Source: Anaerovibrio sp. JC8 (lineage in GTDB: Bacteria > Bacillota > Negativicutes > Selenomonadales > Selenomonadaceae). Taken from it: a DNA stretch of 64,000 nt. The notes under the pieces were generated by a model, which worked only from the letters and a program-made list of their open reading frames with translations, did not search any database and was not told where the DNA came from. The stretch lies in contig NZ_ANBM01000006.1 in the NCBI RefSeq assembly GCF_002100115.1, forward strand, positions 1-64,000, given 5' to 3'. Position 1 is the first letter of the stretch, and every line of letters begins with the position of its first letter. The translations under genes and the position numbers were made by a program. Below, piece by piece: positions 1 to 64,000 of the stretch.

Positions 1-95
1 CCAAGTTTATGAGATGGCTCTTTTTTTATTGTCTCCTCAGGCCGTCTCGGCGTTTATGTGCTTCATAGTTTGTCCGCCGAAAGTACTTGGCTGGG

Positions 96-373
96 GGTGA
101 ATATGCCGGTGGCATATTCACCGGAACAAGACAAGCACCTGCTTCTGTTGTTCCGCGGCGTTAAAGCCCGGTGGCATATTCACCGGAACAAGACGGGTGC
201 CATCCCGTCTTGCTCCGCGGTCGGCCTGGGACAGTGAAGTATTGTCCTGAATCAGGAAAGAAGTACTGTCTTTCGCGTCGCCACTTCACTAAAACAATTT
301 TTTGCCATATTAAATTAGCGGAAAAGTCAAAACTCGCTTCGCTCAGACATTGACTTTTCTCGCTAAATTGTTT
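96..373. repeat. Chain of inverted repeats with a 62-bp tandem duplication
   Basis: A perfect 12-bp stem with 3-nt loop lies at 96-122 (GGTGAATATGCC pairs with GGCATATTCACC). The 27-base string starting CCGGTGGCATATTCACC occurs at 106-132 and again at 168-194. Each copy runs into a second hairpin ending in CCGCGG; the first pairs GGAACAA (123-129) with TTGTTCC (148-154), the second pairs CAAGACGGG with CCCGTCTTG. AGTGAAGT (233-240) pairs with ACTTCACT (283-290). The last element nests AAACAATTT (292-300) with AAATTGTTT (365-373), and TTAGCGGAAAAGTCAA (315-330) with 350-366 allowing one bulge. All pairings are read directly. The nature of the element (REP/MITE-like or structured RNA) is inference. 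Confidence 0.7.
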
Positions 374-411
374 GAATACCAAAAAATCGTTTCTTTACGT
401 TCAGTGGCTAA

Positions 412-567
412 ATGCTCAATACAGTAACTTCTTTCCCTTTATATCTGTTCCAACATATTTCTTCAGATGTGACAATTCACGCTCTGCTTATTCATGAAAT
501 CACCCGCATGTCACCCGCGTCTTTAATATGCTCAATACAGTATCTTCTTTCCTGTTATGTCACCCGC
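412..567. repeat. Short direct repeats upstream of the exported-protein gene
   Basis: ATGCTCAATACAGTA occurs at 412-426 and again at 528-542, and the similarity continues for about 15 more bases (TTCTTTCC and following). TCACCCGC occurs three times, at 500-507, 511-518 and 560-567. No promoter of good quality was recognised. The repeats may be duplicated regulatory sites or remnants of a repeat element. Confidence 0.6.
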
Positions 568-635
568 AACTTTTTTGTCTGTATAAAGGATTACGCCCAC
601 AAGTATCGAATATATCCACCCAAGGAGGGATAAAG

Positions 636-1946
636 ATGAATTTAAAGCGGAAAATTCTTGGTTCTCTGTTGGGTATCACGATGTTGGCTACGGGCTTTGT
701 GTCTGTAGGCCAGGCTTCGACGGATTTTCATGTGGATGCGTCAATAAAGCCTGTGCAGCTTTATGTAACCACTCAAACTACTGTGGACAGCGATGAAGAT
801 GGTGAGGTATTGCGCTCATCCATTGCTACCGTGGATATGGTTGGTTCGGGGGAGGATTTGGGCGTGGAGGCCCTTAAAAAGGCTCTGAACACCTATAACA
901 TTCAGGAAACAAAAAAATATTATGACATCAGAAATGGCATGATAAAGCAATCTGTCGCAGAACAGGTGATGCGCAAGGAAGGTGGCTCCACTTTTTTCCC
1001 GGTATATGAGGCCATGAAGGACGTCTATGTCAGACGGGCTGATACTGTGGCAGTAAGCCTTTTGGAGTTTTGCAGCTCCTATGAGGGTGGTGTCCATGGC
1101 ATGTACGGTGTCTGGGGACGCAACTTTGATTCCAAGAGCGGCAAGGAGCTGAAGCTGAAGGACGTAATTAAGGATAAGAGCCTTTTAATTGCAGCTGTTG
1201 AAAACCAACTGCGGAGAGATTATCCAAATGCTTCCTTTATGGAAAGCAATAGCACTCTGATGCAGGAAACCGTGGAAAACATGATAAAGGATGATGTTAT
1301 TCCTTGGACACTGGATCCTTGTGGCATTACTGTATATTTTAACCCTTATGCCATAGGCTCCTACGCCGAGGGCATGTTTACCTCCACCATTCTTATGGAT
1401 GAATTTCCTGAGCTTTTCAAGGTAAAATATCGCAGCAGACCTGCATCCTACTGTATGGAGATTTACTCATATATGCCGTTACGGACAATTTTTGCAGATG
1501 GCAGCGGTACTTCCCTGTTTATTAATGATCTCTATGATGGTATTGTGGTTCAGACAGGCCCTAACCAGCTTAAGGATTTTAAAAAGAGCAGCCATATACG
1601 GTCTCAGTTAATCAGCCTGGCTGATGGCCGGCGTTATCTTTATGTTGATGGCATAGATGATGGCCTGGCATGGGAAAAGACCAGAATTTACGATATTACC
1701 TCCGGTGATCCGACGCCTGTATCACTTACTCCATGGTTGAACAGACGTGGGGATATACCTGAGAGGTTTAATCTGATAACGAAATATGATGCTTCCAAAT
1801 GTGTATTTTACCCTATTGCCAATCCGGAGAATTTCGCCATGTCAGTGCTGGATGAAGGTTCCGGCAAGGCCAGCTTCCATTATTTCCGCATTGGCAATGA
1901 TGGCAGACCGGTGCAGAAGGACATTGTAGATTGTAATTGTCCATAA
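636..1946 (+). CDS. Exported RsiV-family (DUF3298/DUF4163-like) protein
   Basis: The start is ATG 636, preceded by AAGGAGGG; an in-frame upstream start at 528 has no such site. The N-terminus is a Sec signal peptide (basic MNLKRK, hydrophobic core, cleavage near QAS), so the protein is exported. The middle and C-terminal half look like the DUF4163/DUF3298 arrangement of RsiV and PdaC-like proteins: a stretch around FDSKSGKELKLKD, then TLDPCGITVYFNPYAIGSYA. RsiV is an anti-sigma factor that binds lysozyme, but this protein has no cytoplasmic anti-sigma domain or transmembrane anchor, so function is unknown. It is transcribed alone and converges on the permease gene. Confidence 0.75.
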   Translation: MNLKRKILGSLLGITMLATGFVSVGQASTDFHVDASIKPVQLYVTTQTTVDSDEDGEVLRSSIATVDMVGSGEDLGVEALKKALNTYNIQETKKYYDIRNGMIKQSVAEQVMRKEGGSTFFPVYEAMKDVYVRRADTVAVSLLEFCSSYEGGVHGMYGVWGRNFDSKSGKELKLKDVIKDKSLLIAAVENQLRRDYPNASFMESNSTLMQETVENMIKDDVIPWTLDPCGITVYFNPYAIGSYAEGMFTSTILMDEFPELFKVKYRSRPASYCMEIYSYMPLRTIFADGSGTSLFINDLYDGIVVQTGPNQLKDFKKSSHIRSQLISLADGRRYLYVDGIDDGLAWEKTRIYDITSGDPTPVSLTPWLNRRGDIPERFNLITKYDASKCVFYPIANPENFAMSVLDEGSGKASFHYFRIGNDGRPVQKDIVDCNCP

Positions 1947-1967
1947 AAGAATACTACACAAAATAAT

Positions 1968-2016
1968 ACTCCCCTATACTCAACAGGACTAAGCCTGCCA
2001 GTATAGGGGAGTTTTT
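1968..2016. terminator. Intrinsic terminator between convergent genes
   Basis: ACTCCCCTATACT (1968-1980) pairs with AGTATAGGGGAGT (2000-2012), followed by TTTT. It closes the exported-protein gene and sits before the stop of the converging permease gene. Confidence 0.8.
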
Positions 2017-2026
2017 ATGTATATTT

Positions 2027-3040
2027 TTATTTGGATTCGTTCTTTAATTCCTTTTCGCTTCTATGGATGTCCAGAATCAGGTGCTTTACTACAACTATGC
2101 ACGGTACTGCCATAAACATACCGGCGGTGCCCAGAATTTCTCCTCCCAGGACAACACCCAAAATAGTGGTAATAGGGTGTATATCCAAAGCCTTGCCCAC
2201 AATATTTGGATAGATGAGATTGTGGTTGATCTGGGTCATTATGAGGTAGAAGCAGGCCGTCTGAATGACAAGATATGGCGTATCAGTGGCTGTCAGGGCT
2301 ATACCGAAAATAGAAGCAACCGTTGGACCAAGGACTGGAACAAATTCGCAGATACCGCTGAGAACGGCGAATACAGAGGCGTATTTGTTGTCCATAATGG
2401 AGAAATATGAGTAGACTATTACGCCGGTTATACAGCACATGAGAAGCTGGCTGCGGATATAAATCTGCAGGGAGTGCAGTACGGCAGTGAAAAGATGGAA
2501 AATTCTAATCTTATCCCGCCGTGGGAAAAGATTGGCAATAAAATGCAGAATAGCCCGGCCATCCTTGAGAAGATAGAAGGTAACAAAAATTATGATTACA
2601 AAATCCACAACCTTATTGAAGGCAGATACTATAATCCTAAGGGATTCCCGCAAAAGATTGGAGCCCATTGAGGCTATTTCGCCCCACATATCATCAAAGC
2701 CGTTGTTGATGGATGGTATATTCTGAACGATTTGCATGTTCTGTATTCTGGCTGCCAGCCTAGGTAAATCCATAATAAAATTGGAAAAGGTTGGTACGAA
2801 GGATACAGAAACCACAGTGGCCAGCCCGAAGAGCATCAGCAGAAAGATGCCCAAAGCAAGGCCGGCGGCCGCAGGTCTTGGGATTTTTTTGGATAATTTA
2901 TTGACCGGCTCTGCCAACAACAGTTGAATTAAAAGGGAAATAAAAAATATAAAGGCAAAGGCCGGGAAAAACCAGAAGCCTGAAGCAAGCGCCACAAAGG
3001 ACACAGCCAGGACTATGGAAGTTTGACGGGCAGATATCAT
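2027..3040 (-). CDS. AI-2E family transporter (PerM/UPF0118)
   Basis: Multi-pass inner-membrane protein of the AI-2E exporter/permease superfamily, 337 residues. The start is ATG 3040 (MISARQTS) because AAAGGAGGGC lies just before it; the frame opens 19 codons earlier without such a site. Hydrophobic helices alternate with the family's long soluble segment after the first helices. The C-terminal half carries the typical GxxxxxxPxxGPxxxxIFG-type stretch (FVPVLGPTVASIFG), the NLIYPNIVGKAL motif and the PxxxxLGVVLGGEILG-like end. Substrates of most members are unknown; some move AI-2 or act as Na+/H+ antiporters. It is monocistronic. Confidence 0.9.
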   Translation of the reverse strand: MISARQTSIVLAVSFVALASGFWFFPAFAFIFFISLLIQLLLAEPVNKLSKKIPRPAAAGLALGIFLLMLFGLATVVSVSFVPTFSNFIMDLPRLAARIQNMQIVQNIPSINNGFDDMWGEIASMGSNLLRESLRIIVSAFNKVVDFVIIIFVTFYLLKDGRAILHFIANLFPRRDKIRIFHLFTAVLHSLQIYIRSQLLMCCITGVIVYSYFSIMDNKYASVFAVLSGICEFVPVLGPTVASIFGIALTATDTPYLVIQTACFYLIMTQINHNLIYPNIVGKALDIHPITTILGVVLGGEILGTAGMFMAVPCIVVVKHLILDIHRSEKELKNESK

Positions 3041-3226
3041 AAATTGCCCTCCTTTTATCAATTGGTGTACAGACTTAATTATACAGCAGTCCTTCAAATT
3101 TTTCCCTTTTTACAAGGAAAAAACTTCTAAAATAAAATATCATGTAAACAAAAACACTATACTGCTAAAAAATAAAGCCTTATCATGTATATTATATCAT
3201 TTTAATAGGATTTTTAAAACATTGGC

Positions 3227-3253
3227 TTGCAAGGGATGCTTTTTCGGTATAAT
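3227..3253 (+). promoter_or_regulatory. Putative promoter of the M29 aminopeptidase
   Basis: A perfect TATAAT lies at 3248-3253, about 45 bases before the start codon. The -35 element is poor: TTGCAA at 3227-3232 leaves only a 15-bp spacer. Confidence 0.5.
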
Positions 3254-3296
3254 ATTGTTTATAATGTTAAAAGAATGATTTTGAGGAGTATATTAT

Positions 3297-4532
3297 ATGG
3301 ATAAGCTTTTAAATAAATATGCAAAATTGGTAGTAAAGACCGGTGTAAATCTGCAAAAGGGTCAGCTTTTGGTAATTAATTCCCCTATTGAGTGTGCGGA
3401 CTTTGCCCGTCGGGTGGCCAAGGAGGGCTTTGAAGCCGGCTGTTCTGATGTAAAGATTAACTGGAGTGATGAAAAATTTTCCCGGATCCGCTTTGATGGG
3501 GCTGCCAATGAGATTTTCGATGAATTCCCTCAGTACCGCTACGATATGTTCATGAGCTTCAAGGAAAAGGGTGCAGCCATCGTGTCCATTCATGCCTCTG
3601 ATCCTTCTATTTTCAAGGGTGTGGAGCAGGACAAGCTAAGACGGGCCCAGATGGCAGCAGGCCAGGCTTTGCTGGAATACCGTGGGGCTCTTATGAATAA
3701 TGAGCTTCGCTGGTGCGTGGTATCCATTCCAACGGCCGCATGGGCCTCCAAGGTATTTAAGGATGCAGCCAATGCTGATGAGGCGGTGGACAAGCTGTGG
3801 CAGGCTATTTTTGCAGCGGTTCGCATTGATGAGAGCAATGACCCGATTGAGGCCTGGAATACGCATACGGCCTTTATGAAGAAGGCTACGGATTTCCTTA
3901 ACGGGGAAAAGCTGGTATCACTGCATTATACCAGTGGTTTGGGAACTGACCTTACGGTTAAGCTGCCAAAGGGCCATATTTGGGCCGGCGGTGCTGAAAT
4001 AGCCGCTGACAAGGTGGAATTTGTGGCCAATATGCCAACTGAGGAAGTATATTCCCTGCCGGACCGTAACGGAGTTGACGGTGTGGTTTATGCTTCCAAG
4101 CCGCTTATCTATCAGGGGAATGTAATTGATGGCATCCGCCTGGTATTTAAAGAGGGTGAAGTGGTGGAGTACAGTGCCACCAAGGGACAGGATTTCCTGA
4201 AGCAGCTGCTGGAAACTGATGATGGGGCCAAGCATTTGGGAGAGGTGGCATTGGTGCCGTATGATTCACCGATTTCCAACAGTGGAATTCTCTTTTATAA
4301 TACCCTTTTCGATGAAAATGCTGCCTGCCATCTGGCCTTTGGCAAGGCTTATCCAACCTGTCTGGAAGGCGGGGAGAAGATGGATACGGTGGAGCTGGCA
4401 AAGCACGGGGTAAATGATTCCCTGGTTCATGAGGATTTTATGATTGGTACCGCGGATATGGAAATTGTAGGAACCAGAGCAGATGGCAGTACCGTTCAGA
4501 TATTTTCCAAGGGTAATTTTGTAAATATTTAA
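3297..4532 (+). CDS. M29-family metallo-aminopeptidase (AmpS/PepS-like)
   Basis: Cytoplasmic aminopeptidase of the thermophilic (M29) family, 411 residues, the usual length. ATG 3297 follows GAGGAG. The family needs a two-metal site built from two Glu, two His, a Tyr and an Asp in the C-terminal half. The matching segments are visible as GEVALVPYDSPI, a HLAFGKAYP stretch, and VHEDFMIGT near the end. The N-terminal half is the usual nucleotide-fold-like dimerisation lobe. It releases N-terminal residues from peptides, most likely in peptide turnover. The next gene, azlC, starts 57 bases later, so co-transcription is possible. Confidence 0.93.
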   Translation: MDKLLNKYAKLVVKTGVNLQKGQLLVINSPIECADFARRVAKEGFEAGCSDVKINWSDEKFSRIRFDGAANEIFDEFPQYRYDMFMSFKEKGAAIVSIHASDPSIFKGVEQDKLRRAQMAAGQALLEYRGALMNNELRWCVVSIPTAAWASKVFKDAANADEAVDKLWQAIFAAVRIDESNDPIEAWNTHTAFMKKATDFLNGEKLVSLHYTSGLGTDLTVKLPKGHIWAGGAEIAADKVEFVANMPTEEVYSLPDRNGVDGVVYASKPLIYQGNVIDGIRLVFKEGEVVEYSATKGQDFLKQLLETDDGAKHLGEVALVPYDSPISNSGILFYNTLFDENAACHLAFGKAYPTCLEGGEKMDTVELAKHGVNDSLVHEDFMIGTADMEIVGTRADGSTVQIFSKGNFVNI

Positions 4533-4589
4533 CATTATTTTAAGGTTAAATAAATATTATGTGATTAGTTGGTCGGGGGAAGTCGTTTT

Positions 4590-5285
4590 ATGGGTGAGTA
4601 TTTTAACAAGCAGGTGTTCAAGGCAGTATGGCCCATATGCTTTGGCTATATTCCCTTGGGGGTGGCCTGCGGTATATTGGGGCAGAAGGTGGGTCTGGAT
4701 GCCTTTTTGATGGCCATGATGTCCATATTTCTGTTTGCCGGCAGCGGCCAGTTTATTGCCTTGGCCATGATAGGGGCAGGAACGGCCATTATTCCTATTG
4801 TAATAACCGTTGGCATTGTAAATCTCCGTCATATGCTTTATGGTCTTATTTTAAATCAGTATATTTCCAAGGAATCCTTACTGTACCGCATGATTTATGC
4901 CCAGGAAATAGTGGACGAAACCTTTGCGGTAAACAGTATCGAATTTCAGAAGCCCAACAGTACATGGAACCCGAAAAAGGCGACAGCCCTGAATTTTCTG
5001 GCTCACATGAGCTGGATGCTGGCAACGGTGGCCGGGGTACTGCTGGGAAGTGCAGTGTATATAGATACTGGTCTGGTAAGCTATGCCCTTATTGCCATGT
5101 TCATTGGCTTGTGGTCCTTCCATTTTAAGTCCGCCAAGCTGATTGGCATTGGTGTTCTGGGAGGCGGTCTGGCCTTGTTATTATCACTTTGGCTGGATAA
5201 TATGCTTAATGTGGTGGTGGCCACCATTGTGGCAGCTGCCATTGGCGCGGTTATAGATAATGGCGAGGGGGTGGAAAAGAAATGA
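4590..5285 (+). CDS. azlC: AzlC family branched-chain amino acid exporter, large subunit
   Basis: Membrane subunit of the AzlCD pair, which in Bacillus exports branched-chain amino acids and their analogues. ATG 4590 is chosen over the in-frame TTG 4569 because GGGGGA precedes it at the right distance. The protein is 231 residues with several hydrophobic helices. It shows the family's early G(Y)IPLGVACG stretch, the FAGSGQFIAL segment and the LRHMLYG motif. The stop overlaps the azlD start by four bases (ATGA), so the two are translationally coupled. Confidence 0.92.
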   Translation: MGEYFNKQVFKAVWPICFGYIPLGVACGILGQKVGLDAFLMAMMSIFLFAGSGQFIALAMIGAGTAIIPIVITVGIVNLRHMLYGLILNQYISKESLLYRMIYAQEIVDETFAVNSIEFQKPNSTWNPKKATALNFLAHMSWMLATVAGVLLGSAVYIDTGLVSYALIAMFIGLWSFHFKSAKLIGIGVLGGGLALLLSLWLDNMLNVVVATIVAAAIGAVIDNGEGVEKK

Positions 5286-5611
5286 GCTATACGGATATAC
5301 TGCTTTGTATCTTCGGGCTTTTCTGTTCCTCCTACATTTCCCGGATTTTGCCTCTGGCTGTCCTGGGACGGCGCCCGTTGCCAACCTTTCTTTCCCTCTG
5401 GCTGAAGTATGTGCCAACGGCGGTATTTGGTGCCCTTATTTTCGTGTCGATTTTTGGTGACGCCAGCAGCGGCTTTAGATTCAGCTGGACCAATGTGGAA
5501 TTTTTGGCAGCGATTCCGGTGCTGATTGTGGCGGCAAAAACCAAAAGCCTTGCCTACAGCATAATTGTGGGCCTGGCCGGGTATTGGATACTGCAAAATT
5601 ATATGGGATAA
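5282..5611 (+). CDS. azlD: AzlD family branched-chain amino acid exporter, small subunit
   Basis: Small membrane partner of AzlC, 109 residues with about three to four helices. The start overlaps the azlC stop (ATGA), as is usual for this pair. The YISRILPLAVLGRRPLP stretch is the typical AzlD N-terminal motif, where polar and Pro residues follow the first helix. It is expected to form the exporter complex with the upstream protein. An intrinsic terminator follows within 50 bases. Confidence 0.92.
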   Translation: MSYTDILLCIFGLFCSSYISRILPLAVLGRRPLPTFLSLWLKYVPTAVFGALIFVSIFGDASSGFRFSWTNVEFLAAIPVLIVAAKTKSLAYSIIVGLAGYWILQNYMG

Positions 5612-5654
5612 GATTAATCCGACAAAACTTAACTAAATAATCCTTAAAAAATAT

Positions 5655-5690
5655 AGTCCCCGCGGGTAATAACGCCTGCGGGGACTTTTT
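5655..5690 (+). terminator. Intrinsic terminator after azlCD
   Basis: AGTCCCCGC (5655-5663) pairs with GCGGGGACT (5678-5686), followed by TTTT. Confidence 0.9.
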
Positions 5691-5710
5691 ATAGTTTGTG
5701 ATGCAGTTAC

Positions 5711-6385
5711 TTATTTTGTTGATGGCTTGGTGTCTTTCAAGGCCTGTACAACATCCATATATTCCTTTGATGTATCCTTGTCCATTTGATTTTTAATTTC
5801 CTTTTCGGCTTTTTTTATTGCTGAAGGGTCGGCCTTCTTAAAAATGCTTTTGGCACTGAGAAAAATGGATTTAAGCTCCTCCTGCCTTTGAGTCATACAT
5901 TCTCTGACTATCTTTTTAAGATAATCATCAGTCAGGGTTTCCCTGTCGGCGGTTTTGGTGATGGACAGTATATGGTAATAAATAATGGCTACCACATATA
6001 TTTCCGCTGCCTCAGAAGCAGCCCGCAGCATTCCACCGGCCAAGGCTCCAAAGCCCGGGAGGAATTTCACCATTTCAAAAATTCCTTTTTTGGCCAGCCA
6101 GAAAGCACCCAGCTCAGTTCCAATGGCAATAGCGATGGTTTTTATCTGGCTGTTACTGAACCTTATTCCCAGGCAATCGTTTATTTCCTTGAACATATAG
6201 AGATCATTTGCATATAAGGCCGCAAGGGAAGCACCGGGTATAGGTATAAATGAAGCTCCCATGGCCATCATGGCGTGCTTTTTTACAATGGCATTTATTT
6301 CTTCGGATAAAACGTGATTCCCCAAAGAATCAAACTGCTCCAGGGAAGATTGCAGTATTGTTGGGATTAAAATGTTGTCACCCAT
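5711..6385 (-). CDS. DUF697-like membrane-associated protein
   Basis: ATG 6385 follows GGAGG, 224 residues. The segment near residues 35-75 (conserved Ala/Gly helix, IPIPGASLAALYANDLYMF, then a short amphipathic helix) resembles the DUF697/YcjF-type domain, often found with small GTPases. A second Gly/Ala-rich hydrophobic stretch (FGALAGGMLRAASEAAEIY) follows, and the C-terminal third is highly charged and probably helical. No GTPase gene is adjacent. The role is unknown. It is transcribed alone and converges on azlCD. Confidence 0.6.
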   Translation of the reverse strand: MGDNILIPTILQSSLEQFDSLGNHVLSEEINAIVKKHAMMAMGASFIPIPGASLAALYANDLYMFKEINDCLGIRFSNSQIKTIAIAIGTELGAFWLAKKGIFEMVKFLPGFGALAGGMLRAASEAAEIYVVAIIYYHILSITKTADRETLTDDYLKKIVRECMTQRQEELKSIFLSAKSIFKKADPSAIKKAEKEIKNQMDKDTSKEYMDVVQALKDTKPSTK

Positions 6386-6449
6386 AATATACCTCCATAA
6401 TCCAGATGCTTGATAATTACTTCGACGAATATATTATTTTTCCTTCCCG

Positions 6450-6478
6450 TTCATATTAGGCATTATTAGTAGTATAAT
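6450..6478 (+). promoter_or_regulatory. Putative promoter of ktrBA
   Basis: TTCATA (6450-6455) and TATAAT (6473-6478) are separated by 17 bp, 44 bases before the ktrB start codon. Confidence 0.65.
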
Positions 6479-6521
6479 TACCCCAAAAGGGAAAATATAG
6501 AAATGGTGGTGGATTACCGCA

Positions 6522-7895
6522 ATGAATTTTGGACTTGAATGGAAAGAGCAGGATGCCATAAATTTACAAAACCGGTTTCGGGTAAAGCCAAACCAGATAA
6601 TTTGTCTGAGCTTTGTGCTGATGATCAGCATTGGTACACTCCTGCTGACCTTGCCCATCAGTACCACCAACAATATGGGGCTGCATCCCGTGGATGCTTT
6701 GTTTGTTTCCACCTCGGCCTCCTGTGTGACGGGGTTGACGGTGGTGGACCTGAAAAATGATTTGACCCTGTTTGGAAAGATAGTTATGCTGCTGCTTATT
6801 CAGGTGGGGGGCCTGGGCATCATGACCCTGGGAACCTTGGTGGTTCACAGTATGGGGTACAGATTCCGCCAGTCAGAAAGCATGGTGCTGCAGGAGTCCT
6901 TAAATCAGGATTCTCGTACGGGCCTGTTTTCCCTTATCCGTCGCATGATAAAATACACCTTTGCGGTGGAGGGCTTTTTCTCTGTGGTTTTGGCCTGGCA
7001 TTTTTACCCTGAGTACGGGTGGGACTGTATCGGCTATGGGATATTTCACTCTGTTTCCGCCTTTTGTAATGCGGGCTTTGATTTGTTCGGAAATTACGAA
7101 AGCCTGTCGGGGCGGCCGGATGACCTGTTTTTGATGGGCTGCCTTGGCACCCTTATTGTACTGGGCGGTATCGGCTTTACGGTAATGTATGATGTTATGC
7201 AGAACCACAGCTGGAGAAAATTTTCCCTCCATACCCAGATAGTGCTGGCTACAACAGTAGTTCTTATTGTGGTGGGGGGCTTGTTGATTTTCCTGGTGGA
7301 CGGGCAAAATCCAAAAACATTGGCAAATCTGCCCCTTGATGTGCAGCTGGCCCAGTCCTTTTTTACATCCGTATCCTGCCGTACTGCCGGCTTTAACACC
7401 TTTGATCTGGGGGCATCTACCCAGATTACCCAGCTGGTGATGATAATTCTCATGTTTATCGGTGCTTCCCCACTGTCCACTGGTGGCGGTATCAAAAGCA
7501 CTACATTTTTTATAATTATGCTGTCCATGTGGACTGTAATTCGGGGGAGAAACCAAAATGAAGTCTTTGGCAGAAGAATAGGCAAGAAATTGGTGTATCA
7601 GTCCTTTGCCATTTTTACCATTGCCACAATCTGGGTGGTAGCCGTGGGAATTGTACTGTCAGTTATTGATGGTGAGGTCCATGAGCTGGAAATGGTGATA
7701 TTTGAAACTGTGTCGGCCTTTGGTACTGTTGGCATGGGAATAGGTATTACCAACGAGTGGAATATGTGGGGAAAACTGCTGCTGTCCCTTACCATGCTCA
7801 TGGGCAGGGTAGGTATTCTGACATTTATTATGGCAGTTATCAAGCAAAAGGAATCTATTATTAAGTATCCAGAGGGTAACATTATGATAGGTTGA
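6522..7895 (+). CDS. ktrB: KtrB/TrkH-type potassium channel subunit
   Basis: Membrane subunit of a Na+-coupled K+ uptake system, 457 residues. Four pore-loop repeats are visible: TSASCVTGLTVVD, VSAFCNAGFD, SVSCRTAGFNT and VSAFGTVGMGIG, each with the filter glycine. The PLSTGGGIKSTT loop between repeats is also typical of the family. The length and the short N-terminus fit KtrB better than the longer TrkH. The regulator subunit gene begins 10 bases after the stop, so the pair forms an operon behind the promoter near 6450. Confidence 0.95.
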   Translation: MNFGLEWKEQDAINLQNRFRVKPNQIICLSFVLMISIGTLLLTLPISTTNNMGLHPVDALFVSTSASCVTGLTVVDLKNDLTLFGKIVMLLLIQVGGLGIMTLGTLVVHSMGYRFRQSESMVLQESLNQDSRTGLFSLIRRMIKYTFAVEGFFSVVLAWHFYPEYGWDCIGYGIFHSVSAFCNAGFDLFGNYESLSGRPDDLFLMGCLGTLIVLGGIGFTVMYDVMQNHSWRKFSLHTQIVLATTVVLIVVGGLLIFLVDGQNPKTLANLPLDVQLAQSFFTSVSCRTAGFNTFDLGASTQITQLVMIILMFIGASPLSTGGGIKSTTFFIIMLSMWTVIRGRNQNEVFGRRIGKKLVYQSFAIFTIATIWVVAVGIVLSVIDGEVHELEMVIFETVSAFGTVGMGIGITNEWNMWGKLLLSLTMLMGRVGILTFIMAVIKQKESIIKYPEGNIMIG

Positions 7896-7905
7896 GGTAA
7901 AGAAT

Positions 7906-8583
7906 ATGAGAAGAAAAAGACAGTTTGCGATTCTTGGAATGGGACGGTTCGGCATAAGCCTTGCCGAAACCCTGGAAAGCATGGGCTATGAGGTTTTGTG
8001 CGTTGATGTGGATGAAAATCTGGTAAGTAAATTGGCCGAGCAGGTGTCAAGGATAGTCAGCTTTGATATACGGGATGCCAGGGCTTTTGACCAGGTGGGG
8101 ATAGAGAGCTTCGATACGGTTATTATTTCCGCCAAAAAACTGGAGGCAAGCCTGATGGCCACCATGCTGTGCAAGGAGCGCAATGTTCCGGATATAGTTG
8201 TGAAGGCCATTGATGAGCGTCATGCTGAAATGGCCAAGAGAATGGGTGCCACCCAGATAATTTTCTCCGAGCGGGATATGGCCAGACGGCTGGCACTGCA
8301 TCTGGTGGCTCCTAATGTTCAGGATTATATTGAAATAAACGGGGATATTAAGATTATTAACTTTAATGCCCCTGAAGATTTGTGGGGTAAAACCCTGCGG
8401 GATGCCAATCTGCGTGAAAGATATGCCTTAAATGTTATTGCAATAATTCATGAAAAGGCAACCCTTATTACGCCACCGCCAAGCTACGAATTTTGTAAGG
8501 GAGACAAGATTTTTGCCATAGGCTCCAACGAGGTGCTGGCCAAGTTCAGGCAGAATGTTTTGGCTTCCATGGAACAAGAATAG
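7906..8583 (+). CDS. ktrA: KtrA/TrkA-type RCK regulator of potassium uptake
   Basis: Cytoplasmic ring-forming gating subunit, 225 residues, for the channel encoded just upstream. The N-terminal RCK-N Rossmann fold is marked by ILGMGRFGISLAETL and, at the end of the second strand, VDVDEN, which fits nucleotide binding. The C-terminal RCK-C domain spans roughly residues 140-220. The length is that of a single-RCK KtrA rather than the doubled TrkA of Proteobacteria. ATG 7906 follows GAGGT. Confidence 0.95.
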   Translation: MRRKRQFAILGMGRFGISLAETLESMGYEVLCVDVDENLVSKLAEQVSRIVSFDIRDARAFDQVGIESFDTVIISAKKLEASLMATMLCKERNVPDIVVKAIDERHAEMAKRMGATQIIFSERDMARRLALHLVAPNVQDYIEINGDIKIINFNAPEDLWGKTLRDANLRERYALNVIAIIHEKATLITPPPSYEFCKGDKIFAIGSNEVLAKFRQNVLASMEQE

Positions 8584-8602
8584 AGCATTTTGATTGTATT
8601 TG

Positions 8603-8611
8603 TGATATAAT
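8603..8611 (+). promoter_or_regulatory. Extended -10 promoter candidate
   Basis: TGATATAAT is a TGn-extended -10, 53 bases upstream of the zinc-ribbon/TM2 gene; no good -35 is seen. Confidence 0.45.
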
Positions 8612-8663
8612 GTAACGTAGCATGTAAGTTAGTAAAATATTTTTGTTTTATAGGGGGATGACT

Positions 8664-9092
8664 ATGTCTAATAAGTTTTGTCCAAGTTGTGGTCAGGCAG
8701 TTGAAGATAATGTAAGCTTTTGCCCAAATTGTGGCAGCTCTATCCAGGAGACTGTTCCTTCAACTAATGTAAATGAGAGTAATGGTTTTCAGCAGGATAA
8801 CTCCTTTCAGCAGAATGACCAGATGAATCAGAATTACTACCAGCCAATGGGTGAGGCCGGCACTGCTTGGGGCCTTGGCGATGATAAAAAGCTGGTAAAT
8901 AAGATTGCTTACGGTATTTTGGCAATTCTTTTGGGTGGTTTTGGTATTCATAAGTTTTATTCAGGCAAGACCATGTGGGGAATTATTTACATTCTGCTCT
9001 GCTGGACCGGTATTCCAGCCATCTTGGCTCTGGTAGAAGGTATTATTGGCTTGACCACCAAGGACGACGGTCAGGGCAACATCTATGCCTGA
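8664..9092 (+). CDS. Zinc-ribbon and TM2-domain membrane protein
   Basis: ATG 8664 is preferred because AGGGGG lies six bases before it; ATG 8658 would be too close. The N-terminus is a zinc ribbon with two CxxC pairs (FCPSCGQ and FCPNCGS). A Gln/Asn-rich linker of about 40 residues follows. The C-terminal TM2 domain has two hydrophobic helices around GGFGIHKFYSGK, the hallmark of the family. Such proteins are membrane-anchored with unknown function. A terminator follows directly, so it is a single-gene unit. Confidence 0.85.
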   Translation: MSNKFCPSCGQAVEDNVSFCPNCGSSIQETVPSTNVNESNGFQQDNSFQQNDQMNQNYYQPMGEAGTAWGLGDDKKLVNKIAYGILAILLGGFGIHKFYSGKTMWGIIYILLCWTGIPAILALVEGIIGLTTKDDGQGNIYA

Positions 9093-9128
9093 TGATGAGC
9101 TTAAATTTATAATGCTCTTGTGATAGTT

Positions 9129-9154
9129 GCGCCCTGCATTGCGGGGCGCTTTTA
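9129..9154 (+). terminator. Intrinsic terminator after the TM2 gene
   Basis: GCGCCCTGC pairs with GCGGGGCGC (one G-U pair) around a 3-nt loop, followed by TTTT. Confidence 0.85.
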
Positions 9155-9269
9155 TATTTGGTGAATGGCAAGGGAAACGGAAGATATGGCAAAGATAAAT
9201 TAATAGCAGGAAATAGCCTCCCATATATAGAATGATACGACATACATGAACTGTGCGGAGGCTTGTGAT

Positions 9270-9683
9270 ATGAAAAAAGTAATTACAATAAATAAGGATA
9301 TACATTTATTTAAGGTTGTGCTGCGGGCACTTCTGTGTTCATTGCTTGCAATTTTTATCCTTTCGTCTTTTTCGCCAACTATGGCCAAGGACGAGACAAC
9401 ATGGATAATGGGATGGCATTATCTGGATCCCGCAAGCCTTCAATTCAGCGACAATTATCTTTATGCCAGTGATATTTATAATAATGGCCGCACCTCCCCA
9501 AAGGTAAATCAGCGGCGTTTTTATTTGGATACGAAAACGAATCGTGTAGTCTATGATTTTAATGATAAGGTTTTTGGCTGGTGCTTTAAAGGCCGGGTCA
9601 GGGAGAATGCCTTCACCTACAAAATGTGGCAGGTGATGAAGCCCTATATGAAAAATTTCCCAGTTTCCAGCTGGCGCCTTTGA
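9270..9683 (+). CDS. Small exported protein of unknown function
   Basis: ATG 9270 is chosen because GGAG lies nine bases before it; the frame opens at 9246 without such a site. The protein is 137 residues. A basic N-terminus and a hydrophobic stretch ending near PTMAKD form a signal peptide or anchor, so it is extracytoplasmic. The mature part of roughly 100 residues is rich in Trp, Tyr and Phe (GWHYLDP, FYLDTKTNRVVYDF) and looks like a small beta fold. I do not recognise the family. The MFS gene starts 33 bases later. Confidence 0.6.
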   Translation: MKKVITINKDIHLFKVVLRALLCSLLAIFILSSFSPTMAKDETTWIMGWHYLDPASLQFSDNYLYASDIYNNGRTSPKVNQRRFYLDTKTNRVVYDFNDKVFGWCFKGRVRENAFTYKMWQVMKPYMKNFPVSSWRL

Positions 9684-9716
9684 TTTTGCGCTAGTATGTT
9701 ATATGGAGAGCAAGGC

Positions 9717-10916
9717 ATGGATGGTCAGTGGGTTACAGATAATAAAATCAGCAAGGGTACGGGGGAATACTGGCGGGCCATTATTGCTCTTTTTTGTGGC
9801 AGTCTGGTAACCTTTGGGGCTGAGTATTGTGTTCAGCCGATTATTCCTGTGTTTACTGATGTTTTTGCCCTGGAACCGGCTACGGCCAGTCTGGCAGTTT
9901 CCTTTGGTACCGGGGGAATGGCCATAGCAATGCTGTTTATTGCGGAATTTGCCAAAAAGCTGCCCAGAAAAGCTGTAATGTCCATCGCTCTCATCGTATC
10001 GTCAGTTTTGGCTGTGGTTATGGCCTTTAGTGACTATTTTGGGCTGATTTTGCTGCTGCGGTTTTGCCAGGGCTTTCTGCTGGCAGGATTTCCTGCCATG
10101 GCCACGGCCTATATAAGCGAGGAATTTGACAGTGCCATTGTGGGGGCTGTGGTCGGCATATATGTTAGCGGCACCTCCATAGGCGGCCTTGCAGGGCGGG
10201 CACTGCTCAGCTTTTTTACGGATTTGTATTCCTGGCGCATGGCCCTGATCATACTGGGAGTGGCCTATGCCATAATCGGTGCAGCCTTTGTGTTTGTTTT
10301 GCCCAGAGCCAGGCATTTGATTGATGCAAAGGCTCCCATTTCCGGCATTGGTGAGTTCAAAAAGCTATTTGCCAACAGGAGATTAATGGCCATTTATGCC
10401 ATTGCCTTCATGCTGATCGGTCCCTTTGTCTGTGCCTATAATTACATCAGCTACGTACTTTTGGCGGAGCCTTACAATCTTAATCAGACCACAGTGGGGC
10501 TCTTTTATCTTCTTTATCTGGTGGGGACTTTTTCCTCCACATTGATGGGCTGCTTATCGGACCGTATTGGAAATGGCAAAACCATCCTCGTTTCCATTGG
10601 GGGTATGCTGGGGGGAATAATATTGTCACTTTATCCGTCCCTGATGGGGATAATTGTGGGAATGGGAATAATGACATTTGGCTTTTTCGGGGCCCATGCG
10701 GCTGCCATCAGCTGGTCCTGCAAGGTAGATAAGAGTGATAAGGCCCGGATTACGGCACTTTATATGTTCTTTTATTATATGGGATCAAGCCTTATCGGGT
10801 CCGGGGGCGGCCTGTTCTTTTCCCGCTTCGGCTGGCCGGGAATAGTGTTCTTCCTCGTTGCAATACTATCCGTGGCCCTGACTGTGAGCTGGATATTATT
10901 AAAGCATGAGAGTTGA
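9717..10916 (+). CDS. MFS transporter (YnfM-like)
   Basis: Major facilitator of about 12 helices, 399 residues. ATG 9717 has GGAG eight bases upstream; the in-frame ATG 9696 has none. After the first helix the sequence reads YCVQPIIPVF, as in the YnfM/arabinose-efflux-like group, and the loop between helices 8 and 9 carries MGCLSDRIGNGK, the family's G-x-x-x-D-R motif. Drug or metabolite export is likely, with unknown substrate. No terminator was recognised before the prfC promoter. Confidence 0.88.
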   Translation: MDGQWVTDNKISKGTGEYWRAIIALFCGSLVTFGAEYCVQPIIPVFTDVFALEPATASLAVSFGTGGMAIAMLFIAEFAKKLPRKAVMSIALIVSSVLAVVMAFSDYFGLILLLRFCQGFLLAGFPAMATAYISEEFDSAIVGAVVGIYVSGTSIGGLAGRALLSFFTDLYSWRMALIILGVAYAIIGAAFVFVLPRARHLIDAKAPISGIGEFKKLFANRRLMAIYAIAFMLIGPFVCAYNYISYVLLAEPYNLNQTTVGLFYLLYLVGTFSSTLMGCLSDRIGNGKTILVSIGGMLGGIILSLYPSLMGIIVGMGIMTFGFFGAHAAAISWSCKVDKSDKARITALYMFFYYMGSSLIGSGGGLFFSRFGWPGIVFFLVAILSVALTVSWILLKHES

Positions 10917-10929
10917 TGCAGTATATTAA

Positions 10930-10958
10930 TTGAATTTTCCTCCCGATTCCTATATAAT
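10930..10958 (+). promoter_or_regulatory. Promoter of prfC
   Basis: TTGAAT (10930-10935) and TATAAT (10953-10958) with an ideal 17-bp spacer, 58 bases before the start codon. Confidence 0.8.
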
Positions 10959-11016
10959 ATATGGGTATATTTTTTAAAAGACGAGATAATAAGTGAATTA
11001 AGTGGAGGAATAAACT

Positions 11017-12630
11017 TTGTCACAGTTGACTGATGAAATAAAGAGACGGCGGACCTTCGCCATAATTTCTCACCCGGATGCGGGTAAGACTACCCTTACG
11101 GAGAAGCTGCTGCTGTACGGTGGTGCCATTCATCTGGCAGGCTCTGTAAAGTCCAGAAAGACTGCCCATCATGCAGTTTCTGACTGGATGGAAATCGAGA
11201 AGCAGCGCGGTATTTCTGTTACTTCTTCCGTATTGCAGTTTAATTATGGCGACTATTGTATCAATATCCTTGATACCCCGGGCCATCAGGACTTTTCCGA
11301 GGATACCTATCGTACCCTTATGGCCGTGGACAGTGCCGTTATGATTATCGACGTGGCAAAGGGTGTTGAGGCACAGACCAAGAAGCTCTTCAAGGTCTGC
11401 AAGCAGCGGGGTATTCCAATTTTTACCTTTGTAAACAAGCTGGACCGCTTTGGCAAGGCTCCTATTGACCTGATGGATGAGCTGGAGAATGTGTTGGGCA
11501 TCCGCTCCTATCCAATGAACTGGCCAATTGGCACTGATGGCAAGTATTTTGGCGTGTACGACCGCCAGAAGAAGCAGATTGAGCTCTTTGAGGATGATAC
11601 CTCCCATGGTCAGAATACCCGTGCTTCCGTGACCGGTTCCCTTGATGATCCTGAGTTTGCCCAGATGCTGGGCCAGGAAGCCCATCAGACCTTGATGGAC
11701 GATATTGAGCTGCTGGATATGGCCGGCGAGGACTTTGATCTGGAGAAGGTGGCCCGTGGTGAGCTGACCCCAATGTTCTTCGGTTCTGCCATGACCAACT
11801 TCGGCGTGCAGAATTTCCTTGAGGAATATCTTAAGCTGGCTCCGGAGCCACAGGCCCGTCAGTCCTCCGAGGGACTGATTTCCCCTGAGGATGACAAGTT
11901 CTCCGCCTTTGTATTCAAGATTCAGGCCAACATGAATCCGGCCCACCGTGACCGCCTGGCCTTTATCCGCATCTGCTCCGGCAAGTTCGAGCGAGGCATG
12001 AGCGTATATCATAAGCGCAGTGGCAAGGCTATCAAGCTGGCCCAGCCACAGCAGTTCATGGCCCAGGACCGTCAGATTGTGGAGGAAGCATATCCGGGGG
12101 ATATTGTTGGTCTCTTTGATCCGGGTATTTTCGGCATTGGCGATACTCTCTGCGATAATTCCAAGAAATTTGAGTATGAGGCATTCCCGGTGTTCCCACC
12201 GGAGAAATTTGCCCGTGTAAGCGCCAAGGATACCATGAAGCGCAAGCAGTTTGTAAAGGGTATTGAGCAGCTGACCCAGGAGGGTGCCATTCAGCTATTC
12301 AGACAGGCCGGTGCCGGCATGGATTCCTTTATTGTGGGTACAGTTGGTACCCTGCAGTTTGAGGTATTGGAATATCGTCTGAAGAATGAGTACGGCGTGG
12401 ATATCGAAATGAACATGCAGCCGTATGAGGTAGCCCGCTGGATGTCCTATGAGGATGGCCGTGAGGTGACTCCTGCCAGCCTCCGCGGTGCTGACCGCGG
12501 TATGTTCGTACTGGACCGTCGGGATAATCCTGTTCTGTTGGTCAACAATGAGTGGGCCTTGGGCTGGATTACGGACAATAATCCTGACCTGGAGCTTCAT
12601 ACAGTGCCTCTTGACCGCAAAGAAGTTTAA
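11017..12630 (+). CDS. prfC: Peptide chain release factor 3
   Basis: Translational GTPase that removes RF1/RF2 from the ribosome after termination, 537 residues, normal length. The TTG start at 11017 follows GGAGGA. G1 is HPDAGKTTLTEK, G3 is DTPGHQDFSEDTYR and G4 is NKLDR; the AGSVKSRKTAHH segment before switch I is typical of RF3 and separates it from EF-G. Domains II and III fill the C-terminal half. The NYN-protein gene starts 21 bases after the stop, so the two share an operon and promoter. Confidence 0.97.
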   Translation: MSQLTDEIKRRRTFAIISHPDAGKTTLTEKLLLYGGAIHLAGSVKSRKTAHHAVSDWMEIEKQRGISVTSSVLQFNYGDYCINILDTPGHQDFSEDTYRTLMAVDSAVMIIDVAKGVEAQTKKLFKVCKQRGIPIFTFVNKLDRFGKAPIDLMDELENVLGIRSYPMNWPIGTDGKYFGVYDRQKKQIELFEDDTSHGQNTRASVTGSLDDPEFAQMLGQEAHQTLMDDIELLDMAGEDFDLEKVARGELTPMFFGSAMTNFGVQNFLEEYLKLAPEPQARQSSEGLISPEDDKFSAFVFKIQANMNPAHRDRLAFIRICSGKFERGMSVYHKRSGKAIKLAQPQQFMAQDRQIVEEAYPGDIVGLFDPGIFGIGDTLCDNSKKFEYEAFPVFPPEKFARVSAKDTMKRKQFVKGIEQLTQEGAIQLFRQAGAGMDSFIVGTVGTLQFEVLEYRLKNEYGVDIEMNMQPYEVARWMSYEDGREVTPASLRGADRGMFVLDRRDNPVLLVNNEWALGWITDNNPDLELHTVPLDRKEV

Positions 12631-12651
12631 TGACCAGAGGTAGGTAAGAAC

Positions 12652-13953
12652 GTGGCTAATTTTTACATTGATTATGAAAATGTTCATAATGAAGGCCTGA
12701 AGGGCGTGGAAAAGCTCACTCCCGATGATACCATGTATCTGTTTTACAGCGACAAGGCAGATACCTTGAAGATTGATGTGGTGCAGAAGCTGCTGGCTAC
12801 CCAGGGCAATATCCGTTTTATGAAGATTGAAAACGGTGTGGAAAATGCCTTGGATTTCCAGCTGATTACAGCTTTAATGTGCGACTACTCTGCTGACAAC
12901 AATTATTACATCATCAGCCGGGACAAGGGCTACGATGCGGCCATCGCCATGGCCCAGCAGCGGGACCGCCGGGAGATTTTCCGTTGCAAGGACATAAGCT
13001 GGGCTATAAAGCATCAGAACAATGAGGCCATTGATGAAAGCGACCCTGAGGTGATTACGGAAATCACCGATGAGATTGAGATAATCCAGACTGTGGAGGA
13101 GCTGCTTTCAGATAATGACTATGGGGAAAAGGCAGACAGTTTGACTGAGGAACAGTCTCCGGCTCCGGAGGCGATGGAGGAGTCTCAGCCTGAGATTTCT
13201 GCTGAGGAAAAGGACAAGCGCTCCTATCAGTCCATCTGCACCAAGATTTTAAACACCATTAAAATCAATCATAAGGTGCCTCTTAATTATCATCAGGCAG
13301 AGCAGGTCTACAAGGCCTTGCAGCAGACCTCCACCAAGATGGAGTTTTACCGCAGCCTGAACAGCATCATGGGCCGCAAGGAGGGCAGTGACCTTTATCA
13401 GAAGATTAAGGCCATCTACAAGACCCTGCGGGGTATTTACAAGGCCTCTGTGGCGGCTGCTGAAATGGTGGAGGCAACTCCTGAGGCCATGGAGGCGGCC
13501 ATCAAAAAGGAGCCTGCAGTTCGGGAGATTAACCTTGAGGGTATTGATTCCCAGCAGACCATGATGGAAATTGTTATGGAGGCTCTTTCTGAAGAAGCCC
13601 TGGCCGGTGAGGATGTGGAGGCAGAAGCGGCAGCCATTGTGGCGGCGGTAATGCTGGCATCCAAGGGACAGCCTTCCGAAGCACCGGCTGAAAAGGAAGC
13701 TGCCGGAAAAACGGCAGAGCCTTCAGCCAAACCGAAAAGAAACTATCGTCGTCCAAGGACACCAAGAAAAACGGCGACCAGAGGAGACAACAAGCCCGAG
13801 AAGGAGCAGCAGACAGAACCGGATGCCAAGTCCGAGGAAAAGACGGCACGGCCACGCCGCAGCTATCAGCGTCGCGGTACCCGCCGTACCGGAGCGGCAA
13901 ATCGCCGAAAAACAGCACCAAAGGCTGAAAAAGGCACTGCTTCCAAAGAGTAA
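12652..13953 (+). CDS. NYN/PIN-like domain protein with basic tail, candidate RNase
   Basis: GTG 12652 follows an AGAGGTAGG stretch, 433 residues. The first 125 residues are a PIN-like/NYN fold. Acidic residues typical of the metal site are visible in FYIDYENV at the start, ALDFQL near residue 65 and ISRDKGYDAAI near residue 90. A Glu-rich middle leads to a helical Ser/Lys-containing domain (about 185-275). An Ala/Glu-rich region then gives way to an Arg/Lys/Pro/Thr-rich tail likely to bind RNA. It is coupled to prfC, suggesting a link to translation, but RNase activity is inferred. Confidence 0.8.
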   Translation: MANFYIDYENVHNEGLKGVEKLTPDDTMYLFYSDKADTLKIDVVQKLLATQGNIRFMKIENGVENALDFQLITALMCDYSADNNYYIISRDKGYDAAIAMAQQRDRREIFRCKDISWAIKHQNNEAIDESDPEVITEITDEIEIIQTVEELLSDNDYGEKADSLTEEQSPAPEAMEESQPEISAEEKDKRSYQSICTKILNTIKINHKVPLNYHQAEQVYKALQQTSTKMEFYRSLNSIMGRKEGSDLYQKIKAIYKTLRGIYKASVAAAEMVEATPEAMEAAIKKEPAVREINLEGIDSQQTMMEIVMEALSEEALAGEDVEAEAAAIVAAVMLASKGQPSEAPAEKEAAGKTAEPSAKPKRNYRRPRTPRKTATRGDNKPEKEQQTEPDAKSEEKTARPRRSYQRRGTRRTGAANRRKTAPKAEKGTASKE

Positions 13954-13997
13954 TATTTGCAAAAATAGCAAATATAGCAACAATAGCAATAAATGAG

Positions 13998-14031
13998 ACC
14001 CGATGGAGGGAATTTTTCTGTCGGGTTTTTC
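13998..14031 (+). terminator. Putative terminator after the prfC operon
   Basis: ACCCGA (13998-14003) pairs with TCGGGT (14021-14026), followed by TTTT. Just upstream (13959-13992) lie imperfect ATAGCAA repeats. Confidence 0.65.
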
Positions 14032-14119
14032 ATTTTTATTCATAAATATGCAGGAATAATGGGCCCCTATAGAGAATTCAGAATTGTGTTTATTTTTTGC
14101 AAGATTGGGGGACCTAAAT

Positions 14120-14989
14120 ATGGAAATTAAGAACATTGGCTTTATTGGTACCGGAGTAATGGGCAGCAGTATGGCCCGTCATCTGAAAAATGCCGGCTTT
14201 AACGTGTCTGTGTACAACAGGACAAAGTCCAAGGCCCAGCCCCTTGTGGATGAGGGCATGAAATGGTGTGATACCCCGGCTGAGGCGGCAAAGGATGCGG
14301 ATGTGGTGATTTCCATAGTAGGCTATCCGAAGGATGTGGAAGAGGTATACCTTGGGGATGAGGGTATCCTTTCAGCCAAGAAGGGTGGCATAGTCATTGA
14401 TATGACTACCTCCAGTCCGTCACTGGCCAAGAAAATCTATGAGGCGGCCAAGGCGAAGGGGGTACAGGCTCTTGATGCGCCTGTGTCCGGCGGTGATCTG
14501 GGGGCAAAAAATGGTACCCTTGCCATTATGGTGGGGGGAGATGAGGGTGCATTCAATGATGCACAGCCAGTATTTGAGGCCATGGGGAAGACCATTAATT
14601 TCTTTGGCCCTGCCGGTTCCGGACAGTATACCAAGATGGCCAATCAGATTGCCATTGCGTCCGGTATGCTGGGAGTAGCTGAGGCTTTGTTCTATGCCAA
14701 GAAAATGGGATTGGACCCTCAGAAGGTGCTGGAAACTATCGAAACAGGGGCTGCCGGCTCCTGGTCCTTGTCAAATCTGGGACGACGCATGCTGAAGGAG
14801 GACTATGCTCCGGGATTTTATATCAAGCATTTTCTGAAGGACATGCGTATCGCCATTGAGTCCGCTGAGGAGGCCGGACTTGAACTGCCAGGACTTTTAA
14901 AGACAAAGGAGCTTTACGACATTCTTTCTGACAGGGGAATGGATGATAACGGCACCCAGGCTATTATCAAATGGTATTTAAACCAATAA
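14120..14989 (+). CDS. 3-hydroxyisobutyrate dehydrogenase family oxidoreductase
   Basis: Beta-hydroxyacid dehydrogenase related to GarR, MmsB and GlxR, 289 residues. ATG 14120 has GGGGGA upstream; the frame opens at 14084 without one. The N-terminal Rossmann motif is IGFIGTGVMGSSMARHL. DAPVSGGDLGAKNGTLAIMVGG is the substrate-binding signature (first part quoted), and the catalytic Lys sits in QYTKMANQI. The absence of an acidic residue at the end of the second strand, with NRTKSK instead, suggests NADP rather than NAD. The substrate (tartronate semialdehyde, hydroxyisobutyrate or succinic semialdehyde) cannot be told from sequence alone. Confidence 0.9.
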   Translation: MEIKNIGFIGTGVMGSSMARHLKNAGFNVSVYNRTKSKAQPLVDEGMKWCDTPAEAAKDADVVISIVGYPKDVEEVYLGDEGILSAKKGGIVIDMTTSSPSLAKKIYEAAKAKGVQALDAPVSGGDLGAKNGTLAIMVGGDEGAFNDAQPVFEAMGKTINFFGPAGSGQYTKMANQIAIASGMLGVAEALFYAKKMGLDPQKVLETIETGAAGSWSLSNLGRRMLKEDYAPGFYIKHFLKDMRIAIESAEEAGLELPGLLKTKELYDILSDRGMDDNGTQAIIKWYLNQ

Positions 14990-15011
14990 CTTAGGAAGGA
15001 ACCTGGAAATC

Positions 15012-16892
15012 TTGAATATAGAAATTCAATTATGCAGTCTTTTTGTGGTAATTCTGCTGTCTGCGCTTTACTTCAAAAACAGGCGGTTGAAGCTTTATAA
15101 GGGACAGCTGTTTGTGGGTGTGCTTATAATATCCATCATGAATCTGTCCCTGGATATAATATCCCTGGTGTTTATTCATTTTAGGGATTATTTTACGGTG
15201 CCAGTAACACATACGGTGTGCAAGCTGTATCTTGTGGTGCTTATTCTGGAAATATGGATGGCCATGTGCTACACGACCTGTGATTTGATGACGGAGGTGC
15301 GCCACAGGAGATTTTGTCGCAGTCTTGGCATGATTACTCTGGTCTTTGGCCTGGTGACAATGCTTCAGGATATTGGAATTTATGACGTGGCCGGTGTGGT
15401 GTATACCTATGGTCCGGCTGTGTATCTTACTTATTTTTATGCCCTGATTATGTTGCCTGCCATTATACTTTGCACCATTATTTACAAAAAGAAGATGAAC
15501 AGGCACCGCTGCCTGGGCATGAGGTATTGGATCACGGCCCTTGTGGTGGCGGCGCTTGTTCAGTTTGTGTACAACGATTTGTTGCTGGTGGGCTTTGCCA
15601 CCTCTGTGGGCATAATTGTGTTGTTTGTAGGCCTTGAAAATCCGGAGCTGCAGCTGGACCGTCAGTATGGCTGCTTCAATAGTGCGGCTTTGGCAGAATT
15701 ATTGAAGCAGTCTTTGGAGCGGAGAGAGAAATTTGCCCTGTGTGATATTGCCCTGGATAATGTAAGCATACTTAAAAACAAGACGGTTGATATCACCAAA
15801 ATCCGCAAGGTGGGCAATAAGGTTATGGGCAGGAACCCGGATGTACTGGTTTTCAATAATCTGGATATGAATATTATCCTTATTGCAAAGGATATTAACG
15901 CTATAAGAAGGATTTTGCAGGATTATGTCAAATACTTTGGGGAGATGTCCCCTACAGGATTGGAATCCACCATCAGCATCATGCCCCGGGGGAATCAGAT
16001 AAAGTCCGTGGATGACCTGCTGAAGCTCTTTGGCTATTGCCGCAGTCAAAAGAGTGCATCCATCAGCAATAATGTGCTCTTTGTCACCGACAAGGATGTA
16101 AGGGAATTCCATCTGATTGACAGCATGCGCTCCGAGATTACGACAGCCCTGGATGAGGACCGGGTGGAGATATTCCTTCAGCCGATTTACAACATCAAAA
16201 AGGGGAAATATACCGCTGCTGAATCCCTGGTGCGTATCAGAAAGCATGATGGGGAGTATCTTATGCCAAATCTGTTCATACCTGTGGCGGAGGCCAATGG
16301 CATGATTCTTGATCTTGGCAAGCGGGTAGTGGACAAGACCTGTTCCTTCCTGGCAGATGGCAAGGCCGTGGATCTGGGCTTGGAAACTCTCGAGATTAAC
16401 CTTTCCATTTTGCAGTGTGAACAGCCTGATCTGCTTGAGGATGTGCTGGCTGTTATTGCCCGTCACGGCATTGAGCCCAAGTATCTGTGCATGGAGGTAA
16501 CGGAAACGGCCTCCATTAATTCCAAAAAGCTTATTTTAAGCAATATGGAGAGCTTCAGGAATATCGGCATCAGATTTGCCCTGGATGATTTTGGCAGCGG
16601 CCAGTCCAATTTCACTTATTTGGCGGATATGCCTTTTGATATTCTGAAGCTTGACATGAACCTGATCAAGTCATACCAGGTAAGTGATCGGGCCCGCCAC
16701 GTCATACAGGCTGTGGAGCGTATGGCTCACGAAATGGGCCTGGAGGTGGTGGCAGAGGGTGTCGAAACTGAAGAAGAATTTGACAACATGAAGAAATGTG
16801 GTGTAGACTCCATTCAGGGCTTCTATTTTTCAAAGCCATTGCCGGTTCCTGAATATATGAAATTTATTCGGGAGCACAACAGGGATGTATAG
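15012..16892 (+). CDS. Membrane EAL-domain protein, putative c-di-GMP phosphodiesterase
   Basis: TTG 15012 with AGGAAGGA eleven bases upstream, 626 residues. Seven or so hydrophobic helices fill the first 215 residues (7TM-type sensor). A region of about 150 residues then occupies the place of a GGDEF domain but has no GGDEF motif. The EAL domain starts near residue 380: ESL replaces EAL, while the metal-site ExN (EINLS), E of EVTETA, DDFGSG and EGVE motifs are present, so phosphodiesterase activity is plausible. It lies 22 bases after the dehydrogenase gene, possibly co-transcribed. Confidence 0.88.
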   Translation: MNIEIQLCSLFVVILLSALYFKNRRLKLYKGQLFVGVLIISIMNLSLDIISLVFIHFRDYFTVPVTHTVCKLYLVVLILEIWMAMCYTTCDLMTEVRHRRFCRSLGMITLVFGLVTMLQDIGIYDVAGVVYTYGPAVYLTYFYALIMLPAIILCTIIYKKKMNRHRCLGMRYWITALVVAALVQFVYNDLLLVGFATSVGIIVLFVGLENPELQLDRQYGCFNSAALAELLKQSLERREKFALCDIALDNVSILKNKTVDITKIRKVGNKVMGRNPDVLVFNNLDMNIILIAKDINAIRRILQDYVKYFGEMSPTGLESTISIMPRGNQIKSVDDLLKLFGYCRSQKSASISNNVLFVTDKDVREFHLIDSMRSEITTALDEDRVEIFLQPIYNIKKGKYTAAESLVRIRKHDGEYLMPNLFIPVAEANGMILDLGKRVVDKTCSFLADGKAVDLGLETLEINLSILQCEQPDLLEDVLAVIARHGIEPKYLCMEVTETASINSKKLILSNMESFRNIGIRFALDDFGSGQSNFTYLADMPFDILKLDMNLIKSYQVSDRARHVIQAVERMAHEMGLEVVAEGVETEEEFDNMKKCGVDSIQGFYFSKPLPVPEYMKFIREHNRDV

Positions 16893-17007
16893 ATGCTGTG
16901 GCCCTGGTATGATATTGTATGAAAGACCTTTAAAACTGTATCAGAAGTGGGATGATGAGTTTATATAGACATATTTTCCCATTTTTTTGATAAAAATTTA
17001 GTCTTAA

Positions 17008-17037
17008 TTGGACAAAACACTTTCACTATGCTATTAT
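17008..17037 (+). promoter_or_regulatory. Promoter of the HU gene
   Basis: TTGGAC (17008-17013) and TATTAT (17032-17037) with an 18-bp spacer, about 40 bases before the start codon. Confidence 0.7.
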
Positions 17038-17075
17038 ACTAGCAGTGTAAGTAACTGAGAGGAGAAATGAACACT

Positions 17076-17351
17076 ATGACAAAAGCAGAATTAGTTGCAA
17101 AGATTGCAGAGAAGGCAGAATTGACTCAGAAGGATGCAGGTGCTGCATTGAAGGCTACCATGGAAGCAATCCAGGAAGCTCTCGTTGCTGGCGACGCTGT
17201 ACAGATGGTAGGCTTTGGTACCTTCAAGGTAAATGAGCGTGCTGCACGTACTGGCCGTAACCCTCAGACTGGTGAGGAGATTAAGATTGCTGCTGCAAAG
17301 GTTCCTGCTTTCAAGGCTGGTAAGGCTCTGAAGGATGCAGTTAACAAGTAA
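17076..17351 (+). CDS. hup: HU family DNA-binding protein
   Basis: Nucleoid-architectural dimeric protein, 91 residues, the standard length. ATG 17076 gives [14 protein letters not shown] and is eleven bases after AGGAG; ATG 17067 is only two bases from it. The [22 protein letters not shown] stretch (first part GFGTFKV) is the HU/IHF signature, followed by the beta-arm and [17 protein letters not shown] end. It has its own promoter and terminator. HU bends and compacts DNA without strict sequence preference. Confidence 0.97.
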
Positions 17352-17387
17352 TCTTTTACTAAAACTGTAAAACATGGCATTTGCCTA

Positions 17388-17418
17388 AAAACCCCTGATT
17401 TTGTATCAGGGGTTTTTG
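17388..17418 (+). terminator. Intrinsic terminator after HU
   Basis: AAACCCCTGAT pairs with ATCAGGGGTTT (17405-17415) and runs into a T tract. Confidence 0.9.
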
Positions 17419-17517
17419 TTTTGCCAGCCTTGCAGGATTTTCCTGTCTGCCGTCGAAGTAAAAAAAGAATACCATATAGTGCAATGGAATTAATTTGCTG
17501 TAAGGACGGTGGTAGCA

Positions 17518-18810
17518 GTGCAGGATAGCGACAAGGAAATGGAAGTAACCATGGAAGAATTGGAGCCCACTCCCACTCTGCTGATTGTAGAGGACAATAT
17601 TGTTAATAGGGAAATACTGTGCAATATTTTGGGGAAGCATTTTCATATAATTACAGCGTCCAATGGTTTGGAAGGGCTGAATTTTCTGCGGGAGCACCAC
17701 AAGGAAATTTCTGTGGTGATTTTGGATATCAACATGCCGATTATGAACGGCTATGAGTTCATAGAGGCGGTAAAGGATGATATAAATCTTTTCAAGATAC
17801 CTATTGTGGTCACTACTGTCCACAGCAGCATCAATGAAGAAATCCATTGTCTGGATATGGGAGTCTTTGACTTTATAGCCAAGCCCTATATTCCGAAGCT
17901 GATTCTTACCCGCATCAACAATATTATTCGTCTGCTGAAAAGTGAGCAGTCCATTGTGGATTCTACCACGGATGCCCTTACCGGCGTGAAAAACCGCAAG
18001 GGGTATTATGAGGACATTGAGCGCTTTGCAGCCTTGCCGGATGCGGACACCAGAAGCCTTGGCATTGTGTATCTGGACATTAACGGCCTGAAGCTGGTGA
18101 ATGATGAGGAGGACCATACTGCCGGGGACCTTCTGATAAAATCCGTTGTTGATATTACCAGACAGGTATTTTATGATGCGGAAATTTACCGCGTGGGGGG
18201 CGATGAGTTCATTGTCCTGTCCTTTGATGAAAGTGAAAGCTCCCTGGGGAAAAAGGTCATGAAGCTGAAGACCTGCTGGACGGAAGCCATTTCCGCCTCT
18301 GTTGGCATGGTCCTGGTACATGGCCTGAAGGATATTGAGGCCGGTGTGGCAGAGGCTGACAAGAATATGTATGAGGACAAGAACAAGTTCTATGAGGGGA
18401 AGCCTGATCACAGCCTTTTCTTCAAGAAGGTTCTCAACACTGATATGGTACGGCTGATTGGCGCCATGGCCGACTTTTTGCCGGGAGGCTTTCTGGCATT
18501 TCGTCTGGATACGGGGGAGCTGGTGCATAACAACAGAGATGTTGCCGAGACCTTGGGCTACGATTCTGTGGAGGAAATGCAGCAGCTGGTTCACAACAAC
18601 ATAAAGTATATCGTTCATGCCGATGACTATAACCTTCTCCGGGCCGGCGTCAACGTGGTAAAGCACAGGGCTGGCGGCATCAACAGGGTGGAGCTGCGGC
18701 TTACCATGAAGAACGGCAACCTGAAGCTGGTAAAAATGGGCATAAAGGCAGTAAACACCGTTACCTTTGGTGAACTGGCATATGTATTCCTGATTCTGGA
18801 CAGATTTTAG
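17518..18810 (+). CDS. Response regulator with GGDEF and PAS domains, putative diguanylate cyclase
   Basis: GTG 17518 is preferred because AAGGA lies eleven bases before it; GTG 17509 is also in frame. Residues 20-145 are a receiver with Asp70 in VVILDINMP. The GGDEF domain (about 150-290) has an intact RVGGDEF near residue 226 and the DALTGVKNR entry motif, so c-di-GMP synthesis is plausible. The sequence before GGDEF lacks the RxxD inhibitory site. A PAS-like domain (residues about 315-430) ends the protein, an unusual position. No sensor kinase is adjacent. Confidence 0.87.
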   Translation: MQDSDKEMEVTMEELEPTPTLLIVEDNIVNREILCNILGKHFHIITASNGLEGLNFLREHHKEISVVILDINMPIMNGYEFIEAVKDDINLFKIPIVVTTVHSSINEEIHCLDMGVFDFIAKPYIPKLILTRINNIIRLLKSEQSIVDSTTDALTGVKNRKGYYEDIERFAALPDADTRSLGIVYLDINGLKLVNDEEDHTAGDLLIKSVVDITRQVFYDAEIYRVGGDEFIVLSFDESESSLGKKVMKLKTCWTEAISASVGMVLVHGLKDIEAGVAEADKNMYEDKNKFYEGKPDHSLFFKKVLNTDMVRLIGAMADFLPGGFLAFRLDTGELVHNNRDVAETLGYDSVEEMQQLVHNNIKYIVHADDYNLLRAGVNVVKHRAGGINRVELRLTMKNGNLKLVKMGIKAVNTVTFGELAYVFLILDRF

Positions 18811-18823
18811 ACAGGGATAGCAG

Positions 18824-18852
18824 TTGTCTTGGCGAATTAAATTTTATATAAT
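18824..18852 (+). promoter_or_regulatory. Putative promoter of the HExxH protein
   Basis: TTGTCT (18824-18829) and TATAAT (18847-18852) with a 17-bp spacer; a second TATAAT lies at 18853-18858. Confidence 0.55.
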
Positions 18853-18894
18853 TATAATAACTTAAAGGCAATGGGCGGAATGGAGGTGCTGAAG

Positions 18895-19356
18895 ATGGAG
18901 ATTGGTGGACTTGGCGGTTATGCGGTACAAGGCTATCAGGTCACTGATGGCAAGGGCGTGGGTCCTGAGCATCAGATCAAGCCCGGCAAGAAGTCTTCTC
19001 CGGCAGAGTGTGAAACCTGTAAGAACCGCAAATATACAGATGGCTCTGATGAAATGGTATCCTTTAAGGCCCCTGGACATATTGACCCTAACAATGCTGC
19101 GGCAGTGGTACTGGGCCATGAGCAGGAGCATGTTTCCAATGCCTATAATAAGGCCAGAAATAACAACGGCCATGTGGAACGGGCTACGGTCCGCCTGAAG
19201 ACTGATATTTGTCCGGAATGTGGGCGTTCCTATATTTCCGGTGGCGAGACCAACACCCAGATAAAGTATTACAATGAGGATAATCCTTATCAGAAGGATT
19301 TAAAGCAGACTGATGCTGCCAAGTATCGGGGTGCTCATGTGGACATTGCCGCATAA
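18895..19356 (+). CDS. SprA-related putative metalloprotease
   Basis: ATG 18895 lies seven bases after GGAGGT, 153 residues. CETCKNRKYTDGSDE and the following VSFKAPGHIDP form the signature of the SprA-related family, and LGHEQEHV supplies a HExxH zinc motif near residue 85. A second Cys pair occurs in DICPECGRSY. The family is annotated as putative metalloprotease without a proven substrate. There is no signal peptide. It has its own promoter and a strong terminator. Confidence 0.75.
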   Translation: MEIGGLGGYAVQGYQVTDGKGVGPEHQIKPGKKSSPAECETCKNRKYTDGSDEMVSFKAPGHIDPNNAAAVVLGHEQEHVSNAYNKARNNNGHVERATVRLKTDICPECGRSYISGGETNTQIKYYNEDNPYQKDLKQTDAAKYRGAHVDIAA

Positions 19357-19369
19357 GATTTGACGTAAT

Positions 19370-19405
19370 AAAAGCCGGTTGCAGGATATGTGCAACCGGC
19401 TTTTT
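19370..19405 (+). terminator. Intrinsic terminator after the HExxH protein
   Basis: AAAGCCGGTTGCA pairs with TGCAACCGGCTTT with a 7-nt loop, followed by a T tract. Confidence 0.95.
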
Positions 19406-19431
19406 GGTGTGCCGTGAGTTTTATAACGAGC

Positions 19432-19597
19432 TTTAAGATGTCACCCCCCTCTTTAGGTGGGGGAAAACAAACTACAACAGCTGGCGAGCATATCTCCCAG
19501 CTCGTTGCGACACGAACGAAGTGAGTTAGTCCTTTAGGGAAACGCTAATTGGAAGATTTTTCTTCTAAAGAAGAAAAATTTGAACAATGGCGTTATA
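19432..19597. mobile_element. MITE-like or structured-RNA element
   Basis: No gene is seen here. TATAACG (19432-19438) and CGTTATA (19591-19597) form short terminal inverted repeats. Between them are hairpins in series: the C6T/AGGTG5 hairpin at 19442-19463, AGCTGG (19479-19484) with CCAGCT (19497-19502), TTAG/CTAA enclosing CCTTTAGG, and ATTTTTCTTCT with AGAAGAAAAAT. A GAACGAAGTGAGTT motif (19514-19527) is the reverse complement, with two purine/pyrimidine swaps, of the loop motif at 331-344. Mobility is inferred, not shown. Confidence 0.4.
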
Positions 19598-19601
19598 TAA
19601 T

Positions 19602-20747
19602 TTATGTTTCTTTGAGGGTGAAGGCGGCCAGCAGTCCCACCAGGGCGAAAACCGGCAGAATATAGAAGACGTATTCCAGACCCTGATTATCAGCCACCCA
19701 GCCCAGCATAGGCGCAATGACACCGCCGGCACTGAAGCCGATGCCCAGGGTAACCCCGGAGGCCATGCCGATATTTTTCTTTAAATATGTCTGTCCCAGC
19801 ACTACCATCGGGCCCACACTGGCGTAAAGGGCGAAGCCGGCACAGCCCACAATAATGTAAAGCATGGCAGTATTATGGTTGAAATTAAAGGCTATCAGGG
19901 CCAGCCCCATAATAATCATGGAGACCTTCAGCACAAAGCTGTTGCCATGCCTGTCAGCGGCATAGCCACCCATCCAGTTGGTAAATATGCCCACCAGGGC
20001 CAAAACTGTAATGGTGACACTGCTGACAGTCTCGCTCTGGTTAAGTATATTAACGCAGTATAGAGGCAAAAAGGTGGTCAGGGAGGTGTAAAGGGCGGCC
20101 CGGACAATTACAAAAACCGTCAGACGGCTAAAGGCACTCCAGTCGTTTTTCGCCGGCAGAGGATTATCGGCAGCATTCTTTTTGGCAAGGTGCTTCACCA
20201 TGCGGCCCATTTTTGGCATGAGCAGGGCTATGGCTGAGCTCATAATAATGCAGAATCCGCCAAAGAAAATAAGGGCATCCATTCCCCAGATGCTGGCCAG
20301 GGAAGCACCCAGAACAGGCCCGATACAGAAGCCTGCGCTGCCTCCTGTGGAGAAGATACTCATGCTGAGGGCCTTGTTGCCTTCTGCCAGACCGTTTACC
20401 ATTTTGGCCGCCTCCGGGTGAAATATGGCATTGCCGATGCCCATAAGGGTTATGGAGACAAAAATAAGGGTGTAGTCATGTATAAAGGCTACGGAGCCCA
20501 GTGACAGGCCGCTGAGAAGAATTCCCAGGGGCATGAGATAGGCATAGGATTTTTTATCGGAAATGTAGCCTATAAGGGGCTGGATAATGCTGGAAAGAAA
20601 GCTGGAGGCAAACATAAGCCCGGCGGCCAGCTTGTAATCCATGCCGTAGATAGCCACAAAAAACGGCAATAAGCCCGGCAGGGCACCGGTATTTATATCA
20701 CAGCTGAAATGACCAGCCGATAAAACGTAAAGATACTTTTTGTTCAT
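19602..20747 (-). CDS. MFS transporter (fosmidomycin-resistance/Fsr-like)
   Basis: Major facilitator, 381 residues, about 12 helices. ATG 20747 (MNKKYLYVLSAGHF) follows AAGGAAGGATGGAGG; the frame opens 11 codons earlier. HFSCDINTGALPGLLPFF matches the start of the Fsr-like group, whose members begin with a His-Asp motif in helix 1. GNAIFHPEAAKMV is the family's second signature. Export of small acids or antibiotics is likely, with unknown substrate. It is followed by the structured element and converges on the HExxH gene. Confidence 0.88.
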   Translation of the reverse strand: MNKKYLYVLSAGHFSCDINTGALPGLLPFFVAIYGMDYKLAAGLMFASSFLSSIIQPLIGYISDKKSYAYLMPLGILLSGLSLGSVAFIHDYTLIFVSITLMGIGNAIFHPEAAKMVNGLAEGNKALSMSIFSTGGSAGFCIGPVLGASLASIWGMDALIFFGGFCIIMSSAIALLMPKMGRMVKHLAKKNAADNPLPAKNDWSAFSRLTVFVIVRAALYTSLTTFLPLYCVNILNQSETVSSVTITVLALVGIFTNWMGGYAADRHGNSFVLKVSMIIMGLALIAFNFNHNTAMLYIIVGCAGFALYASVGPMVVLGQTYLKKNIGMASGVTLGIGFSAGGVIAPMLGWVADNQGLEYVFYILPVFALVGLLAAFTLKET

Positions 20748-20824
20748 GCCTCCATCCTTCCTTTCATGGTAAAAAAGCAAATAGCATCTTGCTAATGCAA
20801 AATGCTATGGGGTACTGAAGATGT

Positions 20825-21223
20825 TTAATTGGTAAAATACTCTTTCATTGATTCCAAAGAGATTTCAGACTGGTATTTTTCGTAGGCCTTTTTCCAAGGG
20901 TCCTGTCTGGTAATGATATCCCGTAACTGGGAAAGGGATTTTTTGTTGCACTGTTTTACAACTTCGTCGATAAGGGAACTGTCACCAATGTCAGGAATTT
21001 CCTCTCCATCATGTGGGATAAGTCCACCTTCAAATTCTTTGTATTCGTTGAAAACGTCTGTGACGACAACCCCCAGACTGCTTGCCTCCATGGTCTGCTC
21101 AAAGCATGGCTTGTTCAACTCCAGTAGGTACTTTGCCTGAATGAAATACAAAACATTTTGCAGCTTTGGATTTGTAATGTAGTACTTGTTTACAATGTAA
21201 TCTGCGACTTTCCTTGCGTCCAT
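20825..21223 (-). CDS. Panacea (DUF4065)-domain protein
   Basis: 132 residues, cytoplasmic. The first half reads ADYIVNKYYITNPKLQNVLYFIQAKYLL, the Panacea helix (quoted in part: KLQNVLYFIQAKYL). It is followed by CFEQTMEASSLGVVVTDVFNEY, where family members have the E-A-x-x-x-G-P-V-V-x-x-V pattern; here the Pro is replaced by Val. Panacea proteins such as SocA and many hyperpromiscuous antitoxins neutralise a neighbouring toxin. No small toxin gene is seen on either side, so this is an orphan or acts alone. No good ribosome binding site is visible before ATG 21223. Confidence 0.75.
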   Translation of the reverse strand: MDARKVADYIVNKYYITNPKLQNVLYFIQAKYLLELNKPCFEQTMEASSLGVVVTDVFNEYKEFEGGLIPHDGEEIPDIGDSSLIDEVVKQCNKKSLSQLRDIITRQDPWKKAYEKYQSEISLESMKEYFTN

Positions 21224-21391
21224 TGTGGGTAAATCAATCCTTTCCTTTCTTTGTGCCCAACTTTTCCGGGTTTTATATTAAATGTACAAAAAAAATAATC
21301 ATTTATGAGTGTTACAAAAACATCTGATAAATCAGCGATAAAATGTTATCAAATTCGAATGATGATGTCAACGAAAATAATATTTTACAAA

Positions 21392-21418
21392 AAAAGAGTC
21401 ACATGATGTGACTCTTTT
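21392..21418 (-). terminator. Intrinsic terminator of the flavodoxin operon
   Basis: AAAAGAGTCACAT pairs perfectly with ATGTGACTCTTTT; read on the minus strand it ends in seven T. A near-identical stem ends the asparaginase gene at 22652-22676. Confidence 0.88.
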
Positions 21419-21458
21419 GTAGATTGCCTGTTATATTTTCGTGATTTATTAAAAAAGG

Positions 21459-21890
21459 TTAAAAATTTTCTCTGACAAAATTCTGGGCAAAATCCTCACA
21501 TTCCTTTAAGCCATCGGCGTCAGGAGTGTTGTTTATCATTACCCCTTCCTTATAAACTTTTGCACCGTGCTCCCTGCAGCGCTGATGCCAATCCTGCAGC
21601 CATTCTCCGGAGCCCCAGCCGTAGGAGCCGAAAAGGCCTACAGGAATATCCTGGATATTGTTTTCTGCCTCCTGAAAGAATGGCTCGAATTCTGCTTCTT
21701 CCAGCACCTCACAGCCCATGGCAGAGCAGCCAAAGAGGAACCCGTCATAGCCGGCCATTTTATCAGCACTGAACTGGTCTACGGAATAAAGGTCTGTTTC
21801 TGCCCCGGCAGCCTTGGCACCGTCCGTCATGGATTCGGCCATGGCCTTGGTATTTCCGGTTCCGGACCAGTAAACAACAGCAATTTTCAT
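21459..21890 (-). CDS. Short-chain flavodoxin
   Basis: FMN electron carrier, 143 residues. The phosphate loop is YWSGTGNTKAMA near residues 8-19, and the aromatic/Gly-rich FGSYGWGSGEW loop near residue 90 holds the isoalloxazine ring. The length and lack of an insertion mark it as short-chain. It replaces ferredoxin when iron is short. It is the second gene of an operon with the DUF3793 gene, 45 bases downstream of it, behind a Fur-box promoter. Confidence 0.93.
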   Translation of the reverse strand: MKIAVVYWSGTGNTKAMAESMTDGAKAAGAETDLYSVDQFSADKMAGYDGFLFGCSAMGCEVLEEAEFEPFFQEAENNIQDIPVGLFGSYGWGSGEWLQDWHQRCREHGAKVYKEGVMINNTPDADGLKECEDFAQNFVRENF

Positions 21891-21935
21891 AAATCATCAA
21901 CTCCTATACATTTTTTAAAATATGAATATCTATAA

Positions 21936-22529
21936 TTATGCGGCACTTATGAGATCCTGAAGACTTTCCCCGGACTTCAGGCGGGCACACATATTATTGA
22001 TACAGTTGTTGTAGCACTCAAAAAGATGCTTTTGGGCAGCTTCGTTGGAATATACCTTCCAGAAGCCACTGTAGAGATAATTCTGCCCCTTGTTTTTGAT
22101 AAAGCCCTGAACATCTGCCGGCGGGTACCCAAGAAAAATACCGATTTCATGGGGGAAGCCGTCACATTCCGCAATGCGTTTTTTCAGCCTGTCCAACAGG
22201 ACTGGAAGGGATTCTTCACTGATTCCCTTTTCTACAGGGTAACCAAAGCTTTTTAGGATATCAATAGCCAGGGGGCGACGAAGAAGGCGGGTCAGGAGTT
22301 TTGGCCTGTAAAAAAGCATCAGGGCGTGGCGCTTTTGCCTGGACAGCATGAGATACTTTATCCCGTGGCACTTAAAGCACGTGTGGTGTTTTTGCATAAA
22401 ATCCTGGAAGGAGTCATCAGAATTTATTTTGAAGGCCACCATGCTGCCGCATTTAATACCCTTGATGGTAGGTGCGCAGTGATACGCCATTTGATGCTCA
22501 TAATTGTCATATAAATTATTCTTATTCAT
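21936..22529 (-). CDS. DUF3793 family protein
   Basis: 197 residues, cytoplasmic. The signature FPHEIGIFLGYPPADVQGFI followed by YSGFWKVYSNEAAQ is that of DUF3793, common next to flavodoxin and iron-uptake genes in anaerobic Bacillota. Three Cys occur near residues 50 and 52-55 (HHTCFKCHGIKY), which could bind metal, and more near the C-terminus. ATG 22529 is preceded by GGGGGT. It leads the flavodoxin operon; the overlap of its promoter with a Fur box suggests a role in iron limitation. Biochemical function is unknown. Confidence 0.88.
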   Translation of the reverse strand: MNKNNLYDNYEHQMAYHCAPTIKGIKCGSMVAFKINSDDSFQDFMQKHHTCFKCHGIKYLMLSRQKRHALMLFYRPKLLTRLLRRPLAIDILKSFGYPVEKGISEESLPVLLDRLKKRIAECDGFPHEIGIFLGYPPADVQGFIKNKGQNYLYSGFWKVYSNEAAQKHLFECYNNCINNMCARLKSGESLQDLISAA

Positions 22530-22578
22530 GGAAATTCACCCCCTTGGCTATTTGATATTCTTTCTCAATTACAGCTTT

Positions 22579-22607
22579 AGTATAGCATATATGAGAATGG
22601 TTATCAA
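22579..22607 (-). promoter_or_regulatory. Fur-box-overlapped promoter of the DUF3793-flavodoxin operon
   Basis: On the minus strand TTGATA (22602-22607) and TATACT (22579-22584) are separated by 17 bp. TGAGAATGGTTATCA (22592-22606) matches the TGATAATnATTATCA Fur consensus at all but two positions and covers the -35 and spacer, so Fur binding would block RNA polymerase. Confidence 0.8.
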
Positions 22608-22651
22608 TAGCAAAAAGACAAATTGTTCAATATCTTTTTGGGGGTATAAAA

Positions 22652-22676
22652 AAAGAGCCACATAATGTGACTCTTT
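22652..22676 (-). terminator. Intrinsic terminator of the asparaginase gene
   Basis: AAAGAGCCACAT pairs with ATGTGACTCTTT. The one non-Watson-Crick position is U-G in the minus-strand RNA but C-A on the plus strand, and the minus strand ends in seven T, so the minus transcript is the functional one. Confidence 0.88.
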
Positions 22677-22682
22677 CTGGTA

Positions 22683-23645
22683 TTATTTTTCGCCCAGCTC
22701 CAGCATCAGCCTTGCCACCATGGCTTCACTGGTGAGCATGCCGCCGGATATTACCCCGTGCTTTAGGGCGGTGATGCCCACCTCGTAGCGGTCCATGTGG
22801 ACGCCGTCGTTTATGCATTGGGTGGCACCGACGATTTTTACTCCCTTGGAGATGGCATAATCAATGGCTGGCAGGAGGTTGCCCGGTGATTCAACTCCCG
22901 GAATGCCGCCGGAGCCAAAGAGATTCAGCACCATGCCGCGGCAGCCTGCGTCCACCAGTGCCCTGATATACTCATTTTTATAGCCGGGCACCAGATCCAC
23001 AACGACCACTCTGGTATCCATTTTGTCCCGTATCCGCAGCTTGTCGCCCGTTGACGGGTGTGGATTTTCTTCCAGATATTTGTCGTATTCCGGGTTAAAT
23101 TTCAGTACGCCGTCCTTCAGCTCGGCCACCTCAGGGGCATTAATGCTCTTAAAGGCATAGAATGCCTCCGTATGTAGCTTCTTGACAGTATTGCCCTGAA
23201 TAAGCCTGCCGTAAAAGGCCAGATATACACCGGGGCGTCCCTTGGCAGCCGCAGTAAAGGCCGTGATGAGGTTGTCGGGGGCGTCGGAGCCTTCCTCGGT
23301 AAGGGAAAGCTGGGAGCCTGTTATGATAACCGGCTTGTTTAGATTCTCCAGCATATAATACAGGGCCGAGGATGTAAAGGCCATGGTATCCGTGCCGTGG
23401 CTGATGACAAAGCCGTCGTACTTATCGTATTGGTCCTCCACGGTGCGGGCCATCTTAACCCAATGCTCCGGCTGGATATTGGTGCTGTCCAGCTTCATCA
23501 GCTCCAGGGTGTCAATGTGGCAGATTTCCCGCAGGGCAGGGACATGCTCAATAAGGCCTTCCCCGTCAAGGCCTGGCATCATGCCCTTTTCGGTCTGGAC
23601 GGAAGCAATGGTTCCGCCGGTTGCAATAAGCAGTATTTTTTTCAT
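22683..23645 (-). CDS. ansA: L-asparaginase
   Basis: Hydrolyses L-asparagine to aspartate and ammonia, 320 residues. The first active-site motif is IATGGTIAS at residues about 6-14 and the second is SHGTDTMAF near residue 84; the two Thr are the nucleophile and the helper. No signal peptide is present, which fits the cytoplasmic type I enzyme. ATG 23645 follows GGAGAAG. It is transcribed alone from a promoter shared region with the divergent chemotaxis operon. Confidence 0.95.
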   Translation of the reverse strand: MKKILLIATGGTIASVQTEKGMMPGLDGEGLIEHVPALREICHIDTLELMKLDSTNIQPEHWVKMARTVEDQYDKYDGFVISHGTDTMAFTSSALYYMLENLNKPVIITGSQLSLTEEGSDAPDNLITAFTAAAKGRPGVYLAFYGRLIQGNTVKKLHTEAFYAFKSINAPEVAELKDGVLKFNPEYDKYLEENPHPSTGDKLRIRDKMDTRVVVVDLVPGYKNEYIRALVDAGCRGMVLNLFGSGGIPGVESPGNLLPAIDYAISKGVKIVGATQCINDGVHMDRYEVGITALKHGVISGGMLTSEAMVARLMLELGEK

Positions 23646-23695
23646 GTCAAAAACTTCTCCTTCGTCTCCATCAAAGGAATCTTATTCTAATAATG

Positions 23696-23724
23696 ATTAT
23701 ACTGCTGTTATGTAAATTTTCCAA
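23696..23724 (-). promoter_or_regulatory. Promoter of the asparaginase gene
   Basis: On the minus strand TTGGAA (23719-23724) and TATAAT (23696-23701) have a 17-bp spacer. The sequence TAATAATGATTATAC across the -10 (23690-23704) is a weaker Fur-like palindrome. Confidence 0.7.
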
Positions 23725-23850
23725 AAATTATCTGTATAGGCAGGAAAAATAGGGCTTGGTAGTGAATAATAGAAACATGCTTAAAGTGTGTCCCTATGTA
23801 TGTATTTTGGAATTTTGAATTGCAATAATCTATAGATAGGAGTGATGTGT

Positions 23851-26019
23851 ATGGCAGAGCCTATGGTTGAAGTCTTCATATTTGAGACCAGACAGTTTCT
23901 GGAACAGCTGGAACAAATTGCTCTTGGCAGTGAGGAGCAGGGCGGTTTCAGTGAGGAAGACGTCAACGAAATCTTCCGTGCCATGCATACTATTAAGGGC
24001 TCAGCGGCTATGATGATGTTCGATCAGGTATCGACATTGGCTCATTCTGTAGAGGATATTTTCTTTTACATTCGTGAGCTCAAGCCTGCCAAGGTAGACG
24101 CTACAGCCATTACCGACATTGTCCTCAATGCCGTGGATTTCATGCGCATTGAAATGGACAAGCTGGATGCCGGTGGTACTCCGGACATGAGCAGTGAGGA
24201 GCTGAGAGCCTATACCAAGGATTTCCTCAGGAACATGAAGCTGGACAACGGCCATGATCCTGATATTGACCTTCGTAAGGCCAAAAATGCCAAGAAGAGC
24301 AGCGAAGCCACCGGGGAGGGTGCTTCGGCACCGGCTCCTGAGCCTGAGCCGGAGAAAAAGCAGTACTACATTGGTGCGGCCAAGCCTGCGGCTCCTGCAC
24401 CGGCAGCAGAGGGCACCAGCGGCACACAGCACGTTTTTGAAGCCACCGTTTTCTTCCAGCAGGGCTGCGAGATGGAGGAGGTTCGTGCCTTCGGCGTAGT
24501 CAACAACATGAAGGAAAAGGTTAAGGAGCTTCATTATCTGCCGGAAAAAATTCTGGAGGATGAATCAGCCACTGACACTATCCGCAATATGGGCTTCCGC
24601 CTGTTCTTTACTACGGACCTGAATTATGATGAGGTAAAGGCAGAGCTGGACCAGACCATTTTCCTTGACCGCCTTGAGCTGAAGGAAGTGGGCAGCGTTG
24701 CTGAGCTGGAATATTGGCCTTCCCAGGAGACCATTGCCATTACGGCTTTGGAGAATTCTGAGCCTATTAAGCCGGATATGCCACCGGTTCAGCGGGATTT
24801 GTCCGGTCCGGTGAAAAAGCCGGCACCAGCCAAGGGCGGTGATGGAGCGCAGATGATTACCGTCCGGGTGGACAAGCTGGACAAGCTCATGGATCTGGTG
24901 GGCGAGATGGTTATTGCCGAGGCCATGGTTACCCAGAACCCTGACCTTAAGGGCATGGAGTTGGACAATTTCGCCAAGGCTGCCCGTCAGCTGCACAAGA
25001 TTAACGGGGAGCTCCAGGACAGCGTTATGGCCCTTCGCATGGTGCCATTGGAGGGTACCTTCAAGAAGATGAACCGCATTGTCCGGGATATGACCAAGAA
25101 GCTGGGCAAGAAAGCCCGTCTTGTGCTGGTGGGTGAGTCCACAGAGGTGGACAAGAACATCAACGAGCATATTTCCGACCCGCTTATGCATATTGTCCGC
25201 AATTCCGTGGACCATGGCATTGAAATGCCGGAAGTGCGGGTAGAGGCCGGCAAGGAGGAAATGGGTACGGTTATCCTTTCCGCGGAAAATGCCGGCGGCG
25301 AGGTTGTTATTAAAATCAAGGATGACGGCGGCGGACTTAACAAGGAGAAGATTTTGGAACGGGCCCGCAAGAACGGAATTCTCACCAAGCCGGAATCCGA
25401 GCTTACAGACAGAGAGATTTATTCCTTCATATTTGCCCCTGGCTTTTCCACCAAGGAGGCTGTTACGGAGTTTTCCGGCCGCGGTGTTGGCATGGACGTG
25501 GTTGTGTCCAACATCAAGTCCTTGGGGGGCAAGGTTATTGTGGACAGTGAGCCTGGTCAGGGCAGTACCACCACCATCAAGATTCCGCTTACCTTGGCCA
25601 TTATTGAGGGAATGTCAGTTTCCGTGGGCGGTTCCCGCTTCACGGTGCCAATAAATTATATCAGCCGTTCCTTCCGTCCGGAGGACGGGGCCATTTTCAG
25701 GGATCCGGACGGCTCCGAAATGATTATGGTTCAGGGCAAGTGCTGTCCTGTAGTAAGGCTGTACGATATGTATGGTATTCCTGATGCAATTCACGAGCCG
25801 ACTGACGGCATATTGCTGCTGTTGGAGACGGGGGATTCCCGGTTTGGAGTGATGGCCGATGAGCTTCTGGGAGTACAGGAAATTGTGGTTAAGCCTGTAC
25901 CGAAGTACATCAGCCGCATGATGAAGACTACCGGCATCAGTGGCTGTACCCTGTTGGGTGATGGCAGCATCAGTCTGATTATTGACCCGCAGCAGGTACA
26001 TAACATTATTTTTGACTAA
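23851..26019 (+). CDS. cheA: Chemotaxis histidine kinase CheA
   Basis: Central kinase of chemotaxis, 722 residues. ATG 23851 has AGGAG eight bases upstream; the GTG at 23842 lies inside that site. The Hpt domain carries the phosphorylated His46 in AMHTIKGSA. A Pro/Ala/Glu linker leads to a P2-like domain (about 195-300) for response-regulator docking. Dimerisation starts near VRVDKLDKLMDLVGEM (about 335). The ATPase has HIVRNSVDHGIE (about 447), DDGGGL and GRGVGMDVV. A CheW-like domain fills residues 585-722. It opens a seven-gene operon. Confidence 0.97.
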   Translation: MAEPMVEVFIFETRQFLEQLEQIALGSEEQGGFSEEDVNEIFRAMHTIKGSAAMMMFDQVSTLAHSVEDIFFYIRELKPAKVDATAITDIVLNAVDFMRIEMDKLDAGGTPDMSSEELRAYTKDFLRNMKLDNGHDPDIDLRKAKNAKKSSEATGEGASAPAPEPEPEKKQYYIGAAKPAAPAPAAEGTSGTQHVFEATVFFQQGCEMEEVRAFGVVNNMKEKVKELHYLPEKILEDESATDTIRNMGFRLFFTTDLNYDEVKAELDQTIFLDRLELKEVGSVAELEYWPSQETIAITALENSEPIKPDMPPVQRDLSGPVKKPAPAKGGDGAQMITVRVDKLDKLMDLVGEMVIAEAMVTQNPDLKGMELDNFAKAARQLHKINGELQDSVMALRMVPLEGTFKKMNRIVRDMTKKLGKKARLVLVGESTEVDKNINEHISDPLMHIVRNSVDHGIEMPEVRVEAGKEEMGTVILSAENAGGEVVIKIKDDGGGLNKEKILERARKNGILTKPESELTDREIYSFIFAPGFSTKEAVTEFSGRGVGMDVVVSNIKSLGGKVIVDSEPGQGSTTTIKIPLTLAIIEGMSVSVGGSRFTVPINYISRSFRPEDGAIFRDPDGSEMIMVQGKCCPVVRLYDMYGIPDAIHEPTDGILLLLETGDSRFGVMADELLGVQEIVVKPVPKYISRMMKTTGISGCTLLGDGSISLIIDPQQVHNIIFD

Positions 26020-26034
26020 CCGGGAGGGATAATA

Positions 26035-26550
26035 GTGGAAGATGACAAGCTGTTAATGGAGGATGAGGACACCCAAAAGGACAAGTACCTCACTTTTACC
26101 TTGGGGGACGAGGTTTACGGTATCGACATAAAGGTTGTAATTGAGATTATCGGCATTCAGAAAATTACTGTGGTGCCGGAGGTACCGGAATATGTCAAGG
26201 GTATTATCAATCTTCGGGGCAAGATTATTCCTGTGGTGGATATGCACCTTCGCTTCCGCCGTCAGGGCAAGGAATATACTGACAGGACCTGTATTGTGGT
26301 CATTGATGTCAATGATGTGCTGATTGGCCTTATTGTGGACGGGGTTTCCGAGGTGTTGACCATTGATGAAAAGAATGTGGTTCCACCGCCGGAGCTTAAG
26401 GCCTCCCAGAACAAGTATATTCGCAGCATCGGCAAGATTGGCGAGAGCGTAGTCCTTCTTCTGGATTGGATGAAGCTTTTCAGCGAGGATGACCAGAGCC
26501 TGTTTGATGATATGAGCTCCGAGGAGACCGTGGAACAGGCAGCAGAATAA
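26035..26550 (+). CDS. cheW: Chemotaxis coupling protein CheW
   Basis: Adaptor linking chemoreceptors to CheA, 171 residues. The GTG start at 26035 follows GGGAGGG and lies 15 bases after cheA. The CheW fold runs from [15 protein letters not shown] through [18 protein letters not shown], the receptor-binding signature, to [11 protein letters not shown]. The N-terminal 17 residues and the acidic C-terminal 20 residues are additions that vary in the family. Confidence 0.96.
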
Positions 26551-26581
26551 GAGATATTTGAGAAAATGGAGTGTATTCAAA

Positions 26582-28315
26582 ATGATGTTTTTCAAAAATC
26601 TTACAATTGGTGCTAAACTAATAACCCTGGTTGTTGTTCTTGAGTTGATAATCGTGGCTGTATCCTGGCATGGCATTTCCAACACCATTACAACAGCCGA
26701 AAAATATGATAATTTAATAAAGATGGATACCCAGGCGGCCATCAGTGCCAATTCCATGGGTATGCATCTCAATTCCGCCCGCAACCATTACATGATGGCT
26801 ATGGACAAGCTGGATAATGCCGAAACTCAGGCCTATCTGGCAAAAATGAAGAAGGATTTGGAGGAGTGCGACAAGGATCTGGCTGACCTTAGTGCCATGG
26901 CTGAGAGCCAGGCAGGCAAGCAGATGATTGCCGGCATTCAGAAAAATTTTGAGACCTATCGTACTGGGGCCATTTCCAGCATTAACCAGAAGCTGGAAGG
27001 CACCCTTACGGAGTATGATGCAGTGGAAGCAAGACAGGACAGAATTGCAGAGAGCCTTTACGGGGAAGTAAAGAAAATCGCTGATATGGGCGAGCAGGCT
27101 GCTGCCCAGGAGGTTGTGAAAATCTCGGATGAAAACCGCAGCAGCATTACCAAGAATATTGTTATTGCCCTGGTTTTGATTATTATCTCTTTGGCCGCCG
27201 GTGTGTATTTCTCCCGGGATCTGTCCTCCCGCTTAAAGGAGCTGGGGGCTGCAGCTGAACGAATTGCTGAGGGTGATCTCACCACTGAGGTCAAGACCAG
27301 CACCGGTGATGAGCTGGGAGACGTGGCCGCCAATTTTGAGATCATGCGCCAGAGAGTCCATGAGTCCGTGTCGGATATTCATAATGTGGCAGACCAGGTG
27401 GCTGCAGGGGCCAAGAATGTTTCTGATGCCAGCCTGGGCCTTTCCCAGGGGGCTACAGAACAGGCGGCTTCTGTGGAGGAATTGTCTGCTTCCATCAGTG
27501 AGATTGCCTCCCAGACTGCCAGCAATGCAGAAAATGCTGAGCGGGCCAATGCCCTTACCCATAATTGCCGCAGCCATGCAGAGCAGGGCAATGAGGACAT
27601 GAAGTCCATGCTCAATGCCATGGAAGAAATCAATAATTCTTCCAACAATATTTCCAAGATTATTAAGGTTATTGATGAAATCGCCTTCCAGACCAATATC
27701 TTGGCCCTTAATGCCGCTGTGGAGGCCGCCCGGGCAGGACAGCACGGCAAGGGCTTTGCTGTGGTAGCTGAGGAGGTCCGCAATCTGGCGGCCCGCAGTG
27801 CCAAGGCGGCCAAGGAAACCACGGATATGATTGAGGGTTCCATCGACAAGGTTAATGTGGGACGCAATATTGCCAATAAGACTGCTGAAGTTCTTGGGGC
27901 TATCGTTGGTGATGTGGCCGATGTGGCTGATATTGTAGAGGGAATTGCCAAGGCCTCCAATGAGCAAAAGCTGGCTATTGACCAGATAAATCAGGGGGTT
28001 AACCAGGTTTCTCAGGTGGTACAGTCCAATTCTGCCACCTCTGAGGAGGCTGCTTCCGCCAGCCAGCAGCTCAGTGCCCAGGCTGACCGCATGAGAGAGC
28101 AGGTTAGACATTTCAAATTAAGCTCCTCCGTGGTAAACTTTAGACATAAGGACACACCAAGTGCTGTTCCTGTGTATCCGGATAAGCCTAAGGAGGCAGA
28201 GGTTCAGTCCAGTGTCCGGAGAAATGAGGTCAAGCCAATGGTTAAGCCGGCTGCACCCGGTGTAAAGCCAAAGACTATTGCTCTTACAGATGAAGAGGGC
28301 TTCGGTAAATACTAA
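26582..28315 (+). CDS. Methyl-accepting chemotaxis protein
   Basis: Transmembrane receptor, 577 residues. ATG 26582 ([13 protein letters not shown]) has GGAG ten bases upstream; the TTG at 26558 is less likely. One helix near residues 10-32 is followed by a periplasmic four-helix-bundle sensor of about 155 residues, a second helix near 190-210, HAMP, and the cytoplasmic coiled coil. The hairpin tip reads [21 protein letters not shown] (first part [11 protein letters not shown]). The C-terminus ends DEEGFGKY and lacks the CheR/CheB tether pentapeptide. Being inside the che operon, it is a good candidate for the main receptor of this array. Confidence 0.95.
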
Positions 28316-28344
28316 CTTTTACGAGATTTCGGAGACACCACACT

Positions 28345-29172
28345 ATGAACCAGTCCTTGTTCCAGCAGTTTGCGGCTTTGGTGACAGCGAATTTCGGTAT
28401 TCAGCTGCCACCGGAGAAAAAAGCTCTTTTGGAAAGCCGTTTATTCAAATTAAAAAATGATAATTTGGGCAGACCTGAGCTGGCCAGTGACGAGGCCTTT
28501 CTGAAATATATCAAGGAAGACACCACTGGCAAGGGCTTGGCCATGCTGGCAGAGGCTATAACTACCCACCATACGTTTTTCATGCGTGAGCCGGATCACT
28601 TCTCATTCTACGAGAAGGAGGTTCTGCCATATCTTGAGAAAAGCATCCGTGATGGAGATGTAAGAACCTGGTGTGCGGCTTCCTCCACCGGGGAGGAGGC
28701 CTATACCCTGGCCATGATGCTTGAGGACCACTTTGGTTCCATGACTGGCTGGGAGACTACTCTTTTGGCCACTGATTTATCAAAGGATGTATTGGAAAAG
28801 GGCAAGGCAGGCATTTATGCCGCCGAATCTGTCAGGACATTGCCTGCAATTTGGCAAAACAGCTATTTCCATCGTGTTCCCGACGGGAATTATCAGGTGG
28901 TGGACAAGCTGCGCCAAAAGGTGTTGTTTCGTCAGTTTAATCTCATGACACCGGTATTTCCATTCAGGAAGCCTTTTCATGTAATTTTCTGCAGAAATGT
29001 TATGATATATTTTGATGCTCCCACTAGGGAAAATTTGGTCCGGAGATTTGCAGATTTTCTGGAGCCGGGAGGTTATCTTTTTATTGGTCATTCAGAGGTT
29101 ATTGACAGGCATAAGAGTGATTTTGATTACGTTATGCCGTCCATTTATAGAAAGAAGGGGGCGTTCACATGA
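28345..29172 (+). CDS. cheR: Chemotaxis methyltransferase CheR
   Basis: S-adenosylmethionine-dependent methylation of receptor glutamates, 275 residues. The N-terminal helical domain is followed by HHTFFMREPDHF and the AdoMet site AASSTGEEAYTLAM; FCRNVMIYFD is the family's motif after the fifth strand. Its stop overlaps the cheB start by four bases, so the two opposing adaptation enzymes are translationally coupled. Confidence 0.96.
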   Translation: MNQSLFQQFAALVTANFGIQLPPEKKALLESRLFKLKNDNLGRPELASDEAFLKYIKEDTTGKGLAMLAEAITTHHTFFMREPDHFSFYEKEVLPYLEKSIRDGDVRTWCAASSTGEEAYTLAMMLEDHFGSMTGWETTLLATDLSKDVLEKGKAGIYAAESVRTLPAIWQNSYFHRVPDGNYQVVDKLRQKVLFRQFNLMTPVFPFRKPFHVIFCRNVMIYFDAPTRENLVRRFADFLEPGGYLFIGHSEVIDRHKSDFDYVMPSIYRKKGAFT

Positions 29173-30473
29173 GTGATTTGAAAATTCTTATTGTGGATGA
29201 TTCCCTGTTTTTTAGGGAAGCCCTGGCAAGGGGACTGGCTTCCAATATTTCGGGTACCATAGAAATAGAGAAAGCTGAAAATCCATTTGAGGCAAGGGAC
29301 AAGATATTGTCCTTTGACCCGGATGTTATGATTCTTGATGTTGAGATGCCTAAAATGAACGGCATTGAGTTTTTGCGCCGTCTTATAGTGCAATATGCAT
29401 TGCCCACAGTGGTATTGAGCTCCAGGCCTGCCTACAAGAATCTGGCCTTGGAGGCCGGAGCCTTTTCCTTCATAGAAAAGCCTTCCATGACCTTGGGCAG
29501 CGGCGATTTTATGAAGAAAGTGGCAGAACAGGTGGTAATGGCCAAAAAGCATGAGGAGATGCTTATTTCGGAAAGCCAGGGGCAGGATAACGCAGCTGAA
29601 GCACCACCAGCCCCGGAACCAAAGCCTGAGCCGGTGCAGCCTTCTGTGTCATCCATACAGCAGGCTAAACCAGCCGTACAGCCACCCAAAACGGACGTAC
29701 AGCCCACCAGATCTGCTTCGGATAAGGTGGTTACACCGCTGTTTCAAAACTATGGCAGCCACGAACAGGTTTCGCAGCACCTTAACCGCGTGGTATCCAA
29801 CATGAAGGCCATGACGGAAATTGCCAAGCAAATGAAAAGCGATAAGCCGGAGCCACAGTCGGTGCCTCTCAGTTCTCTGAAGACACCTGTACCGCCCAGA
29901 AAAGTGGAGCTTATTGCCATAGGCGCCTCCACCGGTGGTACGGAGGCTCTGTCAAAGATATTGCGGGAGTTGAGACCGCCCCTGCCGCCTATTGTTATTG
30001 TGCAGCATATACCACCCATGTTTTCCAAGCTGTTTTCTGACCGCCTCAACAATGAATGTGTGGTCAATGTCAAGGAGGCGGAGGACGGGGACCGTCCGGC
30101 GCCGAACTGTGTTTATGTTGCTCCAGGCAACAAGCAGATGCGGGTAAACAGCGTGGGCGGTTTGATGTCCCTGGATGTTAAGCCGGGACCTAAATACGGT
30201 GGTCATTGTCCGGCAGTTAATGTATTATTTAAGTCAGTGGCCGAGAATATTGGCGATCGGGCCATGGGTGTTATTCTCACCGGCATGGGTGAGGATGGTG
30301 CCGAATATATGTTGAAAATGCGTGAAGCAGGCTGTGTAACTTTGGGGCAGGATGAGGCCAGCAGCGTGGTTTATGGTATGCCAAGGGTTGCCTACGAAAA
30401 GGGCGGCGTAATGCTCCAGGTTCCCCTCAATGGCATGGCAATGATGATAACGGCTGTAGCAAATTATAAGTAA
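29169..30473 (+). CDS. cheB: Chemotaxis methylesterase/glutamine deamidase CheB
   Basis: Removes receptor methyl groups or deamidates receptor glutamines, 434 residues. The receiver domain carries Asp57 (MILDVEMPKMNG). The esterase domain starts near residue 240 with AIGASTGGTEAL (catalytic Ser), VQHIPPMF (catalytic His) and ILTGMGEDGA (catalytic Asp). The linker of about 100 residues is rich in Pro, Gln, Lys and Val and much longer than the usual short hinge, which explains the extra length over the common 350 residues. It is coupled to cheR. Confidence 0.96.
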   Translation: MSDLKILIVDDSLFFREALARGLASNISGTIEIEKAENPFEARDKILSFDPDVMILDVEMPKMNGIEFLRRLIVQYALPTVVLSSRPAYKNLALEAGAFSFIEKPSMTLGSGDFMKKVAEQVVMAKKHEEMLISESQGQDNAAEAPPAPEPKPEPVQPSVSSIQQAKPAVQPPKTDVQPTRSASDKVVTPLFQNYGSHEQVSQHLNRVVSNMKAMTEIAKQMKSDKPEPQSVPLSSLKTPVPPRKVELIAIGASTGGTEALSKILRELRPPLPPIVIVQHIPPMFSKLFSDRLNNECVVNVKEAEDGDRPAPNCVYVAPGNKQMRVNSVGGLMSLDVKPGPKYGGHCPAVNVLFKSVAENIGDRAMGVILTGMGEDGAEYMLKMREAGCVTLGQDEASSVVYGMPRVAYEKGGVMLQVPLNGMAMMITAVANYK

Positions 30474-30485
30474 GGAGGGAGAGCT

Positions 30486-32222
30486 ATGATGGAACAGCAT
30501 GATATAGTAATTGATTATGGCTCTCTCCAGGATATGCTGGGCGGTCTGGGTGACAGCGTGATTATGACCGACATCAAGGGAATGGTCATTTTCATGAACA
30601 AGGCCGCCGAGGAACTTTTTGAGTATCATTTTGACAGTGAGGTGCCCGTCAGTGTCAGCGATGTTATGAGACTGGAAAATGTCGACACCCGGGAAAGAAT
30701 TATAAGCCCTGTTATCCGGGCCATGCGCACCAGAAAAACCATGGGGCTTTCCAAGAATATCGGCTTTGCCCGGTCCGACGGTGCAGTATATCTTTCAGCC
30801 ACCTGCTCTCCTATTATTGACAGTGAGGGCGTTGTTAAGGGCTGTACTGCCATTGTCAGGGATGTTACCAGAATCCGCACACTGGAGCGCAAGGTGGAAA
30901 CGGACCATTACTATATGCGTTCCGTATTTGAAGCGGCAAAAATCGGTATTATCACCCTTAACGTCCGTGGTGAAATAATGGATATCAATGATCCTGCCCT
31001 GGAAACTATCAATGAGGACTATATTGATATTATGGGCAAGCAGTTTGGTGATGCCATTCACTGCGTCAACAGTATTTTCCACGGCTGCGGCAAGTCAGAG
31101 CACTGCAAGTTCTGCGTTGTCCGCAACAATATAGAGTCCGCTATTTTGGATGATACCTTTACGGTGGATTTTGTGGTGGCAATCCAGATAAAGGGCGTCA
31201 AGGAGCCGGTATGGCTTCAGATGTTTATTACACAGCTGTGGAATGGCAAGCAAAAGCAGATAGTACTTACCATGCTCAATATTTCCAAGCGGAAGCAGAA
31301 GGAGCATGAGCTTCAGGAGGCCCGGCGACATGCGGAGGTGGCCAGCACCACCAAGACCCAGTTCCTGGCCAATATGAGCCATGAAATCCGCACTCCTATA
31401 AATGGTATGTCCGGCATGATAGACCTGACCCTGAAGACCTCCCTTACGGATGAGCAACGGGAGAATCTTACAGCGGCCAAGCAATGCTCGGAGGATCTTT
31501 TGCGTATAATTAATGATATACTTGATTATGCCAAGCTGGAAAATGGCAAGATGCGTCTGGAGAACATTGACCTTGATCTCCATGAGCTTCTCAACAGGGT
31601 TAGCAGCCTTCACAGCCAGACAGCAGAAAACAAGGGGCTGACCTTTACCAGACCAAATATTGAGGCCTTGCCAAGATATGTGCGGGGCGATCCTCTCCGT
31701 ATACGGCAGATACTCCATAATCTGCTGACCAATGCACTGAAATTTACCATGAAGGGGGGCATTACTCTTGGTGCCTATACCTTTGACCGTGGCCAGCAGC
31801 CATATCTGGAATTCTATGTGGAGGATACGGGTATCGGCATGACCATGGAGGAGCAGGCCAAGCTGTTCAAGCCGTTTAGCCAGGTGGATGGTTCCACCAC
31901 CCGCCGCTTTGGTGGTACGGGGCTGGGGCTGATGATAGTCAAGGAGCTTGTTTCCAGTATGGGAGGCGAAATAGGGGTAAGCTCACGCCAGAATAACGGA
32001 AGCCGCTTCACAGTGCTGCTGCCTTTGGTTCTGGCGGAAAAGGCCGATTTGGAAATGAAGGATCAAACGGTATTTATGAATCCATATTCTCCACAATCCT
32101 CAGGGGGAGATGAAGGTGAACCGGATGACGAGCCATTGTTGCCGGGACTTGGTACCAGTGATGAGGATGAGGACGATATCAGCGATCTGCTTAAATACTG
32201 TGAAGAGAAATTGAGTGATTAG
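30486..32222 (+). CDS. PAS-PAS sensor histidine kinase in the chemotaxis operon
   Basis: Soluble kinase, 578 residues, no membrane helix; ATG 30486 is seven bases after GGAGG. PAS1 covers about 15-130 and PAS2 about 140-265. PAS2 holds a Cys cluster (FHGCGKSEHCKFC, three Cys with spacing C-x5-C-x2-C) that could bind a metal or an Fe-S cluster. HisKA has NMSHEIRTPING; the ATPase has NLLTNALKFT, VEDTGIGM and GGTGLGL. The C-terminal 45 residues are strongly acidic. It sits 12 bases after cheB and 12 before the response regulator, its likely partner. Confidence 0.92.
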   Translation: MMEQHDIVIDYGSLQDMLGGLGDSVIMTDIKGMVIFMNKAAEELFEYHFDSEVPVSVSDVMRLENVDTRERIISPVIRAMRTRKTMGLSKNIGFARSDGAVYLSATCSPIIDSEGVVKGCTAIVRDVTRIRTLERKVETDHYYMRSVFEAAKIGIITLNVRGEIMDINDPALETINEDYIDIMGKQFGDAIHCVNSIFHGCGKSEHCKFCVVRNNIESAILDDTFTVDFVVAIQIKGVKEPVWLQMFITQLWNGKQKQIVLTMLNISKRKQKEHELQEARRHAEVASTTKTQFLANMSHEIRTPINGMSGMIDLTLKTSLTDEQRENLTAAKQCSEDLLRIINDILDYAKLENGKMRLENIDLDLHELLNRVSSLHSQTAENKGLTFTRPNIEALPRYVRGDPLRIRQILHNLLTNALKFTMKGGITLGAYTFDRGQQPYLEFYVEDTGIGMTMEEQAKLFKPFSQVDGSTTRRFGGTGLGLMIVKELVSSMGGEIGVSSRQNNGSRFTVLLPLVLAEKADLEMKDQTVFMNPYSPQSSGGDEGEPDDEPLLPGLGTSDEDEDDISDLLKYCEEKLSD

Positions 32223-32234
32223 GGGGTTACATAT

Positions 32235-32645
32235 ATGAGGATTTTAATTGCCGAGGACGACAGAATAAGCCGCAGCTTCCTGCAGAAGTTTATGGCGACC
32301 TACGGAGAGGTTGAGGTGGCTGTAGACGGCATGGATGCCATTGATATTTACATGGATGCCATAAAGGAGGGCAAGCCCTTTGACCTGCTCTGCCTTGATA
32401 TTATGATGCCGAAGGTTGATGGCCTGAAGGTGCTGAAGGTAATCCGACAGCTGGAGAACCAGAATGAAAAGGCTTCTGACAAGAAAATCAAGATTATCAT
32501 GATGACAGCTTTGGCAGATATTGGCTATGTGGATGAGGCTTTCCGTCTGGGCTGTGATGCTTACGCTTCCAAGCCGGTGGACACGGAAAAGGTAGAGGAG
32601 GCTATGCGCAATCTGGGGCTGATTTCGGAAGAGAAAAAGGATTGA
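32235..32645 (+). CDS. CheY-like single-domain response regulator
   Basis: 136 residues, a receiver only. The acidic pocket is AEDDR, the phospho-acceptor is Asp55 in LCLDIMMPKVDG, and the Lys is in YASKPVD. It follows the PAS kinase by 12 bases and closes the chemotaxis operon. It may be the motor-binding CheY, or a phosphate sink or output for the adjacent kinase; no other cheY is in the window. Confidence 0.9.
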   Translation: MRILIAEDDRISRSFLQKFMATYGEVEVAVDGMDAIDIYMDAIKEGKPFDLLCLDIMMPKVDGLKVLKVIRQLENQNEKASDKKIKIIMMTALADIGYVDEAFRLGCDAYASKPVDTEKVEEAMRNLGLISEEKKD

Positions 32646-32680
32646 TGTAAGTTTGAAGTATTGGGGTGTTTTGTAAGTTT

Positions 32681-33769
32681 ATGCGTTTAGTGACCGTTGA
32701 TTTAGGGGAGAACAGTTATAATATTTATATAGGAAATAATTTGCAGGCTGAGATAGTGGATTTCTGCAAAAAAAGCAGCTTTTCCAGCCGAGGCCTGATA
32801 ATTACGGATACCAATGTGGGTCCTCTTTACGGGGATAAATTAAAGGCCATGCTGGCTGATGGGGGGGTGGATGCGGAAATTTATGCCATTGAGGCAGGGG
32901 AAAGCTCCAAGTCCCTTGGTAATTTTGAAAAAATCATGACCCGTTGCATTGAGCTGGGCCTTGACAGAAAATCACCTATATTTGCCCTGGGGGGCGGTGT
33001 AGTTGGTGATCTGGCGGGCTTTGCGGCTGCCTCCTACATGCGGGGAGTGCCTTTTGTGCAGGTGCCAACCAGCCTGTTGGCCCAGGTGGATTCCAGCGTG
33101 GGGGGCAAGGTGGCAGTAAACCATACCTTGGGCAAGAACCTTATCGGTGCCTTTTATCAGCCCAAGGCGGTATTTATGGATCTGGATTGGTTAAGGACGC
33201 TGCCGAAACGGGAGATATACACCGGTCTGGGGGAAATTATAAAATACGGCATCATATATGATAATGAATTCTTCCGCTTCCTTGAGGAAAACGTGGATGA
33301 GATCCTCAGTCTGAATAATGAAGCGGCAGCCCACATGACGGCCCGCTCCTGTGAAATAAAGGCAGCGGTGGTCAGTGAGGACGAGAAGGAGTCCGGTCTG
33401 CGGGCTATTCTGAATTTTGGGCACACCATGGCCCATGCGGTGGAGAAAAACACCGGCTATACCCGTTACAACCATGGTGAGGCAGTGGCCATTGGCATGA
33501 TCTGTGCAGCACATATCAGCCGGGCACTCAGGCTTGTTGATGATGCTTCCTTTAAACGGGTGGAAAAATTAATTGGAATAATGCAGCTGCCGGCCAAGGC
33601 CGAGGGCTGTGACATAGATACTTTGTATGAAGCAATATTCCACGATAAAAAGACGGTAAACGGTCAGGTTAAATGGGTGCTTATGGATGGAGAAATCGGC
33701 AAGGTGCGCATTACCAAAGAGGTTCCTGAGGCTGTGGTGAAGGAAGCCATGAGCTATTGTTTGGCGTAA
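32681..33769 (+). CDS. aroB: 3-dehydroquinate synthase
   Basis: Second step of the shikimate pathway: converts DAHP to 3-dehydroquinate with NAD and a divalent metal, 362 residues. ATG 32681 (MRLVTVDLG) is preferred over the GTG at 32666, with GGGGTG upstream. ALGGGVVGDLAGFAA is the NAD-binding signature, and the metal ligands fall in GLGEIIKYG, LNFGHTMAHAVE and NHGEAVAIGM. No other aro gene is adjacent. It lies 36 bases after the response regulator, possibly co-transcribed. Confidence 0.96.
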   Translation: MRLVTVDLGENSYNIYIGNNLQAEIVDFCKKSSFSSRGLIITDTNVGPLYGDKLKAMLADGGVDAEIYAIEAGESSKSLGNFEKIMTRCIELGLDRKSPIFALGGGVVGDLAGFAAASYMRGVPFVQVPTSLLAQVDSSVGGKVAVNHTLGKNLIGAFYQPKAVFMDLDWLRTLPKREIYTGLGEIIKYGIIYDNEFFRFLEENVDEILSLNNEAAAHMTARSCEIKAAVVSEDEKESGLRAILNFGHTMAHAVEKNTGYTRYNHGEAVAIGMICAAHISRALRLVDDASFKRVEKLIGIMQLPAKAEGCDIDTLYEAIFHDKKTVNGQVKWVLMDGEIGKVRITKEVPEAVVKEAMSYCLA

Positions 33770-33789
33770 AAAAATAATTTAAATTTTGC

Positions 33790-33818
33790 TTGCTTTTGCC
33801 AATTTTGCGTGATATTAT
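33790..33818 (+). promoter_or_regulatory. Promoter of rplS
   Basis: TTGCTT (33790-33795) and TATTAT (33813-33818) with a 17-bp spacer; TATACT at 33816-33821 is an alternative -10. Confidence 0.65.
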
Positions 33819-33824
33819 ACTAGG

Positions 33825-33903
33825 GTATGTGAGTGGTCCTCTGGACAAGGCTATATTAGAATTCAACACTTGCCAAGAACACTTGAATAGAGGAGGATAT
33901 ACA
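33825..33903 (+). promoter_or_regulatory. Structured 5' leader of rplS, candidate L19 autoregulatory leader
   Basis: The untranslated leader can fold so that CCTCT (33838-33842) pairs with AGAGG (33889-33893), which belongs to the ribosome binding site AGAGGAGG. The stem ATTCAA (33861-33866) with TTGAAT (33883-33888) stacks directly on it, and CTTG/CAAG closes the inner loop. Ribosomal protein L19 leaders are a known class in low-GC Gram-positives; assignment of this one to that class is inference. Confidence 0.5.
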
Positions 33904-34245
33904 ATGAACATTATTCAGGAATTAGAGAAAGAACAGCTCAGAAATGACATCCCAGATTTCCAGCAGGGTGACACTGTACGTTGCCATGTAAAGGTTGTCG
34001 AGGGTTCCCGTGAGCGTATCCAGGTATTCGAGGGCGTTGTTATTGCACGTTCCGGTGCTGGCGTTCGTGAGACTTTCACCGTTCGTCGTATTGCCAGCGG
34101 TGTTGGCGTAGAGCGTACTTTCCCAGTACACTCCCCAAGACTCGATAAGATTGAAGTTAAGCGTCGTGGTGTTGTTCGTCGCGCTAAGCTGTACTATCTC
34201 CGTAACCTCACTGGTAAGGCTGCTCGTATCCGCGAGAAGCGCTAA
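33904..34245 (+). CDS. rplS: 50S ribosomal protein L19
   Basis: Ribosomal protein at the 30S-50S interface, 113 residues, full length. ATG 33904 follows AGAGGAGG; the frame opens 38 codons earlier in the leader. [19 protein letters not shown] and [13 protein letters not shown] are typical of L19, as is the basic [17 protein letters not shown] end. It is expressed alone, between a promoter/leader and a terminator. Confidence 0.98.
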
Positions 34246-34254
34246 TGTCAGAAT

Positions 34255-34288
34255 TGAAAAAGGGACTGTATTTCAGTCCCTTTTTTTC
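34255..34288 (+). terminator. Intrinsic terminator after rplS
   Basis: AAAGGGACTG pairs with CAGTCCCTTT around a 5-nt loop, followed by a T tract. Confidence 0.95.
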
Positions 34289-34345
34289 TTCTCGTAGTAG
34301 AGAGTGTTAAATGAGACTAATTCAGTGGGTAAGAGGTGATTTAGT

Positions 34346-34867
34346 TTGGGTCAGTTGGGTACTGAAATAAGAGATTGGGTTATTTCCATAGCTGTTGCCA
34401 TAGCATTGGCTATGTTTATTCGTACTTTTGTGGTGGAGCTGTATCTGGTAGATGGTCCGTCCATGATGCCAACCCTGGAGCATCAGCAGCGCCTTGTAGT
34501 AAACAAGTTTATCTATAAGATGCGTGCGCCTGAGCGGGGGGAGATACTTATCTTCCAATACCCTAGAGATAAGAGCCGTGACTTTATCAAGCGGGTTATT
34601 GCCGTTCCTGGTGATACCATTGAGATAAAGGATCACAATGTTTATGTCAATGGAGAGCTCCAGAATGAGGATTATATCCTGGCCAAGAGCCGCATGGATT
34701 ATCCAAAGACCACTATTCCGGAAGGACACGTATTTGTAATGGGCGATAACCGCAACAACTCCGAGGACAGCCGATTCCCGGATGTAGGCTTTGTGCCCTA
34801 TGATTTGTTAAAGGGTAAGGCCATGCTGGTATTCTGGCCATTGTCTGCATGGAAAACCTTGCCTTGA
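34346..34867 (+). CDS. lepB: Signal peptidase I
   Basis: Membrane-bound serine protease that removes signal peptides, 173 residues. The TTG start at 34346 is seven bases after GAGGTG. One N-terminal helix (WVISIAVAIALAMFIRTFVV) anchors it. The catalytic Ser is in VDGPSMMPTL and the Lys in FIKRVIAVPGD; MGDNRNNSEDSR is box E. The compact size is typical of the Gram-positive single-anchor type. A copy of ATGAGACT lies at 34311-34318, upstream. Confidence 0.95.
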   Translation: MGQLGTEIRDWVISIAVAIALAMFIRTFVVELYLVDGPSMMPTLEHQQRLVVNKFIYKMRAPERGEILIFQYPRDKSRDFIKRVIAVPGDTIEIKDHNVYVNGELQNEDYILAKSRMDYPKTTIPEGHVFVMGDNRNNSEDSRFPDVGFVPYDLLKGKAMLVFWPLSAWKTLP

Positions 34868-34887
34868 TAAAACTGGAATCAGTAATG

Positions 34888-34918
34888 AATACACCGGGAT
34901 TGTTTCCGGTGTATTTTT
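34888..34918 (+). terminator. Intrinsic terminator after lepB
   Basis: AATACACCGG pairs with CCGGTGTATT, followed by TTTT. Confidence 0.9.
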
Positions 34919-35043
34919 ATGCGCAAAAAACGGGACTATATACCTACAACCTCTGTGGTAATTAACAATTATTTTTGATAAAATATGCTTATCGATAAAG
35001 AGGATATCTTTGGGTGTGTATGAGCTTTGGAGGGGTATACTGT

Positions 35044-36804
35044 ATGCACGATGCACATGAGATGCGTCAGCTCTTTATGAAGCGGCTTTTGGGTAGCTGT
35101 TATCATAAAGTTGTACATGTAAATTTGCGTAAGGATAGCTTTCATATTCTCAAGCTGGATGAGTTTGAACGTCAGCATACGGCTATTGATTTAAATAAAG
35201 CAAGTTTAAGTGAGTGGTTTAATGACTTCGTCAACAGTGGAATGTGTCACGAAAGCGTTAGGCAAAGATTTGTGGAGTTCGCTTCACCAAATAATTTAAG
35301 ACGGCTTTGCAAGAAATGCACTGAGGGCTCGGTGCAGATTGTTTATTTGCGTCTTATGGGTAAGGACGGAAATTATCAGCCGGCTATATTGGAATTTTTC
35401 CCTGATATGGACGACAATTTTTCAGGGTTTATTACGGTGCGTTCTTTTGTATCCAGCACTGCCATCAGCAAGCGCAATATGCTGGACGATGTAGAGAACC
35501 GTAAGCATGACGACGGAAGCAAATATGACCGTTTGACTGGCCTGCTGAACCGACGGGCTTTCTGTGAGCGGGCAGATCAGATTATGGCTGAAAATCCTAC
35601 GAAGAAATATGATATTGTAGTTTCTGATGTGGTGGATTTCAAGCTGATAAATGAACATTACGGCTATGAGGCCGGTGATAAGGTTATTACGGAAATCAGC
35701 GAATGGCTCCAGTGCAATAAGGGAGATAATTTCCTTCTGGGCCGCTATGGCGGTGACCAGTTTGTCACCTTTATGGAGCATACGGGGATTTTGACGGATG
35801 AGTTTATTCGCTACATCTATCAGTCTGCCCGGGAAGTTATTTCCATGAAGGATCTGGTATTCCGGCTGGGAATTTATGAGAACGTGGACAGCTCTGTTTC
35901 TGCGGCTATTGCCTGTGACCGGGCTATCATGGCCCTGCAGCCTATCAAGCACCAGTATGGTAAGCTGTATGCCTTCTATGAGGATAGCATGCTGAGAGAT
36001 CTGGAGCGTTATCGCCGCATGGAAAAGGATATGCGCAATTCCCTGACCATGGGTGAGTTTTATCTGGTGTTCCAGCCTAAGCATAATGCCAGCACCGGTG
36101 AGCTGGAGGGGGCCGAGACTCTGCTGCGGTGGAACCATGCAGAGCTGGGCAGCATTTATCCAAACGAGTTTATTCCGATTATGGAGGACTGTGGCTTCAT
36201 CGTTGAGGTGGATATGTATGTCTGGGAGCAGACCTGCAAGTGCATCAAACGATGGACACAGCAGGGAATCCAGCCAGTACCTATGTCGGTAAATTTCTCC
36301 CGTCTTAATTTCCGCGAGCCGGACTTTGTTCAGCGGATTATTGAGATAACGGACAGATATGGCATAGACCGTTCCCTGCTGCATTTGGAGATTACGGAGA
36401 ATCTCTTTGAGGCAAGTCTGAATGAAATGCAGAAAACCCTGCAGGCATGCAAGGACAATGGCTTTAAGATTGAGCTGGACGATTTTGGCTCCGGCTATTC
36501 CTCCTTAAATGTTTTAGGTGATTTACCACTTGATACAATTAAGCTGGACAAGTCCTTCATGAATGAGCTGAGCGACAAGAAACGCAGCAACATTCTTTTG
36601 GGCTGTATCAGCCTGGCCAACAGCCTGGAGCTGAACACCATAGTGGAAGGGGTAGAGTCCCAGGAGCAGATGGATATGCTGCGCAGTTATGGTGCCAATA
36701 TGATTCAGGGCTTCTATTTTTCCAAGCCGATGAGCGAGGAGGACTTTACAGCCTATATTTGCAAGCATTCTCAGAATTGCCAAAAAACATTAAGATTTCA
36801 CTAA
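35044..36804 (+). CDS. GGDEF/EAL protein with inactive GGDEF, putative c-di-GMP phosphodiesterase
   Basis: 586 residues, soluble. ATG 35044 has GGAGGGG eight bases upstream; the GTG at 35014 lies before it. The first 150 residues form a PAS-like sensor. The GGDEF domain keeps DRLTGLLNRRAF but reads YGGDQF near residue 236, so cyclase activity is doubtful and a GTP-sensing role is possible. The EAL domain starts near residue 345: ETLLRW replaces EALLRW, and MSVNFS, LEITEN, DDFGSGYSS and EGVES supply the metal and catalytic residues. It is a single-gene unit. Confidence 0.9.
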   Translation: MHDAHEMRQLFMKRLLGSCYHKVVHVNLRKDSFHILKLDEFERQHTAIDLNKASLSEWFNDFVNSGMCHESVRQRFVEFASPNNLRRLCKKCTEGSVQIVYLRLMGKDGNYQPAILEFFPDMDDNFSGFITVRSFVSSTAISKRNMLDDVENRKHDDGSKYDRLTGLLNRRAFCERADQIMAENPTKKYDIVVSDVVDFKLINEHYGYEAGDKVITEISEWLQCNKGDNFLLGRYGGDQFVTFMEHTGILTDEFIRYIYQSAREVISMKDLVFRLGIYENVDSSVSAAIACDRAIMALQPIKHQYGKLYAFYEDSMLRDLERYRRMEKDMRNSLTMGEFYLVFQPKHNASTGELEGAETLLRWNHAELGSIYPNEFIPIMEDCGFIVEVDMYVWEQTCKCIKRWTQQGIQPVPMSVNFSRLNFREPDFVQRIIEITDRYGIDRSLLHLEITENLFEASLNEMQKTLQACKDNGFKIELDDFGSGYSSLNVLGDLPLDTIKLDKSFMNELSDKKRSNILLGCISLANSLELNTIVEGVESQEQMDMLRSYGANMIQGFYFSKPMSEEDFTAYICKHSQNCQKTLRFH

Positions 36805-36812
36805 ATAATATG

Positions 36813-36856
36813 AACCCTGTGTCAGGTCAGTAAATATATGGCCGGCATAGGGTTTT
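36813..36856 (+). terminator. Intrinsic terminator after the GGDEF/EAL gene
   Basis: AACCCTGTG pairs with CATAGGGTT (one G-U pair), followed by TTTT. Confidence 0.75.
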
Positions 36857-36890
36857 CTTATGTTCATCTAATGTATGATGGCGTAAGATG

Positions 36891-36899
36891 TGGTATAAT
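36891..36899 (+). promoter_or_regulatory. Extended -10 promoter of the SIMPL-domain gene
   Basis: TGGTATAAT is a perfect TGn-extended -10, 43 bases before the start codon; the -35 is weak. Confidence 0.6.
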
Positions 36900-36941
36900 A
36901 TCAGACGTGTTAAACAATGTTTGCGTAAGGGAGGTTTTTTT

Positions 36942-37676
36942 ATGCTTAGCAAAAAGGTTTATATCGTAGTGATGTGTTTAGTGTTATGTCTGGGCCTTAT
37001 GGGAGCAGCCAGTGCAGCCCCAAACGGTCAGTATAGCGAGTCGTCTATAATATCCGTGGATGGATATGGTACGGCAACCACCAGCCCGGATATGGCTAAT
37101 ATAAGAATCGGTATTGAGTCCACGGCCAAGGATGCCAAGCTGGCTCAGCAGGAAAATGCCACCAAGATGGCTTCTGTCCTGGAGGCCATAAAGGCTTTGG
37201 GAATTGAGGACAGCAATATCAAGACTGCTTTCTTTGATTTAAGCCCAATTTATAATTATCCTGAGGGCAAATCTGCGGAAGTGGTGGGTTACACTGCTAC
37301 CAACTATATTGCGGTAAAGGTTAATGATGTGACCAAGGCCGGCACAGTTATTGACAAGGCCCTAAACAACGGTGCCAACCGCATTGACAGCCTTAGCTTT
37401 GATGTGAAGTCCCCGGAGGGATTGCGCAAGGCAGCCCTTAAGAATGCCGTTCAGGATGCCAGAAACAAGGCAGATATTCTTGCCGGAGCTCTGGGAGTGC
37501 GGATTACCGGTATCAAGCTGGTTACGGAAAATGTTGGATCTGTTACCGCCAGAGAAAACAAAATGATGGGCACCGGTGCCCGTGATTTTGTGGCAGCCAG
37601 TGCGGTAGCTACCCCGCTGGAGGCTGGAACCATTGACGTAAAAGCCACCGTGCATATTGACTATATTATCGAATAA
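36942..37676 (+). CDS. Exported SIMPL-domain (DUF541) protein
   Basis: 244 residues. ATG 36942 follows AAGGGAGG; the frame opens 18 codons earlier. A Sec signal peptide ends near ASAAPNG. The SIMPL/DUF541 fold follows: VDGYGTATTSPDMANIRIG at the start, then repeated Lys/Ala-rich helices and YTATNYIAVKVNDV. Such proteins (BP26, YggE) form periplasmic or surface ring-like oligomers with roles in stress resistance. The acyltransferase gene follows 25 bases later. Confidence 0.88.
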   Translation: MLSKKVYIVVMCLVLCLGLMGAASAAPNGQYSESSIISVDGYGTATTSPDMANIRIGIESTAKDAKLAQQENATKMASVLEAIKALGIEDSNIKTAFFDLSPIYNYPEGKSAEVVGYTATNYIAVKVNDVTKAGTVIDKALNNGANRIDSLSFDVKSPEGLRKAALKNAVQDARNKADILAGALGVRITGIKLVTENVGSVTARENKMMGTGARDFVAASAVATPLEAGTIDVKATVHIDYIIE

Positions 37677-37701
37677 AAAATAAAAATTTGGGAGTTTTTT
37701 G

Positions 37702-38838
37702 ATGAAAAAGCCACGTTTAGAGGCCATAGAGTTTATCCGGGGTATTTCCATGCTGGGAGTAATCGGGATTCATATTGGTTCTGCCTATCTTGGGCAGCAC
37801 CTTACTCCGGAGGCCCCCGGCAATGCCCATCTGGTGGCATTACTTGAGATATTTACAAGATTCAGCGTACCGATTTTCTTCTTTATTTCAGCCTTTGGCC
37901 TGTTTTACAATTTGGACATGGCCAAGCCCTTTGTTTACAAGGATTTTTTAAAGCGCCGTTATAAGGCCGTAGTGGTGCCTTATGTGGTGTGGTCCCTGTT
38001 TTATATCCTGCACTATTGCGTGCTGTGGCAGGATTTTGGGCCTCTCAGGCTGATTACCATATTGTATGATCTGTTTTTCGGCCTGGCAAATTATCAGCTG
38101 TACTTTATGGTGCTGCTTATCTGGTTCTATTTGCTGATGCCAATATGGGTATGGGCGGTAAGACGGCTTAATATTTCTCGGCTGGCCCTGCTGCTGGTAT
38201 TCCAGATAGCCATCAACTACTATCTGTGTTTTATGTGGAATGCCTGGGCAGTGGAAAACCCTTATCTTAAGCCATTTGCCATGTACCATCTGAATTACTG
38301 GGTAATTCATTATGTATTTATCTTCCTGCTGGGTGGCTATCTGGCAGTGAATATGGATAAATTCATGACCTTTATGGAAAATTATCGTGGTGGTATTGTA
38401 GCTTTTTTCTGGCTGTCTCTGGCCGGACATCTGGGCTACTACTATTATTTGCTTCATAGCAAGGGCTATACCCCGTTGGAGGGCGTCAACACAGCCCATC
38501 AGCTGTGTCCAACTGGTATTATCTATACCCTGGGAGCCTGCCTGTTTTTCTTTACGATTTTCACCATCTGGAGACTGCCGGATAGATTGAAGCCGGTGCT
38601 GTCCCTTTTGGGAAAGCATTCCTATTTCATGTATCTGGCCCATCCGGTGGCAATTACCTATATTTCATTGTATTATGAGCATATAGGCTTGAGAATCCAT
38701 GCCTTTACGGCAGTAGTGATGTATTTTCAGGTTGTAATATTTACTTTGCTGGCGGCTGTGCTTATGCGCCGTCTGGGGGAGATTATCCCTGTTATCAATA
38801 AGGCTACCATTGGGATATATCCTAAGAAAACAGCATAA
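37702..38838 (+). CDS. Acyltransferase 3 family membrane protein
   Basis: 378 residues, about ten helices. ATG 37702 has GGGAG seven bases upstream. FIRGISMLGVIGIHIG near the N-terminus contains the conserved Arg and catalytic-type His of the family (OatA, WecH, NodX), and PVFFFISAFG-like PIFFFISAFGLF follows. It most likely O-acetylates a cell-surface polysaccharide, peptidoglycan or lipid sugar; the acceptor cannot be deduced. No extracellular SGNH domain is attached. Confidence 0.9.
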   Translation: MKKPRLEAIEFIRGISMLGVIGIHIGSAYLGQHLTPEAPGNAHLVALLEIFTRFSVPIFFFISAFGLFYNLDMAKPFVYKDFLKRRYKAVVVPYVVWSLFYILHYCVLWQDFGPLRLITILYDLFFGLANYQLYFMVLLIWFYLLMPIWVWAVRRLNISRLALLLVFQIAINYYLCFMWNAWAVENPYLKPFAMYHLNYWVIHYVFIFLLGGYLAVNMDKFMTFMENYRGGIVAFFWLSLAGHLGYYYYLLHSKGYTPLEGVNTAHQLCPTGIIYTLGACLFFFTIFTIWRLPDRLKPVLSLLGKHSYFMYLAHPVAITYISLYYEHIGLRIHAFTAVVMYFQVVIFTLLAAVLMRRLGEIIPVINKATIGIYPKKTA

Positions 38839-38840
38839 GA

Positions 38841-38865
38841 AGGGCTCCCCGGCGGGAGCCTTTTT
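38841..38865 (+). terminator. Intrinsic terminator after the acyltransferase
   Basis: GGGCTCCC pairs with GGGAGCC around CGGC, followed by TTTTT. Confidence 0.93.
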
Positions 38866-38900
38866 ACTAAGACTTATTCAATGGGTTCATGGAGGAGAGA

Positions 38901-40076
38901 ATGGAGACTTCGTATATAATTATTGTGCTTTTGCTGATTGTTGTCGGCCTTTTGGTTTCTTTGGTAATGAAGAAGCCGGACAATTCCCATGCTGAGCAGG
39001 TGCTGTGGAACATGCAGAAGGCCCTGGGGGACAGCCAGCAGATGACCAAGGAGGATATCTGCCGCAATATCATGCAGCTGGATAACGCCAACAGCCAGAA
39101 TCTCAAGGAAATCAAGGATATTGTGGACCGGGGACTGGTGTCGGTGCGAAATGAAACGGAAAAGGGCATCGCATCTGTTCGGGGAGATTTGGACAAGAAC
39201 CTTAAGGAGATCAAGGGCGTGGTGGATGAACAGCTTCAGACAGTCCTGGAAAAGCGGATTACCGCTTCCTTTAAGACCGTCAGCACCCAGCTGGAGCAGG
39301 TTTATAAGGGTCTGGGCGAAATGCAGGCCCTGGCCAGTGATGTGGGCAGCCTTAAGCAGGTCCTCAGCGGCGTAAAAACCCGTGGTGTACTGGGTGAGTA
39401 CCAGCTGAAAAGCATTCTGGTGGAGATTTTGACCACAGAGCAGTTTGAGGAAAATGTGGAAACGGTGCCTAATAGCGGTAAGCGGGTGGAATTTGCCATC
39501 AAGCTGCCGGGAATGGACGGGGAAACTGTCTATTTGCCTATAGACGCCAAATTCCCAATGGATTCCTATAACCATCTTCTGGAAGCCCAGGATACCGGGG
39601 ATAAGGCCCTCATTGATCAGGCCCAGAAGGAGCTGGAGAACCGTCTGGATGGCGAGGCCAAGGATATTTCCACCAAATATCTGGCACCGCCTCATACCAC
39701 CAGCTTTGCCATTATGTTCCTGCCAATAGAGGGGCTCTATGCCCATGCGGTGGACAGCGGCATGGTGGAACGGCTTCAGCATAAGTACAAGGTCAATATT
39801 GCTGGGCCAAGCACCATGGCAGCCATGCTGAACAGCCTGCAGATGGGCTTTAGAACGCTGGCCATTCAGAAGCGGTCCAGCGAGGTGTGGAAGACCCTGG
39901 GAGAGGTCAAGAGCGAATTTATTAAGTATAATGCGGCTATGGACGCTCTCCACAAGCAGTTTGGTCAGGTGACCACCAAATTTGATGCTTTGGTAAATAC
40001 CCGCACCAACGTGCTTATGCGTAAATTCCGGGATGTGGAGGCCATGCCGGAGCTGGAGGATAATCAGGATGAATAA
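38901..40076 (+). CDS. rmuC: RmuC family DNA recombination protein
   Basis: 391 residues. ATG 38901 is chosen because GGAGGAG lies inside the N-terminal codons of the alternative start 38889. A single N-terminal helix anchors the protein to the membrane. A long coiled coil (about 30-150) follows, then the RmuC nuclease-like core with GVLGEYQL, LPIDAKFP and PPHTTSFAIMFLPIEG. RmuC limits inversions at short repeats in E. coli and is predicted to have a restriction-endonuclease-like fold. The prsW-like gene follows 17 bases later. Confidence 0.93.
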   Translation: METSYIIIVLLLIVVGLLVSLVMKKPDNSHAEQVLWNMQKALGDSQQMTKEDICRNIMQLDNANSQNLKEIKDIVDRGLVSVRNETEKGIASVRGDLDKNLKEIKGVVDEQLQTVLEKRITASFKTVSTQLEQVYKGLGEMQALASDVGSLKQVLSGVKTRGVLGEYQLKSILVEILTTEQFEENVETVPNSGKRVEFAIKLPGMDGETVYLPIDAKFPMDSYNHLLEAQDTGDKALIDQAQKELENRLDGEAKDISTKYLAPPHTTSFAIMFLPIEGLYAHAVDSGMVERLQHKYKVNIAGPSTMAAMLNSLQMGFRTLAIQKRSSEVWKTLGEVKSEFIKYNAAMDALHKQFGQVTTKFDALVNTRTNVLMRKFRDVEAMPELEDNQDE

Positions 40077-40093
40077 GGTGGAGGGTACAATAT

Positions 40094-40801
40094 ATGGATG
40101 ATACGTTGCTGAATCTGGCCATAGTGCCGGGATTAGGTTTTTTGTATTATATTTATACTCTGGACAAGATCGAAAAAGAACCTCCGGAGCTGCTGATAAA
40201 GCTGTTTCTTTTTGGCGCAATCTGCTGCTTTCCGGCGGTGGTGGCAGAGGTGGCGGCCGGTGGTATCCTGACGGCAATGCTGGAGGAAGGCTCTGTGGAG
40301 TACGTCTTTCTTGAAGCCTTCCTGGGAGTTGCTTTGATGGAGGAGGGCTGCAAGCTTTTTGCCTTGAAGCGGCTGACCTGGACCAACCCTCATTTTAACT
40401 ACCGCTTTGATGCCATAGTTTATGCTGTCTGTGTCAGCATGGGCTTTGCAGTGCTGGAAAATATCTTCTATGTACTGGATGGCGGCCTTGAAACTGCTGT
40501 GGGCAGGGCATTTACATCAATTCCGGGGCATGGCATATTCGGTATTTTCATGGGCATTTATTACGGTCAGGCCAAGGAATATCTGCATCGTATGAACCGC
40601 ACTGTCAAGGATCGGAGCCTAAAGCTGGCCCTGATTGTGCCGACACTGCTGCATGGGTTCTATGATTTCTGCCTGCTGACAGAGGATGACGTCATGATAG
40701 GTGTATTCCTGGTTTTCCTTGTGGGACTCTATATACACGCCTTTTTTGACCGTCCGCCGCATGTCCAAGGAGGACCATCGAATATATTACTAATGGATTA
40801 A
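40094..40801 (+). CDS. PrsW-type intramembrane metalloprotease
   Basis: 235 residues, seven or eight helices. The family motifs are seen in order: LGVALMEEGCKLFAL (EExxK), FDAIVYAVCVSMGFAVLENI (GFAxxEN), FTSIPGHGIFG (HxxxG region) and LLHGFYDF. The Glu and His residues form the predicted metal site. PrsW of Bacillus starts degradation of the anti-sigma factor RsiW; here the substrate is unknown. It is co-transcribed with rmuC. Confidence 0.9.
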   Translation: MDDTLLNLAIVPGLGFLYYIYTLDKIEKEPPELLIKLFLFGAICCFPAVVAEVAAGGILTAMLEEGSVEYVFLEAFLGVALMEEGCKLFALKRLTWTNPHFNYRFDAIVYAVCVSMGFAVLENIFYVLDGGLETAVGRAFTSIPGHGIFGIFMGIYYGQAKEYLHRMNRTVKDRSLKLALIVPTLLHGFYDFCLLTEDDVMIGVFLVFLVGLYIHAFFDRPPHVQGGPSNILLMD

Positions 40802-40815
40802 ACTGAATTGAGTAT

Positions 40816-40860
40816 AAGGAGTGCTTTTGTGGCCTGCAAGGCCCGAAGGTACTCCTTTTT
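40816..40860 (+). terminator. Intrinsic terminator after rmuC-prsW
   Basis: AAGGAGT pairs with ACTCCTT and encloses GGCC/GGCC, followed by TTTTT. Confidence 0.8.
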
Positions 40861-40900
40861 GTTATGTAGAAATTTATTTTGGTATGTATCAAAATATATG

Positions 40901-40960
40901 TTGATTTTTTCGAGTAGGATATATACAATTACTGTAGGTAATTACAATTACCCACAGTAA
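40901..40960 (+). promoter_or_regulatory. Promoter with large palindromic operator before the recombinase gene
   Basis: TTGATT (40901-40906) and TACAAT (40924-40929) are 17 bp apart. TTACTGTAGGTAATT (40929-40943) and AATTACCCACAGTAA (40946-40960) form an inverted repeat with one mismatch and a 2-bp centre. It spans the expected start of transcription and touches the ribosome binding site GGAG at 40961. Confidence 0.7.
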
Positions 40961-40971
40961 GGAGTAAAGAT

Positions 40972-41910
40972 ATGATTTCTACTCATAAATTTATCACCAA
41001 CATAGATAGATACATCATTCCATGTATTGCCAAGGGAAAACCATCAAAGGATACCCTTGAGGCTTATCTGAAGCATATCCGTCTTTTTCTTAATTGGTGC
41101 CACCGGGATAACCGCCACCCACTGAACATGACGGAAATGCAGATCAGCATGTACTATCAGGAGCTGGTAGACAGAGGATACAAGCCCTTGACCATCCACA
41201 TAAAGATGGCTGCCGTAAAAGCCTTTTATCGGGCTGCCCTGCAGCAGGGGCTTATGTTTAATAATCCCTGCGACCATATCCAGACCCAGGGGGGTAATCC
41301 GCCAACCCTAAGATACTATCTTGATGTGGATCAGCTGCAGGTGGTTTGCAACACCTATATGGATGAGCCGGAGCCATTTATCCGGCACCGTAATACGCTG
41401 ATACTTTATCTCTTTAGCGTGGAAGGACTGCGTCCAATTGATATTTTCCGGCTTAATATGCAGGACATAGACTGGGAGCATTTGACCATAAGCATTGGAA
41501 CAAGCAGGCTGGAAAGAGAAGAAATATATCCCTGTGCAGAGACTATGGACATATTAAAGGATTATATAAAAAGCATTCCGGACAATATCACTGATATGCT
41601 GGAAAACCAGCTGGCACCTTTAATAATTTCCAATTCCCGAAATAATTATGGTGGCCGTCTGTCCCGTAACGGCATGCGGCTTATTATTAATACAGCTCTG
41701 GACAAGGCCGGGCTGAAAGTATCCGGTTCTTCAGCCAATCTCCTCAGAAACAGCTGTGGCACAAATCTTTTTAAGGCCACCAATGATATTAAGCTGGTTC
41801 AAAAAACATTGCGCCAGCAGAATGTAAGCTCAGCCTTAAAATTCGCAGCAGACAATAAAACCTTAAGCCAGCGGACCACATCAGTTATTGCTCCAAAGCG
41901 TAATAAATAG
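40972..41910 (+). CDS. Degenerate tyrosine recombinase/integrase, probably catalytically inactive
   Basis: 312 residues, complete length. An N-terminal SAM-like core-binding domain (about 10-95) and C-terminal catalytic fold are visible. Arg I is kept in EGLRPIDIFRL. HxLR reads NLLRN (His to Asn), the LGH motif reads LRQ (His to Gln), and the position of the Tyr nucleophile reads KFAA (Phe); no Tyr occurs after it. Three of the six catalytic positions are therefore missing. It may be a domesticated DNA-binding protein acting on the palindrome just upstream. No attachment sites or phage genes are nearby. Confidence 0.8.
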   Translation: MISTHKFITNIDRYIIPCIAKGKPSKDTLEAYLKHIRLFLNWCHRDNRHPLNMTEMQISMYYQELVDRGYKPLTIHIKMAAVKAFYRAALQQGLMFNNPCDHIQTQGGNPPTLRYYLDVDQLQVVCNTYMDEPEPFIRHRNTLILYLFSVEGLRPIDIFRLNMQDIDWEHLTISIGTSRLEREEIYPCAETMDILKDYIKSIPDNITDMLENQLAPLIISNSRNNYGGRLSRNGMRLIINTALDKAGLKVSGSSANLLRNSCGTNLFKATNDIKLVQKTLRQQNVSSALKFAADNKTLSQRTTSVIAPKRNK

Positions 41911-41929
41911 GCGTTCAGGGCCGTTTCTG

Positions 41930-41997
41930 ACTATCTTTTATTTTACTTCCGATAAATTATCATTATCGGAAGTAAAAATGCAAAATTCACTATCTTT
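41930..41997. repeat. Perfect 15-bp palindrome between short direct repeats
   Basis: TTTTACTTCCGATAA (41941-41955) pairs with TTATCGGAAGTAAAA (41963-41977) around a 7-nt loop. ACTATCTTT occurs on both sides, at 41930-41938 and 41989-41997. No T run follows on the plus strand, so it is a poor terminator for the recombinase gene; it could be a small inserted palindrome or a binding site. Confidence 0.65.
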
Positions 41998-42176
41998 AAA
42001 AAATCCCCTATCCCAATCTACAAGAATAATAGTTAAAAAACTACTTTTTCCACACTCCCAAAGCAAAAAAGCCTTATGTTCTCGCAGGAAAAACAGAAGG
42101 CAAAGTCGAAGTAAACAGTTAAAGTTGATTTCTTCAATACATAATCTTTCCGGGATATTACAGGGAGTGATTATAC

Positions 42177-45100
42177 ATGAAACAGCATAGACCAATACAA
42201 AAATCTTTTCTGCTGGCCACCGGGCTGCTGCTGATAGCTGTGCAGCTTCTTTCCTATTGGATGATGCTTGCCCAGGCCAATCAGAATGAAACCACCCCCC
42301 AGCAAAAAACCGTCAGGGTAGCAACCTATGATGCAGATGAAATTTTCGTACTGGACACTGTTAATCACAAGAATAGCGGTTATGCCTATGAATATTTAGA
42401 AACCATTGCCAAATATGCCGGCTGGGATTTAAATTATGTGATTTATCCCGGCTTTACAGCCTGTATTGACGCTGTAAAAAAGGGCGAAGCGGATTTGGCC
42501 TATGATGTGAGCTACACCGAAGAACGGGCCCAGTATCTGGCATTTCCGAATGAGCCTATGGGGGTAGAAAACTACTATCTCTATTTCCTCGATACCAACA
42601 AAAATATTATTTCCGGCAATCTGGATACTCTGCAACATAAAAAAATCGGTGTTTCCAGAGGTACCAAGCAGATCAGTATTCTAAAGGAATGGCTTGCCAA
42701 GAACCATGTTGATGCGGAAATCGTGGAATATGCCAACAGCGCCGGACGCAGGGCGGCCCTTTGGGCTGGTGAAGTGGACCTGAATCTTATTGCCAACAGA
42801 TACAACAAGCCCCATTTTGTTGCCTTTGGCAGTATCGGTGAGGACAATTTCTATCTGGTAGTGAACAAGGCCCGGCCAGATATTCTGAAGGAGCTCAATA
42901 ATGCCCACAGAACCATGATGTCCATAAATCCATATTTCCTTACAGACATCAGCAAGCGTCATTTTGCCTATGCATCCATCAGAAAAAGCCTTACAGAGCC
43001 TGAATTAAAGTGGCTGGAGGATCATCCTGTCATTCGGGTAGGCTGTCTTATTGATGACCCGCCATTCACTTACACTGATCCTAAAACTCAGGAGATAAAA
43101 GGTGTTTATGTAGATACCCTGCATCGAATTTTTGATGTATTAAATATTGAAGACTATCATCTGGAATTTAAAATGTATTATTCCCAGGATGATATGCTGA
43201 TTGCCCTGCGAAATAATCAGATTGATCTTATTTCCCAATATTACTTCGATTATAATAAGGCTGCCATGGATAATGTCATTATATCCTCTGATATTTACGA
43301 TGCCCAGATAGGTATTGTCCGCAAGGCAGGCACTTCCTACAGTGATGCCTTTGAACGGCTGGCCTATGAAAAGAAACGTAACAAGGGCTATGCAGGGATA
43401 AAATATCCGGAGGCCACCTTTATTCCTTGCAAGAACCTTTTGGACTGCCTGGATGAGGTCAATAAGGGCAATGCCACTGGCGTAATCGGCCTCAGCTCTA
43501 CACTTGCTATATATACCCAGGCATATCCGGAGCTGGAATATACTCCTTTGATGGATACTGTCCCTATCGCCTTTGCCACCTCCAAGGACAACAAGTCTTT
43601 GATTACCATGCTGGACAAGGGCCGGGGACTCATCAACAACGGCGAAATTGATGCCATGCTGGCCGGTCATCAGCCTATGGCACCATTCTCCGTTCATAAA
43701 TTTATCTCCAATAATCTGGCGGCATGTATTTTGGGCCTTATAGCCCTTATGTCAGTTATTATGGTATTCCTGTTTATGACGGTAACCAACCGTCGGTTAA
43801 AGGCGAAGAACCAGCTCATTGACGATCAAAATACCGCCCTGAAGGAATATCAGGCCAAGCTTACCCAATCCCTGGAGGATGTGCAGAAGGCCGACAAGGC
43901 CAAGACCTCCTTCCTTTTCAATATGTCCCATGATATCCGCACACCAATGAATGCTATTATCGGCTTCACCGGATTATTGGAAAAAAATATTGATAACAAG
44001 GAGCTGGCCCTTAGCTATATTGACAAGATTCAGTCCTCCAATAATTTCCTCCTGTCCCTTATCAATAACGTACTGGAAATGGCCCGTATTGAAAGCGGCA
44101 AGGCAACTGTCGATGAATCCTATGCGGATATTAATCTTATGATGCCTGAAATCGGGGCAATTTTTGAACCGCAGATGAAGGAAAAAGGGCTTGATTTCAA
44201 ATGTTCACTTAATGTGGAGCATAATCATGTCATGCTGGACACCACAAAGGTCAGGGAAATACTTCTTAATCTCATCAGCAATGCTCTCAAATACACTCCA
44301 TCCGGAGGCAGTGTAACCTTTGCTGTTACAGAAGAGCCGTCTGCTGCTCCTGGTATGAGCACATATAAAGTGGTAGTTGCAGATACGGGTATTGGTATGC
44401 CTAAGGATTTCCTTGAAACTATCTTTGATGCCTTTACCCGGGAAAAGAATACCACCCAAAGCGGCGTTATCGGCACCGGCCTGGGCATGCACATAGTTAA
44501 AAAGCTGGTTGATTTGCTGGGTGGCACCATTAATATTGAAAGTGAGCTGGGAAAGGGTACCACCATCACTCTCCTTATGCCTACCAAGCTTGCTTCGGAG
44601 CATCTCCGCAAAATTACTGAACGGGAAAATAAGGAAATCGATACCTCGAAATTTAAGGGTATGCGCATTCTGCTGGCTGAAGACAATGAACTGAATGCAG
44701 AAATCGCCCAAACCATTCTGGAGGATCAGGGCTTTAAGGTTGAGCACGCCCATAATGGTGTTGAAGCCGTTGATATGCTGAACAGCTCTGAGCCTGGATA
44801 TTATGACCTTATACTTATGGATGTGCAAATGCCGCAGATGGATGGCTATAAAGCCACCATTACCATACGGGGCATGAAGGATCCTGTCCATTCCAGTATT
44901 CCTATCATTGCCATGACAGCCAATGCCTTTGACGAGGATAAGCGGGCTGCCCTGCTGGCAGGCATGAATGCCCACATTCCAAAGCCATTTGATGTACATA
45001 AGCTCTTTGGCACCATTGAAATGGTACTGAAGCACAAGGACTATTATATCCGCAGCCATGCAATGGACAGCTTCAGGGAAAAATATGAGGCTATGGGGCT

Positions 45101-45437
45101 GAAATGCGGTTACCTCATTTTCCGGCCGAACAAGATGGAAGAAACCATCTACACTGACGAAACCGTACTGGATATATTTGGCTGCTCCAGCTTTGAGGAT
45201 TTCACCAATTATGCCAAGGGTTCAGTAAAGAATATTGTTATCGTCAAAGAGCGGGAGGATGTATCCAGCAAGGTACATGAAATGGAAAGTGCCTCCTATA
45301 TTGGCAATTTTAAATTCAGCATTACCAGACAGGACGGGGAAACCCGAAATCTGGATTCCATCGGCTGTCGGGCCTATACCGGTGAAGAAATAGTTTGCTT
45401 CGTTTACGTGGTAGACATCACCAACACCAATCTGTAG
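42177..45437 (+). CDS. Hybrid sensor kinase with two periplasmic solute-binding domains (BvgS-like) and C-terminal PAS
   Basis: 1086 residues; ATG 42177 follows GGGAG. The N-terminal helix exports two type-3 solute-binding domains (about 45-265 and 290-510), the amino-acid-binding type. A helix near residue 515-537 crosses the membrane. HisKA has NMSHDIRTPMNA near residue 583; the ATPase ends with GTGLGMHIVKKL. The receiver has an Asp in LILMDVQMPQMDG near residue 881. A PAS-like domain of about 110 residues follows the receiver, an unusual end. It converges on a kinase of the same build. Confidence 0.9.
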   Translation: MKQHRPIQKSFLLATGLLLIAVQLLSYWMMLAQANQNETTPQQKTVRVATYDADEIFVLDTVNHKNSGYAYEYLETIAKYAGWDLNYVIYPGFTACIDAVKKGEADLAYDVSYTEERAQYLAFPNEPMGVENYYLYFLDTNKNIISGNLDTLQHKKIGVSRGTKQISILKEWLAKNHVDAEIVEYANSAGRRAALWAGEVDLNLIANRYNKPHFVAFGSIGEDNFYLVVNKARPDILKELNNAHRTMMSINPYFLTDISKRHFAYASIRKSLTEPELKWLEDHPVIRVGCLIDDPPFTYTDPKTQEIKGVYVDTLHRIFDVLNIEDYHLEFKMYYSQDDMLIALRNNQIDLISQYYFDYNKAAMDNVIISSDIYDAQIGIVRKAGTSYSDAFERLAYEKKRNKGYAGIKYPEATFIPCKNLLDCLDEVNKGNATGVIGLSSTLAIYTQAYPELEYTPLMDTVPIAFATSKDNKSLITMLDKGRGLINNGEIDAMLAGHQPMAPFSVHKFISNNLAACILGLIALMSVIMVFLFMTVTNRRLKAKNQLIDDQNTALKEYQAKLTQSLEDVQKADKAKTSFLFNMSHDIRTPMNAIIGFTGLLEKNIDNKELALSYIDKIQSSNNFLLSLINNVLEMARIESGKATVDESYADINLMMPEIGAIFEPQMKEKGLDFKCSLNVEHNHVMLDTTKVREILLNLISNALKYTPSGGSVTFAVTEEPSAAPGMSTYKVVVADTGIGMPKDFLETIFDAFTREKNTTQSGVIGTGLGMHIVKKLVDLLGGTINIESELGKGTTITLLMPTKLASEHLRKITERENKEIDTSKFKGMRILLAEDNELNAEIAQTILEDQGFKVEHAHNGVEAVDMLNSSEPGYYDLILMDVQMPQMDGYKATITIRGMKDPVHSSIPIIAMTANAFDEDKRAALLAGMNAHIPKPFDVHKLFGTIEMVLKHKDYYIRSHAMDSFREKYEAMGLKCGYLIFRPNKMEETIYTDETVLDIFGCSSFEDFTNYAKGSVKNIVIVKEREDVSSKVHEMESASYIGNFKFSITRQDGETRNLDSIGCRAYTGEEIVCFVYVVDITNTNL

Positions 45438-45471
45438 CCCTTACGCCAATAAATTGCATTCCACAAATTAA

Positions 45472-45520
45472 AAGGCATATACCCGACGCATTATTGCGTA
45501 CAGGTATATGCCTTATTTTT
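45472..45520. terminator. Terminator between the two convergent hybrid kinases
   Basis: AAGGCATATACC pairs with GGTATATGCCTT and encloses ACGCA/TGCGT. It is followed by ATTTTTT on the plus strand. Confidence 0.85.
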
Positions 45521-45542
45521 TGTGCCTTGTCCTTATTTTTTC

Positions 45543-48500
45543 TCAGATAAGGGATTCCAGGGTACTGAAGAGCTCACGGATATCAATAGGCTTGGAGATA
45601 TGCCCGTTCATCCCCACGTTCATGGCCTTCAGCTTGTCCTCTGCGAATACGTTGGCTGTCATGGCTATTATCGGTACCTTCTTACAATACTCATTGTCAA
45701 GTTCCCTGATTTCCTTGGTAGCCTCATAGCCATCCATTACCGGCATCTGAATATCCATCAGTATGCCATCATATTGGCCGGCCTTGGCAGCCTTCATCTT
45801 CTCTACTGCTTCTTCACCATTTACAGCCACCTCTACCTTAAAGTTGGCCCCCTCCAGCAGGGCTGTGGCAATTTCCTGGTTTATAATATTATCCTCCACC
45901 AGCAGCAGGCTCTTACCTGTAAAATCGTAATCAACCTTTTTGTGCACTGCCACATCGGTATCCTGGTGCATTATGGTCTTAAATTCAAGGGTTACTACAA
46001 ATCTGGTACCCTTGTTCAGCTCACTGTCAACAGTAATCTTTCCGCCCATCATGTCCACAATGCTCTTGGTAATGGACATTCCCAGGCCTGTCCCCTGAAT
46101 ACCACTGACAGTGGTATTGCGGGCCCGCTCAAATGGTACAAACAGCTTGTCTATAAAGTCCTTGTCAATACCAATGCCCGTATCCTCCACATGGAATTCA
46201 AAAGTGGAACGGTTGGCATCGCTGGCCGGCTTCTGAACAAGGCTGAATCGCACCTCGCCCCCCTCAGGGGTAAACTTCACAGCATTGCTGAGCAGGTTCA
46301 GCAGAACCTGCTTTAAGCGGAGACGGTCACAGAGAACCGTGTCATCCATAATACCATTGGTATCAATCAGCAGCTTCAGCTTGTTCATCTCCACATCAGA
46401 CTGGAGAATGGACTTCAGCTCATCCACAAGGGCTATGAGATTGGTAGGCTGTGGGTCCAGCTCAATGCGGCCGCTCTCAATGCGGCTCATATCCAGCACA
46501 TCATTGATAAGGCTCAGGAGATGCTTGCTTACCAGCTTGATCTTTTTCAGATATGCCTTTACCGCCGGCGCATTTTCTACATTTTCCTCAGCCAAGGCTG
46601 TATACCCCATAATTCCATTCATTGGTGTGCGGATATCGTGGGACATATTATTAAGGAAAATACTCTTGGCCTGGCTTGCCTGCTGGGCCTTTAAAAGTGC
46701 TTCCTCAGTCTTGTTGATCATATCCTTGTATTCGCCAATATCCTGCAATACACCATAGAGGCTCATAGGAGTACCATCATTGCGCCGATTCAGGCGAGCA
46801 TAGGTGCGACACCACACATAGCCCCTGTCCTTTGTCTTTATTCTCAGCTCATGGTCCACAATATTTACATCATCATTGGCACCATGGAGAATTTCCCATA
46901 TATATTTGCCACCCTCCTTCAGGTCATCAGGATGAATGAGGCTCACCACAGCCTCCAGGGTATCCGGAATTTCCTTAATGCTGTCATACCCCAGAATATG
47001 GCGCAGGCCGTCACTCCAGGTTACGTTGTCCACATTGCCCACCGGATCAAATTCAATAAGCCAGTTGGCAGATTTCAGGGCCTCGTGGTTATTCTCAATA
47101 ATGGAAATAGCCCGGCGCTGCTTTGCCAGCAGTTCCCTGACCTCATCATTTCTGGTAATGAGCTGCTCATTGGCATAGGCCTGCTGCTCATTGGCCATTA
47201 TCAGCTCATCGTTGGCAACCTTCAGCTGATCCGTCTGTACCCGCAGCATCTGATTAACCTTGGCCACCCGCTTGCGGTTTCTGGACAAAATGTACATATT
47301 TGTCAAAATCAGCAGGAATATCACTGCCAAAACAACCAGAGCCCACCAATAATCGGCCAGTATATCAGCCGTAGTGGAACGAACCGAAGAAAATACACTG
47401 GTAGAAATATCCTTGTCAAAATCCCTCTGGTCCAGGCTGATAATCCCCCGTTCCAAAATGGACAATAAGCGGACATCACTGCGACTAACTGACAGAACTA
47501 CACCAACATCAGTGAAGCTGTCAACTTCTGTCAGATTATTATAATTGTTGTTCCGCTGGAGATATTTACGAAGAACATACTCGTTGGAAATAGCTGCATC
47601 AACGTCACCATGCTTAACTGCCTCCAGAGTCTCCTCCACAGTTTTATAATATACATATTCGTATGTCTTTTCTCCATCCTCCATCATAAAAATTGATGTA
47701 GCTCTTGGCTTGTTGACAGATACCGCTACCCGCTTGACATTTTCAACGTTAAAATCCTGCCGCACTACCATCCGGAGTCCCACATTTAAAATGTCATTGG
47801 TCTGGGATATGCCCATCTTTTCAGCCCACCACAAATCCTTGTAGAAGCCAAAGGCAGCATCCACTTCTCCCTGCACCACAGCATTTTTTAATGATATTCC
47901 GTCAGGATATGGCACATAAGTAATTATTGACGGGTCCACTTCAATATTATTGCATATAGCCGTCATTACTTTTGTAATGACTCCATCAGGAATATCACTA
48001 TCCTTGTTTTTACCGCTAAATGGCATATTATTGGAAAAATAGCCAATACGCAGGCTCTTTTTATTATAAAGCCATTCCCGGTCCTCCGGTGAAATACGCG
48101 GGTTCACCATAGCCTCCCGGAAATATTTATATTCCATATCATTTCTAAAGGAAGGATGTGAATCCATTATTATAGGCTGAGCCCGATTAAGCTCCTCCAC
48201 CAGGTCTGTCCTCTTTTTGGAGGTAGCCAGATAATAATCGGAATCCCCCAACAAAAGCACATTGGAAATTCCCTCCAGCTTTCCTTTAAAATGAGTCATT
48301 ACCAGGGCATCAATCTCACCATCCATCAGTGCCTTAATCTTGTTGGCACTGCCACCGGACATTTGAAGGATTTCACAATCCAAATTGTTGTCACGAATCC
48401 AATCCTCCAAGAGCTTGACCTGGATGGACTTCTCCTCTACGCCAATTACCTTCCCATTAAATGTACTTAAATCCGTACTGTCTATCTGGTTATTATCAGT

Positions 48501-48905
48501 CTTTACAGCAATATAATATATTTCCCGGCCCATGCCATCCTTTGGATAGTTAATCTGTAAGGCACGTTCCGGGGTGTAGGAAACATCCGTCATCAGGTCG
48601 ATTTCCCCTGCAAGGAGCTTTTTATAAAGGTCAGACCAGCTGCCATATACATATTCATAACGCCAGCCAGTATAATTGGCCACGGCCTGAAGATATTCAT
48701 AGCCGTAGCCGGACTTAACGGCGCCATCCTCTGCGCCAATCATAAAATTGCCATCATTAAAGTAACCCACCTTGACCACTTTTCCGGTCTGAGGTGCGCT
48801 GATGTCCATGTCTGCTGGAGTAATTTCAACTGGCCTTGGACTGCCACAACCGGCGAAAAAACATAATAGCAGCATCATACATATCGTGAGCAGACGTTTA
48901 TTCAT
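45543..48905 (-). CDS. Hybrid sensor kinase with two periplasmic solute-binding domains, PAS and receiver
   Basis: 1120 residues. The N-terminus has a signal sequence with a lipobox-like FFAGC, so lipid anchoring is possible. Two type-3 solute-binding domains fill about 45-265 and 285-510, and a helix crosses near 518-540. A coiled coil with repeated ANEQ follows, then PAS (about 640-740), HisKA (NMSHDIRTPMNG near 752), ATPase (NLLSNAVKFT, GTGLGMSITKSI) and receiver (Asp near 1046 in LMDIQMPVMDG). It starts 10 bases after the 127-residue protein gene, so they form an operon. Confidence 0.9.
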   Translation of the reverse strand: MNKRLLTICMMLLLCFFAGCGSPRPVEITPADMDISAPQTGKVVKVGYFNDGNFMIGAEDGAVKSGYGYEYLQAVANYTGWRYEYVYGSWSDLYKKLLAGEIDLMTDVSYTPERALQINYPKDGMGREIYYIAVKTDNNQIDSTDLSTFNGKVIGVEEKSIQVKLLEDWIRDNNLDCEILQMSGGSANKIKALMDGEIDALVMTHFKGKLEGISNVLLLGDSDYYLATSKKRTDLVEELNRAQPIIMDSHPSFRNDMEYKYFREAMVNPRISPEDREWLYNKKSLRIGYFSNNMPFSGKNKDSDIPDGVITKVMTAICNNIEVDPSIITYVPYPDGISLKNAVVQGEVDAAFGFYKDLWWAEKMGISQTNDILNVGLRMVVRQDFNVENVKRVAVSVNKPRATSIFMMEDGEKTYEYVYYKTVEETLEAVKHGDVDAAISNEYVLRKYLQRNNNYNNLTEVDSFTDVGVVLSVSRSDVRLLSILERGIISLDQRDFDKDISTSVFSSVRSTTADILADYWWALVVLAVIFLLILTNMYILSRNRKRVAKVNQMLRVQTDQLKVANDELIMANEQQAYANEQLITRNDEVRELLAKQRRAISIIENNHEALKSANWLIEFDPVGNVDNVTWSDGLRHILGYDSIKEIPDTLEAVVSLIHPDDLKEGGKYIWEILHGANDDVNIVDHELRIKTKDRGYVWCRTYARLNRRNDGTPMSLYGVLQDIGEYKDMINKTEEALLKAQQASQAKSIFLNNMSHDIRTPMNGIMGYTALAEENVENAPAVKAYLKKIKLVSKHLLSLINDVLDMSRIESGRIELDPQPTNLIALVDELKSILQSDVEMNKLKLLIDTNGIMDDTVLCDRLRLKQVLLNLLSNAVKFTPEGGEVRFSLVQKPASDANRSTFEFHVEDTGIGIDKDFIDKLFVPFERARNTTVSGIQGTGLGMSITKSIVDMMGGKITVDSELNKGTRFVVTLEFKTIMHQDTDVAVHKKVDYDFTGKSLLLVEDNIINQEIATALLEGANFKVEVAVNGEEAVEKMKAAKAGQYDGILMDIQMPVMDGYEATKEIRELDNEYCKKVPIIAMTANVFAEDKLKAMNVGMNGHISKPIDIRELFSTLESLI

Positions 48906-48915
48906 GGTTAATCAC

Positions 48916-49299
48916 CTATTGCAACATTCCATCAGGCTTCACATTCATAAGAATCTCCCTGACCAGTTCCTCTTCCAGTTTATTTTGAAATTCTGCCATG
49001 GCCTTTTCTTCTTCTGCCTTAAATTCCTTGCGCCCGATGGCATTGCCATCCTTCAGCCCCACTGCATAGCCACTGTCGTAGCCCACAGTAAAACAATCCT
49101 CCGCCACGGAGTGAATGACCTCCTTAAGGCTGTTACGAAATACTTGCTGAAGCTCGGCATCCACCTTGTAGCGCACAAAAACACCGGAAAGCATCCGGGC
49201 CAGCAGATCCTGCTTGCCCAAGGTATCCTCCGACAGAAGCTCCTTTAAAGGAACCTCCTTGACGTTATTGATTTCTACTGTCTTTGTTTTCGCAACCAT
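48916..49299 (-). CDS. Uncharacterised protein encoded before the hybrid kinase
   Basis: 127 residues, ATG 49299 with GAGGGA upstream. It is charged, probably helical, without signal peptide, Cys or membrane segment; the C-terminal half (EFKAEEEKAMAEFQNKLEEEL) looks like a coiled coil. A Gly/Tyr-rich stretch (VGYDSGYAVGLKDGNAIGRK) lies near residues 72-92. I do not recognise the family. It is 10 bases before the kinase and probably co-transcribed, so a role in the same signalling path is likely. Confidence 0.65.
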   Translation of the reverse strand: MVAKTKTVEINNVKEVPLKELLSEDTLGKQDLLARMLSGVFVRYKVDAELQQVFRNSLKEVIHSVAEDCFTVGYDSGYAVGLKDGNAIGRKEFKAEEEKAMAEFQNKLEEELVREILMNVKPDGMLQ

Positions 49300-49460
49300 A
49301 ATAATCCCTCAATTCTGTGTGTCCGGGTTGCTAAACTAGCCTCTTCACCTTTCTTTCTCACTGCTCTATACCTTCGACACTGCCCCCTGTTTTTCCTGCC
49401 ACAATTTGTCCGATGTTAACGGGCGCTAAGACTCCACCTGTATAAGTATTCATTTTATGA

Positions 49461-49490
49461 TTGTAAACTTGTATACCTATGTGTTAAAAT
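49461..49490 (+). promoter_or_regulatory. Putative promoter of the NSS symporter gene
   Basis: TTGTAA (49461-49466) and TAAAAT (49485-49490) with an 18-bp spacer, 40 bases before the start codon. Confidence 0.5.
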
Positions 49491-49530
49491 ACTAAAGTAT
49501 GATTGAATTTTTATAGGGGGTCTATGACTA

Positions 49531-50889
49531 ATGGAAAGAGAATCCTTCCAGTCTCGGCTGGGATTCCTGCTGGTAAGTGCGGGCTGCGCTATCGGCATTG
49601 GTAATGTATGGCGTTTTCCATACATCTGTGGTGAGTACGGCGGTGGATTGTTTGTACTTATCTATTTATTATTCCTGTTGATTATGGGTGTGCCTGTACT
49701 GGCAATGGAGCTGTCTGTAGGACGTGCAAGCCGTAAGTCTGCATACCTTGGTTTTAAAAAGCTGGAGCCGGAAGGCACCAAGTGGCATATTCACGGTCTC
49801 ACCAGTATTCTGGGTAACTACATCCTCATGATGTTCTACACCGTGGTATCCGGCTGGATGCTTGACTATTTCTTTAAGTTCATTCGTGGTGAATTTGTGC
49901 CGGGCATGACCACTGAACAAATCGGCAATGTTTTCGGCAATATGCTGGCTGACCCAGTGGAGCTGGTATTCTGGATGCTTCTGGAGGTAGCCATCTGCTT
50001 TGTTATTCTCAGCGCCGGTATTCAGAGTGGTCTGGAGAAGGTTACCAAGATTATGATGGGTGCCCTGCTGGTGCTTATTATCGTTTTGGGCCTGCACAGT
50101 CTGGTTCTGCCGGGTGGTATGGAGGGTCTGTCCTTCCTGCTGCTGCCTAGTCTGGACGGTGTAAATCAGCACGGCTGGTGGACAGTTATTTCCGCTGCCA
50201 TGAATCAGGCCTTCTTTACCCTGAGTGTTGGTATGGGTTCCATGGAAATCTTCGGCAGCTACATTGACAAGCACAATTCCCTTCCTGGTGAGTCTGTGCG
50301 CATTGCTGCCCTTGATACCATCGTAGCTATTATGGCTGGTCTCATTATTTTCCCAGCCTGCTTCGCTTATGGTCTGAGACCGGATGCCGGCCCGTCTTTG
50401 TTGTTCATTACCCTGCCTAACGTATTTATGGATATGACTGGTGGTCTTATCTGGGGAGCATTGTTCTTCCTCTTTATGACCTTCGCCAGCTTCTCTACAG
50501 TATTGGCAGTATGCGAAAATATCATTTCCTTCTGCATGGATACCTTTAACTGGGGCCGCAAGAAGGCCGCTATCATCAACGGCTTCATGGTAGGTCTCCT
50601 GAGCATTCCTTGTGCTCTGGGCTTTAACGTATGGGAAAGCCTGACCATTATCGGCAACCGCGGCGTGCTGGATACCGAGGACTTTTTGGTAAGTAACCTC
50701 ATTCTGCCAATCGGTTCTTTGATCTTCCTGCTGTTCTGCGTATCCAAGTACGGCTGGGGCTTCAAGAACTTCTTTGAAGAGGTTAACACCGGTGACGGCA
50801 TGAAATTCCCAACCTGGGTAAAGGGTTATTTCCAGTGGATTCTGCCAATTATGCTCTTTGTAATCATTGTGCAGGGCTTAATTCAGTAA
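49531..50889 (+). CDS. Sodium-dependent transporter of the NSS/SNF family
   Basis: Na+-coupled amino-acid symporter of the LeuT fold, 452 residues, eleven or so helices. ATG 49531 is ten bases after AGGGGG. SAGCAIGIGNVWRFPY in helix 1 is the family signature, with the unwound-helix residues that hold Na+ and substrate, and GGGLFVLIYLLFLL follows. NQAFFTLSVGMGSMEIFGSY is the helix 6 counterpart (quoted in part: FFTLSVGMGSM). The C-terminus is shorter than in LeuT, as in the 11-helix MhsT/TnaT group. Likely substrates are hydrophobic amino acids. Confidence 0.93.
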   Translation: MERESFQSRLGFLLVSAGCAIGIGNVWRFPYICGEYGGGLFVLIYLLFLLIMGVPVLAMELSVGRASRKSAYLGFKKLEPEGTKWHIHGLTSILGNYILMMFYTVVSGWMLDYFFKFIRGEFVPGMTTEQIGNVFGNMLADPVELVFWMLLEVAICFVILSAGIQSGLEKVTKIMMGALLVLIIVLGLHSLVLPGGMEGLSFLLLPSLDGVNQHGWWTVISAAMNQAFFTLSVGMGSMEIFGSYIDKHNSLPGESVRIAALDTIVAIMAGLIIFPACFAYGLRPDAGPSLLFITLPNVFMDMTGGLIWGALFFLFMTFASFSTVLAVCENIISFCMDTFNWGRKKAAIINGFMVGLLSIPCALGFNVWESLTIIGNRGVLDTEDFLVSNLILPIGSLIFLLFCVSKYGWGFKNFFEEVNTGDGMKFPTWVKGYFQWILPIMLFVIIVQGLIQ

Positions 50890-50903
50890 AATTGCAAGCT
50901 AAT

Positions 50904-50938
50904 AGGGACTGGGATTTATGTTCTCAGTCCCTTTTTTC
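50904..50938 (+). terminator. Intrinsic terminator after the NSS symporter
   Basis: AGGGACTG pairs with CAGTCCCT, followed by TTTTT. Downstream to 50982 are AT-rich repeats of TTTATGCCT. Confidence 0.88.
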
Positions 50939-50982
50939 GTGCTTTATTTATGCCTCTATTTATACATTTTTTATTTATGCCT

Positions 50983-51936
50983 TTATTCAAATTTCTTCAG
51001 GGCCGGACCATTCAAGTAATCACAGCAGTCCCCCTGACGATAGCCCTTTTCTTCCATTTGCCGTATAATGCCGTCCCGAATCTTGAACCAGCCCGTGGAC
51101 CAGTTGCTGAAAAGCGTATTTTCCGCCGGAGCCCTACCAATTACCCGCTGCAGAACAATATCCGGGGACAGATGCCGCAGGAACAAAATCACCCGCTTTT
51201 GGTATTCGTCACGGCCAATAAGCTCCAGCTCCCCCTTTTCATACTGCTCTGCCATAACCGTGCCCTTGACTATATAAAGGGCATGGAGCTTCACCTGATC
51301 CAGCTTTAGGGCCGACATGATGTGGGCCGCTTCAATGGCATCCTGGTCCGTATCCCATGGCAGATTTAGTATAAGATGGGCACAGGTCTGAAGCCCATAG
51401 GCTTTTATCCTCAATATAGCATCAATGAATTCCGCCAGGCTATGGCCCCGATTAATCTTATCCAGGGTATGGTAATTGACAGACTGGAGCCCCAGCTCCA
51501 CGCAAATATCTATGTTGTATTTGCGGGCTATATCCTGCATGGACTGCAAATAATCATCACGAATACAGTCCGGGCGGGTGGCAATATACACCGCCACTAC
51601 CCCCTCGGCCCTGGCCGCCTCCTCCAGATAAGCCGAAAATCTGTCCAGTGGCAGATAGGTGTTGCTGAAATTCTGGAGATATGGAATAAATTTCGTGGCC
51701 TTGTACTTGGGCACAATATGGGCCTTGTTGGTCTCTATTTGCTCCGTTACGGTCATATCCGCCGGCAGATTTTCATAGCCGGTGCCAATTTCCCCACAGA
51801 AGGTACAACCGTCCATTCCACAGGAACCATCCCGATTTGGGCAGCTCACCGGCAAGGCAACTGGCAGCTTGTAGGTCTTCTCCCCATAGCGGTTTATTAG
51901 ATATTCTGAAAAGGTATTATATACTGATTGGGTCAT
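50983..51936 (-). CDS. YhcC-like radical SAM protein (TIGR01212 family)
   Basis: 317 residues. The start ATG 51936 (MTQSVYNTFSEYL) matches the usual N-terminus; ATG 51969 is in frame but has no ribosome binding site. The [4Fe-4S] cluster motif is CPNRDGSCGMDGCTFC, with spacing of seven and four residues typical of YhcC/Elp3-like radical SAM proteins. GVVAVYIATRPDCIRDD and LILNLPWDT follow. The exact reaction is unproven; tRNA or nucleotide modification is a guess. It ends 45 bases after the symporter terminator. Confidence 0.88.
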   Translation of the reverse strand: MTQSVYNTFSEYLINRYGEKTYKLPVALPVSCPNRDGSCGMDGCTFCGEIGTGYENLPADMTVTEQIETNKAHIVPKYKATKFIPYLQNFSNTYLPLDRFSAYLEEAARAEGVVAVYIATRPDCIRDDYLQSMQDIARKYNIDICVELGLQSVNYHTLDKINRGHSLAEFIDAILRIKAYGLQTCAHLILNLPWDTDQDAIEAAHIMSALKLDQVKLHALYIVKGTVMAEQYEKGELELIGRDEYQKRVILFLRHLSPDIVLQRVIGRAPAENTLFSNWSTGWFKIRDGIIRQMEEKGYRQGDCCDYLNGPALKKFE

Positions 51937-52008
51937 ATTATTCCACTTACATACTCCCTTATTACTCATTTTTTAGGCCTGTGCCTGCTGACAAAGAATG
52001 TTTACCGT

Positions 52009-52148
52009 AGTCTCATTTAGTCTCATTCATACATGAGATTTAATGAGACTAATTTGATACTATAATGAGACTCTTCTATAAAAACATAGTAATTCTGCGT
52101 TTGAACGTACATTTTCCAATATAGTAAAAATGAGACTGAGATGAGACT
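52009..52148. repeat. Cluster of ATGAGACT octamers
   Basis: ATGAGACT or its complement AGTCTCAT occurs at 52009-52016, 52019-52026, 52043-52050, 52065-52072, 52130-52137 and 52141-52148, plus the near copy ATGAGATT at 52033-52040. TTAGTCTCAT (52017-52026) and ATGAGACTAA (52043-52052) also form a 10-bp stem. The cluster lies between the end of the AlbA_2 gene and the radical SAM gene. It looks like an operator array or iterons; its use is unknown. Confidence 0.75.
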
Positions 52149-52153
52149 CACCA

Positions 52154-53536
52154 TTATAGTTTCCACACAGATTTATTTTTATCATAAGAAGCACCTGTAA
52201 TTTTCTTTATTTTGGCATAATCTCTAAATACAGTAGCCCTTGAAATATCAAACTCGGCCATCACCTGTTCTACCGTTAAATGTTTATTTTCACAAATCAA
52301 ATAATAAATAGCCTGCTCTCTTGCTGACAGTGTCTTTTGATTGGCTGCTTCCTTAGCAGCTTCTTTATTCAGTGGGATTGTAATCTTAAAAACATCATCT
52401 TCAAACAGCTCTGGTTTACCGCCATCCGAAAAAATTGGTGTATACTTGTATAAATTAATTACCCCCGAACCAATTGTATCAGTTCGTCCTATATTAGCAA
52501 AGAAACGCTGAATAATAGGATTTTTAGGATAAGGCTGAAATTCATCCTGCATTATATTGCCATGCCGTCTCGGAATGCACCAATTTTCAGTTTTAAGCCA
52601 ATCCTTTTCAATAATCACCTTTGCCGGATAGGCACTGGAATAGTCTCGATGAACAAGAATATTGCCTATTACCTCTCTGGATATTAGGTCCCTAACGCTT
52701 GTATTAACATTATTTATCAAATGAAACTTATCTGAGGTATGCTTAGCAACAAATTCCATCAAAAGGTCATAAGCTTCTATAAGGTTGGTTGTAACCAGCA
52801 GTCGGTCATCATAACGTTCCATATTTTCAACTCTATAAAGAGCATCCGTCACATATCCAGGACAGCAGGAACTAATTACTTCATCCTTTCCTAAAAGCAA
52901 AACCGCAGCAAGATTGTATCCTTCCATCCCTGAAGAAAAGTCTTTCTCCCATAATCCTGCACTTTTTAGCAAATCTTCATCGTTTAGTTCAAGCCAAGGA
53001 TGATCCGGCTTTTTACTCTTTGCTAAATTTCTTATTTTTTCAAGCAAATCCATTCTTAACTCTGCAGTTGTTATATACGGAAAAATCTTTCTTTCTACGT
53101 AGGTATTACTTTTCCTATTGTACAAATTCTGTAACTGAATAGGCGAATCCGTTATGTCCATATCACCATCTTCATTACGGTCATAAATCCTGTTTGCACA
53201 TTTCTCGACAGTTGATGTAGGCGGTACATAAACCCATAAAAGAGTCATTCCATAATACTCAATCTCTTCAATAGACAAATACAATGTAGGATACATCTTA
53301 TCTGGATTATTAAGCTGATTAACAAAGTTCTTCTTCATATCCTTAATCAGCTTTTTGTTAATACCTATTGGCTTTCCACTATCATCAACACCTAGAATAA
53401 TATATCCACCATACCTATTAGAAAATGAACACACTGTTTCATAAACATCATCTCGTATCCCATTCTGGCAAGCCTTATATTCTACTGTAATTTTCTCATC
53501 TTTCGTGAGAAGCTCTCTCATTTTTTCACTTGTCAT
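52154..53536 (-). CDS. AlbA_2/Schlafen-like DNA-binding protein with ATPase-like and HTH domains
   Basis: 460 residues. ATG 53536 (MTSEKMREL) has GGAG eleven bases upstream; the GTG at 53557 overlaps it. The N-terminal AlbA_2 domain reads VEYKACQNGIRDDVYETVCSF and GGYIILGVDDSGKPIGI (quoted in part). The middle has REVIGNILVHRDYS of the RecG-like/HATPase_4 C-terminal domain. The last 60 residues form a winged HTH with EFDISRATVFRDYAKI. Such proteins occur as regulators or effectors in defence loci. It follows the HEPN gene by 55 bases, third gene of an AT-rich operon. Confidence 0.85.
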   Translation of the reverse strand: MTSEKMRELLTKDEKITVEYKACQNGIRDDVYETVCSFSNRYGGYIILGVDDSGKPIGINKKLIKDMKKNFVNQLNNPDKMYPTLYLSIEEIEYYGMTLLWVYVPPTSTVEKCANRIYDRNEDGDMDITDSPIQLQNLYNRKSNTYVERKIFPYITTAELRMDLLEKIRNLAKSKKPDHPWLELNDEDLLKSAGLWEKDFSSGMEGYNLAAVLLLGKDEVISSCCPGYVTDALYRVENMERYDDRLLVTTNLIEAYDLLMEFVAKHTSDKFHLINNVNTSVRDLISREVIGNILVHRDYSSAYPAKVIIEKDWLKTENWCIPRRHGNIMQDEFQPYPKNPIIQRFFANIGRTDTIGSGVINLYKYTPIFSDGGKPELFEDDVFKITIPLNKEAAKEAANQKTLSAREQAIYYLICENKHLTVEQVMAEFDISRATVFRDYAKIKKITGASYDKNKSVWKL

Positions 53537-53591
53537 TAATAAACTAGCTCCTTCCACGTTTTTTATAATTACAGGATACTTTTTCTTTCAT

Positions 53592-54161
53592 CTACAAGGT
53601 ATCTTGAAACTCCCTTATTTCGTTTAATATACGTACAATTTTTTCTTTTTCTGTATTAAAATCTAGAATTTTCTTAGTACGTGAAGATGAACTATGAGCC
53701 ACTTCGCCTCTTTGTGAACCAAGCGAATCTAATTCATTCAAAAAAGCTTGATCAAAAATTTCCATATCATATCCTAATGGTTTATAAAGTTTCTTTAAAT
53801 CTTTTTGCTTGATTCCATGATTTCCGTCAATATTATGTTTGTAATCAGAAATTACTTTCATTGCTTTTGTTTCAATAGAGTCATTAGTCTCTATTGGTTT
53901 AGTTTCTAAAAATAAAGCTGCCAGATTTTTGTTAGCTATATTTGAGCTAAGCCATTCTTCTTTTCCTTTTTCTAAAAGATTACGTGCAATTTGCTCAATA
54001 TAATCCTCAAATTCTGCATGACACAAAACAATCATGGCTCGCACCATATCTTGTTCTTTCGGTGTTGGCATGCTCGTCGGTTCCTGCTCAAAATAAAAAT
54101 TACTTATTATCTCATTAATTCTTTTTTCTAAAACTTCATATGATTCTGATCTATCATCCAT
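53592..54161 (-). CDS. HEPN-domain protein, candidate RNase
   Basis: 189 residues, helical. The C-terminal part has LGSQRGEVAHSS near residue 153, the HEPN catalytic Rx4H motif (R-G-E-V-A-H). The N-terminal helices contain AMIVLCHAEFEDYIEQIA, where many HEPN proteins carry a conserved acidic residue. The family resembles RiboL-PSP/MAE_28990-type HEPN proteins, which act as RNases in toxin and defence systems. It starts 2 bases after the DUF262 stop, so the two are coupled. AT-rich codon use differs from flanking core genes. Confidence 0.75.
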   Translation of the reverse strand: MDDRSESYEVLEKRINEIISNFYFEQEPTSMPTPKEQDMVRAMIVLCHAEFEDYIEQIARNLLEKGKEEWLSSNIANKNLAALFLETKPIETNDSIETKAMKVISDYKHNIDGNHGIKQKDLKKLYKPLGYDMEIFDQAFLNELDSLGSQRGEVAHSSSSRTKKILDFNTEKEKIVRILNEIREFQDTL

Positions 54162-54163
54162 AA

Positions 54164-55372
54164 TTATTCGCTCACCTCAATAGCAGAACCATTATTTTTA
54201 AATTTTTGAAGTTTTCCAATCTCTTTATTCGAGTCAATTTCCATAAGCAAATCAGCAAACTGATTAAACCTTCCAACCACTTTTTCCGTCATTTTAGGAT
54301 AGCTTTCAATTGTTTGTATAAATTCTTGCTTGTCATTAAGTTCAATGAACTTTTTAGTAAATATATCACAATCTTTTTTTATCCTATCTCTAATAATTGG
54401 ATTGGAAAAATAGAAAGAAAACAATTCGAATATGCACCTATTAAAGGATCTAGATGATTCTCCATTCGAATATCTACCAAAAGGATGTTTTTCGAACAAC
54501 TCATAGGCAAATTTAATTGCTTCTTCTAATTGTGTAAAATCATTCTTAATACTATCTTTCTTTTCGTTCCATGTACGATTTAGTTTTTCACAAGTAGAAT
54601 CCATAAATTCTTTTAAATTACCTTTATACTCCAAAATATAGTACTTAAACGCAAAGTATCGTAAAGCCAATTCAACATCTCGCATTCGTTTATCTGGCTG
54701 TTTATTACCTAACATTTTTCTAATGTATTCACTGTCAGCTGAAGCATTATCAAGATAATTGAGAAATTCTCCTGGTTTTAAAGCTTGTCTCAACTCCTGT
54801 GGTGATAATTTTTTGCTTCCTGTATTAAGTCTTAAAAATACAGTATACAAAAAATCCTCATCTGGCCAATTTTTGATCACTACAGTTCGTATTGTTACAT
54901 TTTCTATGTTTGAAAGATATCGTTCTGGTATATCAGAATATTTCTTTTTATTCAAAGAATCTAATATTTCCAGCCCCTGCAACGAAAGAATTTCATAATC
55001 CTTACCATTCAATTCATTTTTTATAGAATCACAGCCAGAAAAAAACTGCATAATACTGAGTAGGCGTTGTTTTCCATCAATTACAATATAATGATTTCTA
55101 TTTTTCCTATCTTCTGCTAAAACAATTGGAGGCACAGGTATACCCAACATTAAAGATTCAATCAATTTGCTTTTCTCTTTTTTAGTCCATGCATCTCGTC
55201 TTTGAAAATTTGGATTCAAATCGATATTTCCCTTTGCCGTTTGACGCGCAATAGTTTCCGCTGTCCAATCCGTTCCCCATACAACAGCATTTGAGAAATC
55301 GACTTCCTTCGCAGCCTGATCCTCTTCATCTTCTTCCATTACTTCATCGATTAGTATTTCTTTTTCATCCAT
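54164..55372 (-). CDS. DUF262 (ParB-like) protein
   Basis: 402 residues. A highly acidic N-terminal 25 residues precede the DUF262 domain. Its motifs are NPNFQRRDAWT near residue 54, with the Q-R-R-x-x-W core, and VIDGKQRLLSIMQF near residue 100. DUF262 is a ParB/sulfiredoxin-like fold that in GmrS and SspE-type proteins binds and hydrolyses nucleotides and senses DNA modification. There is no DUF1524 HNH domain, which GmrSD proteins have; the HEPN protein may supply the nuclease instead. It opens the three-gene operon. Confidence 0.85.
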   Translation of the reverse strand: MDEKEILIDEVMEEDEEDQAAKEVDFSNAVVWGTDWTAETIARQTAKGNIDLNPNFQRRDAWTKKEKSKLIESLMLGIPVPPIVLAEDRKNRNHYIVIDGKQRLLSIMQFFSGCDSIKNELNGKDYEILSLQGLEILDSLNKKKYSDIPERYLSNIENVTIRTVVIKNWPDEDFLYTVFLRLNTGSKKLSPQELRQALKPGEFLNYLDNASADSEYIRKMLGNKQPDKRMRDVELALRYFAFKYYILEYKGNLKEFMDSTCEKLNRTWNEKKDSIKNDFTQLEEAIKFAYELFEKHPFGRYSNGESSRSFNRCIFELFSFYFSNPIIRDRIKKDCDIFTKKFIELNDKQEFIQTIESYPKMTEKVVGRFNQFADLLMEIDSNKEIGKLQKFKNNGSAIEVSE

Positions 55373-55722
55373 ATTCTCACCTCAAAATTGCTTAGCCTTA
55401 TTCTCTATGAATAATTAGGTCTATTCTTCTCTTAAATCTTGCTTACTACTTTCTGCCAGCATAATCCATAATTTTAAGCTATTTTTCATTCTTGACCCTA
55501 TTTTTATGATATTCATTAAACCATTAACACCTCCATTATAACACGAAACCATGAGATAATAGGCCTTCGAAATCAAAAGATTACATAGAAATTGCCCCAG
55601 CTGAGTACAATCGATAAAAGTGCAAGTCCCCTATGATGATACATCATAGGGGACTTTTATGGATGAATACAGACCTCACATCTTTCAATCACCATTCACC
55701 TTACCAAAACATTCTCTCAGCT
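55373..55722. other. AT-rich gap between the two defence-type operons
   Basis: No gene is seen in these 350 bases. GAGGTGAGAAT before 55372 is the ribosome binding site of the DUF262 gene. TATAAT on the minus strand at 55535-55540 is a possible -10 for that operon; no good -35 was found. A strong hairpin lies at 55624-55656, listed separately. Confidence 0.6.
55624..55660 (+). terminator. Strong hairpin with plus-strand T run
   Basis: AAGTCCCCTATGATG (55624-55638) pairs perfectly with CATCATAGGGGACTT (55642-55656) around ATA, followed by TTTTA on the plus strand. No plus-strand gene precedes it; on the minus strand no T run follows the stem directly. Confidence 0.8.
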
Positions 55723-56331
55723 TTAAATATTATTTTTCCTCATGATAATGTTGAGCCATTGTTCATTTTCCCTACCAACTCGCACATCACCAGTTTGCCA
55801 TTCATCAATAATCTCAAGTTCATTATATTCTTCCAATAATGCAGCTAGTGACTCCGCCGTCATATCAGTAAAATATCTACCATTTCTCTGGCCTTCAAAA
55901 TTACCATATTTAAAAGATGTATAAAAAATGCCGCCACATTTAAGCGCAACAACAATTCTTCTTAACACATCTTTAAGCTCTGCAAGTGGTAAATGAAGAA
56001 TAGAGGCACAGGCCCAAATCCCATCATATTTTTCACGCTCTGAAAGTTCATTAAACAAGTGATGCTTCACCTGGATACCAGCATATCGACTTGCTATGCT
56101 GCATAACTCCGGTGAACCATCCCAAGCCTCAACCATAAGCCCCACCTCAACAAATGCCTTTGTATCACGCCCAGCACCACAACCAAAATCTAAAACGACT
56201 CCCTTGGCTGGCAGCTTTTCAATAAATTTATTTCGTATTTCAGAAAAGTCCACTTTCTGAGTTTGTGTTGCAAATTCATCAGCATTATCAGCATAATAAT
56301 CCAATGTTTTCAATACTGCTTCTTGTATCAC
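55723..56331 (-). CDS. Class I SAM-dependent methyltransferase
   Basis: 202 residues. Motif I is VVLDFGCGAGRDTKAF near residues 40-55 and the acidic residue after strand 2 is in VEAWDGSPE. CASILHLP and GGIFYTSFKYG follow as motifs IV-VI. No DNA-methylase NPPY motif is seen, so a small-molecule, tRNA or protein substrate is more likely than DNA. It begins 17 bases after the helicase gene and is its operon partner. Confidence 0.85.
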   Translation of the reverse strand: MIQEAVLKTLDYYADNADEFATQTQKVDFSEIRNKFIEKLPAKGVVLDFGCGAGRDTKAFVEVGLMVEAWDGSPELCSIASRYAGIQVKHHLFNELSEREKYDGIWACASILHLPLAELKDVLRRIVVALKCGGIFYTSFKYGNFEGQRNGRYFTDMTAESLAALLEEYNELEIIDEWQTGDVRVGRENEQWLNIIMRKNNI

Positions 56332-56348
56332 TGAACCAACTCCTAGTT

Positions 56349-58859
56349 TTATTCTGACAAATTATCTTTATTTTTATATCTCCGCCAATAATAATCCTGC
56401 ACTCTATAGGCAAGAATGTCCTTTACATGCTCATATATACCTGACATAGAAAGAATTTCTTTGACTCTATCATCAAATTCCAAAAAATTCTCGTCAGTAA
56501 CAGGCTGATCCTTTACGTAGCCAGCCCCAGAATTCTTTAAAAATTTTATAGGCATTTCTATGATTTTCCTAGTATGCCATCTATCATCCAAATTCAAATA
56601 ATCAGTATATGACGCCACATCACTTAAATCTCGCCAATTACGATTATATCCGAAAAAGGACTTCCAGCGAAGTAAAACTTCTTCCTTTGACACAGATTCT
56701 TTTATCCGTCCATTATCAAGAAATGACTCCAAGACTGGCATTTTATACACCTTTGTCATATTGGTATTTTCCAGCCAATTAATAAATTCCCTGCCATAAC
56801 ATTTGATAATATCATTCTCCTCAGAAGTAAGACAGTCGTGTCTATTTAAAAATCCAAGGTAATCTTTAAATGGATTTATCTTTGGCTTGCTCATACAAAT
56901 AGAATATATTTCACCGCTCATTTGATTAAACAATTCCAACCTGGTAGGATGCCTACCACCTAGTTCAGTACAAATACGTTGAAATTCTTCATCTACAATT
57001 GCAGCATAATTCTGTTTTTTACTTTTAAGTTTTTCAAGAAGATCGATAAGCCGAACGTCAAAGTCCACAAAACAATTATCAGGATATGGCGTTTCTCCAG
57101 ACACATGGTAACCACTATCTTTTTTAGTATCCCTTCCATATTGATAATCACTCGTCAAATATGTTTGCACTCTATCAGCATTGATATAATTTCCTATAAA
57201 GTCCAATACCACAAGATAATCTTTTCCATGATATTGTCTAAGCCCACGCCCCAACTGCTGCAGGAACACCACCGGTGACTCAGTTGGCCGGAGAAACATC
57301 ACCAAATCAAGGCCCTTTATATCAACACCTTCGTTGAACATATCTACTGAAAAAATGATTTCAAGCTGACCTCGTTTCAATTCCTCCAGCGCTGTATCTC
57401 TTTCCTTTGCATATGCTCCTTTTTCACCACTGTAAACAGCTGCAGCATTTACTCCATTTTCACAAAAATATTGTGCCATAGCCTCAGCATGTTCCCGGGA
57501 GCAACAAAATCCTAATGCTTGCCTACGGGCAAATTTACGATAATTTTCCATTATAAGCGTATTACGGGAACCATTATCTAAATAAGCTCTAGTTAGGGAC
57601 TGAATTTGATAATGTCCTGCATTTCTCTCTACATCATTATAATCTGTATCATCATAAATTCCATAATAATGAAATGGCACAAGAAAACCTTTGTTTATTG
57701 CTTCTGCCAAACCAATCTCATACGGAACATTGTAATCACATAACGCAAAAATGTCCCGCCCATCCATTCTTTCAGGCGTAGCAGTCAATCCCAGCAAAAA
57801 TTTCGGCTGAAAATATGACATTATCCTCTGATAATAGTCCGTAACTGCATGATGAAATTCATCAATCACAATATAATCAAATGCATCCCTTTCAAAATAT
57901 TCTGGTGCAAGATATTTTTCTTGCCCCAATGTAGCCACTGACGCAAAAATCAAGTCGCTGGATGTGTCTTTAAGACTACCCATAAAATAACCTCTGGTCT
58001 TTTCGCTATGGACATGGCCAAAAGATTCTACTGCCTGATGTAATATTTCTTCTCTATGCGCTATAAAAAGCACCCGCTTAAATTCTCTTGAATCAAATGC
58101 GGCTAAATAGGTTTTTCCGATGCCTGTTGCTGCTTGAACTAAGCCCTTGCAACCGCCATCCTGCCGCAATTTTTGAAGTGCATAAAGTGCTTCTATCTGT
58201 GCTCCCCTGGGTTCATATAACGGTATTATGGTATTGCCCTCATGTTCAAAACGCTTGAAATCCTGATAAATAGCTGGTTTATGCCAGCTTTTTGAATATT
58301 GAAGCAATCTTTCATCGTCCAATTCATAGCTGTGCTCATTCCACAATTCTTGAAATGTGTCCTTAAACTTTTTGAAATTTTCCGGCTCAACATCACTTCT
58401 AAAATTATAGTTCCACTCTATTCCGTTAGTAAGAGCCGAACGGGAAATGTTTGAGCTACCCACAAAAATTATACAGCAATCATCAAATTCAAACATATAG
58501 GCTTTAGGATGGAAGGAGCGAGTATTATCATCATACATGCGAAGCTCCACGTAATCTCCTAATTTTTGCTTAACAATATAAAGGGCCTCCGGCTGGGTAA
58601 TATTTAAATACCGCCCTGTAAGAATCCTAATATTTACGCCGCGCTCAGTTGCCTTTTTTAAATCATCAATTATCAACTTTATACCCGATGTCATAAGAAA
58701 TGATACAACTATATCAATTTTATTGGCATTTCTGATACACATCTTTAACTGATATAGGAGCTGATTACCCACTCCATCTGCTCCTGTACTTACATTTGAA
58801 TATGTTACCTCGGCTGCTTCTTTGACCAGATATGTTTCTGTTGTAAGCATTTTACCCAT
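56349..58859 (-). CDS. PLD-nuclease-like and DEAD/DEAH helicase fusion
   Basis: 836 residues. ATG 58859 (MGKMLTTET) has GGTGAG upstream; the frame opens at 58895. The N-terminal phospholipase-D-like domain holds one HxK motif, HPKAYMFEFDD then GSSNISRSAL (about 113-140). The helicase follows: ATGIGKTYLA (Walker A, about 245), VIDEFHHAV (DEFH box, about 335), LTATPERMDG, and QQLGRGLRQ with VDMFNEGVDIKG in the second RecA lobe. A C-terminal domain of about 230 residues is not recognised. PLD-helicase fusions occur in defence and repair loci; single PLD motifs act as dimers. Confidence 0.9.
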   Translation of the reverse strand: MGKMLTTETYLVKEAAEVTYSNVSTGADGVGNQLLYQLKMCIRNANKIDIVVSFLMTSGIKLIIDDLKKATERGVNIRILTGRYLNITQPEALYIVKQKLGDYVELRMYDDNTRSFHPKAYMFEFDDCCIIFVGSSNISRSALTNGIEWNYNFRSDVEPENFKKFKDTFQELWNEHSYELDDERLLQYSKSWHKPAIYQDFKRFEHEGNTIIPLYEPRGAQIEALYALQKLRQDGGCKGLVQAATGIGKTYLAAFDSREFKRVLFIAHREEILHQAVESFGHVHSEKTRGYFMGSLKDTSSDLIFASVATLGQEKYLAPEYFERDAFDYIVIDEFHHAVTDYYQRIMSYFQPKFLLGLTATPERMDGRDIFALCDYNVPYEIGLAEAINKGFLVPFHYYGIYDDTDYNDVERNAGHYQIQSLTRAYLDNGSRNTLIMENYRKFARRQALGFCCSREHAEAMAQYFCENGVNAAAVYSGEKGAYAKERDTALEELKRGQLEIIFSVDMFNEGVDIKGLDLVMFLRPTESPVVFLQQLGRGLRQYHGKDYLVVLDFIGNYINADRVQTYLTSDYQYGRDTKKDSGYHVSGETPYPDNCFVDFDVRLIDLLEKLKSKKQNYAAIVDEEFQRICTELGGRHPTRLELFNQMSGEIYSICMSKPKINPFKDYLGFLNRHDCLTSEENDIIKCYGREFINWLENTNMTKVYKMPVLESFLDNGRIKESVSKEEVLLRWKSFFGYNRNWRDLSDVASYTDYLNLDDRWHTRKIIEMPIKFLKNSGAGYVKDQPVTDENFLEFDDRVKEILSMSGIYEHVKDILAYRVQDYYWRRYKNKDNLSE

Positions 58860-58972
58860 GTACTCACCGCCAGCTTTGTAATCATTAAATACCATTACGC
58901 ATTTACTTTTTTGTTATTCTACATAAGATAAAATAAACCTTTAATTAAATGTAATTATAAGATGGATATTTA

Positions 58973-59006
58973 ATAAAAAAAGAAAAGAACGTACGCTAAG
59001 TACGCT
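58973..59006 (-). terminator. Terminator of the LytS-type kinase gene
   Basis: On the minus strand AGCGTAC pairs with GTACGTT (one G-U pair) around a 5-nt loop, followed by a long T-rich tract (complement of 58973-58987). Confidence 0.75.
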
Positions 59007-59058
59007 CTACTTTAAACTATATTACTTAGATATATTTGGAATGATAACAATATTTCTA

Positions 59059-60726
59059 TCATTCTTTTTTCTCCAAAGGAATTTTATAGATGACTTCGGT
59101 GCCTTCCCCCTGCTTGGAGTTAAGCTCCAGAAGTCCCCTGCCGGCATACAGGTTGGCAATGCGCTGGCGGACATTGGACAAGCCAATGCCACCTGTCTTT
59201 TCCTGCATAAGCTTTTCACATTCATTCTCTGTCATGCCAATGCCATTATCAGCCACCCGCACCACCAGCTTATTATTTTCAGCCTTTATGCTGATATCCA
59301 GCTGACAGTCCGCCGGCTTGGAAAACAGCCCATGGAGCAGGGCATTTTCCACTATAGGCTGCAGTGAAAAGGTGGGCAGCAGATAATAGTCTACCGCCGG
59401 GTCCACATCCAAATTCACCGATAAGCGGGAACCGAAACGGACCTTCAATATCTCAATGTACGCCGCCACGCTGGAGAATTCCTCCTCCACCGTCACCTTG
59501 TCCTCATGCTTGGCAAAGCTGAAATGCAGCATATCCGACAGCTCCTCCAGCAGCATCCGGGCCGTGTCCGGCGCCGTGCGGCAGAAGGACATAATGTTGG
59601 ACAGGGTATTGAAAAGAAAATGAGGATTTATCTGGGCCCGCAAGGCCTTTAATTCCGCCCGTTCCGCCAGGGTCTGCTGCTGGTCCAGCTCATGAATGGC
59701 CAACTGGCGGGATAAGAGCTGAGCCAAATCCTTTACCAGCTGCACCTCAGATACTGACAGGCTGTTCTTATGGCTCCGATACAGCTTCAGGGTGCCCACA
59801 GCCTTGTCCTTGGGCATCAAGGGTGCCACCACACCGCATACCAGCGGACAATTTGGCTCCGGACATTGTGCCCCATCCTGAAACACCACAATTTCCCCTG
59901 TGGCAAGGGCTTCCGTGGTGGCCGGGGACAAAATATCATGCCCCGGCATGTGATGATCACTGCCTGCACCAATGAAGGCCAAAATCTTTTTGTCATCGGT
60001 TATGGAAACAGCATCCACCTTGGTCAGCCGATATATCAGCTCCACCACCCGTTGGGCGCTGTCATTGGACAGTCCCGTCCGCAGCCATTTCATGGTCTGC
60101 CCGGCTATGGTCAGTGCCAAATGGGCTGAACGGGCTCCACTCAGCTCGGACTGGAGCTGCATATCCTTTAAAATCATTACAAACAAGGTAGTGCCTACGA
60201 TAGTCACCATAGTAGTAGGAACCGCCGCCGTCCGTTCAAAGGCCAGAGCCGCCTCAAAGGGCTTGGCAAAGGCCAGAGTCAAGCCCTTTTGAATAAGCTC
60301 CGCGGTTAGGGCCATGCCTGCCGCCATACACCAGTCCAAACGATGAAAGCCCACCTTTTGACGGAGCAGACCGGCCAGGATGCCTACCGTAAAGGTAGCC
60401 ACCGCACAGGAGGAAGCCGTAAAGCCCCCCAGACTGTAACGATGCAGGGCACCAACCAGCCCCACACTGGCTCCCACCCAGGGACCGCCGATAATACCAC
60501 CCATAAGGGTTCCCACTATACGGGTACTGGCCAAGGCCCCCTCAATACGGGTGCCGTAATATGATGAAATAATGGATAACAGGGAGAATACTGCCGTAAA
60601 CACCGCCCAGGACTTCCACGTCACCGGCTCCATGGCCATGGTCATGGCCTTGCGGTTGCGGCCCAGCAGATAAGCTACTACCGTGGAAATGCACACATCT
60701 CCCAGCAAATCAAACAATAACTCCAT
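59059..60726 (-). CDS. LytS/BtsS-type sensor histidine kinase
   Basis: 555 residues. The 5TM-LYT domain fills the first 195 residues, with GGIIGGPWVGASVGLVGALHR (quoted in part: GPWVGASVG), as in LytS and the pyruvate sensor BtsS. A GAF-like domain (about 215-345) has Cys in CPEPNCPLVC. The phospho-acceptor His is in INPHFLFNTLSNI, and the ATPase has VADNGIGM and GIGLSNVRQRI. It starts 28 bases after the response regulator, so both are one operon, the last genes downstream of korABC. Confidence 0.93.
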   Translation of the reverse strand: MELLFDLLGDVCISTVVAYLLGRNRKAMTMAMEPVTWKSWAVFTAVFSLLSIISSYYGTRIEGALASTRIVGTLMGGIIGGPWVGASVGLVGALHRYSLGGFTASSCAVATFTVGILAGLLRQKVGFHRLDWCMAAGMALTAELIQKGLTLAFAKPFEAALAFERTAAVPTTMVTIVGTTLFVMILKDMQLQSELSGARSAHLALTIAGQTMKWLRTGLSNDSAQRVVELIYRLTKVDAVSITDDKKILAFIGAGSDHHMPGHDILSPATTEALATGEIVVFQDGAQCPEPNCPLVCGVVAPLMPKDKAVGTLKLYRSHKNSLSVSEVQLVKDLAQLLSRQLAIHELDQQQTLAERAELKALRAQINPHFLFNTLSNIMSFCRTAPDTARMLLEELSDMLHFSFAKHEDKVTVEEEFSSVAAYIEILKVRFGSRLSVNLDVDPAVDYYLLPTFSLQPIVENALLHGLFSKPADCQLDISIKAENNKLVVRVADNGIGMTENECEKLMQEKTGGIGLSNVRQRIANLYAGRGLLELNSKQGEGTEVIYKIPLEKKE

Positions 60727-60754
60727 GCTGTCACTTCCAATCCCTTGGGTGCTT

Positions 60755-61510
60755 CTATTTTATGCCCAAGACCTGTCGTACCTCTGGTATATGCTTGCGG
60801 CTGACCGGTATTTCCGTACCGGCTCCGTCCTTCATGCTCAATACATAAGAGCCATGAAACCACGGAATAACCTTGGCAATGGCCTCAGTGTTCACTATAT
60901 ATTGCCGATGTACCCGCAAAAACAGCTCCGGGTCCAGCAGCTCCTCCAATTCCGCCAGGGTCATGGACAGCTGAAAATCCCCCTCCCGTGTACGCAGGAA
61001 TACCAGCTTTTCCTTGACATAGGCCAGCAAAATATCCCGCTGCTGAACTGGAATAAGGGCCTCACCCTTCTGCACACTAATAGGATGATAATGATGTATC
61101 TCTGCCGCCGTCACAGCCGGCGCCATTTGTTCATTCTTTTCCACCAATGAAAACAGGGACCGCACCTTTTTAAGAGCCTTTGTCAGCCTCGCCTGCCCCA
61201 GGGGCTTGGTAAGATAGGCCACAGCAGAGGTTTCAAAGGCCGGCAGGGCGTATTCCTCATAGGCTGTGACAAAAATAATCATAACATTTAATTTTAAGGT
61301 GCTCAGACACTCGGCAAATTCCAATCCGTTCATGCCCGGCATTTTTATATCCAAAAACAGGAGATCACAGGGATTTTGCTGCAGATAGGCCAAGGCCTGC
61401 TGGCTTTGCTGAAATGTAGCCACTACCTCCACATCGGGATGGGCCTCCAGCAAATACGCTATATCATCGCAAATAGGCTGCTCGTCGTCAACTATCACTG
61501 TACGTAGCAT
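60755..61510 (-). CDS. LytTR-type response regulator
   Basis: 251 residues. The receiver has VDDEQ and Asp54 in LLFLDIKMPGMNG, with the Lys in YLTKPLG. The LytTR DNA-binding domain (about 145-250) shows FLRTREGDFQLSMTLAELEELL and FLRVHRQYIVN (quoted in parts), the family's signature. It is the cognate regulator of the LytS-type kinase. LytTR regulators bind pairs of short direct repeats; none was recognised in the window. It lies 130 bases after korC. Confidence 0.94.
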   Translation of the reverse strand: MLRTVIVDDEQPICDDIAYLLEAHPDVEVVATFQQSQQALAYLQQNPCDLLFLDIKMPGMNGLEFAECLSTLKLNVMIIFVTAYEEYALPAFETSAVAYLTKPLGQARLTKALKKVRSLFSLVEKNEQMAPAVTAAEIHHYHPISVQKGEALIPVQQRDILLAYVKEKLVFLRTREGDFQLSMTLAELEELLDPELFLRVHRQYIVNTEAIAKVIPWFHGSYVLSMKDGAGTEIPVSRKHIPEVRQVLGIK

Positions 61511-61640
61511 CTATCCTCACCCTTTCCTGTACAAAAAAACTACCTGTGCACCCACCTTCATTCTATCATTTGCCACAGTGCAATTCAATTAACTAAAGGG
61601 AGAAAGCCCAGCTTCCTCCCTTGGTTAAAGTTATCCTATA

Positions 61641-62180
61641 TTATGCTTTCATTGCTGCTTCGGCAGCCTCCCAGCCAACCTGCAAAGCCTTCATATTTTG
61701 TTCCACAGTATGGGGTGGAACGCGGCTGGCCACAGATTCCTTTACAGTATCCAGCTTCACGGTGCCGGTAATATGTACCAGGGCCCCCAATGCCACAATA
61801 TTGGCAAATAGGGTCTTGCCCACCTTCTCCACCGCCAGTCTGGTAATCGGTATTTTGACTATATGGGAAAATTTAGGCGGCTCCGGCACCAAATCCTCAT
61901 CCAGCACCAATATACCATCGTCATGCAAATCCCCGTAATATTTCTCTGCTGCCTTTTGAGTCATAGCCAATACCACATCAGGCACATCCACATGCGGATG
62001 GAAAATTGGCTGGTCATCAACGATAACCTCAGACTTGGAAGCACCGCCACGGGCCTCTGGACCGTAGGACTGGGACTGTACAGCCTCCTTGCCCTCGGCA
62101 ACAGCTGCCTCGGCGAAAATAATGGCGGCGGTAATTACACCCTGGCCACCGGACCCGGATAATCTAAGCTGCTTTCTCAT
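61641..62180 (-). CDS. korC: 2-oxoacid:ferredoxin oxidoreductase, gamma subunit
   Basis: Small subunit of the CoA-dependent 2-oxoacid (2-oxoglutarate-type) ferredoxin oxidoreductase, 179 residues. GSGGQGVITAAIIFAEAA near the N-terminus is the family signature, and YGPEARGGASKSEV follows. ATG 62180 overlaps the korB stop by four bases. The enzyme oxidises or reductively forms a 2-oxoacid with reduced ferredoxin in anaerobes. Confidence 0.93.
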   Translation of the reverse strand: MRKQLRLSGSGGQGVITAAIIFAEAAVAEGKEAVQSQSYGPEARGGASKSEVIVDDQPIFHPHVDVPDVVLAMTQKAAEKYYGDLHDDGILVLDEDLVPEPPKFSHIVKIPITRLAVEKVGKTLFANIVALGALVHITGTVKLDTVKESVASRVPPHTVEQNMKALQVGWEAAEAAMKA

Positions 62181-63001
62181 TTATCAGCACCTCCTGCAAT
62201 CTGAATAACCTCGTTGTATGCAGTTGCATAATCTGTTTCGCTTTCATTGTAGAAGAGGCCGATAGGGAATTTTTCCTCCGTCTTCTTGTCATCAGGCAGC
62301 TTGTCCCAGGCTGCCTTCATAACAGCGTTGTCACGCATCCACATCATCATCTTGGCCGGATCAGCCATCTTGTTCTTGCGTCCATAGGAAGTAGGACACT
62401 GGCATACAGCCTCCACGAAGGAGAAGCCCCTGTTGTCCAGACCTCCGACAATCATATCAGTAAGATGCTGAACATGGAAGGCTGTTGAGCGGGCTACATA
62501 AGTTGCACCAGCTGCCTCAGCCAAACGGCAGGCATCAAAGTTACGGTCAATGGCACCATAAGGGGCAGTAGTAGCCTTCTTATGGGTAGGCGTCATTGGC
62601 GAGGCCTGACCACCTGTCATGCCATAGATGCTGTTATTAAAGAGAACAACTGTCAAATCTACATTGCGGCGGCAGCCGTGAATGAAGTGATTGCCACCGA
62701 TGGCGGTGCAGTCACCATCACCGGTGATAACAATAACATTCAGCTCAGGATTTGCCAGCTTGACACCAGTGGCAAACGGGATAGCACGGCCATGGGCGGT
62801 GTGAAGCGTATCAAAATCCATGTAGCCGGAGGCTCTTGAAGAGCAGCCGATACCGGATACGATTACGGTTTTATCCTGGTCCAGCCCCTTCTTTTCAATG
62901 GCCTGGACAACAGCCTTCATAACAATGCCGTTGCCACATCCCGGACACCAGAGGTGTGGCAGGCGATTCTGACGAAAATACTGTTCAAAAGATCTTTCCA
63001 T
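62177..63001 (-). CDS. korB: 2-oxoacid:ferredoxin oxidoreductase, beta (TPP-binding) subunit
   Basis: 274 residues. LWCPGCGNGIV is the CxGCG start typical of KorB, and GDGDCTAIGGNHFIHGCRRN is the thiamine-pyrophosphate/Mg motif (DGD...). FNNSIYGMTGGQ completes it. Its start overlaps the korA stop by one base (TAATG). Together with korA and korC it forms the three-subunit form that needs no built-in ferredoxin domain; a korD would lie upstream outside the window. Confidence 0.96.
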   Translation of the reverse strand: MERSFEQYFRQNRLPHLWCPGCGNGIVMKAVVQAIEKKGLDQDKTVIVSGIGCSSRASGYMDFDTLHTAHGRAIPFATGVKLANPELNVIVITGDGDCTAIGGNHFIHGCRRNVDLTVVLFNNSIYGMTGGQASPMTPTHKKATTAPYGAIDRNFDACRLAEAAGATYVARSTAFHVQHLTDMIVGGLDNRGFSFVEAVCQCPTSYGRKNKMADPAKMMMWMRDNAVMKAAWDKLPDDKKTEEKFPIGLFYNESETDYATAYNEVIQIAGGADK

Positions 63002-64000
63002 TATGCCCTACCTCCTGCTACAAGCTCATCAATGCCCGCTTCAATTTCAGCCGGCTCAAATATAGTCATGTCATATTTAGCACAGAGCTCTACAGGGCAC
63101 TTGCCAGCCACAACACGTTCAACCTCACCAACCAGCTGACCATAGTTCAGCTCAGCCACCAGAATCCCCTTTACCTTCTCAGCTACCTTTTTGATAGCCT
63201 TGTCAGCAAACGGCCAGATGGTAATGAGACGAACCATGCCAACCTTTATGCCCTTCTTGCGGGCGTTGGCAACAGCTTCATAAGCAGTACGGGCAGTACC
63301 ACCAAAGGCAACAACGGCATATTCAGCATCATCCATGAAGTATTCCTCTACATGGGTGATTTCATCCCGTGCAATATCAATTTTCTCGTGAAGACGCTTG
63401 GTAACCTCACGGGTGATCTTAGGACTGCCAATCGGGAAGCCGGTGTCATCGTGGATAAGGCCAGTTACATGAATGTGATAGCCTTCGCCGAAGTTGGCGG
63501 TATTTGGCACCAGATCCTTGTCAGGGGTAAATGGCTCATAGCCCTCTGCACGGCTGCAGGATGGCTTGCGGCGTGGATAAATCTCTATGGCCGATGCTTC
63601 AGGAAGCTCCACCTTTTCCCGTAAGTGGCCGACGATTTCATCCATAAGTAGAATAACCGGAGTGCGGAAGCGTTCAGAATAATTAACCGCCATAACAGCA
63701 TTATCGAACGCCTCCCGGACACTCCATGGAGAAAGGGCAATCATCGGATGGTCACCGTGGGTACCCCAGCGGGCCTGCATAACATCACCCTGGGAAGGGG
63801 CTGTAGGCTGACCGGTGGACGGACCCACACGCTGAACATTTACAATAACAACCGGAATTTCAGCGGCAGCAGCATAACCGATAAGCTCCTGCTTTAAGGA
63901 AATACCGGGACCGGAGGAAGCGGTAACCGACTTTTTGCCGGCCAGGGATGCTCCCAATACAACACCCATGCTGGCAATTTCATCCTCCATCTGTACAAAC
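63001..64000 (-). CDS. korA: 2-oxoacid:ferredoxin oxidoreductase, alpha subunit (partial)
   Basis: Only the C-terminal 333 or so residues are in the window; the gene runs on past 64000. The last codons before the edge read FVQMEDEIASMG, followed by ATSSGPGISLKQ-like TASSGPGISLKQE, a hallmark of KorA. VGPSTGQPTAPSQGD and a LLMDEIVGHLRE stretch confirm it. The pyrimidine-binding and CoA-related domains are encoded here. It heads the korABC operon. Confidence 0.95.
   Translation of the reverse strand, partial: FVQMEDEIASMGVVLGASLAGKKSVTASSGPGISLKQELIGYAAAAEIPVVIVNVQRVGPSTGQPTAPSQGDVMQARWGTHGDHPMIALSPWSVREAFDNAVMAVNYSERFRTPVILLMDEIVGHLREKVELPEASAIEIYPRRKPSCSRAEGYEPFTPDKDLVPNTANFGEGYHIHVTGLIHDDTGFPIGSPKITREVTKRLHEKIDIARDEITHVEEYFMDDAEYAVVAFGGTARTAYEAVANARKKGIKVGMVRLITIWPFADKAIKKVAEKVKGILVAELNYGQLVGEVERVVAGKCPVELCAKYDMTIFEPAEIEAGIDELVAGGRA

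What the first reader, a model, noticed from the sequence alone, without database searches (positions are those of the whole stretch)
40901..41910. Catalytically dead tyrosine recombinase behind a 32-bp palindromic operator
The recombinase keeps length and fold but has Asn for the His of HxxR, Gln for the second His/Trp and Phe for the nucleophilic Tyr. The palindrome TTACTGTAGGTAATT-AC-AATTACCCACAGTAA covers the predicted transcription start. Recombinase arms are inverted repeats of this size, so the protein may bind its own promoter and work as a regulator. No phage or transposon genes surround it.
Basis: partly seen in the sequence, partly recalled or inferred. Interest (0 to 1): 0.62.

Follow-up and report, generated by a model that had tools for sequence, protein, structure and literature searches.

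The report
Dead Xer recombinase at replication terminus
A rumen bacterium (Anaerovibrio) keeps, at the point where replication of a small second chromosome ends, a DNA-recombining enzyme that has lost its cutting residues but still sits beside its old recombination site, while a different active enzyme with its own site appears to have taken over the cutting; it probably survives as a DNA-binding, self-regulating terminus protein.

Summary
The 312-aa tyrosine recombinase keeps both catalytic Arg but has Asn (HxxR His), Gln (His/Trp), Phe (Tyr) and no hairpin Lys. The 32-bp palindrome (40929-40960) is conserved in all six Anaerovibrio orthologues, occurs once per genome, and is absent from five gene-less congeners. 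The gene is under purifying selection (dN/dS about 0.07).

The context changes the meaning. Intact relatives throughout Selenomonadaceae carry the same 13+6+13 palindrome just upstream, usually at the GC-skew terminus: a gene-adjacent single-recombinase Xer/dif system resembling XerS/difSL. The window palindrome is therefore a descendant dif site. It lies within about 30 bp of the cumulative GC-skew maximum of a secondary replicon (Rep_3/ParA origin; sole rplS gene). A second dif-type palindrome follows the gene (41941-41977). Its motif co-occurs with a different, catalytically complete recombinase (Xer2): 43/54 Xer2+ versus 2/82 Xer2- genomes. Its centre differs from the chromosomal copy, as in Vibrio cholerae.

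Best reading: a former chromid Xer, displaced by Xer2, retained as a non-cutting terminus-site binder that probably autorepresses. Binding, repression and any further role are inferred.

The parts
40901..40929 (+). Predicted promoter TTGATT-17-TACAAT of the recombinase gene; second hexamer abuts the palindrome
   Evidence: no more promoter-like matches than in shuffles, so weak alone; aligned TATACT in five orthologues
40929..40960 (.). dif1/operator palindrome TTACTGTAGGTAA-TTACAA-TTACCCACAGTAA (13+6+13)
   Evidence: conserved in 6/6 orthologues, single copy per genome, same geometry and outer TTACTGT as sites of intact relatives; at skew maximum
40972..41910 (+). Catalytically degenerate Xer-type tyrosine recombinase, 312 aa
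   Evidence: dN/dS about 0.07
41941..41977 (.). Second dif-type palindrome TTTTACTTCCGATAA-ATTATCA-TTATCGGAAGTAAAA (dif2-type, candidate site of Xer2)
   Evidence: motif co-occurs with Xer2; it marks the skew maximum in the Xer2-only genome G034
40094..40801 (+). prsW, flanking gene; 4-fold-site GC skew positive in 6/6 species (side before the switch)
42177..45437 (+). Hybrid histidine kinase; 4-fold-site GC skew strongly negative in 6/6 species (side after the switch)
33904..34242 (+). rplS (ribosomal protein L19), the only copy found in the genome, on the same replicon

Best explanation
The gene is the descendant of a single-recombinase Xer whose dif site lies directly upstream of its gene. 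In Anaerovibrio it sits at the replication terminus of a chromid-like secondary replicon. Dimer resolution is probably done by a different, active recombinase (Xer2, G000:C7:96692-97705) acting at dif2 sites, one of which lies 3' of this gene. Freed from cutting, the old Xer lost Lys, His and, in some species, the nucleophilic Tyr, while its DNA-binding body and its palindrome stayed under selection. Most likely mechanism (inferred): protomers bind the two 13-bp arms without cleaving, cover the -10/+1 of their own promoter and repress it, and mark or organise the terminus. Shown by sequence: the residue losses, conservation of palindrome and protein, homology of the palindrome to sites of intact relatives, terminus position, Xer2/dif2 co-occurrence. 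Inferred: binding, autorepression, terminus role, replacement by Xer2, chromid circularity.
For: Catalytic losses in all six orthologues and otherwise clearly only in two other sampled lineages (G024, G028); all eight genomes also carry Xer2. dN/dS 0.05-0.10, like the neighbours. Palindrome conserved, single copy, gene-linked. Intact relatives have the same 13+6+13 site (TTACTGTG...CACAGTAA) upstream. Cumulative GC skew peaks at 40974 (site 40929-40960) and at 74100 in G015 (site 74094-74119), and close to the palindrome in the other four Anaerovibrio; the 4-fold-site skew changes sign between two same-strand flanking genes in 6/6. In four genomes with intact relatives the gene is 0.46-0.53 of a genome from dnaA. 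Secondary replicon: skew minimum with Rep_3 and ParA genes, ori-to-ter fraction 0.47 if G015:C3 (279,806 bp) is circular, sole rplS. dif2 motif in 43/54 Xer2+ and 2/82 Xer2- genomes; it lies at the skew maximum in G034.
Against: No binding or expression data. Only one strong site per genome, so no regulon is visible. Circularity of the replicon is inferred: no terminal overlap was found in G015:C3. Intact relatives also occur in some Xer2+ genomes (e.g. G035, G142), so Xer2 does not force loss. In g9 genomes the intact relative lies about 0.1 of a genome from dnaA, not at the terminus. The palindrome is not detectable in every relative (39 of 59 loci at p<=0.05). G024 and G028 lack a clear palindrome.
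Confidence: 0.6

Rival explanations
1. Accessory architectural factor: the dead Xer bound at its palindrome helps or controls Xer2 recombination at the neighbouring dif2-type site, as ArgR/PepA do at cer and psi.
For: dif2-type site lies about 1.0-1.1 kb from the palindrome in five of six species; both site types also share a terminus in G035.
Against: Known accessory sites are far closer (own knowledge); in G006 the dif2-type site is about 1.9 kb away and has a degenerate right arm; chromosomal dif2 sites in Xer2-only genomes lack this gene altogether.
Confidence: 0.2
2. Decaying relic with no function, kept by chance.
For: Catalytic residues lost; 10 of 16 genus genomes lack a detectable copy.
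Against: dN/dS 0.05-0.10 with synonymous sites near saturation; palindrome conserved amid diverged flanks; no stops in six genomes.
Confidence: 0.08
3. Still a recombinase: residual activity with atypical residues, or a hetero-tetramer in which another recombinase supplies catalysis on the same palindrome.
For: Both Arg kept in all; Tyr still present in three of six species.
Against: Nucleophile is Phe in three species including this one, HxxR His and Lys lost in all six; near-perfect symmetry of the arms argues for one binding protein; the GGAA/TTCC centre found in 22 of 27 sites of intact Selenomonadaceae relatives is found in none of the six, two centres being fully symmetric.
Confidence: 0.07

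Closest known systems
XerS/difSL of streptococci and lactococci (PMC5357621)
   Same: Single recombinase whose dif site lies immediately beside its gene
   Different: difSL is 31 bp with an 11-bp centre and unequal arms, here 13+6+13 with near-equal arms; only a weak match to the XerS model (36 bits against cut-off 267); the Anaerovibrio protein is catalytically degenerate
XerH/difH of Helicobacter/Campylobacter and archaeal XerA
   Same: Single-recombinase systems; among the nearest solved folds
   Different: About 15-20% identity; catalytically complete
Vibrio cholerae dif1/dif2 on two chromosomes (PMC2533119)
   Same: Two replicons with dif sites of divergent centres (here GTATAAA on the chromosome, ATTATCA/ATTTTAG/TTTATCA on the secondary replicon)
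   Different: One recombinase (Xer2) is implied instead of XerCD, with a dead Xer gene between two palindromes
Pseudomonas aeruginosa XerC, second non-catalytic role in pyocin control (PMC9431673)
   Same: Xer protein with a regulatory effect separable from catalysis (Y272F)
   Different: That XerC is an active enzyme in wild type
ALOG plant developmental regulators (PMC3537659)
   Same: DNA-binding domain of a tyrosine recombinase domesticated as a regulator
   Different: Eukaryotic, N-terminal DNA-binding domain only

Membership tests
Tyrosine recombinase / Phage_integrase fold (PF00589) | Profile match and fold | tested here: met
   46 bits against cut-off 27; fold matches XerA, XerH, Cre
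Active tyrosine recombinase | R-K-H-R-(H/W)-Y with nucleophilic Tyr | tested here: not met
   R-S-N-R-Q-F in the window; His and Lys lost in 6/6, Tyr in 3/6
XerC / XerD equivalogs | NCBIfam curated cut-off | tested here: not met
   92 and 89 bits against 335 and 330
Gene-adjacent single-Xer/dif system (XerS/difSL-like) | Single-copy inverted-repeat site beside the recombinase gene | tested here: met
Gene-adjacent single-Xer/dif system (XerS/difSL-like) | Site at the replication terminus | tested here: met
   Skew maximum in all six Anaerovibrio; intact relatives mostly, g9 genomes not
Gene-adjacent single-Xer/dif system (XerS/difSL-like) | Recombination at the site, FtsK dependent | not testable with these tools
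   Needs bench work; catalytic residues missing in Anaerovibrio
XerS (NF003462) | NCBIfam curated cut-off | tested here: not met
   36 bits against 267
Autorepressor | Binds operator over own promoter and lowers expression | not testable with these tools
   Only position and conservation are known
Chromid / secondary replicon | Plasmid-type origin and core gene on one replicon | tested here: met
   Rep_3 and ParA at the skew minimum, sole rplS
Chromid / secondary replicon | Closed circular sequence separate from the chromosome | tested here: inconclusive
   Skew of G015:C3 nearly closes and ter lies at 0.47, but no terminal overlap

The most novel reading that the evidence does not exclude
A pseudo-recombinase has been kept for long evolutionary time as a dedicated terminus-binding protein: a dead Xer on its former dif site that autoregulates and organises the terminus of a chromid, while a second single-recombinase Xer/dif system does the cutting about 1 kb away.
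Probability: 0.35. Interest if true: 0.75.

Novelty: new variant of a known kind. Interest (0 to 1): 0.6.

Why it matters
It is a natural separation-of-function case: an Xer and its site that stayed together, at the terminus, after catalysis was lost. It makes testable whether Xer proteins do something useful by binding dif without cutting it. It also exposes two single-recombinase dimer-resolution systems in Selenomonadaceae with explicit dif motifs, and a chromid in Anaerovibrio.

Tried and rejected
Phage, transposon or invertible-promoter module: no second copy of the palindrome in the genome, fixed locus between prsW and a kinase in six species. Housekeeping XerC/XerD: neither model is near its cut-off. 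Palindrome as mere terminator: on the minus strand it does score as terminator-like, but its conservation, gene linkage and shared family motif speak for a protein site. Second palindrome as terminator: the stem is flanked 5' by T and 3' by A, the reverse of a terminator, and the motif is shared with Xer2 genomes. Centre symmetry as proof of lost recombination: intact relatives in several Xer2+ genomes (G130, G141, G134, G035) also lack the GGAA centre, so it may reflect chromid divergence. Strict mutual exclusion of the two recombinases: not seen (18 of 136 genomes have both). Whether the switch is at the palindrome or at the dif2-type site 1 kb away cannot be decided from skew alone. The tree places the dead forms with 2 changes but on long branches, so the number of losses is uncertain. 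Literature searches for an Anaerovibrio chromid or a catalytically dead Xer at dif found no direct precedent in the held library.

Full report
Observation. ORF 40972-41910 (+, 312 aa) is a tyrosine recombinase by profile (PF00589) and predicted fold (mean pLDDT 84.6; best PDB matches XerA, Cre, IntI4, XerH). Against E. coli XerD its catalytic set reads R-S-N-R-Q-F instead of R-K-H-R-H-Y. Orthologues at 70-74% identity exist in five other Anaerovibrio genomes at the same locus, prsW-rec-kinase; all share the loss of Lys and the His->Asn change, and three of the six have Tyr rather than Phe. Gln for the third His is widespread in intact relatives and means little. The gene is under purifying selection (median dN/dS 0.072; neighbours 0.055-0.083).

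Palindrome. TTACTGTAGGTAATTACAATTACCCACAGTAA (40929-40960) is conserved in all six orthologues while surrounding intergenic DNA has diverged. With up to 3 mismatches it occurs once in each of the six genomes and in none of five congeners that lack the gene. In five orthologues it directly follows TATACT; in the window a weak promoter match ends at its first base.

Relatives. Sixty-three of 136 sampled genomes of the family carry the recombinase family, most with all catalytic residues. Upstream of the gene 39 of 59 loci have a palindrome stronger than expected from shuffles (p<=0.05). Many share geometry and motif with the window: 13-bp arms, 6-bp centre, TTACTGTG outer arms, e.g. G133 TTACTGTGTATAA-GGGGAA-TTATATACAGTAA and G147 TTACTGTGTTGTA-TTCCCG-TACAACACAGTAA. 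In three more distant families the palindrome CTTATAAGTATAATTATAAG occurs once per genome, and only in genomes of those families among 150 sampled. In four genomes (G022, G052, G076, G132) the gene lies 0.46-0.53 of a genome from dnaA, that is at the terminus, and in several others the GC skew switches there. This is the layout of a gene-adjacent single-Xer/dif system, as in XerS/difSL (PMC5357621). The g9 genomes are an exception (0.08-0.13 from dnaA).

Terminus of a second replicon. In the window's contig cumulative GC skew is maximal at base 40974; in A. lipolyticus LB2005 (G015) contig C3 at 74100, inside or next to the palindrome, and likewise in the other four. Four-fold sites show the switch in same-strand genes: prsW positive in 6/6, recombinase negative in 6/6 (-0.03 in the window), kinase -0.28 to -0.49 in 6/6. 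But A. lipolyticus has another skew maximum at G015:C6:188879, and dnaA of the window genome lies on another contig. G015:C3 has its skew minimum at 221688 between a Rep_3-type initiator and ParA; if circular, its 279,806 bp close in skew and put the terminus at 0.47. The window contig ends next to the same Rep_3 gene. The replicon holds the only rplS gene. It is therefore most likely a chromid. A relative of the recombinase lies near the skew switch of Selenomonas ruminantium pSRC1, a 285-kb plasmid carrying eno.

Second system. Thirty bases 3' of the gene is a second palindrome, CTTCCGATAA-ATTATCA-TTATCGGAAG (41946-41972; with extended arms 41941-41977). The motif is found in 43 of 54 genomes with a second, catalytically complete recombinase (Xer2; 93-95% conserved within the orthologue-bearing Anaerovibrio) and in 2 of 82 without it. 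In the Xer2-only complete genome G034 it lies 49 bp from the skew maximum, and in G001, G127, G128 and G130 within 0.3-2.4 kb. In Anaerovibrio the chromosomal copy has centre GTATAAA and the chromid copy ATTATCA, ATTTTAG or, with a degenerate arm, TTTATCA. Divergent centres on different replicons are what V. cholerae and other multi-chromosome Proteobacteria show (PMC2533119). That Xer2 acts on this motif is inferred from co-occurrence and position.

Interpretation. All eight clearly degenerate members (six Anaerovibrio, G024, G028) are in genomes with Xer2. I infer that Xer2 took over dimer resolution and the old Xer was released from cutting but kept as a DNA-binding protein on its old site, most simply as an autorepressor with a possible terminus role. 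The conserved GGAA/TTCC centre present in 22 of 27 sites of intact Selenomonadaceae relatives is absent in all six Anaerovibrio, and two of these centres are fully symmetric; but intact relatives in some Xer2+ genomes also lack it, so this is only suggestive. A non-catalytic regulatory role of a Xer protein has precedent in P. aeruginosa XerC (PMC9431673).

Limits. Binding, repression, Xer2 specificity and replicon circularity are untested; genomes sampled are related, so counts are not independent events.

Noticed in passing
G000:C7:96692-97705 (L098:693-1709) and sites CTTCCGATAA-N7-TTATCGGAAG: A second, catalytically complete ~338-aa recombinase (Xer2) with its own dif-type motif appears to be the chromosomal dimer-resolution system of many Selenomonadaceae.
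   Followed up: partly
G000:C6:147760-147786, 158252-158278 and nearby weaker copies: Several dif2-like sites with a degenerate right arm lie in a low-GC stretch over 100 kb from the terminus; related variants (centre GGTGGCT and similar) occur on other contigs of Anaerovibrio. Possibly mobile elements that exploit the Xer site.
   Followed up: no
G000:C2:153045-153071 and G000:C7:30-56: Two exact copies of the canonical chromosomal dif2; the first is in a stretch of uniform skew next to a low-GC island, the second at a contig end, suggesting a duplicated site around an inserted element.
   Followed up: partly
G000:C5:141295-142329: Second DnaA-like match (below the DnaA cut-off) in an 882-codon open frame.
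   Followed up: no
g9 genomes (G023, G064, G073, G074, G075): Intact relatives lie only about 0.1 of a genome from dnaA and not at the terminus; their role is unclear.
   Followed up: partly
NC_017078.1 (pSRC1), recombinase 183378-184382 (L270:19938-20942): A relative of the recombinase lies near the GC-skew switch of a 285-kb S. ruminantium plasmid carrying an enolase gene; no strong palindrome was found upstream with the settings used.
   Followed up: partly
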